From NCBI RefSeq assembly GCF_016811235.1, contig NZ_JAFBID010000002.1, forward strand, positions 1 to 64,000: DNA of 64,000 bases, in the 5' to 3' direction. Every line of letters begins with the position of its first letter. Position 1 is the first letter of the stretch. The stretch is from Microvirga arabica. GTDB taxonomy: Bacteria > Pseudomonadota > Alphaproteobacteria > Rhizobiales > Beijerinckiaceae. Below, piece after piece: positions 1-64,000 of the stretch. The notes beneath the pieces are model-generated. The model ran no database searches. It was not told the origin of the DNA and saw only the letters and a program-made list of their open reading frames with translations. The position numbers and the translations under genes were made by a program.

Positions 1-180
1 GTCACCGGGCCGGCACCGCTTGTCCGCCTAAAGAAGCCGTGCGCGAAGAGGCACCTCGGCTCTTCCATTCTCACCACACCACATCGAGCCGGGCTGCCCG
101 TCGCGCCACCCTCGATCCTACCCACAGGCTCGCAGCCCACAGGCTGCGGGCCACACGGTGCTGGCTCTTTGACAGAGACC

Positions 181-305
181 GTCATCCCGGACGGCGAAGC
201 CTAGCCCGGGATCCATAACCGCCGACGTTTCAGGAGAAGGCGAGTAGCACCGCACCTCATTCTGCATCGTCGGCGGTTATGGATCCCCGCCTGCGCGGGG
301 ATGAC
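181..305. repeat. Nested palindromic intergenic repeat
   Basis: Outer arms GTCATCCC (181-188) and GGGATGAC (298-305) enclose a perfect 18-bp inverted repeat (209-226 against 269-286) that begins GGATCCATAACC. It resembles REP/RPE-type elements of alphaproteobacteria. The flanking 1-180 and 306-393 contain no gene that I can support. Confidence 0.75.
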
Positions 306-393
306 AGCGTTGAGTGTCACGCGCCATATCCTGCCAACGATCCCGGGTTCTGCTGCGCAGCCCCGGGATGATGCTCTTAAACGAGGAGCCTTC

Positions 394-1296
394 TCACTCC
401 TTCACCCACTCTCGAATCAGGTGGTTCGCAATCGCGATCGGGGCCGGCGCCAGGAATTCCTCGTGGGTGCCCTCCAGCATGCGCCGGATGTCGTCCTTGG
501 TGAACCAGCGGGCGTCCTCCAGTTCCTCGCCGTCGAAGGCGATGTCGTCGGTGAGCGCCTCACCGATGCAGCCGATCATGACGTTCGACGGGAAGGGCCA
601 GGGCTGGGAGGCGAGATAGCGCACCGCACCCACCCGGATGCCGGCCTCCTCGAAGGTTTCCCGCCGCACCGCATCCTCGATGGTCTCGCCCGGCTCCAGG
701 AAACCGGCCAGGCAGGAATACATCTTCTCCGGAAAGCGCGGCTGGCGGCCCATCAGGCACTTCTCGCCGCTTGTCACCAGCATGATGACCACCGGGTCGG
801 TGCGCGGGAAATGCTGCGCTCCGCAGGCCGCGCAATCGCGGCGAAAGCCTGCCTGAGCCGCTTGCGTCGGGGCGCCGCAATTGGCGCAGAAGCGGTGGCG
901 CCGGTGCCAGTCGAGCAGGGACTTCGCCATGGCGAGCATCCCGAGTTCCTCGGCCGGCACGAGGCCGCGCATCGCGATGGAGCGCAGGTCGACGGCGGCG
1001 AAGACCGGATCGTCCTGGAACAGCTCGGCGGCTTCGGGGGCCGCAAGCGTCGCCACCACCGGGCGGTCGTTCAGGGTGCCGAGAAACACCTGTTCCTGAT
1101 GGGCCGGAAGGCGCCTGAGGATCGCGGCGGGCAGGAGGCTCGTTCCCGGCTCTCCCGTCTGCAGGATCGGCAGGTCGCCAGCCAGGACGACCATGGCGGT
1201 CCAGGGATTGGCCACCGCATTGGCGATTGCCTCCGGGTCCCGCTCCGCGCTGTGGCGGACGAGCGGGTTCGTGATGTAGGCAATGGGTCGGGTCAT
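394..1296 (-). CDS. nudC: NAD(H) pyrophosphatase / RNA deNADding Nudix hydrolase NudC
   Basis: Cleaves NADH to NMNH and AMP and, in characterised members, removes NAD caps from RNA. The 300-residue protein has the full NudC layout: an N-terminal domain, a four-cysteine zinc ribbon (Cys137, 140, 155, 158), the Nudix box at about 198-220 (G-x5-E-x7-RETFEEAG), and the NudC-specific SQPWPFP motif at about 230-236. ATG at 1296 is chosen because AGGA lies 7 bases upstream; a TTG at 1314 would instead overlap the HIT gene by 4 bp. It follows the HIT gene and is probably co-transcribed with it. Confidence 0.93.
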   Translation of the reverse strand: MTRPIAYITNPLVRHSAERDPEAIANAVANPWTAMVVLAGDLPILQTGEPGTSLLPAAILRRLPAHQEQVFLGTLNDRPVVATLAAPEAAELFQDDPVFAAVDLRSIAMRGLVPAEELGMLAMAKSLLDWHRRHRFCANCGAPTQAAQAGFRRDCAACGAQHFPRTDPVVIMLVTSGEKCLMGRQPRFPEKMYSCLAGFLEPGETIEDAVRRETFEEAGIRVGAVRYLASQPWPFPSNVMIGCIGEALTDDIAFDGEELEDARWFTKDDIRRMLEGTHEEFLAPAPIAIANHLIREWVKE

Positions 1297-1310
1297 AAGT
1301 CGATCCTGGG

Positions 1311-1721
1311 TCAAGCCGCCGCGAAAAGAGTGGCGGCGCGCTCGATCAGGGCAGAGGCCGCGTGAGGAGGGTAGGGGGTCCGGGTGCCGTGCCCCCAGAC
1401 GGGACCGGGCCAGGCCGGGTCGGAGCGGAAGCGTCCGACCACATGCACATGAAGCTGCGAGACGATATTACCGAGCGCACCCACATTCACCTTGTCTGGC
1501 TGCGAGAGCTCCAGCATCACCCTCGTGGCGATGCGGATCTCCTGCATCAGCTGGACGGATTGCTCCTCGGACAGGTCCGTCAGTTCGCTTAACCCCTCGA
1601 CCCGCGGCACCAGCACGAACCAGGGAAAGCGTGCATCGTTCAGCAGCAGGACCGAGGAGAGGGCGAGGTCGCCGACCGGGATCGTGTCGGCTTCGAGCCG
1701 GGAATCGAGCTGGAATGTCAT
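1311..1721 (-). CDS. HIT-family protein (histidine triad hydrolase)
   Basis: Small histidine-triad protein of 136 residues. The HIT signature appears as LHVHVVGR near residue 95, and the N-terminal part (LLLNDARFPWFVLVPR) is typical of bacterial HIT proteins that hydrolyse nucleoside phosphoramidates or dinucleotides; the substrate cannot be told from sequence. The ATG at 1721 begins a conserved-looking MTFQLDSRL. An upstream extension of 51 codons runs through a palindromic repeat and is rejected. It directly precedes nudC on the same strand with a gap of about 15 bp. Confidence 0.88.
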   Translation of the reverse strand: MTFQLDSRLEADTIPVGDLALSSVLLLNDARFPWFVLVPRVEGLSELTDLSEEQSVQLMQEIRIATRVMLELSQPDKVNVGALGNIVSQLHVHVVGRFRSDPAWPGPVWGHGTRTPYPPHAASALIERAATLFAAA

Positions 1722-1775
1722 GAGGCTATGTAACCGAGCCCGCGGCATCCTGTCAGCCACTCTCGGCATGCACCT

Positions 1776-1876
1776 CAGTGTCATCCCCGGCGAGCAGAGC
1801 GAGGGAAGGCGATCCACTTGCGAACGCGGCGCTATGGATCCCCTTCCCGGTCCTGCGACCGCCGGGGATGACACTG
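1776..1876. repeat. Palindromic intergenic repeat
   Basis: A perfect 17-bp inverted repeat, CAGTGTCATCCCCGGCG at 1776-1792 and its complement at 1860-1876, encloses GGATCCCC-containing sequence. The outer GTCATCCC element is shared with the repeat at 181-305, so both probably belong to one family. Confidence 0.75.
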
Positions 1877-1953
1877 AAGCGTGGTGGACAGCGGGGATGA
1901 GGTCAGAGGCGGCCCGTTTCCAACTTGCGTTTCGGGGCCGATGCCCTCATATA

Positions 1954-2058
1954 GCCGGTGGGAGGTTGGCGAGGGACGTCTCACTCGCCAACCGGGTCAG
2001 GTCCGGAAGGAAGCAGCCCTAACGAGACCGAACGGGTCTTCGTCCAGCCTCCCACCCA
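1954..2058 (+). ncRNA. ffs: Signal recognition particle 4.5S RNA
   Basis: The signature GTCAGGTCCGGAAGGAAGCA lies at about 1998-2017, which is the conserved Ffh-binding loop of small bacterial SRP RNA. The ends pair: GGTGGGAGGTTGG (1957-1969) with CCAGCCTCCCACC (2044-2056). With Ffh the RNA targets nascent membrane proteins to FtsY/SecYEG. The location just upstream of dnaX is the usual one in alphaproteobacteria. The ends are approximate. Confidence 0.93.
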
Positions 2059-2084
2059 AAAATTTCTCCAAAGCCTTGCAGTCG

Positions 2085-3908
2085 ATGGACGATACCACAG
2101 CCGGCACGCCCCTGAACGACGAGCCGGCCCTGCCGGGCTTCCCCGCCGCGCCAGAACCGGCGGCCGCGAAGGCCTCGCCCTACCGCGTTCTTGCCCGCAA
2201 ATACCGCCCTCGCACCTTCGACGACCTGATCGGCCAGGAGGCGATGGTCCGCACCCTGTCGAACGCCTTCGAGACCGGCCGCATTCCCCAGGCCTGGATG
2301 CTCACGGGCGTTCGCGGCGTCGGCAAGACCACCACGGCGCGCATCCTGGCCCGTGGATTGAATTACCAGAAGCCCGACGGCTCCGGCGCTCCCACCATTC
2401 ACATGCCGGAACTCGGCGTCCATTGCGAAGCGATCATGGAATCGCGGCATGTGGACGTGCTGGAGATGGACGCGGCGTCGCACACCGGCATCGACGACGT
2501 CCGCCAGATCATCGACGGCATCCGCTACTCGCCGGTCTCGGCCCGCTACAAGGTCTACATCATCGACGAGGTCCACATGCTCTCGGAGAAGGCGTTCAAC
2601 GCCTTCCTGAAGACGCTTGAGGAGCCGCCGCCGCACGCGAAGTTCATCTTCGCCACCACCGAAATTCGCAAAGTGCCCGTCACGATCCTGTCCCGCTGCC
2701 AGCGCTTCGACCTGCGCCGCATCGAGGCCGACAAGCTCGTGGGTCATTTGAGCCGCATCTGCGACGCCGAGGGCGTGAAGGCCGACCAGGAGGCGCTGGC
2801 TGCCATCGCCCGTGCGGCGGAAGGTTCGGCGCGCGATTCCCTGTCGCTGATGGATCAGGCCATTGCGCACGGCGCCGGCGTGGTCACGCCCGACACCGTG
2901 CGCGACATGCTCGGCCTTGCCGACCGCAGCCAGGTCATCGATCTCTTCGAGGCCATCATGCGCGGCGACGTGCCGGCGGCTTTCGCTGGACTGCGCTCGC
3001 AATACGATGCCGGCGCGGATCCGGCCGTGATCCTGTCGGATCTCGCGGCCTTCTCGCACATCGTCACCCGCCTCAAGCTGATCGCGGAAGCCGCCAGGGA
3101 TCCGGCGCTCTCCGAGATCGAGCGCACCCGCGGCATGGATTATGCCGCAAAGCTTTCTGTGCGCACATTGTCCCGCGCCTGGCAGATTCTCTTGAAGGGC
3201 ATCCCCGAGGTTCAGGCGTCGAACCGCCCGATTGCCGCCGCCGAGATGGTGCTCGTGCGCCTCGCCTATGCGGCCGATCTGCCGACGCCGGACGAGGCGC
3301 TGCGTGCCCTGAAGGACGGCGCTCCGCTGCCCACAGGCGGCCCGGCTCCTGCGCCGTCGCGGCCATCGGGCCCCGCCACCTCTGGCAATATGGCTTTGGC
3401 AACATCGCAGCCTCAGCCGCAACCGCGCGCTCAGCCGGCGCCGGCTGAGCCGACCATGCGGCTTCGCCGCTTCGAGGACGTGGTGGCGCTGGCCGGCGAG
3501 AAGCGCGAAATCGTTCTGAAGGCGGCGTTGGAGCGCGACGTGCGCCTCGTGCGCTTCGAGGAGGGCCGGATCGAGCTCAGCCTCACGGAGACCGGCAGTC
3601 GCACCATCGCCAACGATCTCACCCGCGCGCTTCAGCAATGGACCGGCGAGCGCTGGATGGTGGCGCTCTCGTCAGAAGAGGGCGCGCCGACCCTGCACGA
3701 AAAGGCAGTCGCCGCCGAACGCGAGCGCAAAGAGGGAGCGGCCAATCATCCGCTCGTGCAGGCCGTGCTCTCCAAGTTTCCCGGCGCGCAGATCGTGAAC
3801 GTGATCGAGCGTTCCGAGAAGGCCGGCGAGGATGCGGAAACTGAGATCCTCGGCGAAGAGGATGCCGCTGCTGCGCACGAGACTGAAGAAGACGACGATC
3901 TGTTTTAA
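2085..3908 (+). CDS. dnaX: DNA polymerase III subunits tau/gamma
   Basis: Clamp-loader ATPase that loads the beta clamp and tethers the polymerase cores. The 607-residue protein has Walker A GVRGVGKT at about 75-82, the DEVH Walker B box at 161-164, an SRCQR sensor/arginine-finger motif near 208, a proline/alanine-rich linker at about 410-450, and a C-terminal tau region. Only one cysteine (Cys114) remains where E. coli has a four-cysteine zinc module; I recall the same loss in related Rhizobiales. ATG 2085 is chosen because in-frame starts further upstream would make the gene overlap the SRP RNA. It heads a dnaX-ybaB-recR recombination/replication set. Confidence 0.95.
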   Translation: MDDTTAGTPLNDEPALPGFPAAPEPAAAKASPYRVLARKYRPRTFDDLIGQEAMVRTLSNAFETGRIPQAWMLTGVRGVGKTTTARILARGLNYQKPDGSGAPTIHMPELGVHCEAIMESRHVDVLEMDAASHTGIDDVRQIIDGIRYSPVSARYKVYIIDEVHMLSEKAFNAFLKTLEEPPPHAKFIFATTEIRKVPVTILSRCQRFDLRRIEADKLVGHLSRICDAEGVKADQEALAAIARAAEGSARDSLSLMDQAIAHGAGVVTPDTVRDMLGLADRSQVIDLFEAIMRGDVPAAFAGLRSQYDAGADPAVILSDLAAFSHIVTRLKLIAEAARDPALSEIERTRGMDYAAKLSVRTLSRAWQILLKGIPEVQASNRPIAAAEMVLVRLAYAADLPTPDEALRALKDGAPLPTGGPAPAPSRPSGPATSGNMALATSQPQPQPRAQPAPAEPTMRLRRFEDVVALAGEKREIVLKAALERDVRLVRFEEGRIELSLTETGSRTIANDLTRALQQWTGERWMVALSSEEGAPTLHEKAVAAERERKEGAANHPLVQAVLSKFPGAQIVNVIERSEKAGEDAETEILGEEDAAAAHETEEDDDLF

Positions 3909-3923
3909 AACAAGGATGCGGTC

Positions 3924-4244
3924 ATGAAGGACATCATGGGACTGATGAAGCAGGCTCAGGCCATGCAGCAGAAGCTGCAGGACGCCCAGGTCGAGCTCGA
4001 CACCCTGGAGGTCGACGGCACCGCCGGCGGCGGCGTCGTGACCGTGAAGGTAACAGGCAAGGGCAATCTCAAGTCGATCAACATCGACCCCTCGCTCATG
4101 AACCCGGACGAGAAAGAGATCCTCGAGGATCTCATCGTGGCCGCCATGAACGACGCCCGCGGCAAGGCCGAACGCGCCGCCCAGGAGCGCATGGAAAGCA
4201 TCACCAAGGGCCTGCCGCTGCCGCCCGGCCTGAAGCTGTTTTGA
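3924..4244 (+). CDS. ybaB: YbaB/EbfC nucleoid-associated protein
   Basis: A 106-residue dimeric DNA-binding protein of the YbaB/EbfC family. It starts MKDIMGLMKQAQAMQQKLQ, and the central strand region VTVKVTGKGNLKSINIDPSL is typical. It lies 15 bp after dnaX and ahead of recR, the conserved order in many bacteria, which suggests one transcript. It has no catalytic residues; the role is DNA binding and organisation. Confidence 0.93.
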   Translation: MKDIMGLMKQAQAMQQKLQDAQVELDTLEVDGTAGGGVVTVKVTGKGNLKSINIDPSLMNPDEKEILEDLIVAAMNDARGKAERAAQERMESITKGLPLPPGLKLF

Positions 4245-4248
4245 GCTG

Positions 4249-4296
4249 AGCATCGCGCGAAGAAGTGGATACCGGTTCTTCGCACCAAGCGATGCG
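4249..4296. repeat. Small palindromic repeat (AGCATCGC... type)
   Basis: Near-palindrome between ybaB and recR: AGCATCGCGCGAAGAAGTGG pairs imperfectly with CGGTTCTTCGCACCAAGCGATGC. It is related to the AGCATCGGACCCAAAAGTGG modules at 14953, 28132 and 44594 (same outer AGCATCG/CGATGC and a central AGTGG). Confidence 0.55.
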
Positions 4297-4316
4297 ACAT
4301 AAAAAAGAGAACCTGA

Positions 4317-4922
4317 ATGGCTCAGCACGTTGCCGGCCCCGAGATCGAGCGTCTGATTCAGCTTCTGGCCCGCTTGCCGGGCTTAGGCCCGCGCTCGGCG
4401 CGGCGCGCGGCGCTCCATCTCATCAAGAAGCGCGAGACGCTGCTCAATCCGTTGAGCGATGCCATGCGCATCGCCAACGAGCGCATCGTCGTGTGCTCGT
4501 CATGCGGCAATGTCGATACGTCTGAGCCCTGCACCATCTGCCGCGATGCCAAGCGCGATCCCTCCATCCTCGTGGTGGTGGAGGACGTGTCCGATCTCTG
4601 GGCGCTGGAGCGCTCGGGCGCCGTCAATGCCAAGTACCACGTGCTCGGCGGCGTGCTCTCGCCGCTCGATGGCGTGCGTCCCGAACACCTGAACCTGGAG
4701 CGCCTCGTTGCCCGTGTGTCGGAGCCCGGCGTGACGGAAGTGATTCTGGCTCTCAACGCCACGGTGGATGGGCAAACCACGGCTCACTACATCACCGAGC
4801 TGCTCGCGCATCTGCCCGTGAAGGTGACGAAGCTCGCCCACGGCGTGCCGGTCGGCGGCGAGCTCGATTATCTCGACGAAGGCACGCTCTCCGCAGCGAT
4901 CCGCCAGCGCACGTCGTTCTAA
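4317..4922 (+). CDS. recR: Recombination mediator RecR
   Basis: Acts with RecF/RecO to load RecA at gaps. The 201-residue protein has all parts of the family: an N-terminal helix-hairpin-helix ([11 protein letters not shown], 20-30), a C4 zinc finger (Cys60, 63, 72, 75), the Toprim domain beginning [15 protein letters not shown] at about 84, and a C-terminal [15 protein letters not shown] segment. The normal length indicates an intact gene. It ends the dnaX-ybaB-recR group. Confidence 0.96.
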
Positions 4923-5007
4923 GAGAAACTTTATCCTCTTCACGTTATCATCGGCCTTGTGCTGGTGATCTCGATTGCATGAAACGCTGGAGTCTCTCAG
5001 CATCGAA

Positions 5008-5030
5008 ATGGCCGGATCAAGTCCGGCCAT
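5008..5030. terminator. Hairpin between convergent recR and sensor kinase genes
   Basis: Perfect 9-bp stem ATGGCCGGA/TCCGGCCAT with loop TCAAG. It sits between two convergent genes and could serve as a bidirectional stop, but it lacks a clear T-run, so it may only be a repeat. Confidence 0.4.
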
Positions 5031-5044
5031 GACCGCGTGGAACT

Positions 5045-6631
5045 TCACGCCGGAATGTCGAGCCGGAACACCGTGCCGCCCTCGGCCGTGAGGCTGAACT
5101 GGCCTCCGAGCTGCTGAGCGAAGGATCGGATGAGCTTCATGCCCAGCGACGAGGCATTGTCCGGCACATCCGACACGCCCTTGCCCGTATCACGAACGAC
5201 AATTTCGATCCGGCCGTCGATTCTGTGCGCCGAGACAAGAATGCTCCCGCCTTCGCCCGGTCCGAAGGCATGCTTGAACGCATTGGAAATCGCCTCTGTC
5301 ACGGCGAGCGCCAGCGGAGCGCCGCGGTCGAGATCGATCATGATCGGTTCGGCATCGAGGTCCACCGCAATCCCCCGGGCAGCCGCCCCATAAGTGGCGG
5401 ACAACTCGTGGATGAGTCGGCCAAGATAGTCCTGCAGATCGATCGTGCCGCCCGTATCCTTTCTGTAGAGGATGTCATGGATCAATCCGATGGAGCGCAG
5501 ACGGTCCTGCGTCTCCTGAAAGGCCGATTTAACGCCTGGATCCGAGAAGCGGCGGGCCTGCATCTGCAACAGGCTCGACGTGACCTGCAGGTTGTTCTTC
5601 ACCCGATGATGGATTTCCTGCAGCAGCATGACCTTGTCGGAAAGCGCCTTGCCGAGGCTCTCGTTCGCCAGCTGCAATTCCTTCTGCGTGGCCTCGGTCT
5701 GGTGGCTGAGCCGCACCCCGATCCAGGTGAGCCAGCAGAGCGCGACCAGCACGATGGCCGTGATCCCGGCGCTCCAGTAGAAGCCGGTCCTCCAGGCTGC
5801 CAGGGCCGTTGCCACCGGCACGCTGGCCGTGACGGTAACCGGCCAGCGCTCCAGGCGGCGGAAGGAGATGATGCGCTCGACGCCGTCCCCCATATCGTTG
5901 GCGCGGTAGGTTCCGCTGCGCTGTCCCTCCATCTCGTTGAAGAGCGCCGTGTGGCTGACGCCCGTGTCCGTCTGGTTCGGCGCGAGACCGGTGCGCGCAA
6001 TGACGCGGCCATCTCGGCCCCAGAGACCGAGAATGACGTTGTCATCCTCGATGTCGGGCCGTGAAATCTCCTGCAGGAAGGCCGGGCGCAGGGCGACTTG
6101 CGCGACTCCGTCGAAATCGCCGTTCAGATCGGGAATGCGCCGGGAATAGGTATAGAGGATTTCCTTGGCGAGCCGGCCGACGATGGCGCCGCCCACGAAG
6201 CTTTCAGCCCCGGCTCGGTGGGCCTTGAACCAGGACCGATCCGCAAAGCTCACTGAATCCCCCAGCTGCGGGATCGATACACCGACCACTTTGCTGTCCC
6301 GGTCGATGATCAGGAACAAATCGCTGGCGGAGGATCTCTGCGTCAATCCGGCGAGATACTGGCTGGCGTCGGTCGTTTCGCTCAAGGCGCCCACACCGCC
6401 TCTCAGACGCACATAGGCGATGATGTCGTTGAGAAGGAGGTCGCTCGTCTCCAGGGTTCGCTTGGCATATTCCTCCATCAGGAGAGCGAGATCCTGCGTG
6501 GCCGCCTCGGCGCGATGTAAGGCGCTGCGGTATTCAAGCCACAGGAACGCCCCCCTGATCCCGATCACGGCCACGGCGAACAGAATCGCCGTGGCGTAGA
6601 GTACGCTGCGCATATCGCGGACGGGGATCAT
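5045..6631 (-). CDS. Membrane sensor histidine kinase, HisKA_2 type
   Basis: A 528-residue kinase with TM1 at about 9-31, a periplasmic dCache-like sensor region at about 35-280, TM2 at about 286-308, then a DHp segment carrying EIHHRVKNNLQ with the phosphoacceptor histidine at 341/342, and a HATPase domain (N box TEAISNAFKHAF, G box DTGKGVSD). The HHRVKNNLQ form is HisKA_2, a type often found in general-stress and light-sensing kinases of alphaproteobacteria. No response regulator is adjacent, so the partner and signal are unknown. ATG 6631 is followed by a second ATG at 6613. Confidence 0.9.
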   Translation of the reverse strand: MIPVRDMRSVLYATAILFAVAVIGIRGAFLWLEYRSALHRAEAATQDLALLMEEYAKRTLETSDLLLNDIIAYVRLRGGVGALSETTDASQYLAGLTQRSSASDLFLIIDRDSKVVGVSIPQLGDSVSFADRSWFKAHRAGAESFVGGAIVGRLAKEILYTYSRRIPDLNGDFDGVAQVALRPAFLQEISRPDIEDDNVILGLWGRDGRVIARTGLAPNQTDTGVSHTALFNEMEGQRSGTYRANDMGDGVERIISFRRLERWPVTVTASVPVATALAAWRTGFYWSAGITAIVLVALCWLTWIGVRLSHQTEATQKELQLANESLGKALSDKVMLLQEIHHRVKNNLQVTSSLLQMQARRFSDPGVKSAFQETQDRLRSIGLIHDILYRKDTGGTIDLQDYLGRLIHELSATYGAAARGIAVDLDAEPIMIDLDRGAPLALAVTEAISNAFKHAFGPGEGGSILVSAHRIDGRIEIVVRDTGKGVSDVPDNASSLGMKLIRSFAQQLGGQFSLTAEGGTVFRLDIPA

Positions 6632-6784
6632 TCGGCGGGAGCTCAGGTCCGAGGCTGTGGGCGGAACGGGTGCAGACAGGACCCTATGCTACGCCGTTGT
6701 CCGGTGTCCATATCATAGATCAGGTGACAGGCCCGCGCCCCGTTGCTAATCAGGCGGCAACGAAACCCTTGCTCCGAGCTTCTC

Positions 6785-7630
6785 ATGTCCACCACCGACC
6801 TCGCCCATACGATCGATGCCGCCTGGGAAGACCGGGCCAATGTCAGCCCCACCACGACGGGCGCCGTGCGCGAGGCCGTGGAAGAGGCCATGAGCCTGCT
6901 CGATTCCGGCAAGGCCCGTGTGGCCGAAAAGACGGCCGGCGGGGAGTGGCAGGTCCATCAATGGCTGAAGAAGGCCGTGCTGCTCTCCTTCCGTCTCAAC
7001 GACATGGAAGTGATCGGCGGCGGGCCGGGCGAGGCCACCTGGTGGGACAAGGTGCCGTCCAAGTTCGCTGGCTGGGGCGAGAACCGCTTTCGTGCTGCCG
7101 GTTTTCGCGCCGTGCCGAACTGCACCGTGCGCCGCGGCGCCTATATCGCGCCCGGCGTGGTGCTGATGCCGTCCTTCGTCAACCTCGGCGCCTATGTGGA
7201 CGAGAACACCATGGTCGACACCTGGGCGACGGTGGGCTCCTGCGCCCAGATCGGCAAGAACGTGCACCTCTCCGGCGGCGTCGGCATCGGCGGCGTGCTG
7301 GAGCCGCTCCAGGCCAATCCCACCATCATCGAGGACAACTGCTTCATCGGCGCCCGCTCCGAGGTGGTGGAAGGCGTGGTCGTGGGCGAAGGCTCGGTGC
7401 TCTCCATGGGCGTGTTCCTCTCAGCCTCCACCAAGATCATCGACCGCAACACCGGCGAGGTTTTTGTGGGTCGCGTGCCGCCGTACTCGGTCGTCGTCCC
7501 CGGCTCGCTTCCCGGAAAGCCGCTCCCGGACGGCACCCCGGGTCCATCCCTCTACTGCGCCGTCATCGTGAAGCGCGTCGACGCCCAGACGCGGGCGAAG
7601 ACCGGCATCAACGAGCTGCTGCGCGACTGA
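6785..7630 (+). CDS. dapD: 2,3,4,5-tetrahydropyridine-2,6-dicarboxylate N-succinyltransferase
   Basis: Transfers succinyl from succinyl-CoA to tetrahydrodipicolinate in lysine and meso-diaminopimelate synthesis. The 281-residue length fits the family. It has the helical N-terminus, then a left-handed beta-helix of hexapeptide repeats from about residue 115 ([20 protein letters not shown]), with the active-site stretch [23 protein letters not shown] 6785 ([10 protein letters not shown]) fits homologues; an upstream 14-codon extension is unlikely. dapE follows after 4 bp, so the two steps are co-expressed. Confidence 0.96.
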
Positions 7631-7634
7631 TCCG

Positions 7635-8798
7635 ATGGAACCCTCGCCTCTCTTTCTCGCCCAATCGCTCCTGCGCTGCCCCTCCGTGACGCCGGAGGAG
7701 GGCGGGGCGCTCGCCTTCATCGAAGGCGTGCTGAAGGAGGCAGGGTTCGAGGTGCACCGGCCGGTCTTTTCCGAGCCCGGTACTCCGGATGTCGAGAACC
7801 TCTATGCCCGATATGGATCAGACGAGCCCTATTTGCTCTTTGCTGGCCACACCGATGTGGTCCCGCCCGGCGATGCGAGCCGCTGGAGCCATGACCCGTT
7901 CAGCGGCGAGATTCACGGCGGCGAGCTCTACGGGCGCGGCGCCGTCGACATGAAGGGCGGCATCGCCTGCATGATGGCGGCGGCGCTCGACTTCATCCAC
8001 GGCGATCCCGGGTTTAAGGGCTCCATCGGCTTCCTCATCACGGGAGACGAGGAGGGGCCAGCCATCAACGGCACGGTCAAGCTGCTCGAATGGGCGAAAG
8101 GCCGCGGCGAGCGCTTCGACCACTGCATCCTGGGCGAGCCCACCAACCCGAACCAGCTCGGCGACATGATCAAGATCGGCCGGCGCGGCTCGCTGACAGG
8201 CCGGATCGTCGTCGAGGGCTGCCAAGGGCACGTGGCCTATCCGCATCTGGCGGACAACCCGATTCCCGGGATGATGCGCCTGCTCTCAGGGCTGCTCAGC
8301 GAGCCGCTCGATCACGGCACGGAGCATTTCGACGCCTCGAACCTTGAGGTGACCACGGTCGATGTGGGCAACCCAGCCTCCAATGTCATCCCAGCCGAGG
8401 CGCGAGCAACGTTCAACATCCGCTTCAACGATCTCTGGACACCCCAAAGCCTGGAGGAGGAGATCGACCGCCGCCTGCGCGAGGCTGCCGGCAACACGGT
8501 GCGCTACCGCCTCACGATGGACCCGACCAATGCGGTTGCCTTCCTGACCCCGCCGAATGCCTTCGTGGGTTTCGTCGCAGACGCCATCAAGGCCGAGACC
8601 GGCTTTCAGCCGAAGCTCTCCACCACGGGCGGCACGTCGGACGCTCGCTTCATTGTGAAGGATTGCCCGGTGGTGGAGTTCGGCCTCGTCGGCCAGACCA
8701 TGCACCAGATCGACGAGCGGGTGCCCGTGGCCGATCTGGATCGTTTGACAGGGATTTACCGCAAGGTGCTCGACGCCTACTTCGCGGCCGCATCCTGA
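7635..8798 (+). CDS. dapE: Succinyl-diaminopimelate desuccinylase
   Basis: M20-family di-zinc hydrolase that removes succinate from N-succinyl-LL-diaminopimelate, giving LL-DAP for lysine and peptidoglycan. The 387-residue protein has the zinc-ligand motifs [34 protein letters not shown] and LGEPTN, and a late [11 protein letters not shown] with the last metal ligand. It is immediately downstream of dapD and probably translated from the same mRNA. Confidence 0.96.
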
Positions 8799-8901
8799 GC
8801 GCCCAAGCCTGACTATTTAGACTAAAGTCGGAAAGTGAGCGGAACGTTTTAGGACGTCCGTCCATTTGCGTGAGCAACCGTCTTCAAGGATGAGGCTGCT
8901 C

Positions 8902-9492
8902 ATGATCGTCACAGCGGATGAGGTCAATCGTTCGTTCAGGGGAACCCTGGATCTGCTCAACAGCAGGGTTGAGGGCCTGAAATCCTTCGACATGAGCGAG
9001 CGGGGCTTCTGGCGCTCCTTCACGGCGCTCTGGCTGACCCTTCCGGCCTATATCGTGTCCCTGGCCTTCGAGCGCCTGCGCCTCGGCCTGCTTCAGCCCG
9101 ACCGGTCGCTGCTTGGCAATCTCTGGCTGGATCTTGTGGTGGCCCTTGGCCATGTCGCAGGCTTCCTCGCCTTGCCAATCGCCATGATCTGGATCGCCCG
9201 CTGGTTCCGGCTCGAGAAGGCCTATGCGCCCTTCGTGATCGTCACGAACTGGATCTCCGCGGTCGGCATGCTGGTGCTCTCGGTGCCGGCCATGCTCATG
9301 CTGCTGGGCTGGGCCCCTCCCGGTCTCGCCAGCCTTTTCAGCCTTGCGTTTGCGGTCATCATCGTCCGGATGCAATGGTTCGCCACCAAGTCCACGCTGG
9401 GGCTCTCAAGCATGCCGGCGCTGGGCATCGTCATCCTCGGCATCGTGCTCAATTCCCTCGTGGGAATCGCCATGCGCGGCCTTCTAGGATAG
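8902..9492 (+). CDS. Conserved hypothetical integral membrane protein
   Basis: A 196-residue protein with about five hydrophobic segments (roughly residues 42-60, 70-100, 112-135, 140-160 and 170-192), a soluble N-terminus and no recognised catalytic motif. I do not recognise a specific family. The start at 8902 is preceded by GAGG about 5 bases upstream; an ATG at 8890 and a TTG at 8866 are alternatives. It overlaps the convergent truA by 9 bp. Confidence 0.7.
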
Positions 9493-10233
9493 CTCCGGAT
9501 AATCGACGCCGATCAGGTAAAGGCCCGTCGGCGGCGCCATGGGGCCGCAGCGCTTGCGGTCCTGCGCTTTGAGGGCCGCCCGCACATCCTCCACCGACCA
9601 GCGCCCGGCGCCGGCACGCTCCAGCGTTCCCGTCATCGAGCGCACCTGATGATGCAGGAACGAGCGGGCGGAGGCATAAATGCGGATCTCGTCGCCGATC
9701 CGCTCCACGTCCAGACGGTCGAGGGTGCGGATCGGGCTGTTGGCCTGGCATTCGGCCGCCCGGAACGTGGTGAAGTCGTGCCGCCCGACGAGCATCTGCG
9801 CGGCCTCGTGCATCACATCCGCATCGAGCGTCCACGCCACGTGCCAGACCCGGCTCGCTTCCAGCGTCGGTGGCGCACGGCGGTTGAGGATGCGATAGAC
9901 ATAATGACGCTTCACGGCGGAGAGACGCGCATTGAATGTCTCGGGAACGATCTGCGCCGACAGGATCGCAACAGGCGCAGGCCTGAGGTGGGAATTGGTG
10001 GCATCGCGCACCGTATCCGGCCGCCACTCCTTCTCCAGGTCTACGTGCACGACCTGATGGGTGGCGTGAACACCGGAATCGGTTCGGCCAGCACAGTGGA
10101 TTCGCACAGGTGTGCCGGTGAAGCGCGCAATCGCATCCTCGACCGCCTGCTGCACGGAGAGACCGTTCGTCTGATGCTGCCACCCGGTGAATGGCGTGCC
10201 GTCGTATTCGACGACAAGCTTGTAGCGAGGCAT
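9484..10233 (-). CDS. truA: tRNA pseudouridine(38-40) synthase
   Basis: Converts uridines 38-40 in the anticodon arm of many tRNAs to pseudouridine. The 249-residue protein has the catalytic motif GRTDSGVHA with the nucleophile Asp52, the N-terminal [16 protein letters not shown], and the later [14 protein letters not shown] segment of TruA. It ends the def-fmt-acetyltransferase-truA operon, 2 bp after the acetyltransferase gene. Confidence 0.96.
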
Positions 10234-10235
10234 GT

Positions 10236-10730
10236 CTAGTTCAGTTCTGCAAAGGCCCTGGCGTAGGAGACAGGGCCGTGGGCGCCTTTCCCGTGATCGG
10301 ACAGCGCAAGGGCCTGGAGATAGGGCCCGTCATAGGGTGTTTTAAGCTTTTCCGCCAGCTTCGGATCGAAGCCGAAGCGGCTGTAGTAATGCGGTTCGCC
10401 AAGAACGACGACCAGATCATAGCCATCGGCCCTGAGCCGCTCCAGGCTGTGCCGGACAAGAGCCGACGCAATCCCCTGCTTCTGAAAGGCGGGAGCTACT
10501 GCCAGCGGTGCCAGCACGCAGGCTCTTATGGCAGAGGCTTCGTGCAGCATCAGATGGGAATAGGCGATGTGCCCTGCGGGGTGGTCGTTGCGGGCAATCA
10601 GGGAGAGGATGAGATCTCCGTCATTGTGCATGTTCCGCACGAGATCGGCTTCCGCCGATTGTCCGAAGGCCGCGACATAGATCGTGTAGATCGCCTGCCA
10701 GTCTGCGGATTCCTCCAGACGGATCGTCAT
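10236..10730 (-). CDS. GNAT family N-acetyltransferase (YhbS-like)
   Basis: A 164-residue acetyl-CoA-dependent acetyltransferase. It has the GNAT beta4-alpha3 acetyl-CoA motif [22 protein letters not shown] and a downstream YYSRFGFDP segment as in YhbS-type proteins. The substrate is unknown. ATG 10730 has GAGG 6 bases upstream; a GTG at 10742 overlapping the fmt stop is possible. It sits between fmt and truA, so it is probably transcribed with translation genes. Confidence 0.85.
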
Positions 10731-10738
10731 AGGCGTCC

Positions 10739-11671
10739 TCACCCGAAGCGGGCGCCCGGACCAAGCCTCACGCCGCGCAGGAATTCATCGAAGCTAACGG
10801 GTCCCTTGCCGGCCCGCTGAACCTGGAGCAGGCGGACAGCCCCGTCGCCGCAGGATATTATACCATTAATATCAAGAAGTGTGCCAGGAGAACCTAAACC
10901 ATTCCCCAGAGTTGCGCGCAGCACCTTCACACGCTCCTGGCCCTTGCCGAAATCGGCCGCGAAGTAGGCTCCTGGGAAGGGCGAGAGGCCGCGGATGTGG
11001 TCGTGCACCGCCTGGGCGGGTTTCGACCAGTCGATCAGGGCGTCCTCGTTCTTGAGCTTATGGGCGTAAGTGACGCCCTCCTCCGGCTGCGGCGTGAAAC
11101 CCAAGCCGCCGCGCGACAGGGCGGCGAGCGCCCGCACCATGAGGTCGGCACCGAGCACCATGAGCTTGTCATGCAGGTCGCCCGCGTTCATGTCAGGCCC
11201 GATCGCCACTTTCTCGACCATGGCCACAGGGCCTGTATCGAGGCCCTCTTCCATCTTCATGACAGCAACGCCGGTTTCCCGGTCGCCGGCCATGACGGCC
11301 CGCTGGATCGGCGCCGCGCCGCGCCAGCGGGGGAGCAGGGAGGCGTGAAGATTGAGGCAGCCGAGCTCCGGCGCCTCGAGAATGGCCTTCGGCAGCAGCA
11401 TGCCATAGGCAACCACCACGGCCACATCGGCCCCATGGCTGCGGAAGATCTCCGCAGCCTCTTCCGTGCGCAGGGTCTTGGGCGTGAACACGGGGATCCC
11501 GAACCGGTCCGCCATGGTGTGGACCGGCGAGGGCTTCAGCTCCATGCCGCGCCCGGCAGCGGCCGGCGGGCGGGTGTAGACGGCCACGACCTCGTGGCCC
11601 TGGCCGACGATCTCGGACAATGTGGGCACGGCGAAATCGGGTGTGCCCATGAAGACGACGCGCAGGCTCAT
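10739..11671 (-). CDS. fmt: Methionyl-tRNA formyltransferase
   Basis: Formylates Met-tRNAfMet with 10-formyl-tetrahydrofolate for translation initiation. The 310-residue protein starts [16 protein letters not shown], has the folate-binding/catalytic segment [19 protein letters not shown] followed by [12 protein letters not shown] and GLDTGP, and a C-terminal OB-like domain. It overlaps def by 4 bp (ATGA), the classic def-fmt coupling. Confidence 0.96.
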
Positions 11672-12186
11672 GCGCCGGCCTCGCGCTTGGCCGCCTTCTT
11701 GAACTTGGTCATGACCCGGTCGCGTTTGAGCTTCGACAGGTAATCGATGAACAGGACACCATTGAGGTGGTCGATCTCGTGCTGGACGCAGGTGGCCAGC
11801 AGCCCGTCGGCCTCCTGCTCGATGGTTGCTCCTTCAAGGTCCATGTACCGGAAGCGCACCCGGTCCGGCCGCTCGACCTCCTCGTAATATTCGGGGATCG
11901 AGAGGCAGCCCTCCTCGTAGACTCGCTTCGCCTCCGAGGCCCAGACGATCTCGGGGTTGATGAGCACCATGGGCTGGCGCTCGTCCTCGGATTTCGACAC
12001 ATCCATGGTCACCATACGGACCGGTACACCGATCTGGATGGCGGCGAGCCCCACACCGGGGGCGTCGTACATTGTTTCCAGCATGTCGTCCGCAAGCCTG
12101 CGGATCTCGCCCGTGATTTCCTGAACGGGCTCGGAAACCAGGCGGAGCTTGGAATCGGGGATGATGACAAGGGGTCTGATGGTCAT
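11668..12186 (-). CDS. def: Peptide deformylase
   Basis: Removes the N-formyl group from nascent proteins; a metal enzyme. The 172-residue form starting [11 protein letters not shown] carries the three signature motifs: [10 protein letters not shown] (44-53), EGCLS (92-96, Cys ligand) and QHEIDH (His ligands in 136-140). A GTG at 12213 would add nine residues but is less likely. It is first in the def-fmt-truA operon and divergent from rmuC. Confidence 0.96.
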
Positions 12187-12264
12187 GATCGCGGGAGATA
12201 AGGGCTCGTTCACGGATGGTCAAATCGTTCGTCTTATGTTCGGATGCTTCCGTCACCCGGAACC

Positions 12265-13461
12265 ATGAATTTCATGAACGATGTCGTCCTGACGCTCGGC
12301 CAAACCGCCCTGACATGGGGTCAGATCGTCTTAGGCATGGCGGGCTTCAGCCTTTGTCTCCTGCTCCTCGTGACCGTGCTGCTCCTGCGCACCCGCCGGG
12401 ATCGGGCCATGGAAGCGCTGATTGCGGACGAGCGGGCACGGGAGATGGACGACAAGGTGGCGGAACTCACCCGGATCCAGTCCGAGATGACCGGCCGGAT
12501 GCGGACCATGGCGGAGGTGTTCGGCTCCCGTCAGAGCGACTTCGTGCGCATGATCTCGGAGCGGATCGACGGGCTGCAGCACCGGGTCGGCCAGGGGCTG
12601 GAATCCTCCACGCGTCATCAATCCGAAAACCTGTCCAAGCTGAACGAGCGCCTCGCGGTCATCGACGCGGCGCAGCAGAACCTGACGAACCTCACCGGGG
12701 AGATCGTGGGCTTGAAGGATATCCTGTCCAACAAGCAGACCCGCGGCGCCTACGGGCAAGGGCGGATGGAGGCGATCATCCGCGACGGGCTGCCTGTGGG
12801 CGCGTTCGAGTTCCAGGCGACCCTCTCCAACCGTACGCGTCCGGACTGCCTCGTGCGCCTGCCCGGCGACGAGCGCGGGCTCGTGATCGACGCCAAGTTC
12901 CCGCTGGAGGGCTTCACCCTGTTCCGCGAGGCCAAGGGCGAGGAGGCGCGCAGCAGGGCGGCTGCAAGGGTCCGCAACGACATGCTCGTCCACGTCAAGG
13001 ACATCGCCGAGAAGTACCTCATCGCCGGCGAGACCCAGGATATCGCCATTCTGTTCGTACCGGCTGAATCGATCTACGCCGATCTCGCCGAGCATTTCGA
13101 CGACGTGGTGCAGAAGGCCCATCGCGCCCGCATCGTCATCGTCTCGCCGTCCCTCCTGACGCTCGCCATCCAGGTGATGCAGGCCCTTGTGCGCGATGCC
13201 CGCATCCGGGAGGAGGCGCGGGTGATCCAGATCGAGGTGCAGAAGCTCCTGGAAGACGTGGAGCGGCTCGACTCCCGCGTGGCGAAGCTCGACGCCCATT
13301 TCCGGCAGGCGCAGGACGACGTGTCCCAGATCCGCGTTTCGACTGACAAGATCGTGAAGCGCAGCGAACGGATCGAGGCTCTCGAGTTCGACGAGGGGGA
13401 GGCGGAGGCGCGCGCCGAGCTCCTGCGCCTCCAGGGCCGCAATCTTCGGGCGGTGGATTAG
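12265..13461 (+). CDS. rmuC: DNA recombination protein RmuC
   Basis: RmuC-family protein thought to limit inversions at short repeats. About 398 residues: an N-terminal membrane anchor (about residues 22-44), a long coiled coil to about 160, then the RmuC domain of endonuclease-like fold with VIDAKFPLEGF, DIAILFVPAESIYADL and a C-terminal coiled region. ATG 12265 (MNFMNDVV) is chosen; a 7-codon extension is possible. The last bases overlap a stress-type promoter for the next gene. Confidence 0.92.
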   Translation: MNFMNDVVLTLGQTALTWGQIVLGMAGFSLCLLLLVTVLLLRTRRDRAMEALIADERAREMDDKVAELTRIQSEMTGRMRTMAEVFGSRQSDFVRMISERIDGLQHRVGQGLESSTRHQSENLSKLNERLAVIDAAQQNLTNLTGEIVGLKDILSNKQTRGAYGQGRMEAIIRDGLPVGAFEFQATLSNRTRPDCLVRLPGDERGLVIDAKFPLEGFTLFREAKGEEARSRAAARVRNDMLVHVKDIAEKYLIAGETQDIAILFVPAESIYADLAEHFDDVVQKAHRARIVIVSPSLLTLAIQVMQALVRDARIREEARVIQIEVQKLLEDVERLDSRVAKLDAHFRQAQDDVSQIRVSTDKIVKRSERIEALEFDEGEAEARAELLRLQGRNLRAVD

Positions 13462-13485
13462 GAACCGCCTTCCGCCCGCGACGTT
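13461..13485 (+). promoter_or_regulatory. Candidate EcfG general-stress promoter
   Basis: GGAAC at 13461-13465 and CGTT at 13482-13485 with a 16-bp spacer match the alphaproteobacterial EcfG consensus. It lies 80 bp before the DUF892 start and overlaps the rmuC stop codon. Confidence 0.7.
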
Positions 13486-13565
13486 CTTCCCACGCGGCAG
13501 GATGCGTCAAGCGGATAATGGCGCTCGCATGCTGGCATATCACAGAACTCGGGAAGGATTGCGCT

Positions 13566-14069
13566 ATGGGCCTTTTGTCAAAGGACATCAAGTCGTTGGA
13601 TGACCTCTTCATCCATACCCTGCAGGACATCTACTACGCCGAGCAGCAGATCACGAAGGCGTTGCCGCAGATGATGGAACAGGTCACGGATCCGCAGCTG
13701 AAGCAGGCATTCCAGACCCATCTCGGTGAGACCCAGCAGCAGATCCAGATGGTCGAACAGGTGTTCCGCATGCACGGCCACGATCCCAAGGGCGTGACCT
13801 GCCCTGCCATCGACGGTATCATCAGCGAGGCGCAGGACATCGCCGGCGAGATTGATGATCCGCAGGTTCTCGACGCTGCCCTGCTTGCCGCCGCTCAGGC
13901 CGTGGAACACTACGAGATCACCCGCTACGGCACCCTCGTGGCCTGGGCCAAGCAGCTCGGCCGCGAGGATTGCGCCGGCGTCCTGCACCAGATCCTGGAT
14001 CAGGAAAAGGCGACCGACCAGAAGCTCAACCGGATCGCCGAGAGCAAGATCAACACGCAGGCTGCGTAA
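13566..14069 (+). CDS. Ferritin-like DUF892 (YciE/YciF) stress protein
   Basis: A 167-residue all-helical protein of the ferritin-like DUF892 family, known to be induced by general stress. The family carries di-iron-type Glu/His residues on four helices; here LQDIYYAEQQI, the EQVFRMHGHDPKG segment and AAAQAVEHYEITRYGTL are diagnostic. It has an EcfG-type promoter upstream and a strong terminator downstream. A paralogue with the same promoter type lies at 26520-27014, with the VEHYEITRYG block conserved. The biochemical role is not established. Confidence 0.92.
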   Translation: MGLLSKDIKSLDDLFIHTLQDIYYAEQQITKALPQMMEQVTDPQLKQAFQTHLGETQQQIQMVEQVFRMHGHDPKGVTCPAIDGIISEAQDIAGEIDDPQVLDAALLAAAQAVEHYEITRYGTLVAWAKQLGREDCAGVLHQILDQEKATDQKLNRIAESKINTQAA

Positions 14070-14090
14070 GCTCTTCGTCCGCTGAATACG

Positions 14091-14122
14091 AAAATGGCCT
14101 CCTCTCGGAGGCCATTTTTATT
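14091..14122 (+). terminator. Rho-independent terminator
   Basis: Hairpin AATGGCCTCC-TCTC-GGAGGCCATT followed by TTTATT, placed after the DUF892 gene and facing the convergent HAD gene. It could act in both directions. Confidence 0.85.
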
Positions 14123-14131
14123 GGAGAGAGG

Positions 14132-14869
14132 TTATTTGGATTTCTGAGGCAGCGCATAAGCGCGCAGGAAATCCGCCAGATCGTTGGTGATGTAGTCGAT
14201 ATCCGGCGTCTTGACGGCTTCCTGCTCGAAGCTCTCCCGGAACGGATCGAGGGTCTTCGGCACGATCAGGGTGGTGGTCATGCCGAGCTCGTGCGGCACG
14301 GTCAGGTTCTTGGCGATGTCCTCGAACATGGCCGAGCGGGAGGGCTCCACCCCGTGCCGCTCAAGGAATATTTCATAGGCGCGCCGGTCCGGCTTTGGCA
14401 CGAAGTTGGAGGCGGCGATGTCGAACACGTCCTCGAAATGGTCGAGGATGCCGATTTTTCTGGCTACGTTCTCCGCGTGCTTGCGGGATCCGTTGGTGAG
14501 GATGAGCTTGCGGCCGGGGAGCCTCTCGATCGCCTCGCCCAGGCTGTGGTTCAGCTCGATGTCCGTGTGGTCGATGTCGTGCGCGAAATCGAGGAAGTCG
14601 TGCGGATCGACGTTGTACTCGTCGATCAGCGCCTTCAGGGTCGTGCCGTGTTTGTGATAGAAATACTTCTGCAGCGCCTGCGCCGACAGCCCGTCGAGCC
14701 CGAAGAACTCTGTGATGTAAAGGGTGATGCGCTGGTCGATCTGCGGCCAGACCCGCGAGGTGTGCGGATAAAGGGTGTTGTCCAAATCGAAAACCCACGT
14801 CTCCACATGGGAGAAGGGACGGGAATCGGCCGAGGACAGGTGGCTCTCGAGGGCTGGTTTGGCGTTCAT
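14132..14869 (-). CDS. HAD-superfamily pyrimidine 5'-nucleotidase-like hydrolase
   Basis: A 245-residue HAD phosphatase with motif I VFDLDNTLYP (nucleophile Asp), motif II LTNGS and motif III/IV around KPDRRAYE and MFEDIAKNL. This pattern is that of the yeast Sdt1-like pyrimidine 5'-nucleotidase subfamily, widely found near argB and dapD in Rhizobiales. ATG 14869 (MNAKPALE) is preferred to one six codons upstream. The substrate is inferred. Confidence 0.88.
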   Translation of the reverse strand: MNAKPALESHLSSADSRPFSHVETWVFDLDNTLYPHTSRVWPQIDQRITLYITEFFGLDGLSAQALQKYFYHKHGTTLKALIDEYNVDPHDFLDFAHDIDHTDIELNHSLGEAIERLPGRKLILTNGSRKHAENVARKIGILDHFEDVFDIAASNFVPKPDRRAYEIFLERHGVEPSRSAMFEDIAKNLTVPHELGMTTTLIVPKTLDPFRESFEQEAVKTPDIDYITNDLADFLRAYALPQKSK

Positions 14870-14952
14870 GGATTCCAAAGACGACAATGGGGCCGTGCGG
14901 CCCCACTGCTCGAAATATAAGCGTTCTCTGCCGCTTCGGAAAGGGCAGGCTC

Positions 14953-15056
14953 AGCATCGGACCCAAAAGTGGAACCCACTTTTGGGATCTATTCGATGCT
15001 TAACTCTTTGAAGAGCGCATCGTGTGGACCGGACCCAGAGGGCCGCACGATGCGCT
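14953..15056. repeat. Two-module mosaic palindromic repeat
   Basis: Module 1 (14953-15000) begins AGCATCGGACCCAAAAGTGG and folds back through CCACTTTTGGG to CGATGCT. Module 2 (15014-15056) has arms AGCGCATCGTG and CACGATGCGCT and contains GGACCCAGAGGGCCGC. It abuts the argB stop codon. The same modules occur at 28048-28175 and 44594-44745. Confidence 0.8.
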
Positions 15057-15960
15057 AACCGCGACGGATCAGCGTGCCGGCGCCGTGATCGGTGAACAGT
15101 TCCAGAAGCACCGCGTGGGGCACCTTGCCGTCGAGGATGACCACGGCCTCCACGCCCTTCTCCAGGGCATAGATGCAGGTCTCGATCTTCGGGATCATGC
15201 CGTCCGTGATGGTTCCGTCGGCGATCAGGCGGCGGCAATCCTCGATGGTCATCTCCGGGATCAGGTTCTTGTTCTTGTCGAGAACGCCCGGGACATCCGT
15301 GAGAAGGAGGAGGCGCTTGGCCGTGAGCGCGCCCGCGATGGCACCGGCAAAGGTGTCGGCATTGACGTTGTAGGTCTGGCCGTCCTGGCCGATCGCCACC
15401 GGAGCCAGGACCGGAATCAGCTCCGCCTGGAGCACCTGGTCCAAAACCTCCCGGTTCACCTGCTCGGGCTCGCCGACGAAGCCGAGATCCACCACCTTTT
15501 CGATGTTGGAATCAGGGTCGATGGCCGTGCGGGTCACTTTCCGGGCCATGACCATGTTGCCGTCCTTGCCGGACAGGCCCACGGCCTTGCCGCCCTCGGC
15601 GCCGATCCAGCCGACGATCTGCTTGTTAATGGAGCCGGCCAGCACCATCTCGACCACCTCGACCGTGGCCTGATCCGTGACGCGGAGCCCGCCCTTGAAC
15701 TCGGACTTGATGCCGAGCTTCTCGAGCATCTTGCCGATCTGGGGGCCGCCGCCATGGACGACCACGGGCTTGATGCCTGACTGCTCCAGGAGAACCACGT
15801 CCTCGGCGAAATCCTCGGCAGCCGCCCGGTCGCCCATGGCATGGCCGCCATACTTGATCACCACCACCTGCTGGTCATAGCGCTGCATGTGCGGCAGGGC
15901 CTGCACAAGCACCTCGGCCTGCACGTGGACATCGGGAAGGGGCGTGGACGGATCGGACAT
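15055..15960 (-). CDS. argB: Acetylglutamate kinase
   Basis: Phosphorylates N-acetyl-L-glutamate in arginine biosynthesis. The 301-residue protein has the amino-acid-kinase fold: [11 protein letters not shown] near the N-terminus, [14 protein letters not shown], the substrate-binding [29 protein letters not shown] and the C-terminal GTLIRRG. ATG 15960 has GGAG 6 bases upstream; an ATG at 15981 is in frame and would add seven residues. Confidence 0.96.
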
Positions 15961-16036
15961 GGACGGCTCCGGCGCGGTCATCGGGATCGGACGGCCTGCC
16001 TTCTAGCCGAAGGAGGCGCTGCTGCAAACAGGGAGT

Positions 16037-16405
16037 TCAGGCTCTCATGCGAACAAGGGCGGAGATGCCTACCAGCAGCCACCCGACCATCAGGATGATG
16101 CCTCCCGCAGGCGCTGCCCTCGGAAACAGCGCCACGCCCGAGAACGCGCGGCGTGAGAGATCGCCACAGAATAGGACAAGCCCGAGCACCAGCACGTAAC
16201 TGGCGATCTGCCCCAGCATTGGGTTCACGGCACCAACAGCGATGAGGGCCACCAAAGCGAGCAGGGCAGGGGCGTGGAAGAGCAGGAACTGCGCTGCCGT
16301 GGTGAGATTGCCGCCCGTAACGTGGGCGGCAGCGGCCGAGAGACCGACGCCCAGGAGACCTGACAGGGAGGCAAGGACGATCAGGATCCGGGTAGCGAGC
16401 GTCAT
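16037..16405 (-). CDS. DUF423 small membrane protein
   Basis: A 122-residue protein with four predicted membrane segments (about 5-27, 38-60, 66-85, 98-118). The N-terminal [17 protein letters not shown] corresponds to the DUF423 (YgdD) signature. Function is unknown. The start overlaps the engB stop by 4 bp, so translation is coupled. Confidence 0.82.
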
Positions 16406-17067
16406 CCTGCGCCCCGCTCGCTCAGGAGCTTGGCGATCCCGGCGCGCAGCTCGGGGATGCCGAAGCCCGTGCGGCTGGAGGTCGGCAGGATCTCAGGGTA
16501 AGCGGCGGCGCGCTTCTCGATCTTCTGCAGGGTGTCGGCCATGCGCTTGTCGAGTTCGCCCGGCTTCAGCTCGTCCGCCTTGGTGAGCACGACCTGGTAG
16601 GAGACTGCCGCCGTGCCAAGGGTCTCCAGCACGGCCTCGTCCACCGGCTTGATGCCGTGGCGGGCGTCAATCAGCACATAGACTCGGGCAAGGCTCGCCC
16701 GGCCGCGCAGGTAATCGTGGATCAGCTGGGTCCAAGCCTGCACCTTCTGCTTCTCGACGGCGGCGAAGCCGTAGCCGGGCATGTCGACGAGGTGGAAGCG
16801 GTCGTTGATATTGAAGAAGTTTAGCTGCTGGGTCCGGCCCGGCGTATGCGAGGTGCGCGCCAAGGTGTTGCGCCCGGTGAGTGCGTTCACCAAGCTCGAT
16901 TTGCCCACATTGGAGCGCCCGGCGAAGGCGATCTCCACCTTGCTCATGGGCGGCAGGTTGTTCAGGGCGTTGGCGGCCCATATGAAATCCGCCTCGCCGG
17001 CAAAGAGCTTGCGGCCGATTTCGAGGAAGGGATCGACGTCCTGGTTGGGGGGGCTTGTCTCGGTCAT
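16402..17067 (-). CDS. engB: Ribosome biogenesis GTPase EngB (YihA/YsxC)
   Basis: Essential-type small GTPase for 50S assembly. The 221-residue form has G1 GRSNVGKSS (50-58), the switch [10 protein letters not shown]3 DMPGYG, G4 TKADE and G5 SSRTG. ATG 17067 ([10 protein letters not shown]) is chosen; a GTG at 17127 that overlaps the CYTH/CHAD stop as GTGA would add 20 residues. It is in an operon CYTH/CHAD-engB-DUF423. Confidence 0.94.
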
Positions 17068-17123
17068 GGGCCTCTTATCGGCGCTCGCAGCGCTTTCTTC
17101 AAGGCACGGGGCTGATTTCCTGC

Positions 17124-18665
17124 TCACAGCCAGAAGGGATCGGCCCTCGACAGCGCTCCTAGGGAAGCCTCGCTCTTGTCGAGAAGCTTTTCCCGCTGCC
17201 GCTCCAGGCGCTTGGGTGAGACCTCGGGGAGGTACATGGCAAGGGAGCCGCCCACCGCGAGATCGTTCAGGTCACCCAAGTGTTCCTGGAGCTCCGCCAG
17301 AAGGGAGGAGAACGTCTTGCGGCGCTTCCTTGCCTTGCCCGAGGTGAAAAGCGACCCGAGGAACTCGGTGCCGTAGCGCAGCTTCTTGATGCGGATGCGC
17401 AGGTCGTGACGCTCTTCGTCACCGATGTCCCGCAGGTGCTTGGCGAGCTTGCGAATGCGCTTGAAGCGGCGGGAAAACTCGGCCGCCGCAAATTCCCTGG
17501 CAGGGCGTAACCGGGCGGATTTGCGCCCGTCCCCGCCAGATGCCATCCAGGCTCCAGCCTCGATCCAGGCGGCCGTCTGCAGGATCACATCCATGAAGCG
17601 GCGGGATTCGAGGGTCTCCAGCAGGTCCCTGTAGGCTTCCGTTCGGCGTCGCTCGATCTCCTCCATCTGCGACGGATCTGGCGCAGCATCATCCATAGAG
17701 CGCAGCCGCTCGATGAATACGTCGAGGTCCCTGGCCGCTCCCAGGGATTGCCCGGCCCAGCGGAGATTATCGCGGATTTCGGCGCTCTCAGGGTCGGTCA
17801 GCAGCTGGGTTTTGAACAGGGAAATGGCGGCCCTCAGGCGCCGCAGGCCCACGCGCATCTGGTGCAGGGCGGCGGGCTCCTGCGTGAGCCGCACCAGGGC
17901 TTCGTTCTGCACCATCTGGGCAAGGCAGGATCGGGCAATGACCTGGAAGGCCTCAGCGCAGGTTGCGTCCTTCGGAAGCTCGATCTTCTCGGCCCGCGCA
18001 GGCCGAAGGCTTTCCCCGTCGAGGAGACGGTAGCCGCGCTCGGACTTCGCCGCTGTCGAGAGCCTTAAGGGAGCAGTCTCACTCAAATGGCGGGCCAGCG
18101 CGAACAGCGCGCCGGCATGACCCTGCCGCAGCTCCAGTTCGATTTCCGAGAAGGTGACCGTTTTGTCCCCACCGGAGGCTTTGGCACGGTCGAGGGCCAC
18201 CTCGATCATGGCGGTATCGAACTTGGCCTCGAAGGCTCTTCGTTCCGTTTCGACGGTGAAGGCCGGCTTGATGTTCGCCAGAAGATCCTCATCCGCGATC
18301 AGCTTTCCGAGAGGGGTGCCGGCCGCGGCGGACAGGTCGAGTTCGCCATCGACCGGCGTCTCCCACTCGCCGCGATCCATGGCGATGCCCTTGTGCGGGC
18401 CCTCGGCCTTGATGGTCTGGATGGCTTTGCCGTTCCGGCGGCGGATGCGCAGGCTGATGCCCTCGCGGTGTAAGGCATGGTCATCCGTGTCGAAATAGAC
18501 CGCATGGAGCTGTCCGCTCTGCCTGGGCAGCGGCTGCGCCTTCTCGATCAGGGGGTGCGTAAGCAGGTCCTCGGCCGTGCCGGAGGCAAGCTCCAGCTTC
18601 AGCTCGATCTCGCGGGGCGAGTCGGATACACCTTGCTGCTTCGATTTTTCTTTGGAGGCGCTCAT
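17124..18665 (-). CDS. CYTH and CHAD domain protein
   Basis: A 513-residue fusion of an N-terminal CYTH (triphosphate tunnel metalloenzyme) domain, shown by EIELKLEL at 19-26 and many charged strand residues, and a C-terminal CHAD domain from about 235, with [19 protein letters not shown] and [21 protein letters not shown] domains hydrolyse inorganic triphosphate or similar; CHAD domains bind polyphosphate. Together they suggest a polyphosphate-linked role, which is an inference. It sits upstream of engB on the same strand. Confidence 0.92.
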
Positions 18666-18741
18666 CGTCCGTCACCGCATAGCATCGGCGATTGATATAG
18701 ATGTGTGACGGTTGGAAGGAATGACGGCGTGCTCGCCATCG

Positions 18742-18775
18742 GCAAAAGAAAATCCCCGGGACATGGCCCGGGGAT
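18742..18775 (-). terminator. Rho-independent terminator of yidC
   Basis: On the minus strand a stem ATCCCCGGGCC/GGCCCGGGGAT-like hairpin (18752-18775) is followed by TTTTCTTTT (18751-18742). It lies 30 bp past the yidC stop. Confidence 0.85.
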
Positions 18776-18804
18776 GATCACATCTTAATTTAATATGGCG
18801 CTGT

Positions 18805-20664
18805 TCAGCCTTTGGCGGGGCTGGGCTTGCGGTTGAAGGTCTTGCGCAGGTTGTCCCATAACTCGATCTTCACGCCGTTCTTGCGCATGATGAAGGCCTG
18901 CTGCGACACGGAAAGCAGGTTGTTCCAGGCCCAGTAGATCACGAGACCGGCCGGGAAGGAGCCCAGCATGAAGGTGAAGATCACCGGCATCCAGGCGAAA
19001 ACCTGCTTCTGGACCGGATCCGGCGGCTCCGGGTTCATCTTCATCTGCAGCCACATGGTGATGCCCATGAGGATCGGCCACACGCCGAGCATCAGGAACG
19101 GGCCCAGCACCGGCACCGCGCCCGGGTTGTAAGGCAGCAGGCCGAACAGGTTGAAGATCGACGTCGGATCCGGGGCCGCGAGGTCGCGGATCCAGCCGAA
19201 GAACGGTGCATGGCGCATTTCGATGGTGACGAAGAGCACCTTGTAGAGCGCGAAGAACACCGGAATCTGGATCAGCACCGGCCAGCAGCCGGCAACCGGA
19301 TTGATCTTCTCCTTGCGGTAGAGCTCCATCAGCGCCTGCTGCTGCTTCATCTTGTCGTCCGCATAGCGCTCGCGGATCGACGTCATCTCCGGCTGCACTG
19401 CTTTCATCTTCGCCATGGAGGCGTAGGACTTGTTGGCGAGCGGGAAGAACAGGATCTTCAGCAGCACCGTGACGATCAGGATCGCGACGCCGAAATTGCC
19501 GAACATGCGGAAGAAGAAGTCGAGCACGTTGAAGAGCGGCTTGGTGATGAAGTAGAACCAGCCCCAGTCGATCAGCAGATCGAAGTTCTTGATGCCGAGC
19601 GCCTCATCATAGGCGTCGACGGTCGCAACCTCCTTGGCGCCTGCGAAGAGGCGCTGCGTCACCTCCGTGGTGGCGCCGGGCTGGAGCGTCTGCGCCGTGC
19701 CGAGCATGTTGGCCTGGTAGATCTGGCCAGTCGGGCCCTGGCGCATGGTGAAGGAGCCCTGATAGGGCTGCGCCTGGTCCGGGATGACCGCAGCGGCCCA
19801 GTACTTGTCGGTGATGCCGACGAAGCCGCCGTTCACGCCTTCCCACACCTCGCCGACGGTGTTCTGACCGGCGGGAACCGGGTCTTCCTTGGCGATGGCG
19901 TCGTAGGTGTATTCCTGCAGGCCCTTGTCCCCGAGCACGCCGATCAGGCCCTCGTGCAGCACGTAATAGCCGAGGGTCGTCGGCTTGCCGTGGCGGGAGA
20001 CGAGGCCGTAGGGATGCAGGGTCGCCGGCGCGGAGCCGCGGTTCTCGACGGCGTTCTTGACGGTGAACATGGACTTTTCGTCCACGGAGATCGTGCGGCG
20101 GAAGACGAGGCCCTGGCCGTTGTCCCAGGTGAGCGTCACCGGGGTGGAGGGTGTCAGCGTCGTCCGGTCGGCGGTCCAGACCGTCTCGGCCGTCGGCAGG
20201 GCGCCGTTCTGCGTTCCGACCCACCCGAAATCCGCGTAGTACGGGTTCTGGGTGCCGGCGGGCGACAGCAGCACGATGTTCGGGCTGCGCGGATCGACCG
20301 TCTCACGGTAGTTCTTGAGCGACACGTCGTCGATGCGGCCGCCGCGCAGGTTGACCGAGCCGGCAATGGTCGGCGTGTCGATGGTCACGCGCGGCGAGCG
20401 GGCCAGCGCCGCTTCACGGGTCTCGACCGTGGGAGCCACCGGGGTGCTGGGCACCGTTCCCGGCACCGTGGGAGCAGCACCGCCGGCCTGACTCGGGCTG
20501 GCAGGCGGGTTCGGCGCATTCGGATTGACCTGCGTGGATTGCTGCTGCTGGGCCGCCTGGCGCTGCCTCTCGGCCTCCGGGGCCGCGAAGAAGTATTGCC
20601 AGCCTAGCAGGACCGCCATCGACAGCACGATGGCGACGATGAGGTTTTTGTTGTCATCACGCAT
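18805..20664 (-). CDS. yidC: Membrane protein insertase YidC
   Basis: Inserts and folds inner-membrane proteins with or without SecYEG. The 619-residue length is normal for proteobacteria. It has an N-terminal membrane anchor ([20 protein letters not shown]), a Pro/Ala/Gln-rich linker, the large periplasmic P1 domain, and the conserved C-terminal five-helix core (from about 365) with [16 protein letters not shown] and [17 protein letters not shown] in the cytoplasmic loop. It overlaps rnpA by 8 bp in the rpmH-rnpA-yidC operon. Confidence 0.96.
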
Positions 20665-21088
20665 GGGATTGTCCGCGACGCTCGCCGTTGGAGGGAGGTG
20701 AGGAGGAAGAACGCTCTGCGGGAGAGGCGCTTTTTGGCTTTATGACCGCCCGCAATGCGCGCCGAAGATCGTCGATGAGCACGTCGAAATCGGCGGAGAG
20801 GATGTCTCGCCGTCCGATGACGACAACATCCGCATCGAGGGTTGCGTAGTCCTGGCCTGCCGTGGGGATGGCGGCCCGGAGTCGACGCTTGATGCGATTG
20901 CGCTCTGTGGCGTGGCCGACCCGCTTCGTGACCGTGAGCCCGAAGCGCAGGCCGAGGCCGGAACCTTCGCGAAGGCGGGCCTGAACCGTCATCCGCTCGG
21001 TATGAAAGCGGCGGCCGGAGGCCGCCGCGACGAAGTCAGGTCTTTTCGTCAGACGCCCGAGGCTAGACGTTGCGCGATGGTCGCGCAT
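20657..21088 (-). CDS. rnpA: Ribonuclease P protein component
   Basis: Protein subunit that helps RNase P RNA process tRNA 5' ends. The 143-residue protein starts [19 protein letters not shown] and has the RNR signature [15 protein letters not shown] much longer in-frame reading upstream passes through rpmH and is discarded. The C-terminal 25 residues are Ser/Pro-rich and unconserved-looking. It is 20 bp downstream of rpmH. Confidence 0.93.
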
Positions 21089-21108
21089 CGGGCTGTCCTT
21101 GACGGCGC

Positions 21109-21243
21109 TTACGCGGACAGGCGCTTGCGGCCATGGGCGCGGCGAGCGGCAATGACCTTGCGGCCACCCTTGGTCGCCATGCGCGCACGGAAGCCGTGGC
21201 GGCGCTTGCGAACCAGCTTGCTCGGTTGATACGTCCTCTTCAC
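21109..21243 (-). CDS. rpmH: 50S ribosomal protein L34
   Basis: A 44-residue basic protein read directly from the sequence: it begins [17 protein letters not shown] and ends GRKRLSA, the exact L34 pattern. The start codon is GTG (21243-21241). It is the first gene of the rpmH-rnpA-yidC cluster. Confidence 0.97.
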
Positions 21244-21510
21244 GGCACTTCTCCGGTCGAATGGGGCAGCGGTGCTCGAAGGCTCGCGCCCGTCTGGTTG
21301 GGAGGGGTTTCCCCCGAAACTGTTTCGAAAAAACGATCAGCGCCCCAAGAAGAGCGCTGTCAGCTTGCGGGCTTATGAAGGAATGGTGGGGCAAAGTCAA
21401 CGCCGCTTCGGCCTTTATGCGGCAATCCGGCCCTTCCTCACCAAGCTGTGACGGACCGGTAGGCTTGACCTTGTCGGGCGCTACATACCACACCGGTTCC
21501 AGGAGGACAC

Positions 21511-22305
21511 GTGGCCCAGATACATCCGAAGACGGAGAGCCCGAAACAGGCCGGCCGTATCTGGCGCATAGTGCCCCTGGCGCTCATCCTGATTGCGATC
21601 GGAGCCGTCTTCGCAACGGGTGTTCACCGCTCCCTCACGCTCGAGACCTTCGTGCATTATCAGGCTTGGCTTCGGGATCTTGTGGCCGCCCACGGCCCGG
21701 CGATGCTTGGCCTTTACGGCCTGATATATGTGGCGGCCGTCACCCTCTCGCTGCCGGCTTCCGCCTTTCTGACCGCCATCGGGGGGTATCTCTTCGGCTG
21801 GCCGCTTGGAGGCATTACGGCCAACTTGGCCGCAACACTCGGCGCGACCAATATCTTTCTTATCGCCCGGTCGTCACTAGGACGCCCTCTGCTCGAGCGG
21901 GCGGGCTCCCGCATCCAGAGCCTTGCGGAAGGCTTCCGGAAGCAATCCTTTCTCTATCTGCTCTCCCTTCGCCTGATCCCCGTGGTGCCGTTCTGGCTCA
22001 CGAATCTGGCTGCGGCCTTCTTCGGCATGCGCCTGAGGCCCTTCGTCCTGGCAACCCAGCTCGGGATGCTGCCGGCGTCGTTCGCCTTCGCTCTGGCCGG
22101 ATCGGGGCTGGATGAGATCATCGCGAAGCATGAGCGGCAGCGTGCCGAGTGCCTGGCCGTGGGGCGCAGCGATTGTGCCATTGACTTCAATGCCAAAAGC
22201 CTGTTGACGCCCGAGCTGATGACTGCTCTCGCTCTGCTCGGAATATTGGCGCTGATCCCGATTGCGCTCAAGCAATGGCGCCGTCGCAAAGCGGGCGAGA
22301 GCTGA
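21511..22305 (+). CDS. TVP38/TMEM64 family membrane protein
   Basis: A 264-residue multi-pass membrane protein. The SNARE-associated/DedA-like domain is seen in SLPASAFLTAIGGYLFGWPLGG and LRLIPVVPFWLTNLAAAFFGM. The start is a GTG at 21511 with AGGAGG 4 bases upstream. The stop overlaps the next ATG (TGATG), so it is coupled to the reductase-like gene; the pairing of a TVP38 protein with a mercuric-reductase-like flavoprotein recurs in bacteria. The substrate is unknown. Confidence 0.9.
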   Translation: MAQIHPKTESPKQAGRIWRIVPLALILIAIGAVFATGVHRSLTLETFVHYQAWLRDLVAAHGPAMLGLYGLIYVAAVTLSLPASAFLTAIGGYLFGWPLGGITANLAATLGATNIFLIARSSLGRPLLERAGSRIQSLAEGFRKQSFLYLLSLRLIPVVPFWLTNLAAAFFGMRLRPFVLATQLGMLPASFAFALAGSGLDEIIAKHERQRAECLAVGRSDCAIDFNAKSLLTPELMTALALLGILALIPIALKQWRRRKAGES

Positions 22306-23762
22306 TGATGAAGCTGACGGACCAACAGGGCAGGCGCGTCTTGCAGCCCGATCTCTGCGTCATCGGCGCCGGCTCGGCCGGCCTGTCGGTCGCGTCCATC
22401 GCGGCCTCCCTCGGGGCATCCGTGGTGCTGATCGAGAAGAACAGGATGGGCGGAGATTGCCTGAACGTGGGCTGCGTTCCCTCTAAGGCGCTGATCGCCG
22501 CGTCTCTCCATGCTCGCGCCACGCGCGAAGCGGGAGATTTCGGAATCGGGGCAGGGGAGCCCATCGTCGACTTCACCAAGGTCCATGCGCATGTGAAGGG
22601 CGCCATTGCGGCCATCGCCCCTATGGACTCGACGGAGCGCTACCAGGCCATGGGGGTGTCGGTGATCGCAGGCGAAGCCCGGTTCGCGGATGCCCATACG
22701 GTTGTCGCCGGCGACCGGATTATCCGGGCCCGCCGCTTCGTCATCGCGACCGGCTCCCGCCCGGCCGTCCCGTCGATTCGCGGACTTGATCAGATCCCCT
22801 ATCTGACCAACGAAACCATCTTCGATCTGGCCGAGAAGCCCGCGCATCTCGTTGTGATCGGCGGCGGCGCCGTAGGGGTCGAAATTGCTCAGGCCTATCG
22901 GATGCTGGGTGCCCAGGTCACGCTCCTGGAGGCCGGCGAGCGCCTCCTGGCGCAGGAAGATCCCGAGATGGCGGGCGTCGTCGACCAGGCTCTCAGGTCG
23001 GACGGGGTTGCCGTCAGAACCGGAGCCTCCATCGAAAGGATCGAACCGGCGAAAGCGGGGGGCTTTGCTGTCGTCCTCAGCACCGGCGAGAGCATCGACG
23101 GAAGCCATCTGCTCGTCGCCACGGGACGCAAGCCCGTCGTGGATGGGGTAGCCCTTGAGGCTGCGGGGATCGCGTCCGACGCCTCGGGTATTCTGGTCGA
23201 TAGAGGGCTTAGAACCTCCAACCGGCGCGTCTATGCCATTGGCGATTGCGCGGGCGGGGCAGGCAAGGGCGCCCGGTTCACCCATGTGGCGAACCATCAT
23301 GCGGGCCTGGTGATCCGGAACGCCCTGTTCCGGCTCCCCGTCCGCGTCGGGAAGGCCCCCATTCCCCGCGTGACCTATACTGCGCCGGAGCTGGCCTCCG
23401 TCGGACTGACGGAGGCGCAGGTCCGGGAACAGCATGGCACCATCCGCATCCTGCGCTGGGCCTTTGCCGACAACGACAGGGCCCGCACGGAAAGACAGAC
23501 CGAAGGGCATGTGAAGGCCGTGGTCACCCCGCGCGGCCGGATCCTGGGCTGCTCCATCGTCGGGGCGCATGCCGGGGAACTCATCATGCCGTGGGTTCTG
23601 GCCATGAGCCGCGGCATGAAGGTTTCCCATCTCGCCGGGTTGATTTATCCCTACCCTACATTTTCCGAGGTGACGAAGAGCACGGCGGTGGAGTTTCTCA
23701 AGCCTTCGGCTCAGAATCCCTGGGTGCGGCGGCTGGTGTCCCTGGTCCGCCGCTTGGGATAA
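22305..23762 (+). CDS. Mercuric-reductase-like FAD-dependent disulfide oxidoreductase
   Basis: A 485-residue class I pyridine nucleotide-disulfide reductase. It has the FAD-binding VIGAGSAGLSVA, the redox pair in GGDCLNVGCVPSK, the NAD-binding VIGGGAVGVEIAQ, a YAIGDCAG motif and the dimerisation domain. It lacks the N-terminal metal-binding domain and the C-terminal cysteine pair of true MerA, so mercury reduction should not be assumed. It is coupled to the TVP38 gene before it and 8 bp ahead of a histidine kinase. Confidence 0.9.
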   Translation: MMKLTDQQGRRVLQPDLCVIGAGSAGLSVASIAASLGASVVLIEKNRMGGDCLNVGCVPSKALIAASLHARATREAGDFGIGAGEPIVDFTKVHAHVKGAIAAIAPMDSTERYQAMGVSVIAGEARFADAHTVVAGDRIIRARRFVIATGSRPAVPSIRGLDQIPYLTNETIFDLAEKPAHLVVIGGGAVGVEIAQAYRMLGAQVTLLEAGERLLAQEDPEMAGVVDQALRSDGVAVRTGASIERIEPAKAGGFAVVLSTGESIDGSHLLVATGRKPVVDGVALEAAGIASDASGILVDRGLRTSNRRVYAIGDCAGGAGKGARFTHVANHHAGLVIRNALFRLPVRVGKAPIPRVTYTAPELASVGLTEAQVREQHGTIRILRWAFADNDRARTERQTEGHVKAVVTPRGRILGCSIVGAHAGELIMPWVLAMSRGMKVSHLAGLIYPYPTFSEVTKSTAVEFLKPSAQNPWVRRLVSLVRRLG

Positions 23763-23770
23763 AACCGAAC

Positions 23771-25207
23771 ATGAGATCTGAGCAGACATCCCTTGCAGGG
23801 CGCATCCTGAGCCAGTTCGGGCTCTCGGCGCGCCTGCTGCTGCTCACGGTGCTGTTCGTGATGATCGCCGAGGTGCTCATCTACGTGCCCTCCGTGGCCA
23901 ATTTCCGCCTCACATGGCTGAACGACCGCCTCGCCGCGGCGCAGATCGCCGCGATGGTGCTCGATGCGGCGCCCGAGGAAAGCCTCCCTGAAGATCTCGA
24001 AATACGCCTTCTTCAGGGGGTCGGGGCCCGGGCCATTGCCCTGCGGGGCGGCGGGCGCAGGAGCATTCTGGCCGCGGGCGACGTCCCGACCGAGGTGGGC
24101 AAGACCGTGGACCTGCGGGACGCGCAATGGCTTATCCTGGTTCAGGATGCCTTCGACGTCCTGCTCAATCCGGCCGACAAGCCGATCCGGGTCATCGGGG
24201 CGGGCATGGGGGTCGACTTCGTGGAGATGATCCTCGATCAGCGGCCCCTGCGCCACGCCATGATCGAGTTCTCGCGCAACATCCTGTTCCTGTCCCTGTT
24301 CATCTCCATCATCACGGCGGGACTTGTCTATCTCACCCTGCAATGGGTGATCGTGCGTCCGGTGCGGCGTCTCACCGGTAATATTGCGGAATTCTCAAGC
24401 AATCCGGAGGACGCCTCCCGGGTCATCCGGCCCACGGATCGCGTCGACGAGATCGGGCTCGCAGAGCAGGCCCTGGCCCGCATGGAAACGACCCTGGCCG
24501 ATGAGCTGCGCCAGAAGCGGCGTCTCGCCCAGCTCGGCCTTGCCGTCAGCAAGATCAACCATGAGCTGCGCAACATGCTGACCACGGCTCAGCTTCTGAC
24601 AGACCGCCTGGACAATGTCAGCGACGATTCCGTGCAGCGCATCGCCCCCAGGCTGGTCGGCACCCTGGACCGGGCGATCGCCTTCTGCGAGACGACTCTG
24701 GCCTTTGGCCGGGCGACCGAGCCCCTGCCGCAGCGGCGCCTCATCCCTCTGGCGCCCATGATCGACGAGTTGTCGAACCTGACGGATCTGGCGCCCGAGG
24801 TCGGGATCGCATTCCAAGCGGATGTTCCCGATGACCTGATGATCGACGCGGATCCGGACCAGCTCTCCCGGGTGCTCGTGAATGTGGTCCGCAACGCGGT
24901 TCAGGCGCTCAGCCAGACCGGCTCTCCCCATGGCCAGCCCTGCATCGACATCTCGGCCCGCCGGGAGGGCGGCACCGTCGTCATCCTGATCAAGGACAAC
25001 GGCCCAGGCATCCCCGAGAGGGCCAAGGCCAACCTGTTCACGCCCTTCCAGGGGTCGGCTCAGAAGGGCGGAACGGGCTTGGGGCTGCCGATTGCTGCCG
25101 AACTCGTTCAGCTCCACGGCGGAACCATCATCCTCGATGAAGGGCAGGGGAGAACCTGCTTCAAGATCACGATCCCCGACCGGCCCTCCCCAGCGGAAGC
25201 AATCTGA
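23771..25207 (+). CDS. Membrane sensor histidine kinase
   Basis: A 478-residue kinase: TM1 at about 20-40, an extracytoplasmic region to about 172, TM2 at about 175-197, a HAMP domain (RPVRRLTGNIAEFSS, then PTDRVDEIGLAE), a HisKA segment with NHELRNML as the phosphoacceptor site, and HATPase with NVVRNAVQAL and DNGPGIP. There is no adjacent regulator. It starts at ATG 23771, 8 bp after the reductase-like gene, so the membrane protein, flavoprotein and kinase form one operon. Confidence 0.9.
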   Translation: MRSEQTSLAGRILSQFGLSARLLLLTVLFVMIAEVLIYVPSVANFRLTWLNDRLAAAQIAAMVLDAAPEESLPEDLEIRLLQGVGARAIALRGGGRRSILAAGDVPTEVGKTVDLRDAQWLILVQDAFDVLLNPADKPIRVIGAGMGVDFVEMILDQRPLRHAMIEFSRNILFLSLFISIITAGLVYLTLQWVIVRPVRRLTGNIAEFSSNPEDASRVIRPTDRVDEIGLAEQALARMETTLADELRQKRRLAQLGLAVSKINHELRNMLTTAQLLTDRLDNVSDDSVQRIAPRLVGTLDRAIAFCETTLAFGRATEPLPQRRLIPLAPMIDELSNLTDLAPEVGIAFQADVPDDLMIDADPDQLSRVLVNVVRNAVQALSQTGSPHGQPCIDISARREGGTVVILIKDNGPGIPERAKANLFTPFQGSAQKGGTGLGLPIAAELVQLHGGTIILDEGQGRTCFKITIPDRPSPAEAI

Positions 25208-25311
25208 GCTTTCGGCAAAACTTCCGCACAAGAGGCTTGCCAACCGCGCCGGATCCCTTTATGTCACCGGCCTCGGTCAACGTTGCTTCCCGCAACGACT
25301 TAGCCGACCAA

Positions 25312-25388
25312 GCGCCCGTAGCTCAGCTGGATAGAGCACCAGACTACGAATCTGGGGGTCAGAGGTTCGAATCCTTTCGGGCGCGCCA
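25312..25388 (+). tRNA. tRNA-Arg(ACG)
   Basis: A complete 77-nt cloverleaf: acceptor GCGCCCG/CGGGCGC, D arm GCTCAGCTGGATAGAGC, anticodon arm CCAGA-CTACGAA-TCTGG with anticodon ACG, T arm with GTTCGAATC, and encoded CCA. It reads CGU (and CGC/CGA after A34 deamination to inosine). Confidence 0.96.
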
Positions 25389-25485
25389 TTCTTCTCAAGA
25401 CATCGATACAGGCAGGATGAAGGTTCGAAGGCGCCTTGGCGCACTCCGGAACCTTCGTGGCCGATAGTCTTCCTAGGATTGGGGT

Positions 25486-25653
25486 TTACACTTCCGCCGC
25501 CGGCGTGACGCCGAGATCGTCCAGCTTGGCTCGAACCTCCGTGATCGACCTCTTCAGCTTCAGGCTGATGACCGAGACAGGAATCCCCTCCCGGGCCAGG
25601 GTCAGAAGGGCCTGCACGGATTCGTAGCTCCAGGAACCGCCGGAATCATTCAT
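25486..25653 (-). CDS. Small conserved hypothetical protein
   Basis: A 55-residue protein starting MNDSGGSWSYESVQALL with a GAGGT ribosome site. The body REGIPVSVISLKLKRSITEV looks like a single helix-turn-helix-like unit. I do not recognise a named family. It lies just after tRNA-Arg in the stress-gene region. Confidence 0.65.
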   Translation of the reverse strand: MNDSGGSWSYESVQALLTLAREGIPVSVISLKLKRSITEVRAKLDDLGVTPAAEV

Positions 25654-25796
25654 AGCCGAGACCTCCAATCGATGAACGGCAAGCGTCGCCTTCAAGTGCG
25701 GCGAGATCATGAAGAGAGGATCGCTGCAAACCTCCGCCGCAACCTTAGCCGAAGATGCGCGTTCCTTGTGGAGGCAACACTCACAGGAACTCTCTC

Positions 25797-26063
25797 ATGG
25801 GCATCATCTGGACCATCATCATCGGCTTCGTGGCAGGTTTGATCGCGAAATGGATCATGCCGGGCCGGAACGAGCCATCGGGTTTCATCATGACGACGAT
25901 CCTCGGCATCGTCGGCGCTTTCGTCGCCACCTATCTCGGGCAGGCCCTGGGCTGGTACCGGGCCGATGAAGGAGCTGGCTTCATCGGCGCCATCGTCGGC
26001 GCCATCGTCGTGCTCTTCATCTATGGCCTGATCGTTGGACGCCGCTCGAGCTCCACGTACTGA
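25797..26063 (+). CDS. GlsB/YeaQ/YmgE family stress-response membrane protein
   Basis: An 88-residue protein with three membrane segments and the glycine-rich pattern GIIWTIIIGFVAGLIAKWIMPG...GFIMTTILGIVGAFVATYLG that defines this 'transglycosylase-associated' family. The family is stress-inducible with unknown biochemistry. It is followed by a strong terminator shared with the convergent DUF2892 gene. I see no EcfG-type site directly upstream. Confidence 0.93.
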   Translation: MGIIWTIIIGFVAGLIAKWIMPGRNEPSGFIMTTILGIVGAFVATYLGQALGWYRADEGAGFIGAIVGAIVVLFIYGLIVGRRSSSTY

Positions 26064-26088
26064 TCGCGCCGGAGACGAACTCAAGAAG

Positions 26089-26122
26089 GGGCCACAGTTT
26101 CCGCTGTGGCCCTTTTCTTTTA
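26089..26122 (+). terminator. Rho-independent terminator
   Basis: GGGCCACAG-TTTCCG-CTGTGGCCC followed by TTTTCTTTT, just past the YeaQ-like gene and touching the end of the convergent DUF2892 gene. Confidence 0.88.
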
Positions 26123-26380
26123 GCCGTGATGGGCGAGCCGGCCGCTCTCGGACGAGCCCGTCAGGGCCGCCTTGACCGGGCACTGGCCGACATAGCCGCG
26201 CCAGGCCAGGTAGGATCCGCCCGCAAGCGCCAGGATGTTCAGGAGCGGGTTGGGGCGGGGCTTGGCGGCCGCGGCCGCAAGACCGAGGCCCGCCAGCATG
26301 TAGGCGCCGCGCTCCGTGGTGCTGAGATTGGGCTGCCCGTTCATCAGCGATCCGGCCTTGGCCGATATCATGTTCGTCAC
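26120..26380 (-). CDS. DUF2892 family small membrane protein
   Basis: An 86-residue protein with two hydrophobic segments and the family end motif YVGQCPVKAALTG, resembling the membrane domain of YgaP. The start is GTG 26380 with AAGGAG about 9 bases upstream. It has its own EcfG-type promoter and is divergent from the second DUF892 gene, so both would be switched on together under general stress. Confidence 0.82.
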   Translation of the reverse strand: MTNMISAKAGSLMNGQPNLSTTERGAYMLAGLGLAAAAAKPRPNPLLNILALAGGSYLAWRGYVGQCPVKAALTGSSESGRLAHHG

Positions 26381-26408
26381 GTCATTTCTCCTTGATTGGC
26401 ATGGGCCG

Positions 26409-26434
26409 AACGCGACGCGAAGGGGTGTTGTTCC
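26409..26434 (-). promoter_or_regulatory. Candidate EcfG general-stress promoter
   Basis: On the minus strand GGAAC (26434-26430) and CGTT (26412-26409) with a 17-bp spacer, ahead of the DUF2892 gene. Confidence 0.65.
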
Positions 26435-26463
26435 CCCTTTGAAAAAGAGTCCGGAAGCAGTCC

Positions 26464-26488
26464 GGAACCTCAAAGCTTGGCCTCCGTT
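26464..26488 (+). promoter_or_regulatory. Candidate EcfG general-stress promoter
   Basis: GGAAC at 26464-26468, a 16-bp spacer, CGTT at 26485-26488; 31 bp before the second DUF892 gene. Confidence 0.7.
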
Positions 26489-26519
26489 GAGTCCACGCTT
26501 CAACCAAGGAGTTGTCACG

Positions 26520-27014
26520 ATGCCAGCCAAGGAAAAGACCCTGGAAGACCTCTTTCTTCATACCCTGAAGGACATTTTCTACGCCGAAAAGCAGATCCTG
26601 AAATCCCTGCCGAAGATGGCGAAGAATGCGGAATCCGAAGAGCTGCGGCAGGCTTTCGAAACTCATCGTGTGGAAACGGAAGGCCAGATCGAACGCCTTG
26701 AGAAGGTCTTCGAGATGCTCGGCAAACCGGCCCGCGGCGTGCAGTGCGAGGCCATCAACGGCATCATCGAGGAAGGCAAGGAAGTCATGGAAGACTTCGC
26801 CGATAGCGAGGCTCTCGATGCCGGCATCCTCGCTGCCGCTCAGGCAGTGGAGCACTATGAGATCACCCGCTACGGCTCCCTGAAGACCTGGGCTCAGGAA
26901 CTGGGCATGAACGATGCCGCCAAGCTCCTGGACCAGAACCTTCAGGAGGAGAAGAAGACCGATCAGCTTCTGACCCAGCTCGCCGAGGCGCGCGTCAACA
27001 CCAAAGCCGCCTGA
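26520..27014 (+). CDS. Ferritin-like DUF892 stress protein, second copy
   Basis: A 164-residue helical protein, paralogous to 13566-14069, with LKDIFYAEKQI, the EKVFEMLGKPARG segment and AAAQAVEHYEITRYG conserved. ATG 26520 begins MPAKEKTLEDLF. It sits between an EcfG-type promoter and a strong terminator, so it is a single-gene unit. Having two stress-regulated copies suggests either dosage or split conditions. Confidence 0.92.
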   Translation: MPAKEKTLEDLFLHTLKDIFYAEKQILKSLPKMAKNAESEELRQAFETHRVETEGQIERLEKVFEMLGKPARGVQCEAINGIIEEGKEVMEDFADSEALDAGILAAAQAVEHYEITRYGSLKTWAQELGMNDAAKLLDQNLQEEKKTDQLLTQLAEARVNTKAA

Positions 27015-27030
27015 CGGTCATCTCACATCG

Positions 27031-27066
27031 GAAAACCCCGCGCTCCTGGGCGCGGGGTTTTCTTTT
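27031..27066 (+). terminator. Rho-independent terminator
   Basis: AAAACCCCGCGC-TCCTGG-GCGCGGGGTTTTC followed by TTTT, after the second DUF892 gene. Confidence 0.9.
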
Positions 27067-27087
27067 GAGCCTCTGGAGGTGGGAGGC

Positions 27088-27336
27088 TCAGTGGCGATTG
27101 GCCGGGCAAGGCGTGACGGCCGTGTTCAGGGTGAGCCGCATGGAGCCCGACGGGGTGATGTCGAGTGCGGCTTCCATGGCGGCCGGATCTTCGATCAGAT
27201 GCACGAAGGCCAGAAGCCTCAGCCGCACGATCGGCGGCAGCTGGGAGAGGTAGGCCGCCAGCGTCTGGGTGGTTCCTTCAGCCATCTCCTCGTGAACGAA
27301 AGAGGTTACAGGAGGGATCTCGTCAGGCAGCGACAT
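27088..27336 (-). CDS. Small hypothetical protein coupled to luxI
   Basis: An 82-residue protein (MSLPDEIPPVTSFVHEEMAE...) whose start overlaps the 3' end of the luxI reading frame by 14 bp. It is mostly helical-looking with no known motif. The overlap suggests it was translated with luxI. I recall small coupled genes after luxI in methylobacteria, but I cannot confirm homology here. Confidence 0.6.
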   Translation of the reverse strand: MSLPDEIPPVTSFVHEEMAEGTTQTLAAYLSQLPPIVRLRLLAFVHLIEDPAAMEAALDITPSGSMRLTLNTAVTPCPANRH

Positions 27337-27967
27337 GGGGCACCCGATCGGTAAAGGTGGAGGTGCCGGTGGCGCGGACCAGGCACGAGCCGCGCAGGCC
27401 CGCGAGTCTGCTCACATGCCTCAGGCTGTTCTCCGAAATCTGAATGGCGGCCGCGATGCAGGGCTGGTCTTCGATCATGGTCGGCAGACCCAAGGGGCGG
27501 ACCTCGAAACCTGCCTGCTGCCAGCGCGGCAGCCACCACATCTCGACCACGGCGGTCACCTCCGTAATGCCTTCCTCGAGACAGAATTGCTGAAAGGCTG
27601 CCAGAAGGCGGCAATCCGTGCGGCCCATGCGCCGCTCCCTGACGATGAAGTACCGGGTGCATTCGAGAATTGCGGACCCGGACAGCACGTCGCGGCCTTT
27701 GACCAAGTGGGCAAAGGACTCGCTAATCATGTGCGGCAGCAGAGTCGGCTAGAGCCTCAGGCCCCCAATGACACGCCCGTTATCGAGCGCGACCAGATAG
27801 GTCGCTTGGTCATTGTCATAAGCATCCACATCCCGCCCGTCAGGGCGTTCGAGGTCGCGCCATCCGCGCTCGCCCACGAAGATTTCGTGCCTCAGGCGGA
27901 AATATTCGTCGAGGATCGCTTCATATGCATCTTTGTTCTCGTCGGTGATGACGTGAATTGAGGTCAT
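27323..27967 (-). pseudogene. luxI: LuxI-type acyl-homoserine-lactone synthase, interrupted by an in-frame TAG
   Basis: Reading from ATG 27967 gives 72 residues with the LuxI core: FRLRHEIFVGERGW, then DAYDND and GRVIGGLRL, matching the conserved Arg, Phe, Trp and Asp positions. Codon 73 is TAG (27751-27749). The same frame continues without shift as PTLLPHMISESFAHL and runs to a normal LuxI C-terminus; total length would be 214 residues. Homologues read RLLPT at this point, so a TTG-to-TAG change is the simplest history. The downstream half alone lacks the catalytic N-terminus. Readthrough or a sequencing error is possible. Confidence 0.88.
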
Positions 27968-28047
27968 ACCCCATGCCCTCCTTTTTCTGGAGAGCAGTGT
28001 CCATGACCGGCCTGATTTGGATATTGTAGGAAATTACAGGTGCTTCT

Positions 28048-28175
28048 AGCGCATCGTGCGGACCCGGGGGCTGCGTTAGCGAAGAGCGGCTCCGGTTTTC
28101 CGCGCCCGACGATGCGCAGGTTGAAGGATTGAGCATCGGACCCAAAAGTGCAAATCCACTTTTGGGTCCGATGCT
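28048..28175. repeat. Two-module mosaic palindromic repeat
   Basis: Module 2 comes first (arms AGCGCATCGTGCG at 28048 and CGACGATGCGC ending near 28117), then module 1 (28132-28175) with near-perfect arms AGCATCGGACCCAAAAGTG and its complement. It lies between the broken luxR and luxI genes. The order of modules is reversed relative to 14953-15056. Confidence 0.8.
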
Positions 28176-28180
28176 CTGGG

Positions 28181-28929
28181 TCAGATCTCGATGAGCCGGT
28201 GCTGAAGCGCCCTGGCGACCGCGTGGGTCTTGTTGGCGGCGCTCAACTTGGCGCAGGCGCTGCCGATGTGAGCCGTAATCGTTCGCTCTGTCACGCCAAG
28301 GATCTCCCCGGTATCGGCCGCTGATTTCCCCAGCGCCGCCCAGCGCAGGGCTTCCCGCTCGCGGGCGGTCAGCGGGTTAGGACGCGGAGAGGGGCCCAGG
28401 ACGAGGCGGGCACGCTCGAAGGCGTACATGGCCATCAGGTGGATGGCGGGCTTGGTCTGGAGCGTCAGGTCAAGGTCGGCGCCGCCCATCGACAGGTAGG
28501 CCTCGAACCCGTTCAATCCATGAATGGGCAGGCAGTAGCCCTGCCGCATGCCGAAATCGGCAGCCCCGTGCATGACTTCCTTGCCTTTGGGGTTCGTCTC
28601 GGGATCGTAGCGGGCTTCACCCACTCGAAGGGCTGGACGGTCCGTCGGCACAGGCGGATCACGGGATCGTGTCGGTCGTAGCTGTTCCGGGTGTAGCGCT
28701 CGTACCAGCCCAGAGGCCACTTCTTGAGCAGGACCAGGCTTTCGATCCGCTGCTCCGGGTGCGGCAGCCCGGTCATGATGAAGCTCTCGAACCCGAACTG
28801 GGCAAAGGAGCGCTCCATCGCATCGATGATCGCCTGCGGCGTTGCCAGGCGGTCGAGCTCTTCGATGAGCTCGAAAGCATGTACCGTATGGTCAAGGCTG
28901 CGGCCGCTCAAGGGCGTCTCCCAGGTCAT
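28181..28929 (-). pseudogene. luxR: LuxR-type autoinducer regulator with a one-base frameshift
   Basis: The 5' frame (ATG 28929) encodes an autoinducer-binding domain through TVQPFEW. The other frame resumes at GEARYDPETNPKGKEVM and continues to a LuxR helix-turn-helix (LTAREREALRWAALGKS, then TERTITAHIGSACAKL). The break falls at about 28616-28623, where adding one base (for example a fourth G in TGGG) restores TGG-GGT-GAA and a 249-residue protein of normal LuxR size. Either a real mutation or a short-homopolymer sequencing error. It lies upstream of luxI on the same strand. Confidence 0.85.
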
Positions 28930-29025
28930 TGATACATCTGCAAATTGCGTTTAGATATAATGCTACCAAAAGTTTTAGACTTGGAATAGACAAGTCATGG
29001 AGCATCAAAGACGCAGGAGCGGGGC

Positions 29026-29400
29026 TTGCAAAAGAAGGCGCCTACCCACATCGGCAGCCGGGTGAGGGCCCGGCGGACCATGCTCGGCATGAGCCAGGAA
29101 CGGCTTGCGGATGCCTTGGGGCTTACCTTCCAGCAGGTCCAGAAATACGAGAAGGGCATGAACCGCATCGGCGCCAGCCGCCTGCTCCAGATTGCCGGCA
29201 TTCTCGATGTAAGCATCGAATTCTTCTTCGAGGGGCTTCCTGGCCTGCGGGCGGGCGGGTTCTCCGGGGACAGCCTCATGGCCGAGTTCCTGACCCGGTC
29301 GGAAAGCGACAGGCTCGTGCGGGGATTCCTGCGCCTGAAGGATGATGAAGCGCGCCGGAAGGTCGCCGACCTCGTCGACTGGCTCGCCTCCGTCGGCTAG
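29026..29400 (+). CDS. XRE-family helix-turn-helix regulator
   Basis: A 124-residue DNA-binding protein. The Cro/CI-type HTH is at about residues 9-62 (VRARRTMLGMSQERLADALGL, then QQVQKYEKGMNRI), followed by a short C-terminal helix. The style matches the rhizobial regulators that include PraR, some of which control quorum sensing. The start is TTG 29026 with AGGAG about 8 bases upstream; the first ATG is well inside the HTH. It is divergent from the luxR pseudogene. Confidence 0.85.
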   Translation: MQKKAPTHIGSRVRARRTMLGMSQERLADALGLTFQQVQKYEKGMNRIGASRLLQIAGILDVSIEFFFEGLPGLRAGGFSGDSLMAEFLTRSESDRLVRGFLRLKDDEARRKVADLVDWLASVG

Positions 29401-29447
29401 GCCCGAAACGGCAGCAATCCCAGACGTCTCGGTTTCAAGGAGCGTTC

Positions 29448-29472
29448 GGAACCTGCCGCGCTTCTAATGGTT
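29448..29472 (+). promoter_or_regulatory. Candidate EcfG promoter (one mismatch)
   Basis: GGAAC at 29448-29452, 16-bp spacer, GGTT at 29469-29472 (consensus CGTT). It is 28 bp before the four-gene envelope operon. Confidence 0.55.
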
Positions 29473-29500
29473 ACTCCCTCACGATTGAGAGAGGTTGACC

Positions 29501-30034
29501 ATGGGCGTGGGACAGCAAAACACCAACAGGCAGCAGGACAACGGCACCGAGGATTGGGATGCGCTGAAGGGCGATGTCGGCGATATCGCGGGTGCAGCCG
29601 TCGAGCGCAGCCGTTACTTCATTGACAGCGCACGCGAGCAGGCGACGGATTACGTCGACCGCCGCAAGGACGATATTGCGCAATCGGTCGCCGATTTTGC
29701 CACGACGTTGCGCGAATCCACCCATTCCTTCGATGAGCGGCCGAATATCCGCGCTGTCGTCGATACGGCGGCCGAAGGGCTGGAGCAACTGGCGGACTCG
29801 ATCCGCGAGCGCACTTTCGCCGATTTCTTCAATGAGTTCGAGGGCGTCGTGCGCCGTCGGCCGGCGACCGTGGCCGCAGTCTCCGTGGCGGTCGGCTTCC
29901 TCGCCGCGCGCTTCATCAAGAGCACGGCCGAGGATCTTCGTTATGACGGCATGAATGCCCGTTCGGCACAAGGTGGCCAGGGCCGCGCACGCCAGCAGGG
30001 CCAGCAGCGCTCACGCGCCAAAGCCAGTGCCTAA
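29501..30034 (+). CDS. Hypothetical stress protein with one membrane segment
   Basis: A 177-residue protein with a polar Gln/Asn-rich N-terminus, a long amphipathic helical region (about 25-110), one short membrane segment VAAVSVAVGFLAARFI near 125-140, and a Gly/Gln/Arg-rich tail. It resembles the apolipoprotein- or nutrient-deprivation-like proteins found ahead of holin-superfamily III genes. It is first of four tightly spaced genes probably under an EcfG promoter. Confidence 0.75.
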   Translation: MGVGQQNTNRQQDNGTEDWDALKGDVGDIAGAAVERSRYFIDSAREQATDYVDRRKDDIAQSVADFATTLRESTHSFDERPNIRAVVDTAAEGLEQLADSIRERTFADFFNEFEGVVRRRPATVAAVSVAVGFLAARFIKSTAEDLRYDGMNARSAQGGQGRARQQGQQRSRAKASA

Positions 30035-30045
30035 CGGAGGCGGTC

Positions 30046-30438
30046 ATGCAGGGTAACGGCAATCAAACCATTCAGGGTCTCGTCGGCGAGGCGCTGCGGG
30101 AGTCCACCGATCTCGCACAAAAGGAGTTTACTCTTTTCAAGACCGAGATCTCCCAGAACATGCGAACCCTCTTCCTGGGGCTTGCCATGGTTGTCGCGGC
30201 GGCGGTCTTCGCGATCGCGGCCGTTATGCTGCTGACCGAGTCGCTCGTGGAGTGGCTGGCGACCGTTGTCGAGTCTGAGGCGCTCGCCGCACTCATCGTC
30301 GGCGGCATTCTGGCTGTGATCGCCATCGGCCTCGGGCTGTGGGGGAAGAGCGCCATGACGGCGTCGTCGCTCACGCCACAGAGGACCATGCGCTCGCTCA
30401 AGCGCGATGCGGAAGTCCTGTCCGAGAGAGGTGCATGA
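30046..30438 (+). CDS. Phage-holin-like superfamily III (DUF1469) membrane protein
   Basis: A 130-residue protein with a helical N-terminus (GLVGEALRESTDLAQKEFTLFKTEI) and two membrane helices at about 42-65 and 75-100. This is the YqjE/DUF1469 pattern. Despite the family name it is a chromosomal envelope protein here, not phage. Its stop overlaps the next start. Confidence 0.83.
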   Translation: MQGNGNQTIQGLVGEALRESTDLAQKEFTLFKTEISQNMRTLFLGLAMVVAAAVFAIAAVMLLTESLVEWLATVVESEALAALIVGGILAVIAIGLGLWGKSAMTASSLTPQRTMRSLKRDAEVLSERGA

Positions 30439-30857
30439 TGACGTCGCAGAATCTGCAGGATCTGGAGAGGGACATCGAGCGCAGCCGCGCTCAGCTCGAC
30501 CAGACCATCGATCGCCTCCAGGACAAGATGACCGTCTCAGGAGTCGTCGACGATGTGCTCGGAACTGCCCGCAACGGACAGTACGGGCCGCTCTACGACC
30601 GCGTGCTGGATACGGTCAGGCGCAATCCGGTGCCGGTGATGCTGATCGCCATGGGCATCGGGCTTCTCGCATACCGCCTCGGCCGCCCGACACGTCCTAT
30701 GCGTCCGGCTCCATTGATCGCAGCCGATGAGGACCTCATCACGGAGGAGCATCTGCTGATGGAGGCGGAGGATCCCCGTCTTTATGGGACAGAAGCCGTT
30801 CACCAGCCTGCAACGGACACAATGTTCGAGCGGCCCGGCATGAATTCCCGCTACTGA
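30435..30857 (+). CDS. DUF3618 protein
   Basis: A 140-residue protein with the DUF3618 start pattern DLERDIERSRAQLDQTIDRL and one membrane segment NPVPVMLIAMGIGLLAYRL near 72-88, followed by an acidic tail. ATG 30435 overlaps the preceding stop (ATGATG/TGA). DUF3618 and DUF1469 genes commonly travel together. Confidence 0.82.
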   Translation: MMTSQNLQDLERDIERSRAQLDQTIDRLQDKMTVSGVVDDVLGTARNGQYGPLYDRVLDTVRRNPVPVMLIAMGIGLLAYRLGRPTRPMRPAPLIAADEDLITEEHLLMEAEDPRLYGTEAVHQPATDTMFERPGMNSRY

Positions 30858-30878
30858 AGAATCGAACAGGAGCTTTCC

Positions 30879-31607
30879 ATGGCAAATACCAAGAACGAGA
30901 CCGGCAAGCCGGGAGCGGACAAGCAGAGCGACGCCGGCACGGCCGGCAAGGTCTCAGCCGGCACATCGGTCGGCAATATCGGCGAGGCTCCGATGCCCCA
31001 CGCTCACGATCAGAAAACCGCTCAGAGCACCGGATCGGCGGCAGGCGGCACGCAGTCTGCCGGCCAGTCCAAGGGCTCGTCGTCCGAGCAGGCCTCGGGC
31101 CAATCCTCGCAGCAGAATGCGAAGGATCAGGCCGGCATGACGGGCAAGGCGCAGCAGGCGGCCGATCAGGTGCGCCAGACAGCGGAAGATGCGTATGAAG
31201 GCGCTTCCGACTGGGCGCGGGATACCTATGAGCGCGCGTCCGACTGGGCTTCCGGAACTTACTCGCAGCAGCGCCGCCGCATGAACAAGATGGGCGGCCG
31301 GTCCTCGCGGGCATTCGGCAACGCACGCGGTGGCGTTCAGAGCTACGTGTCCGAGAACCCGATGGTCGTGGGTCTCGTCGGTCTCGCGGCCGGCCTTCTT
31401 CTCGGCGCTCTTCTGCCCCGCACGCGCCGCGAGAACGAGATGTTCGGCGAGTGGGCTGACGAGGTTCGCAATCAGGGCCTGCGCTACGCCCGTGACGCTG
31501 CCAGCCGTGGCCGTGAATATGTCGAGGAGACGTTCAGCGGCGACGACGCGCAGTTCAGCCGTCATGAGAGCGAGTTCAACGGTCCGCGCGACGCCAATCG
31601 CCACTGA
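30879..31607 (+). CDS. Low-complexity protein with ElaB/DUF883-like C-terminus
   Basis: A 242-residue protein. The first 90 residues are Gly/Ser/Gln/Ala-rich and probably disordered. A helical region with repeated ASDWARDTYERASDWASGTY follows, then a single membrane helix ENPMVVGLVGLAAGLLLGALL, as in ElaB/YgaM-type ribosome- or membrane-tethering proteins. It ends the stress operon and is followed by a very strong palindrome. Confidence 0.75.
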   Translation: MANTKNETGKPGADKQSDAGTAGKVSAGTSVGNIGEAPMPHAHDQKTAQSTGSAAGGTQSAGQSKGSSSEQASGQSSQQNAKDQAGMTGKAQQAADQVRQTAEDAYEGASDWARDTYERASDWASGTYSQQRRRMNKMGGRSSRAFGNARGGVQSYVSENPMVVGLVGLAAGLLLGALLPRTRRENEMFGEWADEVRNQGLRYARDAASRGREYVEETFSGDDAQFSRHESEFNGPRDANRH

Positions 31608-31614
31608 CACAGGG

Positions 31615-31674
31615 CTCAGGACCACATCAAAAAGGCGCCGGTGAAAACCGGCGCCTTTTTGATGTGGTCCTGAG
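31615..31674. terminator. Perfect 28-bp palindrome, bidirectional terminator
   Basis: Arms 31615-31642 and 31647-31674 are perfectly complementary over 28 bp with a GAAA loop. The AAAAAGGCGCCGGT/ACCGGCGCCTTTTT core gives a GC stem flanked by A/T runs, so it can stop transcription from either side. The unusually long perfect stem (60 nt in all) is notable. Confidence 0.9.
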
Positions 31675-32010
31675 TGATTGCCGAGGCTCTCGACGGGCCT
31701 GCAGAAACAATAACGGCCACGGCGAGATGATGCGCGTACATCCGGCGTCATCATCTCGGCATCGTGACCGCTTCTGGTCGGCACGTGTGCCGCCAGCGTG
31801 AGCTTGAGATGGGGCTGGCCTGCGCTGAATTCAAGAGGATGATGAAATTTCTTAACCCTGTTCCTCTAAATTCCTTCTCTGTTCAGGACCTTCCAGGAAC
31901 GAGGTGCCTTCGAGTTTGTTGGCTTCCGACAGGGCCAAAATTTCCTATCCAAAGGCGCTGCGCTAAAGATGGTCCTTTTCAGGGATCGGTGATGGAGTTG
32001 GAGTTGGGGC
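31675..32010. other. Non-coding stretch upstream of a receiver gene
   Basis: No gene is supported. It holds an inverted repeat CGAGATGATG/CATCATCTCG (31723-31732 and 31749-31758) and a possible EcfG promoter at 31896-31920. Confidence 0.5.
31896..31920 (+). promoter_or_regulatory. Candidate EcfG promoter (one mismatch)
   Basis: GGAAC at 31896-31900, 16-bp spacer, TGTT at 31917-31920. It lies 90 bp before the receiver-domain gene. Confidence 0.45.
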
Positions 32011-32364
32011 ATGCGTATTCTGATCCTGGAAGACGATCCGGCAATCGCCTTTGATCTGCAGGCCATCCTGGAAGCCGATGGGCACGAGATTGTCGATTCC
32101 ATCAGCTCGCTCGCCGAAGCCTATCAGCATCTCGACGACAGGTTCGACTGCGCGCTGCTCGATATCGACGTGATCGGCGGCAAGAGCTTCGGCGTGGCTG
32201 AGACCCTCATGAAGCGTCACATCCCCTTCGTGTTCGTCTCGGCGTCTGCTCCATCGGATCTGCCTCAGCCCCTGCAGCAGGCCGCCTTCGTGGCAAAGCC
32301 GTTCGAGGAAAAGCTGCTGCTGAAAACCGTCGAGCGCGCTGCTCCCAATCTTCTCCCTTGCTGA
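32011..32364 (+). CDS. Single-domain response regulator
   Basis: A 117-residue receiver domain and nothing else. It begins RILILEDDPAIAFDL (acidic pocket), has the phospho-acceptor in CALLDIDVIGG and the conserved Lys in AFVAKPFEEKLLL. With no output domain it probably works by protein interaction, for example in a phosphorelay. The partner kinase is unknown. Confidence 0.9.
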   Translation: MRILILEDDPAIAFDLQAILEADGHEIVDSISSLAEAYQHLDDRFDCALLDIDVIGGKSFGVAETLMKRHIPFVFVSASAPSDLPQPLQQAAFVAKPFEEKLLLKTVERAAPNLLPC

Positions 32365-32410
32365 TGCGATAGGCCGAGGAACCTGTTCTCCCCCGGTGAC
32401 TTCCCCCACC

Positions 32411-33451
32411 ATGCAAGATTTTCGGTTCGGATTCTGCTGCAAGTACATTCCCGAAGATGGGTCGGCGCAGGCTGCGCGAGCCATGAACACGACCACGGCG
32501 ACGATGGCGTATCTGGGTCGTCTCGAGCCGAAAGCAGCCTACGAGAAGATTGTGGCTGTCGTTTCCCACAACCTCGAGGCTTTCCGGCTTCAGATCGAGC
32601 ATGTGGCAGGACGGCCGAAGCTGGAACGTCTCCACCGCCTGTCCAGCGATCTGCTTCCAGGCTACACCCATGCGAGCTGCCAGGAATTCTACCGCGATCC
32701 CGATCTTCGCAACCTGATCGAGACGAAACTCGCGCAGGCAGGGCGCCTCGCCCGGGAGAGGGATGTTCGCTTGAGCATGCATCCGGGCCAGTTCTGCGTG
32801 ATCGCCTCCGCCAATCCGTCAGCCGCCGCCAACGGCATCGCGGAATTCGAGTATCATGCCGAGGTCATGGCGCTCATGGGCTACGGCCAGGGGTGGCATC
32901 CGCACGGGGCTCATATCAACATCCATGGCGGTGGGAAGGCGCTGGGCGCGGAGGGGGTCCGCAGCGGCCTCGCGCATCTCTCGCAAACCGCGCGCAACCT
33001 GATCACCATCGAAAACGACGAGGTGAGCTTCGGCCTCGACGACCTCCTGCCTCTTGTGGATGACGTGCCGCTCGTCCTCGATCTTCATCATCATTGGATC
33101 ATGAGCCAGGGCGAATACATCGAGCCCGAGGATCGGCGCATTGCTCTGATCATCGCATCCTGGCGCGGTGTGCGGCCGGTGAGCCATGTGAGCGTCTCCC
33201 GCGAGGACCTGCTCCCGGATTACGACATCCACACCCTTCCGGACTTCAAGGCCCTCGTTGCATCGGGGATAAAGCCGAAAGACCTGCGGGGTCACTCGGA
33301 CCTGATGTGGAACGAAGCCATCAACGATCTGGTGATGCGTCATCTTTCATGGTCGGATTTCGAGATTGAGGCGAAGTTGAAGAACATTGCAACAGAAGGG
33401 CTGGCTCATCACGTTGAGAAAAAGCAATCCACTTTACGTGCAACAGGATAA
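32411..33451 (+). CDS. uvsE: UV damage endonuclease UvsE/UvdE
   Basis: Nicks DNA 5' of UV photoproducts, giving a repair route independent of UvrABC. The 346-residue protein has the TIM-barrel metal motifs: FGFCCKYIP near the N-terminus, LSMHPGQFCVI, HINIHGGGK, TIENDEVSFGL, DLHHHWI and HSDLMW. ATG 32411 is chosen over a GTG at 32396. Its presence beside stress genes fits a surface- or light-exposed lifestyle. Confidence 0.93.
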   Translation: MQDFRFGFCCKYIPEDGSAQAARAMNTTTATMAYLGRLEPKAAYEKIVAVVSHNLEAFRLQIEHVAGRPKLERLHRLSSDLLPGYTHASCQEFYRDPDLRNLIETKLAQAGRLARERDVRLSMHPGQFCVIASANPSAAANGIAEFEYHAEVMALMGYGQGWHPHGAHINIHGGGKALGAEGVRSGLAHLSQTARNLITIENDEVSFGLDDLLPLVDDVPLVLDLHHHWIMSQGEYIEPEDRRIALIIASWRGVRPVSHVSVSREDLLPDYDIHTLPDFKALVASGIKPKDLRGHSDLMWNEAINDLVMRHLSWSDFEIEAKLKNIATEGLAHHVEKKQSTLRATG

Positions 33452-33476
33452 AGTTTCATAAAATCGTGCAGCCGGT

Positions 33477-33501
33477 GGAACCAACCCGGTTAGAGGTCGT
33501 T
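33477..33501 (+). promoter_or_regulatory. Candidate EcfG general-stress promoter
   Basis: GGAAC at 33477-33481, 16-bp spacer, CGTT at 33498-33501; 31 bp before the next receiver gene. Confidence 0.68.
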
Positions 33502-33531
33502 GCCGATTATTGTATTGCGAGTCACGAAGTG

Positions 33532-33984
33532 ATGTTGCTTGCCCATTCCACAGTGCTGCTGGTTGAAGACGAGCCCCTCATCCGCCTCTTCCTGTCCGAG
33601 CTTCTCGAAGAGGCTGGCTTCAGGGTTGTCGAGGCAGCCAATGGCGCGGAGGCTTTGGTGCTGATGGAGGCAGGCCTGAAAGTCGACGTGCTTCTCACCG
33701 ACGTGGACATGCCGACCGGCTGCAACGGCTTCGAACTGGCTCATCGGGTGCACGAGCTCTGGCCCGGAACCGAGCTCCTGATCATGTCGGGAAGGCGATG
33801 GCCCTCGGAGGGGGATCTTCCTCCCGGGGCGGCGTTCCTGGCGAAACCATGTCCCAATGAGGTGATCGTCTCCCATGTGGTTTCCGCAGCGGAGCGCAAG
33901 AATCGCCTGTTCTATGTTGCTGAAACCACACGGCAGCCCACCGAGCGAGACTCCAACATCCTGCCGTTTCCGAAAACAGCCTAA
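33532..33984 (+). CDS. Single-domain response regulator
   Basis: A 150-residue receiver protein: VLLVEDEPLIRLFL acidic pocket, VLLTDVDMPTG phospho-acceptor Asp, AFLAKPC conserved Lys, then a short unstructured tail ending ILPFPKTA. ATG 33532 is preferred because an upstream extension has no receiver homology and runs into the EcfG-type promoter. It is likely induced in general stress. Confidence 0.88.
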   Translation: MLLAHSTVLLVEDEPLIRLFLSELLEEAGFRVVEAANGAEALVLMEAGLKVDVLLTDVDMPTGCNGFELAHRVHELWPGTELLIMSGRRWPSEGDLPPGAAFLAKPCPNEVIVSHVVSAAERKNRLFYVAETTRQPTERDSNILPFPKTA

Positions 33985-34169
33985 ATTCCTGAACTCGATC
34001 TTGCTGACGGCGTTGAGCGGACATAAGCTCTGCCGGAATTGACCTTCATCAGGGGGCCGGAGATTGTGAACGCTCTCCGGAATGTCCGACCGAAGGTTGG
34101 TCAACATGCTTTTCGAGCCTGGCCTTAAGGCTGTCGACGAGCTTCCCCACCCCATTCCCGGAGGATTAC

Positions 34170-34493
34170 ATGGCCACTAAGACGACTGACGGAAAAGCCG
34201 GCGCGAAGAAGGCTGCAGACAAGCCTGCCGCCAAGAAGGCTGCCGGTTCCAAGCCCAACGCTCTTCAGCAGCCCCTGCAGCCGTCGAAGGAGCTGGCCGT
34301 CATCGTGGGCTCGAACCCGCTGCCGCGCGGTGAGGTTGTGAGCAAGATGTGGGAATACATCAAGAAGAACAACCTGCAGAACCCCGAGAATAAGCGCGAG
34401 ATCCTGGCTGATGACAAGCTTCAGCCGATCTTCGGCAAGCCGAAGGTGACGATGTTCGAGATGAACAAGCACCTCGCCCAGCACCTGAAGTAA
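34170..34493 (+). CDS. SWIB/MDM2 domain protein
   Basis: A 107-residue protein with a Lys/Ala-rich N-terminal tail (about 1-35) and a SWIB domain (LGSNPLPR-like region, VVSKMWEYIKKNNLQ, ADDKLQPIFGKPKVTMFEMN). The start has GGAGG about 6 bases upstream. SWIB proteins are short chromatin-type proteins also found in chlamydiae and many alphaproteobacteria; the bacterial role is unclear. Confidence 0.92.
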   Translation: MATKTTDGKAGAKKAADKPAAKKAAGSKPNALQQPLQPSKELAVIVGSNPLPRGEVVSKMWEYIKKNNLQNPENKREILADDKLQPIFGKPKVTMFEMNKHLAQHLK

Positions 34494-34512
34494 GCGAAGA
34501 GCCTCAGGCTCA

Positions 34513-35196
34513 TCAGGAATCCTGCCGCCACCGATCGAGCGGCAGGATCTCCGGCCTCTGACCCGGCGCCTTCTTCCACGGGTCCACGGCCCATCCGGCG
34601 CCAGTGCGTTTCTCGGTAATCACGGCCGTGAAATGCGGGTAGCGCCCGTCAAGGAAGAACCCCCGCGACTCTGGATGCTCCACCGCATGGTGAGCGAGAA
34701 GCCCGCGCTCCTGCAGAACGAGGAGCAGGCTGGTCGTATTCGCGGTCTCATCCAGGCAATCCATCTGCCCGTGCACGCCCGACATCTGAGGCGGCGATCC
34801 CGGCACGTCCGGCTTCCCGCCCAGGGAAGCAGCCAGATAGGCGGTGTAGGATCTGATCACCTCTGCCAGGGCCTGCCTCTCGGCGGCCGGCGAACCCTGC
34901 GCCGATCTCAATATCCCGCTCGCCCGGCTCAGCAAACCTCCATCGACCGAGAGCACCAGTCGCCGCGAGCACCCATAGCCGTGACAGGCGATGATGCGGC
35001 CGCCCGCGGGCTCGACATAGCCGCGCTCCTTGTACCATCTCTGAGGCGCCTGGGGTCCGGCAACGGCCGGGGTATTTAGGAACAAGGGCGGCAGAACCGT
35101 CGAAATGAGAAGTAGCGTCAATCTCACGATGGGAGTACCTATCGCCTTAGCTTGCAGGGCCCTTGGCGATATAGGTCGAGCGGCTCGGCTGCCCAT
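34513..35196 (-). CDS. Secreted protein with transglutaminase-like Cys-His-Asp pattern
   Basis: Up to 227 residues with a hydrophobic signal segment (LTLLLISTVLPPLFL) ending AVAG. A cysteine in GQMDCLDETANTT, a His in PHFTAV and an Asp in AVDPWKK are spaced like the triad of transglutaminase/cysteine-protease folds; this is inference from spacing only. A GTG at 35128 would give a shorter signal peptide and is plausible. Convergent with the SWIB gene. Confidence 0.68.
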   Translation of the reverse strand: MGSRAARPISPRALQAKAIGTPIVRLTLLLISTVLPPLFLNTPAVAGPQAPQRWYKERGYVEPAGGRIIACHGYGCSRRLVLSVDGGLLSRASGILRSAQGSPAAERQALAEVIRSYTAYLAASLGGKPDVPGSPPQMSGVHGQMDCLDETANTTSLLLVLQERGLLAHHAVEHPESRGFFLDGRYPHFTAVITEKRTGAGWAVDPWKKAPGQRPEILPLDRWRQDS

Positions 35197-35239
35197 AGGT
35201 TAAGCTTGGTTGAGTCGGGTTACGACTTTTGAGGTTTGC

Positions 35240-36103
35240 ATGTCCCGCATCGTCTTCCTGAATGGGTCCTTCCTGCCGCTCGAAGAGGCCAGGGTGCCTT
35301 TCATGGATCGGGGCTTCCTCTTCGGGGACGGGGTCTATGAAGGGATCGGCGTCCTCGACAGCCAGCTGATTGACAACGACGCGCATCTCGAGCGGCTGGA
35401 GCGCTCCCTGGCCGAGGTGCGGATCCGCAATCCCTACTCGCGCGCCGAGTGGACCTCGCTTCAGGAAGAGATCGTCCGCCGCAACGGCATGGCGGAAGGG
35501 TTCATCTATTTCCAGGTCACCCGGGGCGTGGCGGAGCGGGATTTCTTCTTCCCGGAGAACGCAGAGCCCACGGTGGCCATGTTCACCCAGGCCAAGGCTA
35601 TTGCCGATGCTCCGGCGGCCCACACGGGCATTGCGGTGGTGACCGTGCCGGACCAGCGCTGGGCGCGGCGCGACATCAAGTCGATCAACCTGCTCGCCCA
35701 GGTTCTGGCCAAGCAGGCGGCCAAGGAGGCCGGCGCCCAGGAGGCTTGGCTGGTGGAGGAAGGCTATGTGACCGAGGGCGGCTCGTCGAGCGGCTTCATC
35801 GTCACGCAGCAGGGTAGCATCGTCGTGCGCCCGCTCTCGAACGCTATCCTGCCGGGCATCACCCGCAAGTCCCTGCTGCGGCTCTCGGAGGAGGCGGGGA
35901 TCCCGCTCGAGGAGCGCCGGTTCACTGTCGAGGAGGCTTACGATGCCGCCGAGGCTTTCCTCACCAGCGCGTCGAACTTCGTCCTGCCCATCGTGACCAT
36001 CGACGGTCGTCCCGTCGGCGACGGAAAGCCTGGTCCCATCACGAAGCGTCTGCGGGAGCTTTACCTGTCCATGGCCCGCGTCCCGGCCATGGCCGCCGAG
36101 TAG
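35240..36103 (+). CDS. dat: D-amino-acid transaminase (class IV aminotransferase)
   Basis: PLP enzyme that interconverts D-amino acids and 2-oxo acids. The 287-residue protein has FMDRGFLFGDGVYEG at the N-terminus, the PLP lysine Lys147 in RRDIKSINLLAQ, and Glu179 in EGYVTEGGSSS, which match Bacillus D-amino acid transaminase Lys145/Glu177. Branched-chain or aminodeoxychorismate members are the alternatives. ATG 35240 begins MSRIVFLNG. Confidence 0.88.
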   Translation: MSRIVFLNGSFLPLEEARVPFMDRGFLFGDGVYEGIGVLDSQLIDNDAHLERLERSLAEVRIRNPYSRAEWTSLQEEIVRRNGMAEGFIYFQVTRGVAERDFFFPENAEPTVAMFTQAKAIADAPAAHTGIAVVTVPDQRWARRDIKSINLLAQVLAKQAAKEAGAQEAWLVEEGYVTEGGSSSGFIVTQQGSIVVRPLSNAILPGITRKSLLRLSEEAGIPLEERRFTVEEAYDAAEAFLTSASNFVLPIVTIDGRPVGDGKPGPITKRLRELYLSMARVPAMAAE

Positions 36104-36110
36104 CGTTGCC

Positions 36111-36135
36111 GGAACCGGCCATCGGATCGCCCGTT
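36111..36135 (+). promoter_or_regulatory. Candidate EcfG general-stress promoter
   Basis: GGAAC at 36111-36115, 16-bp spacer, CGTT at 36132-36135; 20 bp before the periplasmic protein gene. Confidence 0.68.
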
Positions 36136-36155
36136 GCCTTTCAAAGGAGCGACCC

Positions 36156-36500
36156 ATGAACCGTGTTCTAGTGCTATCGACACTTCTGGCAGGCTGCCTT
36201 GGAACGGCAGCCCTCGCCCAAAACCCCCAGGTCCTGCAGCAGCAGGCTCCCAACATGCCCGCGCCAAGCCAGATGCCCGCAGAGAAGGTTGAGCCCGACA
36301 GCAAGCTCTCCGGCACTAGCAATGGCCCGTCCGAGACCGGTTCGACTAACACCTTGAGCGAGAAGCTTGAGCAGACAGACGGCGTGATCCGCCCGCCGGA
36401 GACGGCCACCCCGGACATCACTGTGCCGGCGCCCGTGCCCAATCCAGGCACCACCCCGGTCATCCGCCCGCCAGCCAACCAGCAGGTCGACCCGAAATAA
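36156..36500 (+). CDS. Hypothetical periplasmic Pro-rich protein
   Basis: A 114-residue protein with a clear signal peptide (NRVLVLSTLLAGCLGTAALA, cut after Ala near 21). A cysteine at about 14 lies inside the signal core, so it is probably not a lipoprotein. The mature part is Pro/Thr/Gln-rich and disordered-looking. It has an EcfG-type promoter. Function unknown. Confidence 0.75.
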   Translation: MNRVLVLSTLLAGCLGTAALAQNPQVLQQQAPNMPAPSQMPAEKVEPDSKLSGTSNGPSETGSTNTLSEKLEQTDGVIRPPETATPDITVPAPVPNPGTTPVIRPPANQQVDPK

Positions 36501-36505
36501 GGAGC

Positions 36506-37528
36506 TTATGAGGCCGGGATCTGCTTACCGGCCGAGCGCCGCCGCTTGCCCTCGCGGGATCTTCTGTTCTCGCGGGGCTTATCGTTGTTTGAAATGGCGC
36601 GTTGGCCGCTCATGATCTGAGCGGCCACCTCGGAGATCTGGCGGCGCAACTCGTCGTTCTGGCCTCCGGACAGCTCCTGGTTCGCGAGCCGCTCCTGGGC
36701 TTCGTCACGCTCTGCTTCGATTTCGCGGATGCGCTGTTCGAGGATCAGGCCGCGCTCCTGCTCCGCGGCAATGCCCTTGGCGAGTTCCGCCAGGCGCAGG
36801 CGCTCGTCCGACAATTCGCTGTGCCGCTCGTTCAGGGCCCGCTCGAAGTCGTTGCCTCGGGCCGTCTGGGTCATGAGGCGTGTCTCGAGATCCGAGATGG
36901 TGATGCGTTTGGTGTCGAGGTCGCTCAAGGCCGACGAGAGGCGTCGCTCCGTATCGGCATGCTCGGCCTCCAAGCGGGCGAGCTTCTCCTCCGCATGGAG
37001 GAGCTCGGTCTTGGTCCGGGAGCGCTCATGCTGGGTGATCTCCAGCTCCATGCGGGTGTTTGACAGCTCGTTCAGGGTCGCCCGGTGGGCATTCTCGAGG
37101 GCGGCCAGGGTTTCGCGGGTGCTCGCGAGGTAAGTCTTGGTCTGTGCGAGATCTTCGTCCGTCGCCGCCAGGCGCGTCTGGGTGCTGGCGAGATTGACCT
37201 CGAGCTGAGCGACCGTCTGGTCGCGCTCGGCCAGGGTGGTCTCAAGGGCCTCGATCCGGATGGCCCGCCGGCCCAGCTCCTCCATGCTCTCCCGCTTGTA
37301 GGTCAGCGCCTCCTCGGCCTTGCGCTCGATCCGGCGCTGGAGAACGGCGAATTCCGCCCGCAGGTGGTCCTTCTCCGCCGTCAATTCGGAGATCGACATC
37401 GGAAAGAGCGCCTCGGCCCGGCGGCGGGCGAGACGCTCCGCGCGGGCATTGACGGCGGGAATGATCAGAAGCGCGATGAGGGAGGCTGCGACGAACCCCA
37501 ACGCGAAAATCATGATTGTTTCGATCAC
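36506..37528 (-). CDS. Membrane-anchored coiled-coil protein
   Basis: A 340-residue protein with one N-terminal membrane helix (about 3-27) and a coiled coil from about 45 to 310 rich in Glu, Arg, Leu and Ala heptads. It ends in a basic tail (RRSREGKRRRSAGK). No enzyme motif. The topology suggests an envelope or cytoskeletal scaffold. Conserved-looking but unnamed. Confidence 0.8.
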   Translation of the reverse strand: MIETIMIFALGFVAASLIALLIIPAVNARAERLARRRAEALFPMSISELTAEKDHLRAEFAVLQRRIERKAEEALTYKRESMEELGRRAIRIEALETTLAERDQTVAQLEVNLASTQTRLAATDEDLAQTKTYLASTRETLAALENAHRATLNELSNTRMELEITQHERSRTKTELLHAEEKLARLEAEHADTERRLSSALSDLDTKRITISDLETRLMTQTARGNDFERALNERHSELSDERLRLAELAKGIAAEQERGLILEQRIREIEAERDEAQERLANQELSGGQNDELRRQISEVAAQIMSGQRAISNNDKPRENRRSREGKRRRSAGKQIPAS

Positions 37529-37543
37529 GCGAACGCCAACTCC

Positions 37544-37575
37544 AAGGTGCTTGACCGGTAACGCTCAAGCACCTT
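37544..37575. terminator. Inverted repeat downstream of eipA
   Basis: Perfect 11-bp arms AAGGTGCTTGA and TCAAGCACCTT with a 10-nt loop. It lies between eipA and the coiled-coil gene, both on the minus strand; a possible terminator for eipA without a clear T-run. Confidence 0.45.
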
Positions 37576-37684
37576 GCCTTGTGCCTGCGCAGCTTTCCAG
37601 AGCCCTAACGCTCCAGACCGCCCGTTGTAGCGCATTCGGGGGCGGTTTCCACTGCCTCGGAAATGGCGGCTGATCGTTTGAGAC

Positions 37685-38287
37685 CTAGAAGGGATTCCAG
37701 GTCGGCTCCGAGGTGAACTTCAGGTAGCCGATATTGACCCCCAGACGAGCCCCCACGCCGGCCCGGATCGGCACCACGACCATCTCGTCCGCCGCCACGG
37801 CCGTCACGCCGAAGCCGCCGATGAAATAGGCCGAGCCGTCCACGCCGACGAAGCGCTTATAGAGCGCATCGGTGAAAGGCATGTTGTAGACCAGCATCAT
37901 GGTGCGGGCGCCGTCGCCGCCTACGTCAAACCCAAGGGAGGGACCCTGCCAGAAGATCCGGCGATCCCCGGCATTACGGGTGAAGAGCTTGCCCTCGCCA
38001 TAGCGCAGGCCGCCGAAGAAGGCGCCGGAGGCCTCCTGACCCAGGATATAGCCGTTGGGCTCGCCCCAGCGGCGGATCGCCTCCTGAAGGGCAAGGGCAA
38101 GGCCGCGAGAGGCCGAGCCGAAGAATTGATGGCCGGATTGGACCAGTTCGTCGGAACGGAAGGATTCCGGGCTGCCGGGATTGGCAACGTAGGCGCGCTG
38201 GACGGTTTGGGCCGATGCCTGCAGGGGCAGGGCGCTGATCAGGGCGGCAAAGGCCGCAGCCGCAAGAAAGGTTGACCGGGAGCGCAT
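37685..38287 (-). CDS. eipA: EipA family envelope integrity protein (DUF1134)
   Basis: A 200-residue periplasmic protein. It has a signal peptide (cut after AQA-like at about 27) and the DUF1134 core FDVGGDGARTMMLVYNMP and VVVPIRAGVGARLGVNIGYLKF. In Brucella, EipA supports cell-envelope integrity and interacts genetically with O-polysaccharide synthesis. Full length, ending in the usual NPF. Confidence 0.93.
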   Translation of the reverse strand: MRSRSTFLAAAAFAALISALPLQASAQTVQRAYVANPGSPESFRSDELVQSGHQFFGSASRGLALALQEAIRRWGEPNGYILGQEASGAFFGGLRYGEGKLFTRNAGDRRIFWQGPSLGFDVGGDGARTMMLVYNMPFTDALYKRFVGVDGSAYFIGGFGVTAVAADEMVVVPIRAGVGARLGVNIGYLKFTSEPTWNPF

Positions 38288-38466
38288 GGGCTATCTCCTC
38301 GCATGAGACAGGGAACAATCCGGCTCATTCAGGCCGAAAGGCTGCTATCGAGGTTCGAACCTTAAGGTCATCAACCCTAACAATCTCTGTACGGAATGCC
38401 GCTCTCGATGGCCTGCGGTTGTTTTAAGCCCGGGGCTCAGCAATCATCTCGGGTATGAGCAGGATG

Positions 38467-39300
38467 CTATGCGGCCGAGGCCGACACAGGCAGGTCCAGC
38501 CGTGTCGCTAACGCCGTGTCGCCGATAGCCGCGAAGGGGCCGTTCCGGTAGCCCTTTTCCTCATGGCCGTAGGTGAGGGGGGCTCCCCCCGGTCCGACCA
38601 CGCTGCCGCCGGCGCAGGTGAGGATATGGTCGCCCGCCGCCGTGTCCCACTCCATGGTCGGGCCGCAGCGCACATAGACGTCGGCCTCACCCGAGGCGAT
38701 GAGGCAGAACTTCAGGGCCGATGAGGTCATGCGCCTCGTGCCGATCGACAGGACCGAGAGGCAGGCTTCCGTGGCGATGTCGCCATGGCGGCGACTCACC
38801 AGCGCCACGAGATCCTGCTCGGGAGCAGGCCGCACCTTCGCGTCCTGCCAGTTGAAATCCGTCCCCTGGCCATCGGGCAGGGCGCTCACGCGGGCACGCT
38901 CGCCGGCGATCCAGATCGACCCCATGGCCGGAGCGGCCACTACGGCCGCCATAGGCCGGTTACCCTGGATCAGGGCGATGTTGACGCTGTACTCGCCAGT
39001 GCCATGAATGAAGTCTCCGGTGCCGTCCAGGGGATCAACCAGAAAGAAGTAGTCGTCCGTCTGAACTGTGCTGGAGGTTTCCTCCGCCACGACCGGAACG
39101 CCCGGCCATGCCTCGTCCAGGCGCCGGATGATCAGTTCCTCGGCGGCCAGGTCGGCGGCCGTCGTGGGGGTGCCGTCATCCTTGATGCGCTTGTCGACCA
39201 ACGCGCTCTCCATGCCGCGCAGGAGCCGCCCTGCCTCCAAGGCGATCTGAGCAAGCTTTTGAGCAATCTCGTCGGGGTTCTGTCCATCGAAGCGCATCAT
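38467..39300 (-). CDS. cysQ: 3'(2'),5'-bisphosphate nucleotidase CysQ-like
   Basis: A 277-residue lithium-sensitive-type phosphatase of the inositol monophosphatase superfamily. It has the metal motif VDPLDGTGDFIHGTGEYSVNIAL, VVAEET upstream, and the second motif MEWDTAAGDHIL. CysQ converts PAP to AMP in sulfur assimilation; inositol monophosphatase activity is an alternative. The start is ATG 39300 (MMRFDGQN); a 37-codon extension is not family-like. Confidence 0.9.
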   Translation of the reverse strand: MMRFDGQNPDEIAQKLAQIALEAGRLLRGMESALVDKRIKDDGTPTTAADLAAEELIIRRLDEAWPGVPVVAEETSSTVQTDDYFFLVDPLDGTGDFIHGTGEYSVNIALIQGNRPMAAVVAAPAMGSIWIAGERARVSALPDGQGTDFNWQDAKVRPAPEQDLVALVSRRHGDIATEACLSVLSIGTRRMTSSALKFCLIASGEADVYVRCGPTMEWDTAAGDHILTCAGGSVVGPGGAPLTYGHEEKGYRNGPFAAIGDTALATRLDLPVSASAA

Positions 39301-39472
39301 GGATTTGTGCCTGTTCCCGTGCGGGCTGTCGATGTCTTTTTGCCCGCTTTTCAAAGAACTCTGAGCCGGGTATCCCGGTTCACGTTCTCTTTCCTGTTTG
39401 GCTGTATTCATGCCCGTCGAAATCTCGATTTCATGAATGAACAGCTGACTTTACGGTGCCTCCGGAGCCCTC

Positions 39473-40114
39473 ATGGCCACGATTTCCCTCGATTCGCTCG
39501 ACCTCGCTGCTCTCCTCTGCTCACGCGTCTGCCATGACGTGATCTCGCCGGTGGGTGCGATCGTCAACGGGCTCGAGGTTCTGGAGGACGACAGCGACGC
39601 CTCCATGCGCGACTTTGCGCTGGATCTCATCCAGAAAAGTGCGAAGCAGGCCTCGGCCCGTCTCCAGTTCGCCCGCCTTGCCTTCGGGGCAGCGGGCTCC
39701 GCCGGCGCTTCGATTGATCTCGGCGATGCCGAGCAGGTGGCCCGCGGGCTCTTCCTCGACGACAAGATCAGCTTCTCGTGGTCGTCGCCCCGGCTCCTGT
39801 TCCCGAAGAACCGGGTGAAGCTGCTCCTCAACCTGGTGATGATCGCCACCACGGCCATTCCGCGGGGCGGCTCGATCGCCGTGACGGTCACGGGAGATGC
39901 CGAGAACTGCGCCTTCACCATCGTGTCGAAAGGCCTGAACGCCCGCATTCCCGCCCATTCCGAGGCGCTCCTCGCCGGCAGCTCGGAGACCGGCACGGTC
40001 GATGCCCATGGCATCCAGATCTTTTACGCCGGCATGGTGGCGCGTGCGTCGAACATGACCATCGCTTTCTCCATCGAGGGCGACGAGGTGACCATCAGGG
40101 CTGAGGCGGCGTAA
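39473..40114 (+). CDS. chpT: Histidine phosphotransferase ChpT
   Basis: Carries phosphate from the kinase CckA to CtrA and CpdR. The 213-residue protein has the phospho-His in SRVCHDVISPVGAIVNGLE (His21), a DHp-like dimer helix and a degenerate HATPase-like domain (NLVMIATTAIPRGG). It is convergent with ctrA. CckA and CpdR are not in the window. Confidence 0.93.
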   Translation: MATISLDSLDLAALLCSRVCHDVISPVGAIVNGLEVLEDDSDASMRDFALDLIQKSAKQASARLQFARLAFGAAGSAGASIDLGDAEQVARGLFLDDKISFSWSSPRLLFPKNRVKLLLNLVMIATTAIPRGGSIAVTVTGDAENCAFTIVSKGLNARIPAHSEALLAGSSETGTVDAHGIQIFYAGMVARASNMTIAFSIEGDEVTIRAEAA

Positions 40115-40149
40115 GGCAGTCAGTAACTTTCCTCTGAGCGCACAAAAGA

Positions 40150-40176
40150 AAAGCCCGGCATTCAGCCGGGCTTTTT
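40150..40176. terminator. Terminator between chpT and ctrA
   Basis: AAAGCCCGGC-ATTCA-GCCGGGCTTTTT; A-run on the left and T-run on the right, so it can serve both convergent genes. Confidence 0.9.
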
Positions 40177-40196
40177 CGTGTCGAATGTGACCTGCG

Positions 40197-40898
40197 TCAG
40201 ATCGCAATGCGCTCTTCCGCCTCGTTGGGCTCGCGTAGCACGTAGCCGCGGCCCCAGACGGTCTCGATGTAGTTGCGGCCCTGCGAAGCATTGGCGAGCT
40301 TCTTGCGGAGCTTGCAGATGAAGACGTCGATGATCTTCAGTTCCGGCTCGTCCATGCCGCCATAGAGATGGTTGAGGAACATCTCCTTCGTGAGCGTCGT
40401 GCCCTTGCGCAGGGAGAGGAGCTCCAGCATCTGGTACTCCTTGCCGGTCAGGTGCACGCGGGCGCCGCCGACTTCGACCGTCTTGGTGTCGAGGTTGACG
40501 ATCAGGTCGCCGGTGGTGATCACCGACTGGGCGTGACCCTTCGAGCGGCGCACGATCGCATGGATGCGGGCCACCATCTCGTCCTTGTGGAACGGCTTGG
40601 TGAGATAATCGTCGGCGCCGAAGCCGAGGCCCTTCACCTTGTCCTCGATGCCTGCCATGCCGGAGAGGATCAGGATCGGCGTCTTCACCTTCGCGACCCG
40701 GAGCGTCCGCAGAACCTCATATCCCGACATGTCGGGCAGGTTCAGATCGAGAAGGATGATGTCGTAATCGTAGAGTTTGCCGAGGTCGATGCCCTCTTCT
40801 CCGAGATCCGTCGTGTAGATATTGAAATTCTCGGACTTCAGCATCAGTTCGATGCTTTGCGCTGTCGCGCTGTCGTCTTCGATCAGAAGTACGCGCAT
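40197..40898 (-). CDS. ctrA: Cell-cycle response regulator CtrA
   Basis: Master regulator of DNA replication, division and motility in alphaproteobacteria. The 233-residue OmpR-type protein begins [19 protein letters not shown], has phospho-acceptor Asp51 in ILLDLNLPD, Lys in [13 protein letters not shown], and a winged-helix output with [30 protein letters not shown] 40898 is canonical; a TTG two codons upstream is ignored. It faces fliJ across a 518-bp control region with GANTC sites. Confidence 0.97.
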
Positions 40899-41416
40899 GT
40901 TCAATCCCCAGCCCTTGCCCTTGAGCTTTGAAACAGCGGAAGGCTGTTCATCCGCCGCCGGGCTTGGGACGGATGCTCTTTTGAACTGATTCGAAACGCT
41001 AGTACGGAATGGTTAACAAACCCTGATTCTGGGACGCAAGCGCTTAACGAACTTGACAGGCAGATCATCCGCCGAAGGCCATTATCCTGTGGATTCTGGG
41101 TAACCATAGGGAACCGCCTTACAACATCCCAAAAGCTTATCATCCAAGCGTTTCAGCCTTGTCTGGAGACGACTCCTCAAGGAACCGCGACCGTGACAAG
41201 GCCAGTGTTAACGAAACCGGTAAACGAATGGTTTACGAGGCTCTCAAGACGCAAGCTTGAGGCAAGATTTCGCCGATGGGGTTGAGATCACAGGAATTTT
41301 TTGTCCGCGCCGGTAAGGAAAGCTCAACCTCCATCGGTGATGGTGTCGCATGTCTGGCGGATAACTGAGCGATCCGTGAGGCGAAATGAAACAGCGACGT
41401 GTGGAGTTGAATCAAG
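40899..41416. promoter_or_regulatory. ctrA-fliJ divergent control region
   Basis: GANTC sites (targets of the CcrM methylase) occur at 40988, 41025, 41092 and 41409. A CtrA half-site ATGGTTAA (TTAACCAT on the minus strand) is at 41009-41016, and looser TTAAC/GGTTTA matches lie at about 41207-41235. This resembles the methylation- and CtrA-controlled ctrA promoters of Caulobacter; the promoters themselves are not located. Confidence 0.6.
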
Positions 41417-41806
41417 ATGAAGTCGCGGGACACGCTCATCCGCCTCAAGCGCTTTCAAGTCGACGAGAAACGTCGCCGGGTGGCGCAGATCGAGATGATG
41501 ATCGCCGAGTTCGACCGCATGGCGGCTGACCTTGATCGGGAAATCGCAGCGGAAGAGCAGAAGGCCGGTATCACCGACCTCAACCACTTTGCCTACCCGA
41601 CCTACGCGCGCGCTGCGGCCCAACGGCGCGACAACCTGCGCCTCTCGGCTCAGAACCTGCACATCCAGCTCGACGACGCGAAGGCGGAGCTGGGCGAGGC
41701 GTTCGAGGATTTGAAGCGGGCCGAGAGCCTTGAGGACCGCGAGCGCTCCCTCGACGCAGCCATCAGCCAAGCCGGCCAAGGCCGCGTGGTTCGCGTCACG
41801 GCCTAA
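41417..41806 (+). CDS. fliJ: Flagellar export protein FliJ
   Basis: A 129-residue coiled-coil protein starting MKSRDTLIRLKRFQVDEKRR, the FliJ pattern. FliJ is a chaperone/stalk of the flagellar type III ATPase FliI. No other flagellar gene is in the window. A fliJ gene next to ctrA is a common arrangement in Rhizobiales. A terminator follows. Confidence 0.9.
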   Translation: MKSRDTLIRLKRFQVDEKRRRVAQIEMMIAEFDRMAADLDREIAAEEQKAGITDLNHFAYPTYARAAAQRRDNLRLSAQNLHIQLDDAKAELGEAFEDLKRAESLEDRERSLDAAISQAGQGRVVRVTA

Positions 41807-41830
41807 AGCCCCACCGCACCGAAATCCAAG

Positions 41831-41860
41831 AGGGCGCGCCAAGCCGGCGCGCCCTTTTTC
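41831..41860 (+). terminator. Rho-independent terminator of fliJ
   Basis: AGGGCGCGCC-AAGCC-GGCGCGCCCT followed by TTTTC, touching the end of the convergent acetyltransferase gene. Confidence 0.88.
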
Positions 41861-42482
41861 ATGTCCCCGGCATCAGCAGCGGAATGTGGGGAGCCGATTC
41901 CCGGGGGAGGAACCCGTGAAGACGCGGGTCGTCCGCCACCTCGATGGCGCGCCGGTAAGGCGTGAAGCCCGAGCGGATATAGAAGGCAAGGGCGCTGGGC
42001 GAGTCGAGCGTGCAGGTATGGACGAAGAAGCGCCGCGTCGGCCGGGCAAAGGCACGGCGAATGGCCTCATTCATCAGGAAGCGTCCTGCCCCCTGGCCGA
42101 TGAAGCCGGGCACCAGCCCAAGGAAGGCGAGTTCGACCTCGTCATCGGCGCGAAAATCCAGTTCGAGCAGGCCCACATCGCCTGTGCCGTCATGAAGGGC
42201 ATAGGCCTCGACCTTCGGGTCGTTGAGGATCGCCGCGAGCGCATCATTCGGCATCAAGGCCCGGCTGAACCAGAGCCAGGGCTCTCCCACCGTGCGGAAC
42301 AATGACCGATAGCGTGGCCGGTCGTGGTCGATGCGCTGGAGTGTCCAGCCTTCCGGCCGCTGGACCGGGGGCAGGTTCGGCGGCTCCCGCATTTCCAGAT
42401 AGGTGACGATGGTGGCGATCTTGCCGGGAGGCAGATCGGTATAGCCGTTGAGATTGAGAGCTGCTGCCGAAGCGCTCGTCAT
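41859..42482 (-). CDS. GNAT family N-acetyltransferase
   Basis: A 207-residue protein with the acetyl-CoA motif LVPGFIGQGAGRFLMNEAI and a C-terminal ALAFYIRSGFTPYRR. The N-terminal half has MREPPNLPP and other aromatic residues. Substrate unknown. ATG 42482 (MTSASAAAL) is chosen over one 21 codons upstream. Confidence 0.83.
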   Translation of the reverse strand: MTSASAAALNLNGYTDLPPGKIATIVTYLEMREPPNLPPVQRPEGWTLQRIDHDRPRYRSLFRTVGEPWLWFSRALMPNDALAAILNDPKVEAYALHDGTGDVGLLELDFRADDEVELAFLGLVPGFIGQGAGRFLMNEAIRRAFARPTRRFFVHTCTLDSPSALAFYIRSGFTPYRRAIEVADDPRLHGFLPRESAPHIPLLMPGT

Positions 42483-42655
42483 AGCGGATCGCCTTCTTGG
42501 GGCATCAGGGAACGAGACAGCTTGATAAAGCGATTGCTTCCCCACGTCACCCGACCTGCTTGGACTTTATGTCATGGACCTCCACGCCAATATCCCCTTG
42601 CAGACCAAGTGGATTGTGGGCACAGAAGAGCCAATGAGGGAGATGTGCCGGCTCG

Positions 42656-43669
42656 ATGAAGAATGTGCGTGAGTTCATTTGGCCCCTGATCGGGCTGCTG
42701 GCGGTCATCGTCTCAGGCTGGCTTCTCTACCGTGAACTTCGCGGCATGTCCCTGGACGACGTCTGGGACAGCCTGACCGCCGTTCCATCCCACCGCTACG
42801 CTCTGGCCGCTTTCTCGACCCTTTTCGCCTATGCGGCTCTCGCCTGGTACGACCGGATCGCGCTGCTGCATCTGGGCGTCCGCCACATCTCCTGGCTGTT
42901 CGTATCGGTCACGTCGTTCACAACCTATGCGCTGTCCCACAATATCGGCGCTTCGGTCTTCTCCGGCGCCGTCGTGCGCTACCGGGCCTATACGTCGAAA
43001 GGCCTGAGCGCCCCCCAGATCGCCGTGCTGGTGGCACTCTGCTCCTTCACCTTCGGGCTTGGCACCATCCTGCTCGGTGGTGTGGTGCTGGTGGCCGACC
43101 CGACACTGCTTCACCGGCTGGAGGAGCTTCTGCCCTCGATGCTGACAAACCCGGCCACGGCCCGCATCGTCGGGCTGCTGCTGCTCGGTTTCGTGGCGCT
43201 TTATGTGGTCGGATCGGTCCTGCACCTTCCGCCGCTCGTCATCCGCAAGGCCAAGCTGGAATATCCGCGCCCGGCCATCATGGTGCGCCAGCTGATCGCG
43301 GCGCCGCTGGAGCTTCTGGGCGCTGCCGGCATCATCTACTTCGTGCTCCCGTCGCATCTGGAGCCGAGCTTCATCGTCGTGCTGGCCGTGTTCCTGGCCT
43401 CCTTCTCGGCGGCCCTGGTGAGCCACGCCCCCGGCGGCCTCGGGGTGTTCGAGCTCGTGTTCCTCACGGCCATGCCGGACATCCCCAAGGCGGACGTGCT
43501 GGCGGCGCTCATCATCTTCCGCCTGTTCTATCTCCTGATCCCCTTCGGTCTGTCGCTGGTGGTCGTGCTCTTGTTCGAGCGGGCGCGGCTGGCGCAGGCC
43601 TGGCGCGGCCGGATGGTTACCGCCGACGGCTCCGTGCCGCCGCCGCCGCTCTCATCGTCAGATCAGTAG
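42656..43669 (+). CDS. YbhN/UPF0104 (lysylphosphatidylglycerol synthase TM-like) protein
   Basis: A 337-residue membrane protein with about eight helices. It has the family segments YALSHNIGASVFSGAVVRYRAY and SHAPGGLGVFELVFL. This is the membrane flippase-like part without an aminoacyltransferase domain, so a lipid-transport role is an inference. It has a short Pro/Ser tail. Confidence 0.88.
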   Translation: MKNVREFIWPLIGLLAVIVSGWLLYRELRGMSLDDVWDSLTAVPSHRYALAAFSTLFAYAALAWYDRIALLHLGVRHISWLFVSVTSFTTYALSHNIGASVFSGAVVRYRAYTSKGLSAPQIAVLVALCSFTFGLGTILLGGVVLVADPTLLHRLEELLPSMLTNPATARIVGLLLLGFVALYVVGSVLHLPPLVIRKAKLEYPRPAIMVRQLIAAPLELLGAAGIIYFVLPSHLEPSFIVVLAVFLASFSAALVSHAPGGLGVFELVFLTAMPDIPKADVLAALIIFRLFYLLIPFGLSLVVVLLFERARLAQAWRGRMVTADGSVPPPPLSSSDQ

Positions 43670-43690
43670 GAATCAAAGAAGCGCGAGCAC

Positions 43691-43942
43691 TTAGACTGCC
43701 GGGCGCTGGCCCGGTTCCGGCACGGCGATGCCGGCCTGCATGTATTCGTTGAGCTTATTGCGCAGGGTGCGGATCGAGATCCCGAGGATCCGGGCCGCAT
43801 GGGTGCGATTTCCGAGGCAGGAGGCGAGCGTGTCGAGAATCAGGTGCCGCTCCACGTCCGCGATGGTCCGGCCGACCAGGACTTGCCTGAGAGCCCCGAT
43901 GCTCTGTTCGGAGCCCGCAGGGGAGGGCGAGCCGATTGTCAT
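43691..43942 (-). CDS. Stand-alone Fis/FlbD-type HTH protein
   Basis: An 83-residue protein made almost entirely of the NtrC/FlbD C-terminal HTH: VGRTIADVERHLILDTLASC and NRTHAARILGISIRTLRNKL. FlbD is a sigma54 activator of flagellar genes in Caulobacter, but here the AAA+ and receiver domains are absent. ATG 43942 is used; a GTG at 43987 gives 98 residues. A near-consensus CtrA site lies upstream. Confidence 0.82.
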   Translation of the reverse strand: MTIGSPSPAGSEQSIGALRQVLVGRTIADVERHLILDTLASCLGNRTHAARILGISIRTLRNKLNEYMQAGIAVPEPGQRPAV

Positions 43943-44041
43943 TGCGAGGGGGCCTTGTTGGTCCAACAGATCCTGGGTGCCGAGCACGTTGAGCGCCTGC
44001 CTTAAGGAGAGGTGATTCAGGAGTTTATGCTCATCTTAAGG

Positions 44042-44056
44042 TTAGGAAGGTCTTAA
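44042..44056. promoter_or_regulatory. Near-consensus CtrA binding site
   Basis: TTAG-N7-TTAA (7 of 8 defined bases of TTAA-N7-TTAA), 100 bp upstream of the FlbD-like HTH gene and just past the sciP stop. Confidence 0.5.
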
Positions 44057-44149
44057 CGGCCCAGCTTCGAGACCCACCTTTTCGGCTCTGAAATGGAAAA
44101 GGCGCTGGCTCGGGTGAGCAGCGCCTCGTAGTCGGATCGGCCGGCGTGC

Positions 44150-44425
44150 TTACTGCCGGTATTGCTGGATGCGCGTGGTGCGCAGGCCCGCCAGACCATG
44201 CTGGTCGATGGACAGCTGCCAGCTCAGGAACTCCTCGGTGGTCAGCGTGTAGCGCTGGCAGGCCTCTTCGAGGCTCAGCAGGCCGCCGCGAACGGCAGCC
44301 ACAACCTCGGCCTTGCGGCGGATAACCCAGCGGCGGGTGCTGGTCGGGGGAAGGTCGGCAATCGTCAGGGGACTGCCATCAGGCCCAATGACATACTTGA
44401 CCCTTGGGCGGTGGGGTTCGGTCAT
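44150..44425 (-). CDS. sciP: CtrA inhibitor protein SciP
   Basis: A 91-residue DUF1153 HTH protein: RPRVKYVIGPDGSPLTIADLP, RRWVIRRKAEVVAAVRGGLL, and the C-terminal HGLAGLRTTRIQQY. In Caulobacter SciP binds CtrA and blocks its transcription activation in S phase. ATG 44425 is canonical. Two CtrA-like sites lie upstream, consistent with the known CtrA-to-sciP feedback. Confidence 0.95.
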   Translation of the reverse strand: MTEPHRPRVKYVIGPDGSPLTIADLPPTSTRRWVIRRKAEVVAAVRGGLLSLEEACQRYTLTTEEFLSWQLSIDQHGLAGLRTTRIQQYRQ

Positions 44426-44481
44426 GATACGCTCACACAAAAATTCAACGACCTCAGTGGCTCGAACTTACGCGACGGGAC

Positions 44482-44496
44482 TTAATGTTTTCCTAA
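44482..44496. promoter_or_regulatory. Near-consensus CtrA binding site
   Basis: TTAA-TGTTTTC-CTAA, one mismatch from TTAA-N7-TTAA, 57 bp upstream of sciP. Confidence 0.55.
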
Positions 44497-44542
44497 GCCC
44501 AATCAGGCGGTTATCGAGAGTGCCTAAGCTTAGCCATAAACG

Positions 44543-44557
44543 TTAACGTTGCCTTAT
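44543..44557. promoter_or_regulatory. Near-consensus CtrA binding site
   Basis: TTAA-CGTTGCC-TTAT, one mismatch from TTAA-N7-TTAA, about 118 bp upstream of sciP. Confidence 0.55.
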
Positions 44558-44593
44558 TCCGCCGCACTTTCTCTTTAGGAATTGTGGCGCACG

Positions 44594-44745
44594 AGCATCG
44601 GGCCAAAAGCGGAATGCATTTTTGGGATCCATCCCGATGCTCACCCTCTGAGCTGGCGCATCGTTTGAGGCGGACCCGGAGGGCCGCGTCAGCGACCCAA
44701 AGGGCAACGCAGTGAAAACGGGTCCACTTTTCCGCACGATGCGCT
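44594..44745. repeat. Two-module mosaic palindromic repeat
   Basis: Module 1 (44594-44641) has AGCATCGGGCCAAAAGCGG and its fold-back; module 2 (44655-44745) has GGCGCATCGTTTG and CACGATGCGCT and holds GGACCCGGAGGGCCGCGTCAG. It lies between sciP and mnmA. Confidence 0.75.
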
Positions 44746-44791
44746 ATAGAAGACCTTTAACCCCTCCCGTGCGCCGCCTTGAACGTCGCCC

Positions 44792-45958
44792 ATGGATGGA
44801 ATGATGCTCAACTCACTCGACCTGCCTACAGAACCCTCGAAGACCCGCGTCGTTGTTGCGATGTCGGGCGGCGTGGACTCGTCCGTTGTCGCGGCCCTGC
44901 TCAAGCGCGAGGGCTACGACGTCATCGGGATCACGCTTCAGCTCTACGATCACGGGGCCGCAGCGCACCGCAAGGGCGCCTGCTGCGCCGGCCAGGACAT
45001 CTACGATGCCCGGCGGGTGGCGGAGGCTATCGGCATCCCCCATTACGTGCTCGATTACGAGGCCCGCTTCCGCGAAGCCGTGATCGACCGCTTCACCCAG
45101 AGCTATCTGGCAGGCGAGACGCCGATCCCCTGCGTCGAGTGCAACCGTTCGATCAAGTTCCGCGACCTTCTGGAGACGGCGAAGGAACTCGGCGGCGATG
45201 TGCTCGCCACAGGCCATTACGTGGCAAGCCGTGCTCTGCCGGATTGGCGCCGGGCGCTGCATCGGGCGGCCGACCCGGACCGGGACCAGAGCTACTTCCT
45301 CTATGCGACGACGCCGGAGCAGCTGGATTTCCTGCGTTTTCCCCTGGGTGAGCTGCCGAAAGATCAGGTCAGAGATCTGGCGCGCGATTTCGGGCTGACC
45401 GTGGCCGAGAAGGCCGACAGCCAGGACATCTGCTTCGTCACGCAAGGCCGCTACAGCGATGTGATCGAGCGCCTGAAGCCCGGCGCCGTCCAGGGCGGCG
45501 AGATTGTCCATATCGACGGCCGGGTGCTCGGCCGCCACGAGGGTATCATCCACTACACGGTGGGGCAGCGGAAGGGCCTGGGGCTCTCCGTCGGCGAGCC
45601 GCTCTACGTGGTGCGCCTCGACGCCAAGGAGGCCCGCGTGGTGGTGGGCCCCCGGGAGGCGCTAGCCACCCGGCTGATCCGGGTGACGGATGTGAACTGG
45701 CTCGGCGACGTACCCCTCGAAGCTCTTGGTGAGAAGGGAATGGAGGTGGCCGTGCGTGTGCGCTCCACCCGTGAGCCGCGCCCGGCGATCCTACGATCCA
45801 CAGGAACCAGCACTACGGTCGAGCTGTTATCGGCGGAAGACGGGGTGTCTCCCGGTCAAGCTTGTGTCATCTATGAGAGCGATGCTCCGCGGGCACGTGT
45901 GCTTGGCGGGGGTACGATTGCTCGCACAATGGCCGAAGCCGCACCCGCCGCGGCCTAA
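44792..45958 (+). CDS. mnmA: tRNA-specific 2-thiouridylase MnmA
   Basis: Makes 2-thiouridine at wobble U34 of tRNA Lys/Glu/Gln. The 388-residue protein has the PP-loop [16 protein letters not shown] at about 22-37, the [14 protein letters not shown] segment, catalytic Cys in [13 protein letters not shown] and in [10 protein letters not shown], and a C-terminal RNA-binding part. It has a normal length and its own start region after a repeat. A methyltransferase gene follows by 22 bp. Confidence 0.96.
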
Positions 45959-45980
45959 GGCCTCGACCGAAGGGACCTTT

Positions 45981-46622
45981 ATGACGGATGGAGCGACCAC
46001 CGTCCTGATGCGCAAGGCTTATGCGCGTTGGGCGCCGATCTACGACCTCGTCTACGACAAGCTGACCGAGTCGGCAGCCCGCGCCGCCGTGAACGCCGCC
46101 GTCGCCTGCGGCCCGAAGGTGCTGGAGGCCGGCGTCGGCACGGGCCTGTCCCTGGGCTATTACCCTGCCAACGCCGAGGTCTATGGGGTCGATCTCTCCG
46201 AGGACATGCTCCGCCGTGCCCAGGAGAAGGTCGACAAGCGGGGCCTCACCCATGTGAAGAGCCTGCAGGTGATGGATGTCACCCGCCTTGGCTTCCCGGA
46301 CGGGACTTTTGATGCGGTGACGGCGCAGTTCATCATCACCCTGGTGCCCGAGCCCGAGACGGCCCTGGACGAGTTCATGCGCGTGCTCAGGCCCGGCGGC
46401 GAGATCGTGCTCGCCAACCACTGGGGGCAGCCCTCCGGCCCCGTTGCCAGGGTCGAGGAGATGGTCTCCCCCATCGCCAAGGCCATCGGCTGGAGCTCGG
46501 CCTTCAAGGCCTCGCGGGTCGAGAACTGGGCTCGGCAGACGGGGCGCATGGAGGTCGTGGAGCTGAGATCCCTGTTCCCGAGCGGCTTCTTCAAGCTCAT
46601 GCGGATCAAGAAGACAGCCTGA
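45981..46622 (+). CDS. Class I SAM methyltransferase, possibly PmtA-type
   Basis: A 213-residue methyltransferase with motif I VLEAGVGTGLSLGYY, acidic motif II VYGVDLSEDML, and VLRPGGEIVLANHW. The style matches the Rhodobacter-type phosphatidylethanolamine N-methyltransferase PmtA, which methylates PE toward phosphatidylcholine, but other UbiE-like substrates are possible. ATG 45981 is chosen; the longer reading frame upstream is a shadow of mnmA. Confidence 0.83.
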   Translation: MTDGATTVLMRKAYARWAPIYDLVYDKLTESAARAAVNAAVACGPKVLEAGVGTGLSLGYYPANAEVYGVDLSEDMLRRAQEKVDKRGLTHVKSLQVMDVTRLGFPDGTFDAVTAQFIITLVPEPETALDEFMRVLRPGGEIVLANHWGQPSGPVARVEEMVSPIAKAIGWSSAFKASRVENWARQTGRMEVVELRSLFPSGFFKLMRIKKTA

Positions 46623-46713
46623 GGGTCCGGAACAGGCAAGTGAGCCGTGACTTCCGGGGTCGCGGCCCTATCTCTTAAGGGCAGGCCAACTCCAGATCAC
46701 GAAAGCAATTCCG

Positions 46714-46932
46714 ATGCGCCTCTTCATGTTCACGTCCCAGGCCAAGGACGATCTTCACGCTTTTGCAGGGGATGAATCCGGCACGAAGCTCCCGGCCAAA
46801 TACGCTCCCTGGGGGCTGACCGGCACGCTGAACTCCCGCGAGACCCCGCCGCACAAGTTCTCCCGCAAGGCCATCGAACAGGCGGTCTCGACCGAGGGCT
46901 TCCAGCTCTGGCGGATGAAGCCCAAGGGCTGA
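46714..46932 (+). CDS. Small conserved hypothetical protein
   Basis: A 72-residue protein beginning MRLFMFTSQAKDDLHAFAGD with KFSRKAIEQAV in the C-terminal half. Soluble, no membrane segment or metal motif. I recognise it only as a short conserved alphaproteobacterial type. It is upstream of tRNA-Met. Confidence 0.7.
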   Translation: MRLFMFTSQAKDDLHAFAGDESGTKLPAKYAPWGLTGTLNSRETPPHKFSRKAIEQAVSTEGFQLWRMKPKG

Positions 46933-47124
46933 CCGGGGCGACCTTAGGGTCAACCCTGAACGGGAGCAGGATTTCGACCGCATCGCGCCGACATCCTGCC
47001 CTCCGGGCACATGACCGGTGGGGCGGCGACAAATCCGTACTTTCCCCGCGGGTCTTTCTTGACACCCGGGGCTAACCTTCCCTATATCGCGCTTGCCTGA
47101 CGCGGGGTGCGCCCCGCTGCCTGG

Positions 47125-47201
47125 GGCGGAGTAGCTCAGTTGGTCAGAGCAGAGGAATCATAATCCTTGTGTCGGGGGTTCAAATCCCTCCTCCGCTACC
47201 A
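47125..47201 (+). tRNA. tRNA-Met(CAT), elongator type
   Basis: A 77-nt cloverleaf with acceptor GGCGGAG/CTCCGCT, D arm GCTCAGTTGGTCAGAGC, anticodon arm GAGGA-ATCATAA-TCCTT (anticodon CAT), T arm GGTTCAAATCC and encoded CCA. The first base pair is G-U rather than the C1-A72 mismatch of initiator tRNA, so it is elongator-like; a lysidine Ile tRNA is less likely. Its 3' half is the integration site of the element. Confidence 0.95.
47158..47201. other. Attachment site of the element (att) in tRNA-Met
   Basis: The integrase reading frame on the minus strand enters the tRNA gene and stops in its anticodon loop, giving a C-terminal EEGFEPPTQGL. That sequence is typical of integrase genes abutting tRNA attachment sites. 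The second copy of the tRNA 3' end was not found in the window. Confidence 0.65.
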
Positions 47202-48801
47202 TCGCTCCCCACACAGTTTTTGTGGGATTGCCTAATTCCTGAAGAGCGCCTGTCAAAGCCTCAAGACGCCCGACGATCTTGAGAGTCTTGTCCGGGTTGA
47301 CGATGACGCTCTCGACTAGTTCACGGATAATCATCAGGTCGGGATCATTGGCTTGAGTGCCTTGCTCTAAAAGCGGTTGGAGCTTTCCCAGAATATCGAG
47401 ATGCCGCTTAATCAGAGCCGGATGAGGCTCGATCTTCAGATCTGGGGCTTCTTCGTCCAGCGACTGAAGCTTAGCCTCAAGCTGGTCCCGCTCTCCCGCC
47501 GCCGCCTTAACCTTGCTGTCCAGGGTACGCATATCGCCTTGGCCGTCGATCATCATCTCGGTGAGGCGATCAATCGTACGGTAAAGCTCACCGAGACGAC
47601 GCTCCACCTTGGAACGCTCGTTTAACGACTCGCCCATAAGCCGCCGCCGCTCCTTTTGGTATTCCTCGACGAACTTTTGGACGTGCTCCGGCTTCTGCAA
47701 TGCTGCCTGGAGGAGGTTCAGGACCTTTTGCTCGATGGTATCCAGATAATGCGTCTTCGGGTTGGGGCAGGTTCCGGATTCGGCGTGGCTCGTGCAGCGG
47801 ATTCGTGGTCGTCCACTCCGATCCTTCCCCAGAATGGACATGCCGCTGCCGCAGGCTCCGCAACGAAGTTTCCCTGAAAGCAACCGCTTAGGAGCCCGCG
47901 TAAAACCGTTTGAAGCCTGTGTGCGGGCCTTGCCCTCTATAATCGCTTGAGCCTTCTTGAACACCTCAACAGACACGATAGCTGGAACGCTCTCTTCTGC
48001 GATTACCCGCTTATCTTGCTCGTTTACCCGTGAAATGCGTTTGCCTGTACGGTCGTCAAGCACCATCTGGTTCTTGTTCCAAACGAGCGTTCCAACATAC
48101 TTCTCGTTCCGGAGAATTCCGCAGCCCCGCCGTCCGTTGCCGTTGATGGTGGAGGCATTCCAGCGCTTGCTACGGGGCGGCGGAACGTTGTCCTCGTTCA
48201 ACCCGTATGCGATCTGCCGGGGCGTCCGCCCACCGATGAACTCGTCGAAGATCCGCACGATGATGTCTGCCTCCGGCTTATAGATCTCCAGTTTGCCGGT
48301 ATGAAAAACCCCATCTGCAAGTTCCGGCACGCGGTAACCATAGGCTCGCCCGCCCATGCTCTTTCCCTCTCTGGCGCGGGGCTCCATGCCGCGACGAACC
48401 TTCTTCTGCGTCTCCTCGCGGCTCATCTGAGCCACCAGTCCATGGACAGCAACATCGACTGTTGTGAGGGCGTGACCGCCTGTATTGATAGCGCGAAGCT
48501 CAATGCCGTAAAAAGCAAAGCGCTTGCGCAGCATGCTGAGATCGGCAATGTCGCGCGACAGACGGTCCGGGTGTTCTACAATGACCCAATCGAATTCCTT
48601 GCGTTCCGCCGCAGCTATCAATCGCTGAATGCCAGGGCGGGCTGCAATTGTTGCTCCTGAGATCCCCTTGTCCTCATATGTGGCAACGATCTCGGCACCA
48701 TGGTCATCCGCGAACTTTCGGCAGATCGTGAATTGGTCAGAGACGGATCGCTCTGACTGAAGATCCGTTGAGTAGCGTCCGTAGAGAGCCGCCCGCTTCA
48801 T
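47158..48801 (-). CDS. Large serine recombinase (integrase)
   Basis: A 547-residue site-specific recombinase. The resolvase domain has catalytic Ser11 in LYGRYSTDLQSERS and the SREETQKKVRRGMEP segment. A recombinase domain follows (GGRAYGYRVP to about 280), then a zinc ribbon (LRCGACGSGM near 325), a coiled coil (about 380-460) and a C-terminal stretch. It overlaps tRNA-Met by 44 bp and is coupled by 4 bp to a small gene upstream. Serine integrases usually target protein genes, so a tRNA site is unusual. Confidence 0.93.
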   Translation of the reverse strand: MKRAALYGRYSTDLQSERSVSDQFTICRKFADDHGAEIVATYEDKGISGATIAARPGIQRLIAAAERKEFDWVIVEHPDRLSRDIADLSMLRKRFAFYGIELRAINTGGHALTTVDVAVHGLVAQMSREETQKKVRRGMEPRAREGKSMGGRAYGYRVPELADGVFHTGKLEIYKPEADIIVRIFDEFIGGRTPRQIAYGLNEDNVPPPRSKRWNASTINGNGRRGCGILRNEKYVGTLVWNKNQMVLDDRTGKRISRVNEQDKRVIAEESVPAIVSVEVFKKAQAIIEGKARTQASNGFTRAPKRLLSGKLRCGACGSGMSILGKDRSGRPRIRCTSHAESGTCPNPKTHYLDTIEQKVLNLLQAALQKPEHVQKFVEEYQKERRRLMGESLNERSKVERRLGELYRTIDRLTEMMIDGQGDMRTLDSKVKAAAGERDQLEAKLQSLDEEAPDLKIEPHPALIKRHLDILGKLQPLLEQGTQANDPDLMIIRELVESVIVNPDKTLKIVGRLEALTGALQELGNPTKTVWGAMVAEEGFEPPTQGL

Positions 48802-49070
48802 GGTTGAGCCTTTGCCTGTTTTTGGATGGCTGCTGCGTGATCCTCACGCGCCACTCGGCGAGCAATGGCGCGTGTAAACCGGTCGAGAATCTCATCCACC
48901 GGAAGTTGGTCATCGAGCACCGCCTGCTCGTGGCTGACCGAGCTAATCTCGGACTTGCGTTGTATACCCAGCGATGAAGAAATCTGGGTCTGTTTCGCCC
49001 GGCTGCAATTGCCGGAGTTTGTCGTTATCACGTGAAAATTCGTGCAGAGCGTACCGGGGCAACGCTCCAT
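48798..49070 (-). CDS. Small hypothetical protein ahead of integrase
   Basis: Up to 90 residues; the C-terminal half (DDQLPVDEILDRFTRAIARRVAREDHAAAIQKQ) is a charged helix. Its stop overlaps the integrase start by 4 bp, so it is probably translated with it. It could be an excisionase or recombination helper by position, but there is no motif to prove it. The true start may lie downstream of the ATG at 49070. Confidence 0.5.
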   Translation of the reverse strand: MERCPGTLCTNFHVITTNSGNCSRAKQTQISSSLGIQRKSEISSVSHEQAVLDDQLPVDEILDRFTRAIARRVAREDHAAAIQKQAKAQP

Positions 49071-49383
49071 AGACAGGATATACCCGGTGGGCGACTCATG
49101 ATGTGCGGCGTCGCGGGCCTTGAGTGCACATCAGCGTGAAATGGTTTGAAAGGCGTCCCCCACCGTGGAAGGTAGGAAGCCGAAAGATCCCGGCTGCTTG
49201 CAATTCGTGTGCTCCCGGATCGTTCTCCCCAATGGGCGAACGCCTGTGGACCTTTGAACACGAGGCCGTGTTCTGCCAGTCAATATTGAGTCCTCTTCGA
49301 ACTCGCGGTGATGCTATCTACTCTCCCTTATATCAGTGATGACCTTCGCATGGTCTTGGGCCTTGTTGTGGTAGCGGTTGCAC
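49071..49383. other. Non-coding stretch
   Basis: No gene, RNA or strong repeat recognised between the small gene and the XRE regulator. Confidence 0.4.
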
Positions 49384-49800
49384 TCAGTCGGCTCCATCGG
49401 AAGCCGCCGTGCCCCAACGGAGCTTGAAGTAGACGGCTTCTGACGGATTCGAGAAAGTTGCTACGTCGTTCGTAGTGAAGAGGTGTCCCTCAACATGCTC
49501 GGCGACCCATTCAACCACTTCGGGTCGAAGCCCGTCCGGCGTCATAAGGTGTGTAATGTTCACCTTGAGGTCATCTTGGGTAGACTCGTCCGGGCCACCG
49601 TAGCGATGGATGCCAAGCATCAAGGCCGCACAGGCGAGTTCCACGGTTCGCGGGATAGATACCACGTGATTGGGATTATCACGCCGAGTGCCGCGTTCGT
49701 ACAACTCAATGGTGTTGCGGTTCAGGCCAAGGGCTTGGGCTGCCCCTGTCTGGGTCAGCTTCATCGCCTTACGCCATGCTCGGAATTGCTCTTTCGTCAT
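49384..49800 (-). CDS. XRE-type helix-turn-helix regulator
   Basis: A 138-residue protein. The HTH is at the N-terminus: MTKEQFRAWRKAMKLTQTGAA and LGLNRNTIELYERGTRR. The C-terminal half is unfamiliar. It is a likely repressor or lysogeny-type control of the element. ATG 49800 starts at the usual position for this HTH; an in-frame ATG at 49860 would add 20 residues. Confidence 0.8.
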   Translation of the reverse strand: MTKEQFRAWRKAMKLTQTGAAQALGLNRNTIELYERGTRRDNPNHVVSIPRTVELACAALMLGIHRYGGPDESTQDDLKVNITHLMTPDGLRPEVVEWVAEHVEGHLFTTNDVATFSNPSEAVYFKLRWGTAASDGAD

Positions 49801-49952
49801 GAGCGGCTTCTTACCGGCTTCCAATCGCCCTGTCAACGAAAATCCGTACTCAGTAGGCATTCTATTGGCTATGCCGCGAAAAATGCGTACAAAGTAGGTT
49901 GACACGGAGCCAGGATCTGGGTAAATCACCCTCACTGGCCAGCAACACCGAT

Positions 49953-50180
49953 CTCTGCCGTCACGGGCAGCAGAGGTCTTTGGAAGAGGATCTTCCTCTT
50001 CCAGCCTGTGGGCACTCACTGGGTGCTCTCAGGTTCGGAGCTACGGCTCCACTCCGAGGCTTTCGCCTCATCACGCCTCTGTCTCACTGGGACAGAGTTT
50101 TCCATGTCGGGTCTCCACGCCCGACACGCTGCGGGTGCGTATTTTGGCACCTGCTGCTTCGGAAGCCGTGAGCGCTCACG
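49953..50180. repeat. Array of eight or more short perfect hairpins
   Basis: Consecutive stems: 49955-49970 (CTGCC/GGGCAG-type), 49981-50003 (TGGAAGAGG/CCTCTTCCA, 9 bp), 50011-50028, 50037-50050 (GGAGC-TACG-GCTCC), 50056-50069 (GAGGC-TTTC-GCCTC), 50077-50097 (CTCTGTC/GACAGAG), 50106-50125 (GTCGGG/CCCGAC), 50155-50165 (GCTTC/GAAGC) and 50167-50180 (CGTGAGCGCTCACG). Several have stable tetraloops. It lies between the XRE gene and the ATPase gene and looks like a structured RNA or leader; no coding frame runs through it. Confidence 0.75.
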
Positions 50181-50221
50181 CACTTCTATTAAGTATCATT
50201 ATTACAAAGAATGCCATTTCG

Positions 50222-51151
50222 ATGACGAAACAATACGAACTGAAACCACGAAGGACCGCCGAAGACTGGGATGCGGTCGAAGACGAAAACCCGCTGGCTA
50301 AGCAGATGCGAACCGTACAGCGACGAGCCGAACAGGTGATCCGGGGATACCCACCCGTCTGCTATCTCAGCGGCGGTGCTGGCCTGGGCAAATCGTTTGC
50401 GATCTTGCAGGCGATCAGGAGCACGGGTGCTACAGTAATCCGTGCCATGCCGAAGAATGTCCGTGAACTGGAGCACTTCTTCGAGCGCTCAAACGGAACC
50501 ACTCCTCTGATCTTCGAGGAGTGCGATCACCTTTTCAACTCGACAAACTCGCTCAACCTCCTGAAGATCGCGACCGACAGTGCTGGGCCGCGCTCAATTG
50601 AGGTGTATGTCGCGCCGAAGAAGCGCAGTGAATCGGGCTCGTTCAAAACGATCCCTCTGACTGCACCGACAATCATCGCGTGTAATGGCGATCTTTCCAA
50701 CGATTGTGTCTGGCCCACAGCCTGTGTGCCGCACATCGAGGCGCTTCGAAGCCGTGAACAACCGCTCTACATCCAGGGAGACCACACGGCTCGATGGGAA
50801 TATGCCACGTATCTCGCTCTTCGACGGCGAATGCTCACCAAGACTGAGACTGGGATCGACGTTCCGCTTCAGGTCCAGAACGAAGCGATTCAGTGGTTTG
50901 CTGACACAATGTGGCGGCAGAGCGAGGTATCACCACGCAGACTGATGAAGATCGTCAACGTGATGATGGCCGACCACCTGGAGAAGAAGAGGGTGCAACG
51001 ATCAGGCAGTGTGCACGACCATCGTGCCTTGGGGGAGGACTTGGAGCAGTTTCTGCTCCCCCAGGCAGGAGATCTCCCGCTGCCCCCCGTGGTCCCGGCA
51101 ATCTTCGTCAGCCCCAAGATGCCTTCTTCGATCTCTAGGCATGCGGCATAG
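50222..51151 (+). CDS. AAA-like P-loop ATPase of the element
   Basis: A 309-residue protein with Walker A GGAGLGKSFAI and Walker B PLIFEECDHLF. After it come an asparagine- and serine-rich region, then TIIACNGDLSND that may be sensor 1. The fold resembles phage or plasmid AAA ATPases that load helicases or handle DNA, but no family is certain. The ATG at 50222 lies 41 bp after the hairpin array. Upstream in-frame ATG 50135 is inside the hairpins and is rejected. Confidence 0.78.
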   Translation: MTKQYELKPRRTAEDWDAVEDENPLAKQMRTVQRRAEQVIRGYPPVCYLSGGAGLGKSFAILQAIRSTGATVIRAMPKNVRELEHFFERSNGTTPLIFEECDHLFNSTNSLNLLKIATDSAGPRSIEVYVAPKKRSESGSFKTIPLTAPTIIACNGDLSNDCVWPTACVPHIEALRSREQPLYIQGDHTARWEYATYLALRRRMLTKTETGIDVPLQVQNEAIQWFADTMWRQSEVSPRRLMKIVNVMMADHLEKKRVQRSGSVHDHRALGEDLEQFLLPQAGDLPLPPVVPAIFVSPKMPSSISRHAA

Positions 51152-51457
51152 GGATTGATCCGAAGTAGCATGGATGAAGGCTCGGTCGTGCAACTCCTTA
51201 GGGCGGCCAACCTTCATCCATTCTCACGCATGGGCGAGCGGGTGCCGTTTGAAGCACCAAACAACGTTTGGTGTTTGCCAGCATGTCAGCCGCTACAGCA
51301 GAAAGCCGTTCATGCACGCTCCCCCGCTTCCGCCGCGAGGGCAGGGCGGGCTTCGAACTGTTTGAAGAGTGGCAGTGCCACGGGATCATTGGCTGTACCT
51401 GGGTCCGGCCTATTTGCAGATGGAGTATGATCTCGTCAGCGATTAGGCCGCCTGACC
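51152..51457. other. Non-coding, hairpin-containing spacer
   Basis: Holds a perfect hairpin CACCAAAC-AAC-GTTTGGTG (51255-51273) and GTGGC-AGT-GCCAC near 51367-51379. A 91-codon frame here has no coding look. Confidence 0.55.
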
Positions 51458-51787
51458 ATGAAACCGGAGACGCCTGAGCATCCGCCTGCATGGCAAGGCA
51501 ATGATGGCCTAGACTACCAGGAGCAGATCAGGCGCGAGTGGGACGGCAATGAACCTGAAGGGTTTGATACCTTTCCATTCAGGCCAGGAGATCGAGTGGC
51601 TGTCAAAAGCCGAGATACCGTCTGGGACACCGAAGGCCGTGAGTATGATCTCGTCGTCGGTTGGGAGGGTACCGTCGTTCAGGTAGTTTGGGATCGAACC
51701 TGGACCACCCATGCGCTGGTCGATTTCCCGGAGACTGGCGTCGTCTGCGTCGGTTGGGATGTGCTGATATTGATCGAACGACCATGA
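51458..51787 (+). CDS. Hypothetical protein, first of a coupled trio
   Basis: A 109-residue acidic protein; the second half (FRPGDRVAVKSRDTVWDTEG then VVGWEGTVVQVVWD) looks like an SH3-type beta barrel. Its stop overlaps the next start (ATGATGA). Function unknown; not recognised. Confidence 0.62.
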   Translation: MKPETPEHPPAWQGNDGLDYQEQIRREWDGNEPEGFDTFPFRPGDRVAVKSRDTVWDTEGREYDLVVGWEGTVVQVVWDRTWTTHALVDFPETGVVCVGWDVLILIERP

Positions 51788-52119
51788 TGAGGATCGAGCT
51801 TGATTGGCGCTGCTGGGCGCTCGGGTTCTACTGGGATTGGGACCTGATCGGCGTGGACTTGGGTCCGCTCGACATTCATTGGCGGTTCCCTGACAAGCGC
51901 TTCGAACGATTGTGTCGATCCGCGACCCTGGCTAGATGGGTCTTTAGAGACAAGCTCGAAATCCGCCTGGACGTGGACAGCAACATCTGGCGCGTCGGCT
52001 ACATCATGGCCGCGCCGTGGGATCACGGGCTATACCTGGGACCACTCAACCTCCAGATCGAGTACGGTCTGGTGGACAAGATTGAGTGGCGGAACCGGAC
52101 ATGGCAGAGATCCACGTGA
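51784..52119 (+). CDS. Tryptophan-rich hypothetical protein
   Basis: A 111-residue protein with about ten tryptophans (for example RCWALGFYWDWDLIGVD, LDIHWRFP). The two halves show a repeated WxxGxxxDxxLGPL-like pattern, seen at IGVDLGPLDI and LYLGPLNLQI. The start overlaps the previous stop, and the end overlaps the next gene by 19 bp. Not recognised. Confidence 0.62.
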   Translation: MMRIELDWRCWALGFYWDWDLIGVDLGPLDIHWRFPDKRFERLCRSATLARWVFRDKLEIRLDVDSNIWRVGYIMAAPWDHGLYLGPLNLQIEYGLVDKIEWRNRTWQRST

Positions 52120-52268
52120 AGACGCTCTACGAGTGGGAGCGCCGGATCAAAGCGAAGCTCCGGGAGCGCGGTTGGCCGGAGGACGATATCGACCGCCGTG
52201 CTGACGAGATCATGCGACGTGCCTTCAAGCCTGAATGGATGGATGCACTCAGAGCGCATCGAGGATGA
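52101..52268 (+). CDS. Small hypothetical protein, third of the trio
   Basis: A 55-residue charged protein (KTLYEWERRIKAKLRERGWPEDD). It looks like a small helical adaptor. It overlaps the upstream gene. Coding is supported mainly by its Glu/Arg/Lys-rich pattern and gene context. Confidence 0.5.
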   Translation: MAEIHVKTLYEWERRIKAKLRERGWPEDDIDRRADEIMRRAFKPEWMDALRAHRG

Positions 52269-52787
52269 TCTTCAGGAGTCCACGGGTGGGGATCGTGCGA
52301 ACCACAGCCGTGATGAGTGCACTTCCGAGAAAATCGTTCGAAAGCGTCCTTGCCAACTCTCCGGGCAAGGGCAGGTGGTTCGGACTGGCTGCGCTGGTGC
52401 CACGCTGCACTCTTTTCACCAGTTCTCTTTCTTCATGACCAATCCAAGCCGTTCTTCGGGACGAACTCTGTTCGCCTTGTCTTTCGCATCACGAGTGCAA
52501 CTCGTGTTGTCTCTTCTCTAACGAGTGAAACTCGTCTTTGTCTCCTTTCCGTTGTCTTCAGAGGGACGAGCGGAGTGAGGACCAATAAACACCCCACACA
52601 AACAAGTAAACCCGACCTAAATACCTCGTATTCTCATTGTATATACAACTTTGTCTTCATCACCTTCTTCTTTAATTAGACAATGAGAAAGAAATTGACG
52701 GATTGATACCCCGCTAACGTAGAATGAAGTCACAACAGTGGGACATGTATTTCGGGCCCATCGTTTTTATAACTAGAGGTTTACTTA
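52269..52787. other. Structured, partly AT-rich intergenic region
   Basis: No gene. It has near-identical hairpins ACGAGTGCAACTCGT (52491-52505) and ACGAGTGAAACTCGT (52521-52535). A perfect 10-bp inverted repeat TTCTCATTGT/ACAATGAGAA (52631-52640 and 52680-52689) flanks an AT-rich segment. Candidate terminator, promoter block or origin-like feature. Confidence 0.55.
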
Positions 52788-53462
52788 ATGATTACACAGA
52801 AAAAGACCAAGCCGGTTCTCACCCGTTGCCCAAGCCGGGAAGTGATCCAGTGCGCCCAATTCCAACTATTCGACAACGGCCCAAACCCTGGCAAGGGCAA
52901 GAGCCAGCACAACCTCAAGATCGAGATTTACACGGGTGGCCGTCTGGATCTGTTCCGTCCGTACTGGGCTCGCACCGTGCCGCTGATCGCCCCGAAGAAA
53001 GTACTGGACTGGGCTGACAAGGAACTCGCCACTGCTCGCATGGACGAAGAGACCCACGGGGATTACGCTCGGGCCTACAATGTTGCCGTAGGTTATGCCG
53101 ACCTGGACACCACCGAATTCGCCAAGATGGGCCACATCGGCGCAAAGAGTGAGAACAACCTTCGTTATTCCGGACAGTTTGTCCTGATGGTCAAGACGAA
53201 GAATGGTCCCATCGAATGCGTCGTTTATGCTGACGGTGAGATGTTCGGCACGGATGTCTTTCTGTACGACAAGTTCTGGCGTCTTGGTGGCAAGCGTCGG
53301 AAGTTCTTCGGCTTCTACGACCCAAACAAGATGTACGAACGGATGAAGCAGGAACAAAAGATGGAGGCTGAGGCTGCTGCGCAATCGGCTGCCCGTGGCT
53401 CAAGTGCCTCGTCTGTCGCTACAGACCAGTTCGCGGGTTACGCCGCCAGGACTCCGTTCTGA
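52788..53462 (+). CDS. Hypothetical protein of the element
   Basis: A 224-residue protein with aromatic- and Lys-rich middle (DKFWRLGGKRRKFFGFYDP), an Ala/Gln-rich linker from about 182, and the end YAARTPF. A PF terminus is seen in single-stranded-DNA-binding proteins, but without their acidic tail, so this is only a hint. It may belong to DNA metabolism of the element, next to the ATPase. Not recognised. Confidence 0.6.
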   Translation: MITQKKTKPVLTRCPSREVIQCAQFQLFDNGPNPGKGKSQHNLKIEIYTGGRLDLFRPYWARTVPLIAPKKVLDWADKELATARMDEETHGDYARAYNVAVGYADLDTTEFAKMGHIGAKSENNLRYSGQFVLMVKTKNGPIECVVYADGEMFGTDVFLYDKFWRLGGKRRKFFGFYDPNKMYERMKQEQKMEAEAAAQSAARGSSASSVATDQFAGYAARTPF

Positions 53463-53547
53463 TGCTGATAGTTGAAGCTCATTCGAATGATTATAGGACC
53501 AATCAGTACCAGCCCAATCGTCACGATATTTTCAGGAGGGCTGGCTT

Positions 53548-53904
53548 ATGACAAACCTTCATTCTTCGGTCCTCAAGCGGCTCTCCAAGCCATCTGTCGG
53601 GGAGCTTGCTCAGCGTTACCCATATCGTACCGTTGTCCATACGATCTCTAGTGCCGACTGGCTTGAGGAGCAGTGTCACATGGAACGGGCTCTCCACGCG
53701 GGAGGCTACACGCGGGCCGGTCACCTAGAGCTTTGCTCCATGGCCATGGATGCACTCGTCGGCGATCTCCACGACATTGTCACGGACAAAGATCTCAACG
53801 ATTACGATGTGGTCACACGGGTAAGCGAGAATGGCCATCTTGAGATCACAATGGTTTTCGCCACGGTGAGTGATGCCATGCTCTTCAAGATGGCACTACT
53901 CTGA
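53548..53904 (+). CDS. Hypothetical protein
   Basis: A 118-residue protein starting MTNLHSSVLKRLSKPSVGEL with a good AGGAGGG site about 9 bases upstream. No known motif; single-gene look with low-GC flanks. Confidence 0.58.
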   Translation: MTNLHSSVLKRLSKPSVGELAQRYPYRTVVHTISSADWLEEQCHMERALHAGGYTRAGHLELCSMAMDALVGDLHDIVTDKDLNDYDVVTRVSENGHLEITMVFATVSDAMLFKMALL

Positions 53905-54117
53905 TGATCAGAATGGTCGGGGTAAACACGCTCCGATCATTTAAGCGGATTGCGCGACCACAAAACTGTTGGAACGACACTGGGGCTCTGACAGGCGAAC
54001 TCTTTATGACCCAGCCACGGAATAGCCTGCCTCATGCCCTTTAGCGAATTTATTATTGACCAACTTCAGGTTATAACATATAACGATGACATTAACTAAC
54101 GAAATGGATTTTCGATT

Positions 54118-54414
54118 ATGCTTAACGAAGAAGACCCTCATCCTTTTGCTCTCATAGTAGAGCTATCCTATCTCCCCCCATCCGTCGCTGCTACACTTGC
54201 TGACCACGTAAAACTTATTAGCCAAGGTAGGTTCGGCCCAGAAGGGGAGAGGTGGAAGTTCCAAGATGCCCGCAATGACATGGCGATATGCTTCCAGCGG
54301 AAGAGTGACCTTTACCTGCTCGGTGATCGGCTGACTGATCTTGGGCACGGCCACCTGTTCGAAGAGGGGCGGATCATTGATCCGACTATCCCATACTCGG
54401 AGGACGAAGAATAA
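54118..54414 (+). CDS. Hypothetical protein
   Basis: A 98-residue acidic protein (MLNEEDPHPFALIVELSYLP...). It lies in AT-rich DNA after a 213-bp gap that contains GTTATAACATATAAC-like promoter sequence. Not recognised. Confidence 0.52.
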   Translation: MLNEEDPHPFALIVELSYLPPSVAATLADHVKLISQGRFGPEGERWKFQDARNDMAICFQRKSDLYLLGDRLTDLGHGHLFEEGRIIDPTIPYSEDEE

Positions 54415-54619
54415 CCAAAGAAAACCTATCGGTGACGTTCGGCCTGGGATGAGCCCAGGCCGAACTGTTTCTGCGCAAATGCGCCACCGCCAGCACGCTT
54501 GATGTACCGTCCCAGACGTTCGAGAGACAGTCGTCGGAGCGAGGATCGAAAACCGACTTGCGCTCACCAAGGTCGCCAGTACAGGTTCCCAGCATTCAAA
54601 TCGTTATAAACCCTCTCTG

Positions 54620-54946
54620 ATGACTGACCTCCACCAACAGATTGCAGACCTCGAATCTGAGATCGATGATCTTTCAGATGCCGCCGAGCGTTGCCGAAAG
54701 AGCATGATCGTGGCACGGGTGGCGATCATAGCCGGTGTTCTACTGGTCGGAGCGTCCCTCTCCGGGCTTGTCCGGACCGATGCCCTTGTCCTGGTGATAG
54801 GGATTGCTGCGACGCTGGCGGGGATCGGCTTCTTGGGATCCAGCCGAGGCTCCCTGGAGCAGATTACCGGGAAGATCAGGGAACGTGAGACCCGTCGCGC
54901 AGAGATAATCGACGGAATGGATCTCCAGCCAGTGCAGGAACGCTGA
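54620..54946 (+). CDS. Small membrane protein with coiled coil
   Basis: A 108-residue protein: an N-terminal coiled coil (LHQQIADLESEIDDLSDAAE), two hydrophobic segments (about 31-51 and 55-72), and a charged C-terminal helix. An ancestral duplicate, now frameshifted, lies at 56142-56469. Conserved upstream sequence (from 54541) was duplicated with it. Function unknown. Confidence 0.65.
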   Translation: MTDLHQQIADLESEIDDLSDAAERCRKSMIVARVAIIAGVLLVGASLSGLVRTDALVLVIGIAATLAGIGFLGSSRGSLEQITGKIRERETRRAEIIDGMDLQPVQER

Positions 54947-54995
54947 CCGGGCAATGAAAATCGTTCGAAAGGCTAAGTGATAGCCTTGGAGCAGC

Positions 54996-55022
54996 AAAAA
55001 GGCCGCTCTGCACGAGCGGCCT
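54996..55022 (-). terminator. Terminator of the MucR-type gene
   Basis: GGCCGCTC/GAGCGGCC stem (55001-55008 and 55014-55021) preceded on the plus strand by five A's; on the minus strand it ends in TTTTT. It is 25 bp past the gene's stop. Confidence 0.85.
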
Positions 55023-55046
55023 CTCAAAGTTTCCACGACTGTACCC

Positions 55047-55544
55047 TCAGGCAGCAACTTTCTTCCGTCCGCGCTTGGCAGGTGCTTTCGCAGGAGCGGT
55101 CTTCAGTGCATCATTGACGGCGGCTTTGGCCTGGGATGCCTTGGAGCGGATCTGGCCCAGGCCCAGGCTCTTGGCCAACTCTGACCGTTTCGCGGCATAG
55201 CTCGGGGCCACCATCGGATAATCGCGAGGCAAGCCCCACTTCTCCCGGTAAGCTTCGGGTGTCAGACCCAGCTTCCCAAGGTGCCGCTTGAGCGACTTGT
55301 ACTGCTTTCCGTCTTCCAGACTGATCAGATACTCCGGGGTGAGCGACTTCTTCACGGGAACGGCAGGAGTAGGCTTTGCCTCTTCCTGCGGTGCAGCGGG
55401 CTGGCCGACGTTCTGAAGTGCAGCGTGGACATTCTTGATCAGGCTGGGGAGTTCAGCAACCGGTACGGAATTCTTGCTGACGAAGGCTGATACGATGTTA
55501 GCCGCAAGCTCAAGGTAGTCGGGTGTTGTCGTCTCATTGGACAT
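55047..55544 (-). CDS. MucR/Ros-family regulator lacking zinc cysteines
   Basis: A 165-residue transcription factor. Its core LEDGKQYKSLKRHLGKLGLTPEAYREKWGLP and DYPMVAPSYAAKRSELAK match MucR/Ros. The usual zinc cysteine position reads Ser (ISLEDGK), so the zinc finger is probably absent, as in some Mesorhizobium Ros homologues. The ends are Ala/Lys-rich. ATG 55544 has AGAAGG upstream. It may regulate the element or the host. Confidence 0.85.
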   Translation of the reverse strand: MSNETTTPDYLELAANIVSAFVSKNSVPVAELPSLIKNVHAALQNVGQPAAPQEEAKPTPAVPVKKSLTPEYLISLEDGKQYKSLKRHLGKLGLTPEAYREKWGLPRDYPMVAPSYAAKRSELAKSLGLGQIRSKASQAKAAVNDALKTAPAKAPAKRGRKKVAA

Positions 55545-56064
55545 TTGAAAACCTTCTGGAGGTACTTGCGAGAGCAGATACCCCATGTATTGGTACAACG
55601 ATTGTTGCTGAACAATGGGTAGCAGCTACACGCTGAGCCTGTTTATTTCAAGTATCAGTTCTGAATTACGAGCTTCTGGCATCAATATGGTATAAATTTT
55701 TTATATGTTCGACTTCCGGGGAGAGTATAGGGTCGGGCATTCAGGTAAGCGCAATGGATGTGGAGACAGCGGTACGACCGGGAAGCAACGTTTTTAGACG
55801 CCCAGACTAGGGAGGGTTTTTGGAACAAGAGTTAGCTAATCCCAAGGGTGGTCATGGGTTCTGTCAAATTGATTAAGCCGATCTGAGCCAGTGATCGGCA
55901 CGTTAGAACAGAATGGAGCGGAGGTGCGCAAGGATCTGGACGGCCAACAGAACAGACACTACAGGATCTCACGAACCAGCATCCAAACAGTTCGAAATGG
56001 ATCAGAGCCAAGACGCTCGGCGAACTAGTAGGACGAATGGTGGGAAGGGCGGTTGCGGGGCGGT
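55545..56064. other. Non-coding stretch
   Basis: AT-rich near 55660-55710, otherwise unremarkable; a 71-codon frame at 55913 is not gene-like. I see no RNA gene. Confidence 0.4.
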
Positions 56065-56141
56065 AGGATCAGAAATCAACTTGCGCTTCCAAAGGTCGCC
56101 AGTACAGGTGCAGCATTCAATTTGTTAGAAGCCCCACTCGG

Positions 56142-56469
56142 ATGACCAATCTCCGCGAGCAGATTGCCGACCTCGTAACTGAAATCGACGGGTTGTTCGA
56201 AGCCGCTGAGCAGTGCCGGAAGGGCATGGTCGTGGCGAGGGTGGCGACTGTGGCTTGTGTTCCGTTGTTTATGGCGTCCCTTTTTGGGGCTGATCCGGCC
56301 TAATCCAATCATTCTTATCGACGGGATTGCCGCCACCCTGGCTGGGATCGGGTTTTCTGGGGCAAGTAAAAGCACTTCAGACGAAATCGCAGGGAAGATC
56401 CGGGCATATGAGGCGCGTCGAGCCGCGATGATCGACGAGATGGATCTCCAGATCGTGCAGGGTGACTGA
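56142..56469 (+). pseudogene. Frameshifted duplicate of the 54620 membrane protein gene
   Basis: The first frame (ATG 56142) matches the start of the copy at 54620 through MVVARVATVACVPLFMASLFG and stops. A shifted frame continues as IDGIAATLAGIGFSGASKS to MDLQIVQGD, matching its end. The shift lies in the homopolymer run CCCTTTTTGGGG at about 56278-56289. Upstream DNA is also duplicated (56065-56141 against 54541-54619). Confidence 0.75.
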
Positions 56470-56599
56470 TGGAGCGCATTACTCAGAGTGTAAAACGAAA
56501 TTGAACTAGCTCCCCACGGATTATCATCTCGATGAGGCGAGAGGTTTAATCAGAGCAATACAAGAGCAGCGTCAAAGTTTGCCTCCCAATGCGGACTCT

Positions 56600-58021
56600 C
56601 TAGGGCGACGGTTCACGCTTCCACATCACGTATTCTTCTACATTATCGAGCAAACTCCTGATCTCAGCGTCAGTCATTCCCAATGCACCGAGAATACAAA
56701 CTTCTAGGAAGTGACGCGTTTTGCCCAGAAGGACGAGAATTTCTCTCGACCAAAGGAACTTCCGGTCGAAGTGTGGGTGATCGCCGTAGTGGGTAAGGAA
56801 GTTTCGAACGTCTTTGAGACGCACCATGTCCTCATCCCCCAAGGGAAATAAGGGGCCTACACTCGATGGATAGCGGCGGGACAGGTCTTTCAAACGATCT
56901 AAAAGGGTTAGGCTTCCGATGAACCCTATCTGATCGTGAATGTACCGTCGCAAAGAGGGGTCAAGGTGCTTGGGCACCGCATCTCTGAGAGCAGTTAAGG
57001 TTGCTCTTCTGTCCTCGGGCTGTGAGAATCGGCTCAGTTTATATAGTTCGCGATGCAGAATCTCGATGGCCTGCAAGTAGTTCAGAAGCTGAGTGTGAAT
57101 GTACGTCTCATCGTTGTGCGCAACCCCGAACATCAAGCTTATAGCCATCTCAATCTCTTGGTGAAGATTTCTCCACTTGACCAGAATTTCCTCTGTTCGC
57201 GCTCCCAGTTTATCGCCATTGAATAGTGACTTGCCAAAATGGAAGGATCTCTCACGAGAACCATCTTTCGGGCCTGGAATGATCAGTCTACCTGGGTGCT
57301 CGACTTTTGGAGCACCGCTTTCGAAACTTAGTTGAATGCTGCGGCACAGAGATGGTTCGCGTAGTGCAAATGTGAGCAGCGACTGCCAAATATACCGCTC
57401 ATTCTGTACTTCGTTGATGGATGCAGCCCTTCCGAAACTAACGCCGAGGGTATGATGCTCTTCTAGGGTCGCCTTCCTGTGGCTAGTTGCAGATGTAAAT
57501 CCTGTCCGGAACCTGATCTTAATGTCGGGGGAAACGGAATACTCCGCTGTCTCTTGACCACGGTAGCGAAACGTAAACGCAGCGATACCGTCGTTTTCCC
57601 CACGTTCGACCTCCTGTGAAAACCCAGTGTTCGCCGACCAATGTTCGAGGCCCGTCAGTTCAAACACAGCACCCATGATCAGAGGATCGTCCTTGGACTC
57701 CAGATGGCTCCCAATGACGATTGTATTTGTAAATAATGTTGCGTGACTTGTTGATCCGCTTTGTGGATACGAACTTGTTGGCCCCTGACTTGTAATTACA
57801 TCGAACGCAGTGACCTCACTATGTCGCGACTCTTCAAGAATTACTCCGTGGAGGGTTCCGATAAAGGGATGTGGCATTCTTGAAAGATCGTTCCATGACC
57901 CTTCCAGCGTCAGCGTACCATGATCTTGATCATCCAACTCAAGTACGCCACGAAATTTCTGCTCTGATTGGCCGAGGCGCCACCACTCTCCTGTTAAACT
58001 CTTTACTTGCCACTTTCGCAT
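56600..58021 (-). CDS. apeA: ApeA-type HEPN anti-phage defence protein
   Basis: A 473-residue protein. The N-terminal motif LTGEWWRLG...GVLELDDQDHGTLTLEGSW is that of the ApeA N-terminal domain. The C-terminal part has QAIEILHRELY and the HEPN catalytic R-x4-H (Arg406-Asn-Phe-Leu-Thr-His411), the signature of HEPN ribonucleases. ApeA is a known single-gene anti-phage system, thought to act by cutting RNA in infected cells. It replaces the body of a type I restriction gene on the same strand. Confidence 0.85.
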   Translation of the reverse strand: MRKWQVKSLTGEWWRLGQSEQKFRGVLELDDQDHGTLTLEGSWNDLSRMPHPFIGTLHGVILEESRHSEVTAFDVITSQGPTSSYPQSGSTSHATLFTNTIVIGSHLESKDDPLIMGAVFELTGLEHWSANTGFSQEVERGENDGIAAFTFRYRGQETAEYSVSPDIKIRFRTGFTSATSHRKATLEEHHTLGVSFGRAASINEVQNERYIWQSLLTFALREPSLCRSIQLSFESGAPKVEHPGRLIIPGPKDGSRERSFHFGKSLFNGDKLGARTEEILVKWRNLHQEIEMAISLMFGVAHNDETYIHTQLLNYLQAIEILHRELYKLSRFSQPEDRRATLTALRDAVPKHLDPSLRRYIHDQIGFIGSLTLLDRLKDLSRRYPSSVGPLFPLGDEDMVRLKDVRNFLTHYGDHPHFDRKFLWSREILVLLGKTRHFLEVCILGALGMTDAEIRSLLDNVEEYVMWKREPSP

Positions 58022-58063
58022 CGTAAGTCCTGTCAGGCGTCCCGCCCAGTTAGAATAGTAATT

Positions 58064-58354
58064 CTAGTCCAGATTGTATCACCGAACTTGCGGATGTGGT
58101 GAAAGGTCGGCGACCTCTTGGGGCAGAACGTGCTCGTAGGAGAGACGATGGATGATCTCTTCGAAGTTCTCGCGCTCACCTGAGTATGCCCCATGATGAG
58201 CGGCGATCAATTTTGCGAGGAGTTCAGCAAACTGCCTCAGCTTGACGAGGCTAGTGGGCGGATCGTCCGGGAAGTAGCGCTCGGCAAGGGCAGCAAGATT
58301 GGCGAGGTCGGCGTCGTAGACACTCAAGAACCCAAAGTTAACGCTCGCGCTCAT
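58064..58354 (-). pseudogene. Remnant of type I restriction subunit HsdR (N-terminal DUF4145 domain)
   Basis: An open frame 58354-58079 reads NFGFLSVYDADLANLAALAERYFPDDP then LVKLRQFAELLAKLIAAHH and RLSYEHVLPQEVADL, as in the HsdR N-terminal DUF4145 domain. It then breaks by a frameshift; another frame reads FHHIRKFGD (to about 58064) before homology ends 40-60 bp from the ApeA start. The rest of hsdR (helicase, nuclease) is gone. HsdM and HsdS are not seen. Confidence 0.78.
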
Positions 58355-58584
58355 CCTGTATCAGACGAAGCCACCCCATACCCAAGCGAACAGTAGCGAC
58401 CAGCTTAAGCTTACGCAAGCAACAGGGTTTCTGATCATGAGATCCGGTGGGCGAGAAGAACGGCGCTCCATAAGTCTAGTCATGCTTTTTGATCGTACTC
58501 ACCCTTTAGAGAGCGGCAAAATTGGTAGACAGATTGAAAATCCATGAGAGTCTCGAATGATTCGAGGTAACATGGAGCCTGCCA

Positions 58585-59736
58585 TTGAGTGCACTTCCTG
58601 CGAGCAATGCCCTCCGCCCCAAATCCTTCTCCGGCTGGGCGCTGAGCCCTGCCATCGAACTGGATAATGCCACTCCCTCCTTCCTGACCTTCATCTTTCT
58701 CGCGTCGTCCCTGAAGCGTCAGGCGATCTTCTCCGCTTTGGCTGCGCTGACCCGAGAAGGGCCTGAGAGCCTCGCCGCCCGCCTTCGCTCTCTTGCTCCC
58801 ACCGACTGTCATTCCGATCAGAACCCGCACGAGGAGATTGCCCGCGCATTGCTGACCACCTCACGGGCGCGGGAGATCGTCCGTGCCGTATACGGGGAGG
58901 CTCCTGATGGATTGCTGGGCATGCTCAGCCGCATCGGCGCTGAACCGCTTTGCGAACCTGATCTCTACTTCCGCCTATTTGAAACCTTTGCCGATCCGCA
59001 GCATCGGATGCGCCGGGATGTCCTGCGTCGGCGCAGCGGCTCTATCACCGCGACGCAGATTGAGATCGTTCATCACCTCGAACCGGTCCTGGTCCACGGC
59101 AATATTCTCAGGCACATTTACTCCATCTCTCAGGCGGAGAGCGCCAATGCCGCCCTCGCGCTGGTCCGGGGAACGGTCTCGTTTGCGACCGACGACGTGA
59201 TCCGGCAATCCATCGAGAACCTCGGCGAGAAGACCGATCTCGCTGAATTTTTCAATCGTTGGCTTCAGAAGATGGACAATCCTCCAGCATGTCCGCCGAT
59301 CCCGAAGGACGATCCCGATGTGGCCGTGATGACCTCCGGCGAGGCAATGGCATCGCTCGGGCGGCGCTTTCGCAACTGTTCGACGACTCGCATTGTCTAC
59401 ATCGCACAAGGTGCTGAAGCCTTGCTCGAATGGAAGCGCCCGCCTGGACTGGTGGCACAGTGCCACCGCCTGACTAATGGCGGCTGGGTCCTCACGCAGA
59501 TCTACGCGAGGGACAACGGGCGTGTTGATCCTGCGGAAGCAGGCGTCTTCCGCCGCAAGCTGGAGAGCCTTGGCGTCCTGGCACTCTCTCCGGGCGAGTT
59601 TTACCCGAACGCCAGCGGGGTCCTGACCCTGCTCGGAGCCTGGGGCGGGGTGGGACGTAATCTGGGGTTCGACGGGATTGAGGAGGAATTCGACGAACTT
59701 GAACGCGATATCGCGGAGATTGGTGATGCCGCGTGA
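58585..59736 (+). CDS. Hypothetical protein, first of a coupled set of three
   Basis: A 383-residue protein with a TTG start at 58585 (no closer ATG in frame). The C-terminal third (SLGRRFRNCSTTRIVYIAQG and LEWKRPPGLVAQCHRL) looks like a conserved core, with a Cys and His that could be functional. It ends in an acidic helix. It overlaps the next gene by 11 bp. Not recognised. Confidence 0.65.
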   Translation: MSALPASNALRPKSFSGWALSPAIELDNATPSFLTFIFLASSLKRQAIFSALAALTREGPESLAARLRSLAPTDCHSDQNPHEEIARALLTTSRAREIVRAVYGEAPDGLLGMLSRIGAEPLCEPDLYFRLFETFADPQHRMRRDVLRRRSGSITATQIEIVHHLEPVLVHGNILRHIYSISQAESANAALALVRGTVSFATDDVIRQSIENLGEKTDLAEFFNRWLQKMDNPPACPPIPKDDPDVAVMTSGEAMASLGRRFRNCSTTRIVYIAQGAEALLEWKRPPGLVAQCHRLTNGGWVLTQIYARDNGRVDPAEAGVFRRKLESLGVLALSPGEFYPNASGVLTLLGAWGGVGRNLGFDGIEEEFDELERDIAEIGDAA

Positions 59737-59929
59737 AATCGTTCGAGACCGGGCCGGAAAGGTGTTGGGGTGGTACGAGAGCAACGGCGTCTCAAGTAGG
59801 ATTGATGCTCGGGACGCGAGCGGTCGGTGGCTCGGGTACTATGATAAGAAGCTCAATGAGACCCGCAATGCAGCCGGACGCCTGCTCGCGAAGGGCAATG
59901 TCCTCCCAAGCCTAATCTTCCGACCGTGA
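59726..59929 (+). CDS. Small protein with repeated GxxLGxYx motifs
   Basis: A 67-residue protein with three short glycine-aromatic repeats: GKVLGWYES, GRWLGYYDK and GRLLAKGNV. It overlaps both neighbours, so translation is coupled. Not recognised; could be a small binding module. Confidence 0.58.
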   Translation: MPREIVRDRAGKVLGWYESNGVSSRIDARDASGRWLGYYDKKLNETRNAAGRLLAKGNVLPSLIFRP

Positions 59930-60741
59930 GGCCCGTCCTCATGAGCATCCATCCGAATGCCCCGTCTCGACCAACGGGATCAAACATCACAGACCCAGAG
60001 GAACTTCTTGCGTTTCTTCTCAGGGCCGAGCCCCGGCCCAGGCGCAAGGATGCCGAGCGGCAGGTTCTAAAACGATTTCCATGGTGGAATCCCTGGAAGC
60101 CGGGCTGGCGACCTCCAAGATTTTCATCGCCTCAGAAGGATGTGGATCGGCAACAGGCGGGCGACGCTCGCAGGTTGTCATATCAAGCCCGCCGTGAGGA
60201 AGTCCTCCGGCAGAGGCGACATCGGAAGCAGTTTCAGCGCCAACAGGACGCGCGGGCAAAGCAACAGAAGCGCACGGACTCTCGCGCACCCGAGGAGAAC
60301 GTCGCGGAAGACTTCCAGGAGGTAGATAAAGCTATTGCGGCGTGGACTTTGGCTGCCGACAAATCCAGCTATGACGAGTTTCTCGTAGAGGATCACCATA
60401 CGGCTAACGATGTGGTGGGCATTCTCTTCACCGCTTTGAACCGCATGAAGGACGAGCGAGATCAAGCGATCTCACTGATCTCTACCCTGGTGCAAGAACG
60501 GACCCGCATACGAGCCCATATTGCTACCAAGAGCCGTTCGCCCGAAAAGCCGAACTCACTGTACCGAAATGTCGGGCTTGATGAGAATTGTCCGGACTTC
60601 CTCCTGAAGGCTGCCCGCATGGCATACCGCAAACAGTTCCATCCCGATGTCCACCCGAAGCGAGACCGGGCAGAGGCAGAAAATCGTTTCAAGGAAGTGG
60701 AGGCGGTGTTCGCGCAGATTATGCTTCTACGAGACGGCTGA
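59926..60741 (+). CDS. J-domain protein (DnaJ-like)
   Basis: A 271-residue protein whose C-terminal 65 residues are a J domain: [20 protein letters not shown] contains the HPD motif that stimulates DnaK. The N-terminal 110 residues are Arg/Gln-rich and basic, possibly nucleic-acid binding. The start is a GTG overlapping the previous stop (GTGA) or the ATG at 59941. Such J proteins often act as specificity factors. Confidence 0.78.
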
Positions 60742-61063
60742 TGGCAGTCGCACCGGCTGTCGCTCTCTTCCGCTTTTTGGGCGATGCGGGATTGAGGCGT
60801 TGGCGCATCTCCTTGCCCGTCTTGAACACAGGAACAACTTTCTCCGACACTGCAACGAGATCCCCTGTCTTGGGATTGCGGCCCGTCCGAGCACCGCGCT
60901 TCTTCACGGAGAAGATACCAAAGCCCCGAAGCTCAACCCGGTCTCCTCGTGCAAGCGCATCGCTGATGGTGCGGAGGATCGCGTTCACGACGTTCTCGAC
61001 ATCGCGCTGGTAAAGGTGCGGGTTCTGCTCAGCAAGCTTCTGGACCAGTTCGGACTTGATCAT
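60719..61063 (-). CDS. ihfB: IHF beta subunit-like DNA-bending protein
   Basis: A 114-residue HU/IHF protein: [48 protein letters not shown] and a basic tail. The [10 protein letters not shown] start is that of IHF beta rather than HU. An IHF on the element may serve its own recombination or replication. It overlaps the convergent J-domain gene by 23 bp. Confidence 0.92.
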
Positions 61064-61195
61064 GGATGGTGTATGTCGTTGTTGCAGCCTTGTTTTTTCA
61101 GAAGCTGCCAGAGCGTTCCGAGGTCGTCAAGCAATCAGATGCGGCCATCGGCCAACGCTATATGTCCGGCCAAATCAACTCAGCGCGTTGTAAGC

Positions 61196-62008
61196 TTATA
61201 GCCTGAACTTTTTCGCAACGGCTGCTGCGTGAGAGACGAGCCACTCGTCTCCGGTCCTCGCCCAACTGTCCAGTACTTCGGAGTAGGTGCACCATATAAA
61301 TGCGACTTCATCACCTGCTACGAGGTCGGCGAAACGGCGGATCTCATCTCGGTGTGTGGCGATGTCCGTGTGTGAAAGGGGACGCTTATCCGGCCACATC
61401 TCAGGTTCGGCGAAGAGATACAGCAACACAGGCTTCTTGCCCGCATATGCTGGATTGCGGTGCACAGCGGTGCGGAGCCCGAAGGCATGCTTCAGGAGTT
61501 GCGCCGCGTCCAGACGACGGAAAGTTAGTGGATCGTCGTCCAGGCCGTTCCGGACAGATTCGTAGCCCTTCATGGCATCGCCCCACACTCGATGCCAATA
61601 CACCCTCGACAAAGTGGCACGGCTCTTCGAACGATATGGTTCAAATCGTTTCGACTCCACGCCGATCACCGCGTTGCCGGTCTCAACCAAAAGATCGAGG
61701 CATGGGTGCCGACCGCCGCTCCACGGAAAGCGTACGATAGCCTCCGGGCGCACACTTATTGCAGGCCAGCTATAGTGTTGGGTACGCGGGAGCGCGGGCA
61801 GATCTCGGGGCCTATCCAAAAATGGACCGAAGGCATTGGCTACAAGCGCCGAAGAGGATTCCTCGCTGAAGAACTTTCCGCTCTCAATCTCATTACCGGG
61901 AGCCCTCGCATAGGCGTCCCAGATGAGATCAACGGAAAGCCCTGGAAGGATTGCCGCTTCAAGGCGAACACGTGCGTCAATGACATTGCTGGAAGATGCT
62001 TCTGACAT
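61196..62008 (-). CDS. Putative PD-(D/E)XK-like nuclease
   Basis: A 270-residue protein. The segment HPCLDLLVETGNAVIGVESKRFEP has the Asp ... ESK arrangement of PD-(D/E)XK nucleases, with an acidic residue before a strand. The later KPVLLYLFAEPEMWPDKR and DEVAFIWCTYSEVLDSW are characteristic-looking blocks. It could be a restriction or defence nuclease. ATG 62008 (MSEASSSN) has a GGCGGG-type site. Family unconfirmed. Confidence 0.6.
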   Translation of the reverse strand: MSEASSSNVIDARVRLEAAILPGLSVDLIWDAYARAPGNEIESGKFFSEESSSALVANAFGPFLDRPRDLPALPRTQHYSWPAISVRPEAIVRFPWSGGRHPCLDLLVETGNAVIGVESKRFEPYRSKSRATLSRVYWHRVWGDAMKGYESVRNGLDDDPLTFRRLDAAQLLKHAFGLRTAVHRNPAYAGKKPVLLYLFAEPEMWPDKRPLSHTDIATHRDEIRRFADLVAGDEVAFIWCTYSEVLDSWARTGDEWLVSHAAAVAKKFRL

Positions 62009-62213
62009 GTAGCCCGCCTTCTGAACCTGATGTGCCCATTCTTCGCCGTACAACTCGAAAGACTAATTTGAGCGACCATCCTGATGTGAGGCGCTGTTCC
62101 CAAACGATTCCCAAGCCAAGGTTGATCGTGCAATTCGCATAACCCTTATGCAAGTGGCCAGCCCAGAACAGGGTGTTGTTTTCCTTGGAATTCGGTGTCC
62201 TGTCTGGGTCCGA
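62009..62213. other. Short spacer
   Basis: No gene recognised. It probably holds the promoter of the nuclease-like gene and the end of the 62214-62768 gene. Confidence 0.3.
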
Positions 62214-62768
62214 TTACTCGATCAGAACGGGCATTGGCTCGTCGAACGGGTTATACAAAGGAACGGATACGGAAGGTTTCGGTACCATGCGGGCACGCCG
62301 TGGCCGAACTGTCATCTGGCGGGGCTGATAACGAGCACGTTCGGGATCATCGGCTATGATCATATTGGGCCTCACGACGGCGACTATTACATCGCCCGCT
62401 GTCTCCGGCTCGATCCGGCGAAGGATCATGGGCCACCGCAACCCAAACGCCATCTGGAACTCCGTCTCGGTGATCGCCCCGAGAGCTACAACACCACGAA
62501 TTGTTTGATCTCGGCACAACCAGATTCGGAGCGAAACGCCGTGCCACCAACGGCAGACTTGCCGCCTATAGGCGATGACATCCCAGACACTGATCCGCCA
62601 TCGCACGAACTCCTCAATATCGTTGAGCCCGGCAGCGATGGTCACGGCGTAAATCTGTCCGTTGCTCGTGGCCTGGAAATTGCGGGCGACGCGACGGGCA
62701 TATCGTTTCGCGCACTTGGAGCACTGGATCTGGGCACATCGGTTGGCTGAGCAGCATCTTTTGGTCAT
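62214..62768 (-). CDS. Hypothetical Cys-rich protein
   Basis: A 184-residue protein with CCSANRC and CSKC near the N-terminus, which could bind zinc, then ITETEFQMAFGLRWPMI and basic, aromatic-rich blocks. A 200-codon frame also runs on the other strand here; I prefer this strand because of its Cys pattern and protein-like composition, with low certainty. Confidence 0.45.
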   Translation of the reverse strand: MTKRCCSANRCAQIQCSKCAKRYARRVARNFQATSNGQIYAVTIAAGLNDIEEFVRWRISVWDVIAYRRQVCRWWHGVSLRIWLCRDQTIRGVVALGAITETEFQMAFGLRWPMILRRIEPETAGDVIVAVVRPNMIIADDPERARYQPRQMTVRPRRARMVPKPSVSVPLYNPFDEPMPVLIE

Positions 62769-62851
62769 CCGGTATTTATCGGTCGGCAGCGTCCAGGGTG
62801 CTCATCGGCCTTCGCTGACTAAATAGAAGGAAGCCAACAACGAGGCCCTTG

Positions 62852-63187
62852 ATGCGTTACTCTGATATCAACCATACCTCTGCCCTCCAGCGTACACTTA
62901 CAGCTATCCGGCAAGCAGGGCAGACCCTTGGTATAAAAAGCGGCTTTATCGATGATGCACGTCGCGCAGCCACACCGTATGTCGTCGAGTGCACCAGCCT
63001 CAACGACGAGGATCTGCCGTACAGTGTGTACATTACCCAGCTACGAGAGCGTGAAAGCTGGTGCGTACAGCGTTGCCCTCATGATCATGAGATCGAGCCC
63101 CTTCGTGAACATGGTCGCCTCATTGGACGCCAGTTCAGATTCTCTCGCGAGAGCGATGCGGCGGCTTTTAGACTGTTCTTCGGCTGA
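62852..63187 (+). CDS. Hypothetical protein
   Basis: A 111-residue soluble protein starting MRYSDINHTSALQRTLTAIR after an ATG-ATG-like pair, with Glu/Arg-rich helices. Its last two residues are FG. Not recognised. Confidence 0.55.
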   Translation: MRYSDINHTSALQRTLTAIRQAGQTLGIKSGFIDDARRAATPYVVECTSLNDEDLPYSVYITQLRERESWCVQRCPHDHEIEPLREHGRLIGRQFRFSRESDAAAFRLFFG

Positions 63188-63237
63188 CACCGAGCCGATC
63201 TACAGCCCTGCGTCGTAAGCACTTGGCGGGAGTATCT

Positions 63238-63855
63238 TCAAGCGACCTCGGCCCGCTTCGCTATCTTGGCGATAGTCGCCCGGCTGCATCCTGTCGCGGC
63301 CTGGATCTGCGACCACGATGAACCTGCCCGGAGCATGGACGCGATCCCATCGTTGCGTGGGGTGTTTTCCTTTCGCCCCTTGTAGAGCCCTGCCGCTTTT
63401 GCCTTCGCTTGCCCTTGCGCCATCCTACGGCGACGATCCTCATAGTCCTTGCGAGCCACGGCGGCGAGCATGTCGAGCATCATGCCGTTGATAGCATCGA
63501 ACATCCGGGCGGTGAAATCATCGGTCTTTGTGCTCACCATGGTCCAGGAGGTGGGAAGGTCTAATGCAACGACCCGAACACGGCGAGCCGCAAGCTCAGT
63601 CTTCAGCTTCTCCCAGTCTGCCGCATTGAGACGAGATAGGCGGTCAACCTGTTCGATCAGGAGAATATCGCCAGGGCGAGCATCTGACAGGAGCCGAAAA
63701 AGCTCCGGGCGGGCAAGCTTCGCGCCGCTCTCGTTCTCAACGTAAAACGCGGCAATGGCCAGACTGTGGTCAGCGGCGAAGGCTTCCAGTTGCTCACGAG
63801 CGCGACTGGCATCCTGATCGAGGGTGGAAGCTCTTAGGTATGCTCGCACGAACAC
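63238..63855 (-). CDS. Resolvase/invertase-type serine recombinase
   Basis: A 205-residue recombinase: AYLRASTLDQDASRAREQL with catalytic Ser (about residue 10), DILLIEQVDRLSRL, and the C-terminal HTH (RNDGIASMLRAGSSWSQIQAATGCSR). Unlike the large integrase it has the resolvase/invertase size, so it probably resolves or inverts a segment of the element or its co-integrates. Its 5' flank contains an imperfect inverted repeat. Confidence 0.92.
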   Translation of the reverse strand: MFVRAYLRASTLDQDASRAREQLEAFAADHSLAIAAFYVENESGAKLARPELFRLLSDARPGDILLIEQVDRLSRLNAADWEKLKTELAARRVRVVALDLPTSWTMVSTKTDDFTARMFDAINGMMLDMLAAVARKDYEDRRRRMAQGQAKAKAAGLYKGRKENTPRNDGIASMLRAGSSWSQIQAATGCSRATIAKIAKRAEVA

Positions 63856-63866
63856 AGTGACCTCAG

Positions 63867-63976
63867 CCGGTTTAGTTAAGATGGTTTACATATCGCCGGT
63901 TCACTTTGAATTGTCAAGCTTCGGAAATTGAACCGCATCCGGGTTGGTGCAGGAGGGGAATACCCAAGCTAAACCG
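63867..63976. repeat. Imperfect inverted repeat upstream of resolvase
   Basis: CGGTTTAGTT (63868-63877) and AGCTAAACCG (63967-63976) match in 9 of 10 positions as inverted arms about 90 bp apart. It could be a resolvase subsite or operator. Confidence 0.35.
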
Positions 63977-64000
63977 TTGACCACACCTGCTGGTGGAGGT

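Follow-up and report, generated by a model that had tools for sequence, protein, structure and literature searches.

Without LuxI, no AHL is made, and without LuxR, none is sensed. The synthases of solved structure closest to the gene considered here belong to the BjaI/RpaI group, whose members are reported to produce isovaleryl- and p-coumaroyl-HSL (PMC6107141). In Rhizobium, degraded systems are reported on both chromosomes and plasmids, in the form of pseudogenes of luxI or luxR, short remnants, or genes that lack their partner (PMC13133039). Quorum-sensing-null mutants are reported in P. aeruginosa, with disuse, public-goods exploitation, and regulon change given as scenarios of loss (PMC9600717). 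For Microvirga, a preprint proposes a transfer of luxI to myxobacteria (PMC12919014), and no account of luxI loss in the genus was found in the literature covered, which consisted of titles and abstract openings, with subscription papers largely outside its scope.

The present locus lies in a window of 64,000 nucleotides, the whole stretch of DNA that was analysed, from a contig of Microvirga arabica (NZ_JAFBID010000002.1; genome label G000), a draft assembly of 6.67 Mb in 246 contigs. Its synthase gene carries a nonsense codon and its receptor gene a frameshift, and the pair has probably undergone a recent, genuine inactivation of LuxI/LuxR AHL quorum sensing. This case and the Rhizobium one (PMC13133039) are alike in their pseudogenised luxI/luxR. 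They differ in that, in Microvirga, six species each have their own lesion in the same orthologous locus, and in that both halves are hit in G000. Loss of AHL quorum sensing is of a kind already described in Rhizobium; the genus-level pattern in Microvirga is worth follow-up.

The luxI and luxR lesions

luxI is read on the minus strand from an ATG at 27967 to 27323 and comprises 72 residues, a TAG, 141 residues, and a normal stop (214 codons counting the amber, 213 residues without it), in a single frame throughout. The N-terminal piece of 72 codons (27752..27967, minus strand) matches PF00765 (Autoind_synth) with an E-value of 2.5e-11 over profile positions 5-63. It is followed by the in-frame TAG at codon 73 (27749..27751) and by the C-terminal piece of 141 codons plus stop (27323..27748), for which the search, started at the ATG at 27730, returned an E-value of 1.4e-6 for 27326-27730 and profile positions 71-182. 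Both pieces separately pass the PF00765 cut-off. In the genome profile search, the whole stretch scored 5.5e-26 with '1 TAG' inside, and nothing else in the 6.67 Mb searched matched PF00765. With the family profile matched and the frame interrupted, the stretch is classed as a pseudogene of the PF00765 family. The preliminary description had read a LuxI-type frame from ATG 27967, with TAG as codon 73 at 27751-27749, no shift, and a normal C-terminal half past the stop, and in all of this it was right. Its proposed TTG-to-TAG change, from a Leu ancestor, does not agree with the 37 other orthologues in the genus, all of which have a sense codon in the amber column: Tyr in 36, Phe in one, and TAG in none.

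Among solved structures, phmmer placed the N-terminal piece closest to 6wn0 (E 6.3e-22) and 5w8a (E 3.4e-21), and the C-terminal piece (27326-27748) closest to 5w8a (E 2.3e-29), so that these two are the closest solved relatives of both pieces. Their titles in the structure table are 'Autoinducer synthase' for 5w8a, which we take to be BjaI, and '4-coumaroyl-homoserine lactone synthase' for 6wn0, which we take to be RpaI. The BjaI/RpaI group is nearest by sequence, whereas luxI of G000 differs from it by the TAG at codon 73. Relatives of the C-terminal piece among named genomes came from Microvirga at 28 of 29 loci, the remaining one being from Salinarimonas.

The receptor gene upstream of luxI, whose damage went unmentioned in the preliminary description, is split over two frames on the minus strand. 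The N-terminal part, holding the start of the autoinducer-binding domain, occupies 28612..28929 (PF03472, E 9.3e-16 for 28516-28929; also tblastn to relatives). The C-terminal part, in the other frame, occupies 28184..28612 and holds the rest of the binding domain and the GerE helix-turn-helix (PF03472, E 4.7e-13; PF00196, E 1.2e-12). The net change is one base fewer near 28612, the exact base not being fixed: flanking residues are 11 nt apart in G000 vs. 12 nt in the 36 other orthologues of the genus, each of which is read in one frame. No intact receptor adjoins luxI, and the pair is accordingly incomplete. The luxR pieces are the only autoinducer-binding domain matches in the genome, and no stand-in second luxI or LuxR solo was found in G000 by the PF00765 and autoinducer-binding domain searches. 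Both halves of the sole AHL circuit found in this genome are damaged. As no other gene of either kind was found in the genome, we infer that the strain would neither produce an AHL of its own nor respond to it.

A divergent HTH_3 regulator (hth; 29026..29400, plus strand; PF01381, E 9.7e-14) adjoins luxR, lies beside it in relatives as well, and is intact in G000. Two-frame matches to hth beside luxR are seen in three relatives (L004, L019, and L023). The gap between luxI and luxR contains a multicopy intergenic repeat with an inverted-repeat core (28040..28185, borders approximate), recognised by genome self-search; the query 28030-28185 gave 73 matching pieces in the G000 genome, itself included. 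The repeat also occurs at 14954 in the window. The luxI-luxR gap is long too in L009 and L023.

Immediately downstream, orf82 (27088..27336, minus strand) is an intact ORF of 82 aa whose start overlaps the end of luxI, and it follows luxI in 38 of 38 orthologue genomes. Searches of Pfam and NCBIfam at E 0.01 assigned it to no family. In a family draw, it was present in 19 of 298 genomes, all 19 of them Microvirga.

Readthrough, split synthase, and assembly error

Programmed or suppressed readthrough of the amber codon would yield low-level full-length LuxI, and the lack of decay in the frame beyond the TAG is what this explanation would lead one to expect. However, a stop at this position is shared by none of the 37 other orthologues, and RF1 was found in G000. 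TAG is also the terminal stop of 10 of the 45 conserved window genes described below. A dedicated UAG-reading tRNA, for which the preliminary description had proposed a genome-wide search, was not found: none of the 58 tRNA-model matches in the G000 genome has a CUA anticodon (ARAGORN read the anticodons of 55, and the remaining three have UUU anticodon loops). Moreover, luxR is frameshifted regardless. Programmed readthrough, for which neither a conserved stop nor a CUA tRNA was found, is unsupported, and programmed or suppressed readthrough is very improbable. The three matches uncalled by ARAGORN (L144, L145, and L146) are tRNA-Lys(UUU)-like stretches with good 3' halves; they look like damaged tRNA-Lys copies or 3' fragments and are possibly mobile-element integration scars.

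A split synthase, in which translation restarts at ATG 27730 and the resulting 135-aa piece joins the 72-aa piece in an active enzyme, is likewise very improbable. LuxI-family synthases form a single GNAT-like fold, and the two pieces would divide it. The in-frame ATG 18 nt past the TAG and the PF00765 match of both pieces are consistent with such an enzyme, as is the frameshift in G039, at most about four codons away from the amber codon. Yet chance alone would put one of the five other luxI lesions in the genus that close with a probability of 0.19, or roughly one in five; the remaining four are at other positions, and here too the receptor is broken.

If instead the preferred reading of a genuine loss is kept, its age can be judged from the rates of change. 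Pairwise dN/dS of the luxI pieces is 0.09-0.16 for G000 vs. six relatives and 0.07-0.25 among the relatives, and private replacement changes number 3 in G000 vs. 1-11 in the six. The break looks recent because luxI bears no sign of relaxed selection; for the same reason, inactivity of the gene cannot be demonstrated from the protein sequence by itself. In luxR, two G000 pairs (0.155 and 0.145) exceed all relative pairs (0.03-0.115) over the N-terminal part, the C-terminal part is unremarkable (0.06-0.11 for G000 vs. 0.05-0.12), and private replacement changes number 6 in G000 vs. 1-7 in relatives. The receptor may have been relaxed for longer than the synthase, although these numbers are small, and any order given to the two lesions is conditional on them. 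Old decay of luxI was considered and rejected: relaxed selection was sought and not seen, with a slight rise in the N-terminal part of luxR only.

The lack of decay in luxI, the stop aside, would also fit an error of sequencing or assembly at one of the two sites or at both, with the gene pair intact in the cell. The draft state of the assembly, in 246 contigs, and the multicopy repeat between luxI and luxR point the same way. Against an error stand the other genes of the window. From the sister genome G031, 67 conserved ORFs were taken and compared with the window, frameshifts being sought at this step; 12 had no match, one had a 24% match only, and 54 matched with good identity. Six of the 54 were flagged. 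Two were luxI and luxR, two were frames extended at the 5' end (those of yidC and orf82), and the last two, A23 and A189, we regard as shadow or overlapping ORFs. From the 48 unflagged ORFs, six small or overlapping ones that we took for shadows (A15, A18, A134, A182, A192, and A290) were set aside; the rest were joined by yidC cut back to its start, orf82 read in its proper frame, and the gene at 22275-23759 to give a hand-made list of 45 genes. The stop check found no internal stops in this list, which spans 35,790 nt. On the 35,790 nt of coding sequence of the 45 genes plus luxI and luxR, two random lesions would both fall in luxI/luxR with a probability of about 0.0014, a value reckoned after the fact. 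Up to 12 bases from each site, a single base is repeated at most three times in a row at the luxR junction and at most twice at the TAG. Finally, luxI is also broken in five other genomes, whose assemblies are likewise unchecked. An error is unlikely since the two accepted lesions among the compared window genes are the two halves of one functional pair, and their placement within the window argues for a loss linked to function. Of the three options in the preliminary description, fresh loss is the best supported, readthrough lacks support, and sequencing error is unlikely.

luxI breaks across Microvirga

The genome collections hold one genome per species. PF00765 has a match in 44 of 48 Microvirga genomes, and the orthologue of this luxI is present in 38 of 48, with luxR upstream in 37 of the 38; the exception is G045, whose luxI contig is short and whose genome search yielded no luxR orthologue. 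Of the 38 luxI orthologues, six are broken, by six different lesions, each in one genome only. Three are nonsense codons (TAG at codon 73 in G000, TAA at codon 21 in G025, and TGA at codon 128 in G019), and three are frameshifts (G014, G039, and G045). As the six lesions differ, they represent separate events. An intact LuxI-type synthase is missing from 10 of 48 genomes once the four without any PF00765 match are included. A tree of five neighbour genes, which covers part of the 48 genomes and excludes rows with fewer than three of the five genes (L054, L071, L075, and L076), places five of the six luxI lesions at separate tips, G045 being too incomplete; two of these tips (L037 and L058) fall within one weakly resolved clade that has intact members. 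In this tree, the window and BT688, an intact strain, form a pair with a support of 0.87. The best reading of these data is a recurrent, recent loss of AHL quorum sensing in Microvirga.

This pattern resembles the quorum-sensing-null mutants of P. aeruginosa in its repeated loss-of-function mutation. In the abstract of the P. aeruginosa account, however, the LasR receptor is singled out (PMC9600717), whereas in Microvirga the synthase is broken oftener (6 of 38 luxI vs. 2 of 37 luxR orthologues), and the losses occur across species, not within one. In L066 (G047), a nodA-positive genome with intact luxI, luxR has an in-frame TAG, which is codon 127 in the aligned span.

At 28 named Microvirga loci, luxI had 4 breaks in 5,964 codons, and eight neighbour genes, used as controls, together had 1 in 34,439 (binomial p 0.002). 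The p-value becomes 0.009 when hth is taken as an additional control, and is the same when luxR is taken too; of 27 named loci, hth is broken in 2 and luxR in 1, and neither is among the eight controls. This comparison left out matches with less than 70% coverage or less than 45% identity, so that badly damaged copies would be missed, and omitted uvsE, for which no orthologues were obtained; one luxI frameshift (L045), falling between the two query pieces, was added from the genus orthologue survey (there L061). For a control oxidoreductase at 22275-23762, no internal stop was present in 23 matches of at least 57% identity from 22 genomes, and a 24th match (G046, 62% identity) covers residues 228-484 only, as a truncated gene or a contig end would. 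The counts for hth and luxR suggest that weak upkeep may extend beyond luxI to the hth-luxR-luxI block as a whole.

In three genomes (G003, G040, and G012), the syntenic site has glsB, yciF, orf82, and the downstream genes, and hth, luxR, and luxI gave no match there at E 1e-4. The tree is compatible with both loss and original absence at these sites, which indicate that orf82 can exist without luxI. The gene is broken in 0 of 38 genomes (matched part; stops and shifts), a weak lead, and is too short to show excess survival. Its dN/dS is 0.20-0.38 for G000 vs. 0.09-0.36 for relatives, and private replacement changes number 4 in G000 vs. 0-6 in relatives. Another stretch of G012 (L163, about 4986-8473) carries relatives of orf82 (weak) and of hth together with a divergent luxR, close to a second luxI that is likewise divergent. 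The four-gene set of hth, luxR, luxI, and orf82 may exist as a paralogous copy in that genome.

Among genomes with the locus, lesions in luxI or luxR were found in 4 of 7 that are nodA-positive vs. 3 of 31 that are nodA-negative (Fisher p 0.013), and luxI lesions alone in 3 of 7 vs. 3 of 31 (p 0.063); the test was chosen after seeing the data, ignores kinship, and left out an eighth nodA-positive genome, G046, which has no luxI orthologue. A higher frequency of luxI/luxR lesions in nodA-carrying species is, on these counts, a weak lead. G000 itself was searched for nodA, without a match, and for nifH, where nothing passed the cut-off.

Implications of the probable repeated loss

The six different luxI losses, each in a single genome, suggest that null mutants recur and spread. 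Such mutants would arise and spread repeatedly through disuse, social exploitation, or cultivation; a change in culture is a scenario that we add to the P. aeruginosa list and that may apply here. With one genome of the species at hand, the lesions in G000 may be fixed, rare, or a laboratory change.

A broader proposal, which we hold tentatively and consider doubtful as a whole, is that Microvirga recurrently loses its main AHL synthase at the tips of the tree, that this loss is favoured in legume-nodulating lineages, and that the luxI-coupled orf82 is invariably retained and has a separate function. If this were true, AHL signalling would be a turnover trait: null mutants would win locally, and lineages that had lost the signal would not last.

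Taken alone, the locus in M. arabica is one more quorum-sensing pseudogene pair. An AHL-synthase domain match in a Microvirga genome does not mean that the signal is made. With six breaks in 38 orthologues and mostly intact neighbours, Microvirga is a usable natural system for studying why bacteria discard cell-density signalling, and its pattern of losses also lets one ask whether life in root nodules favours the loss of signalling.
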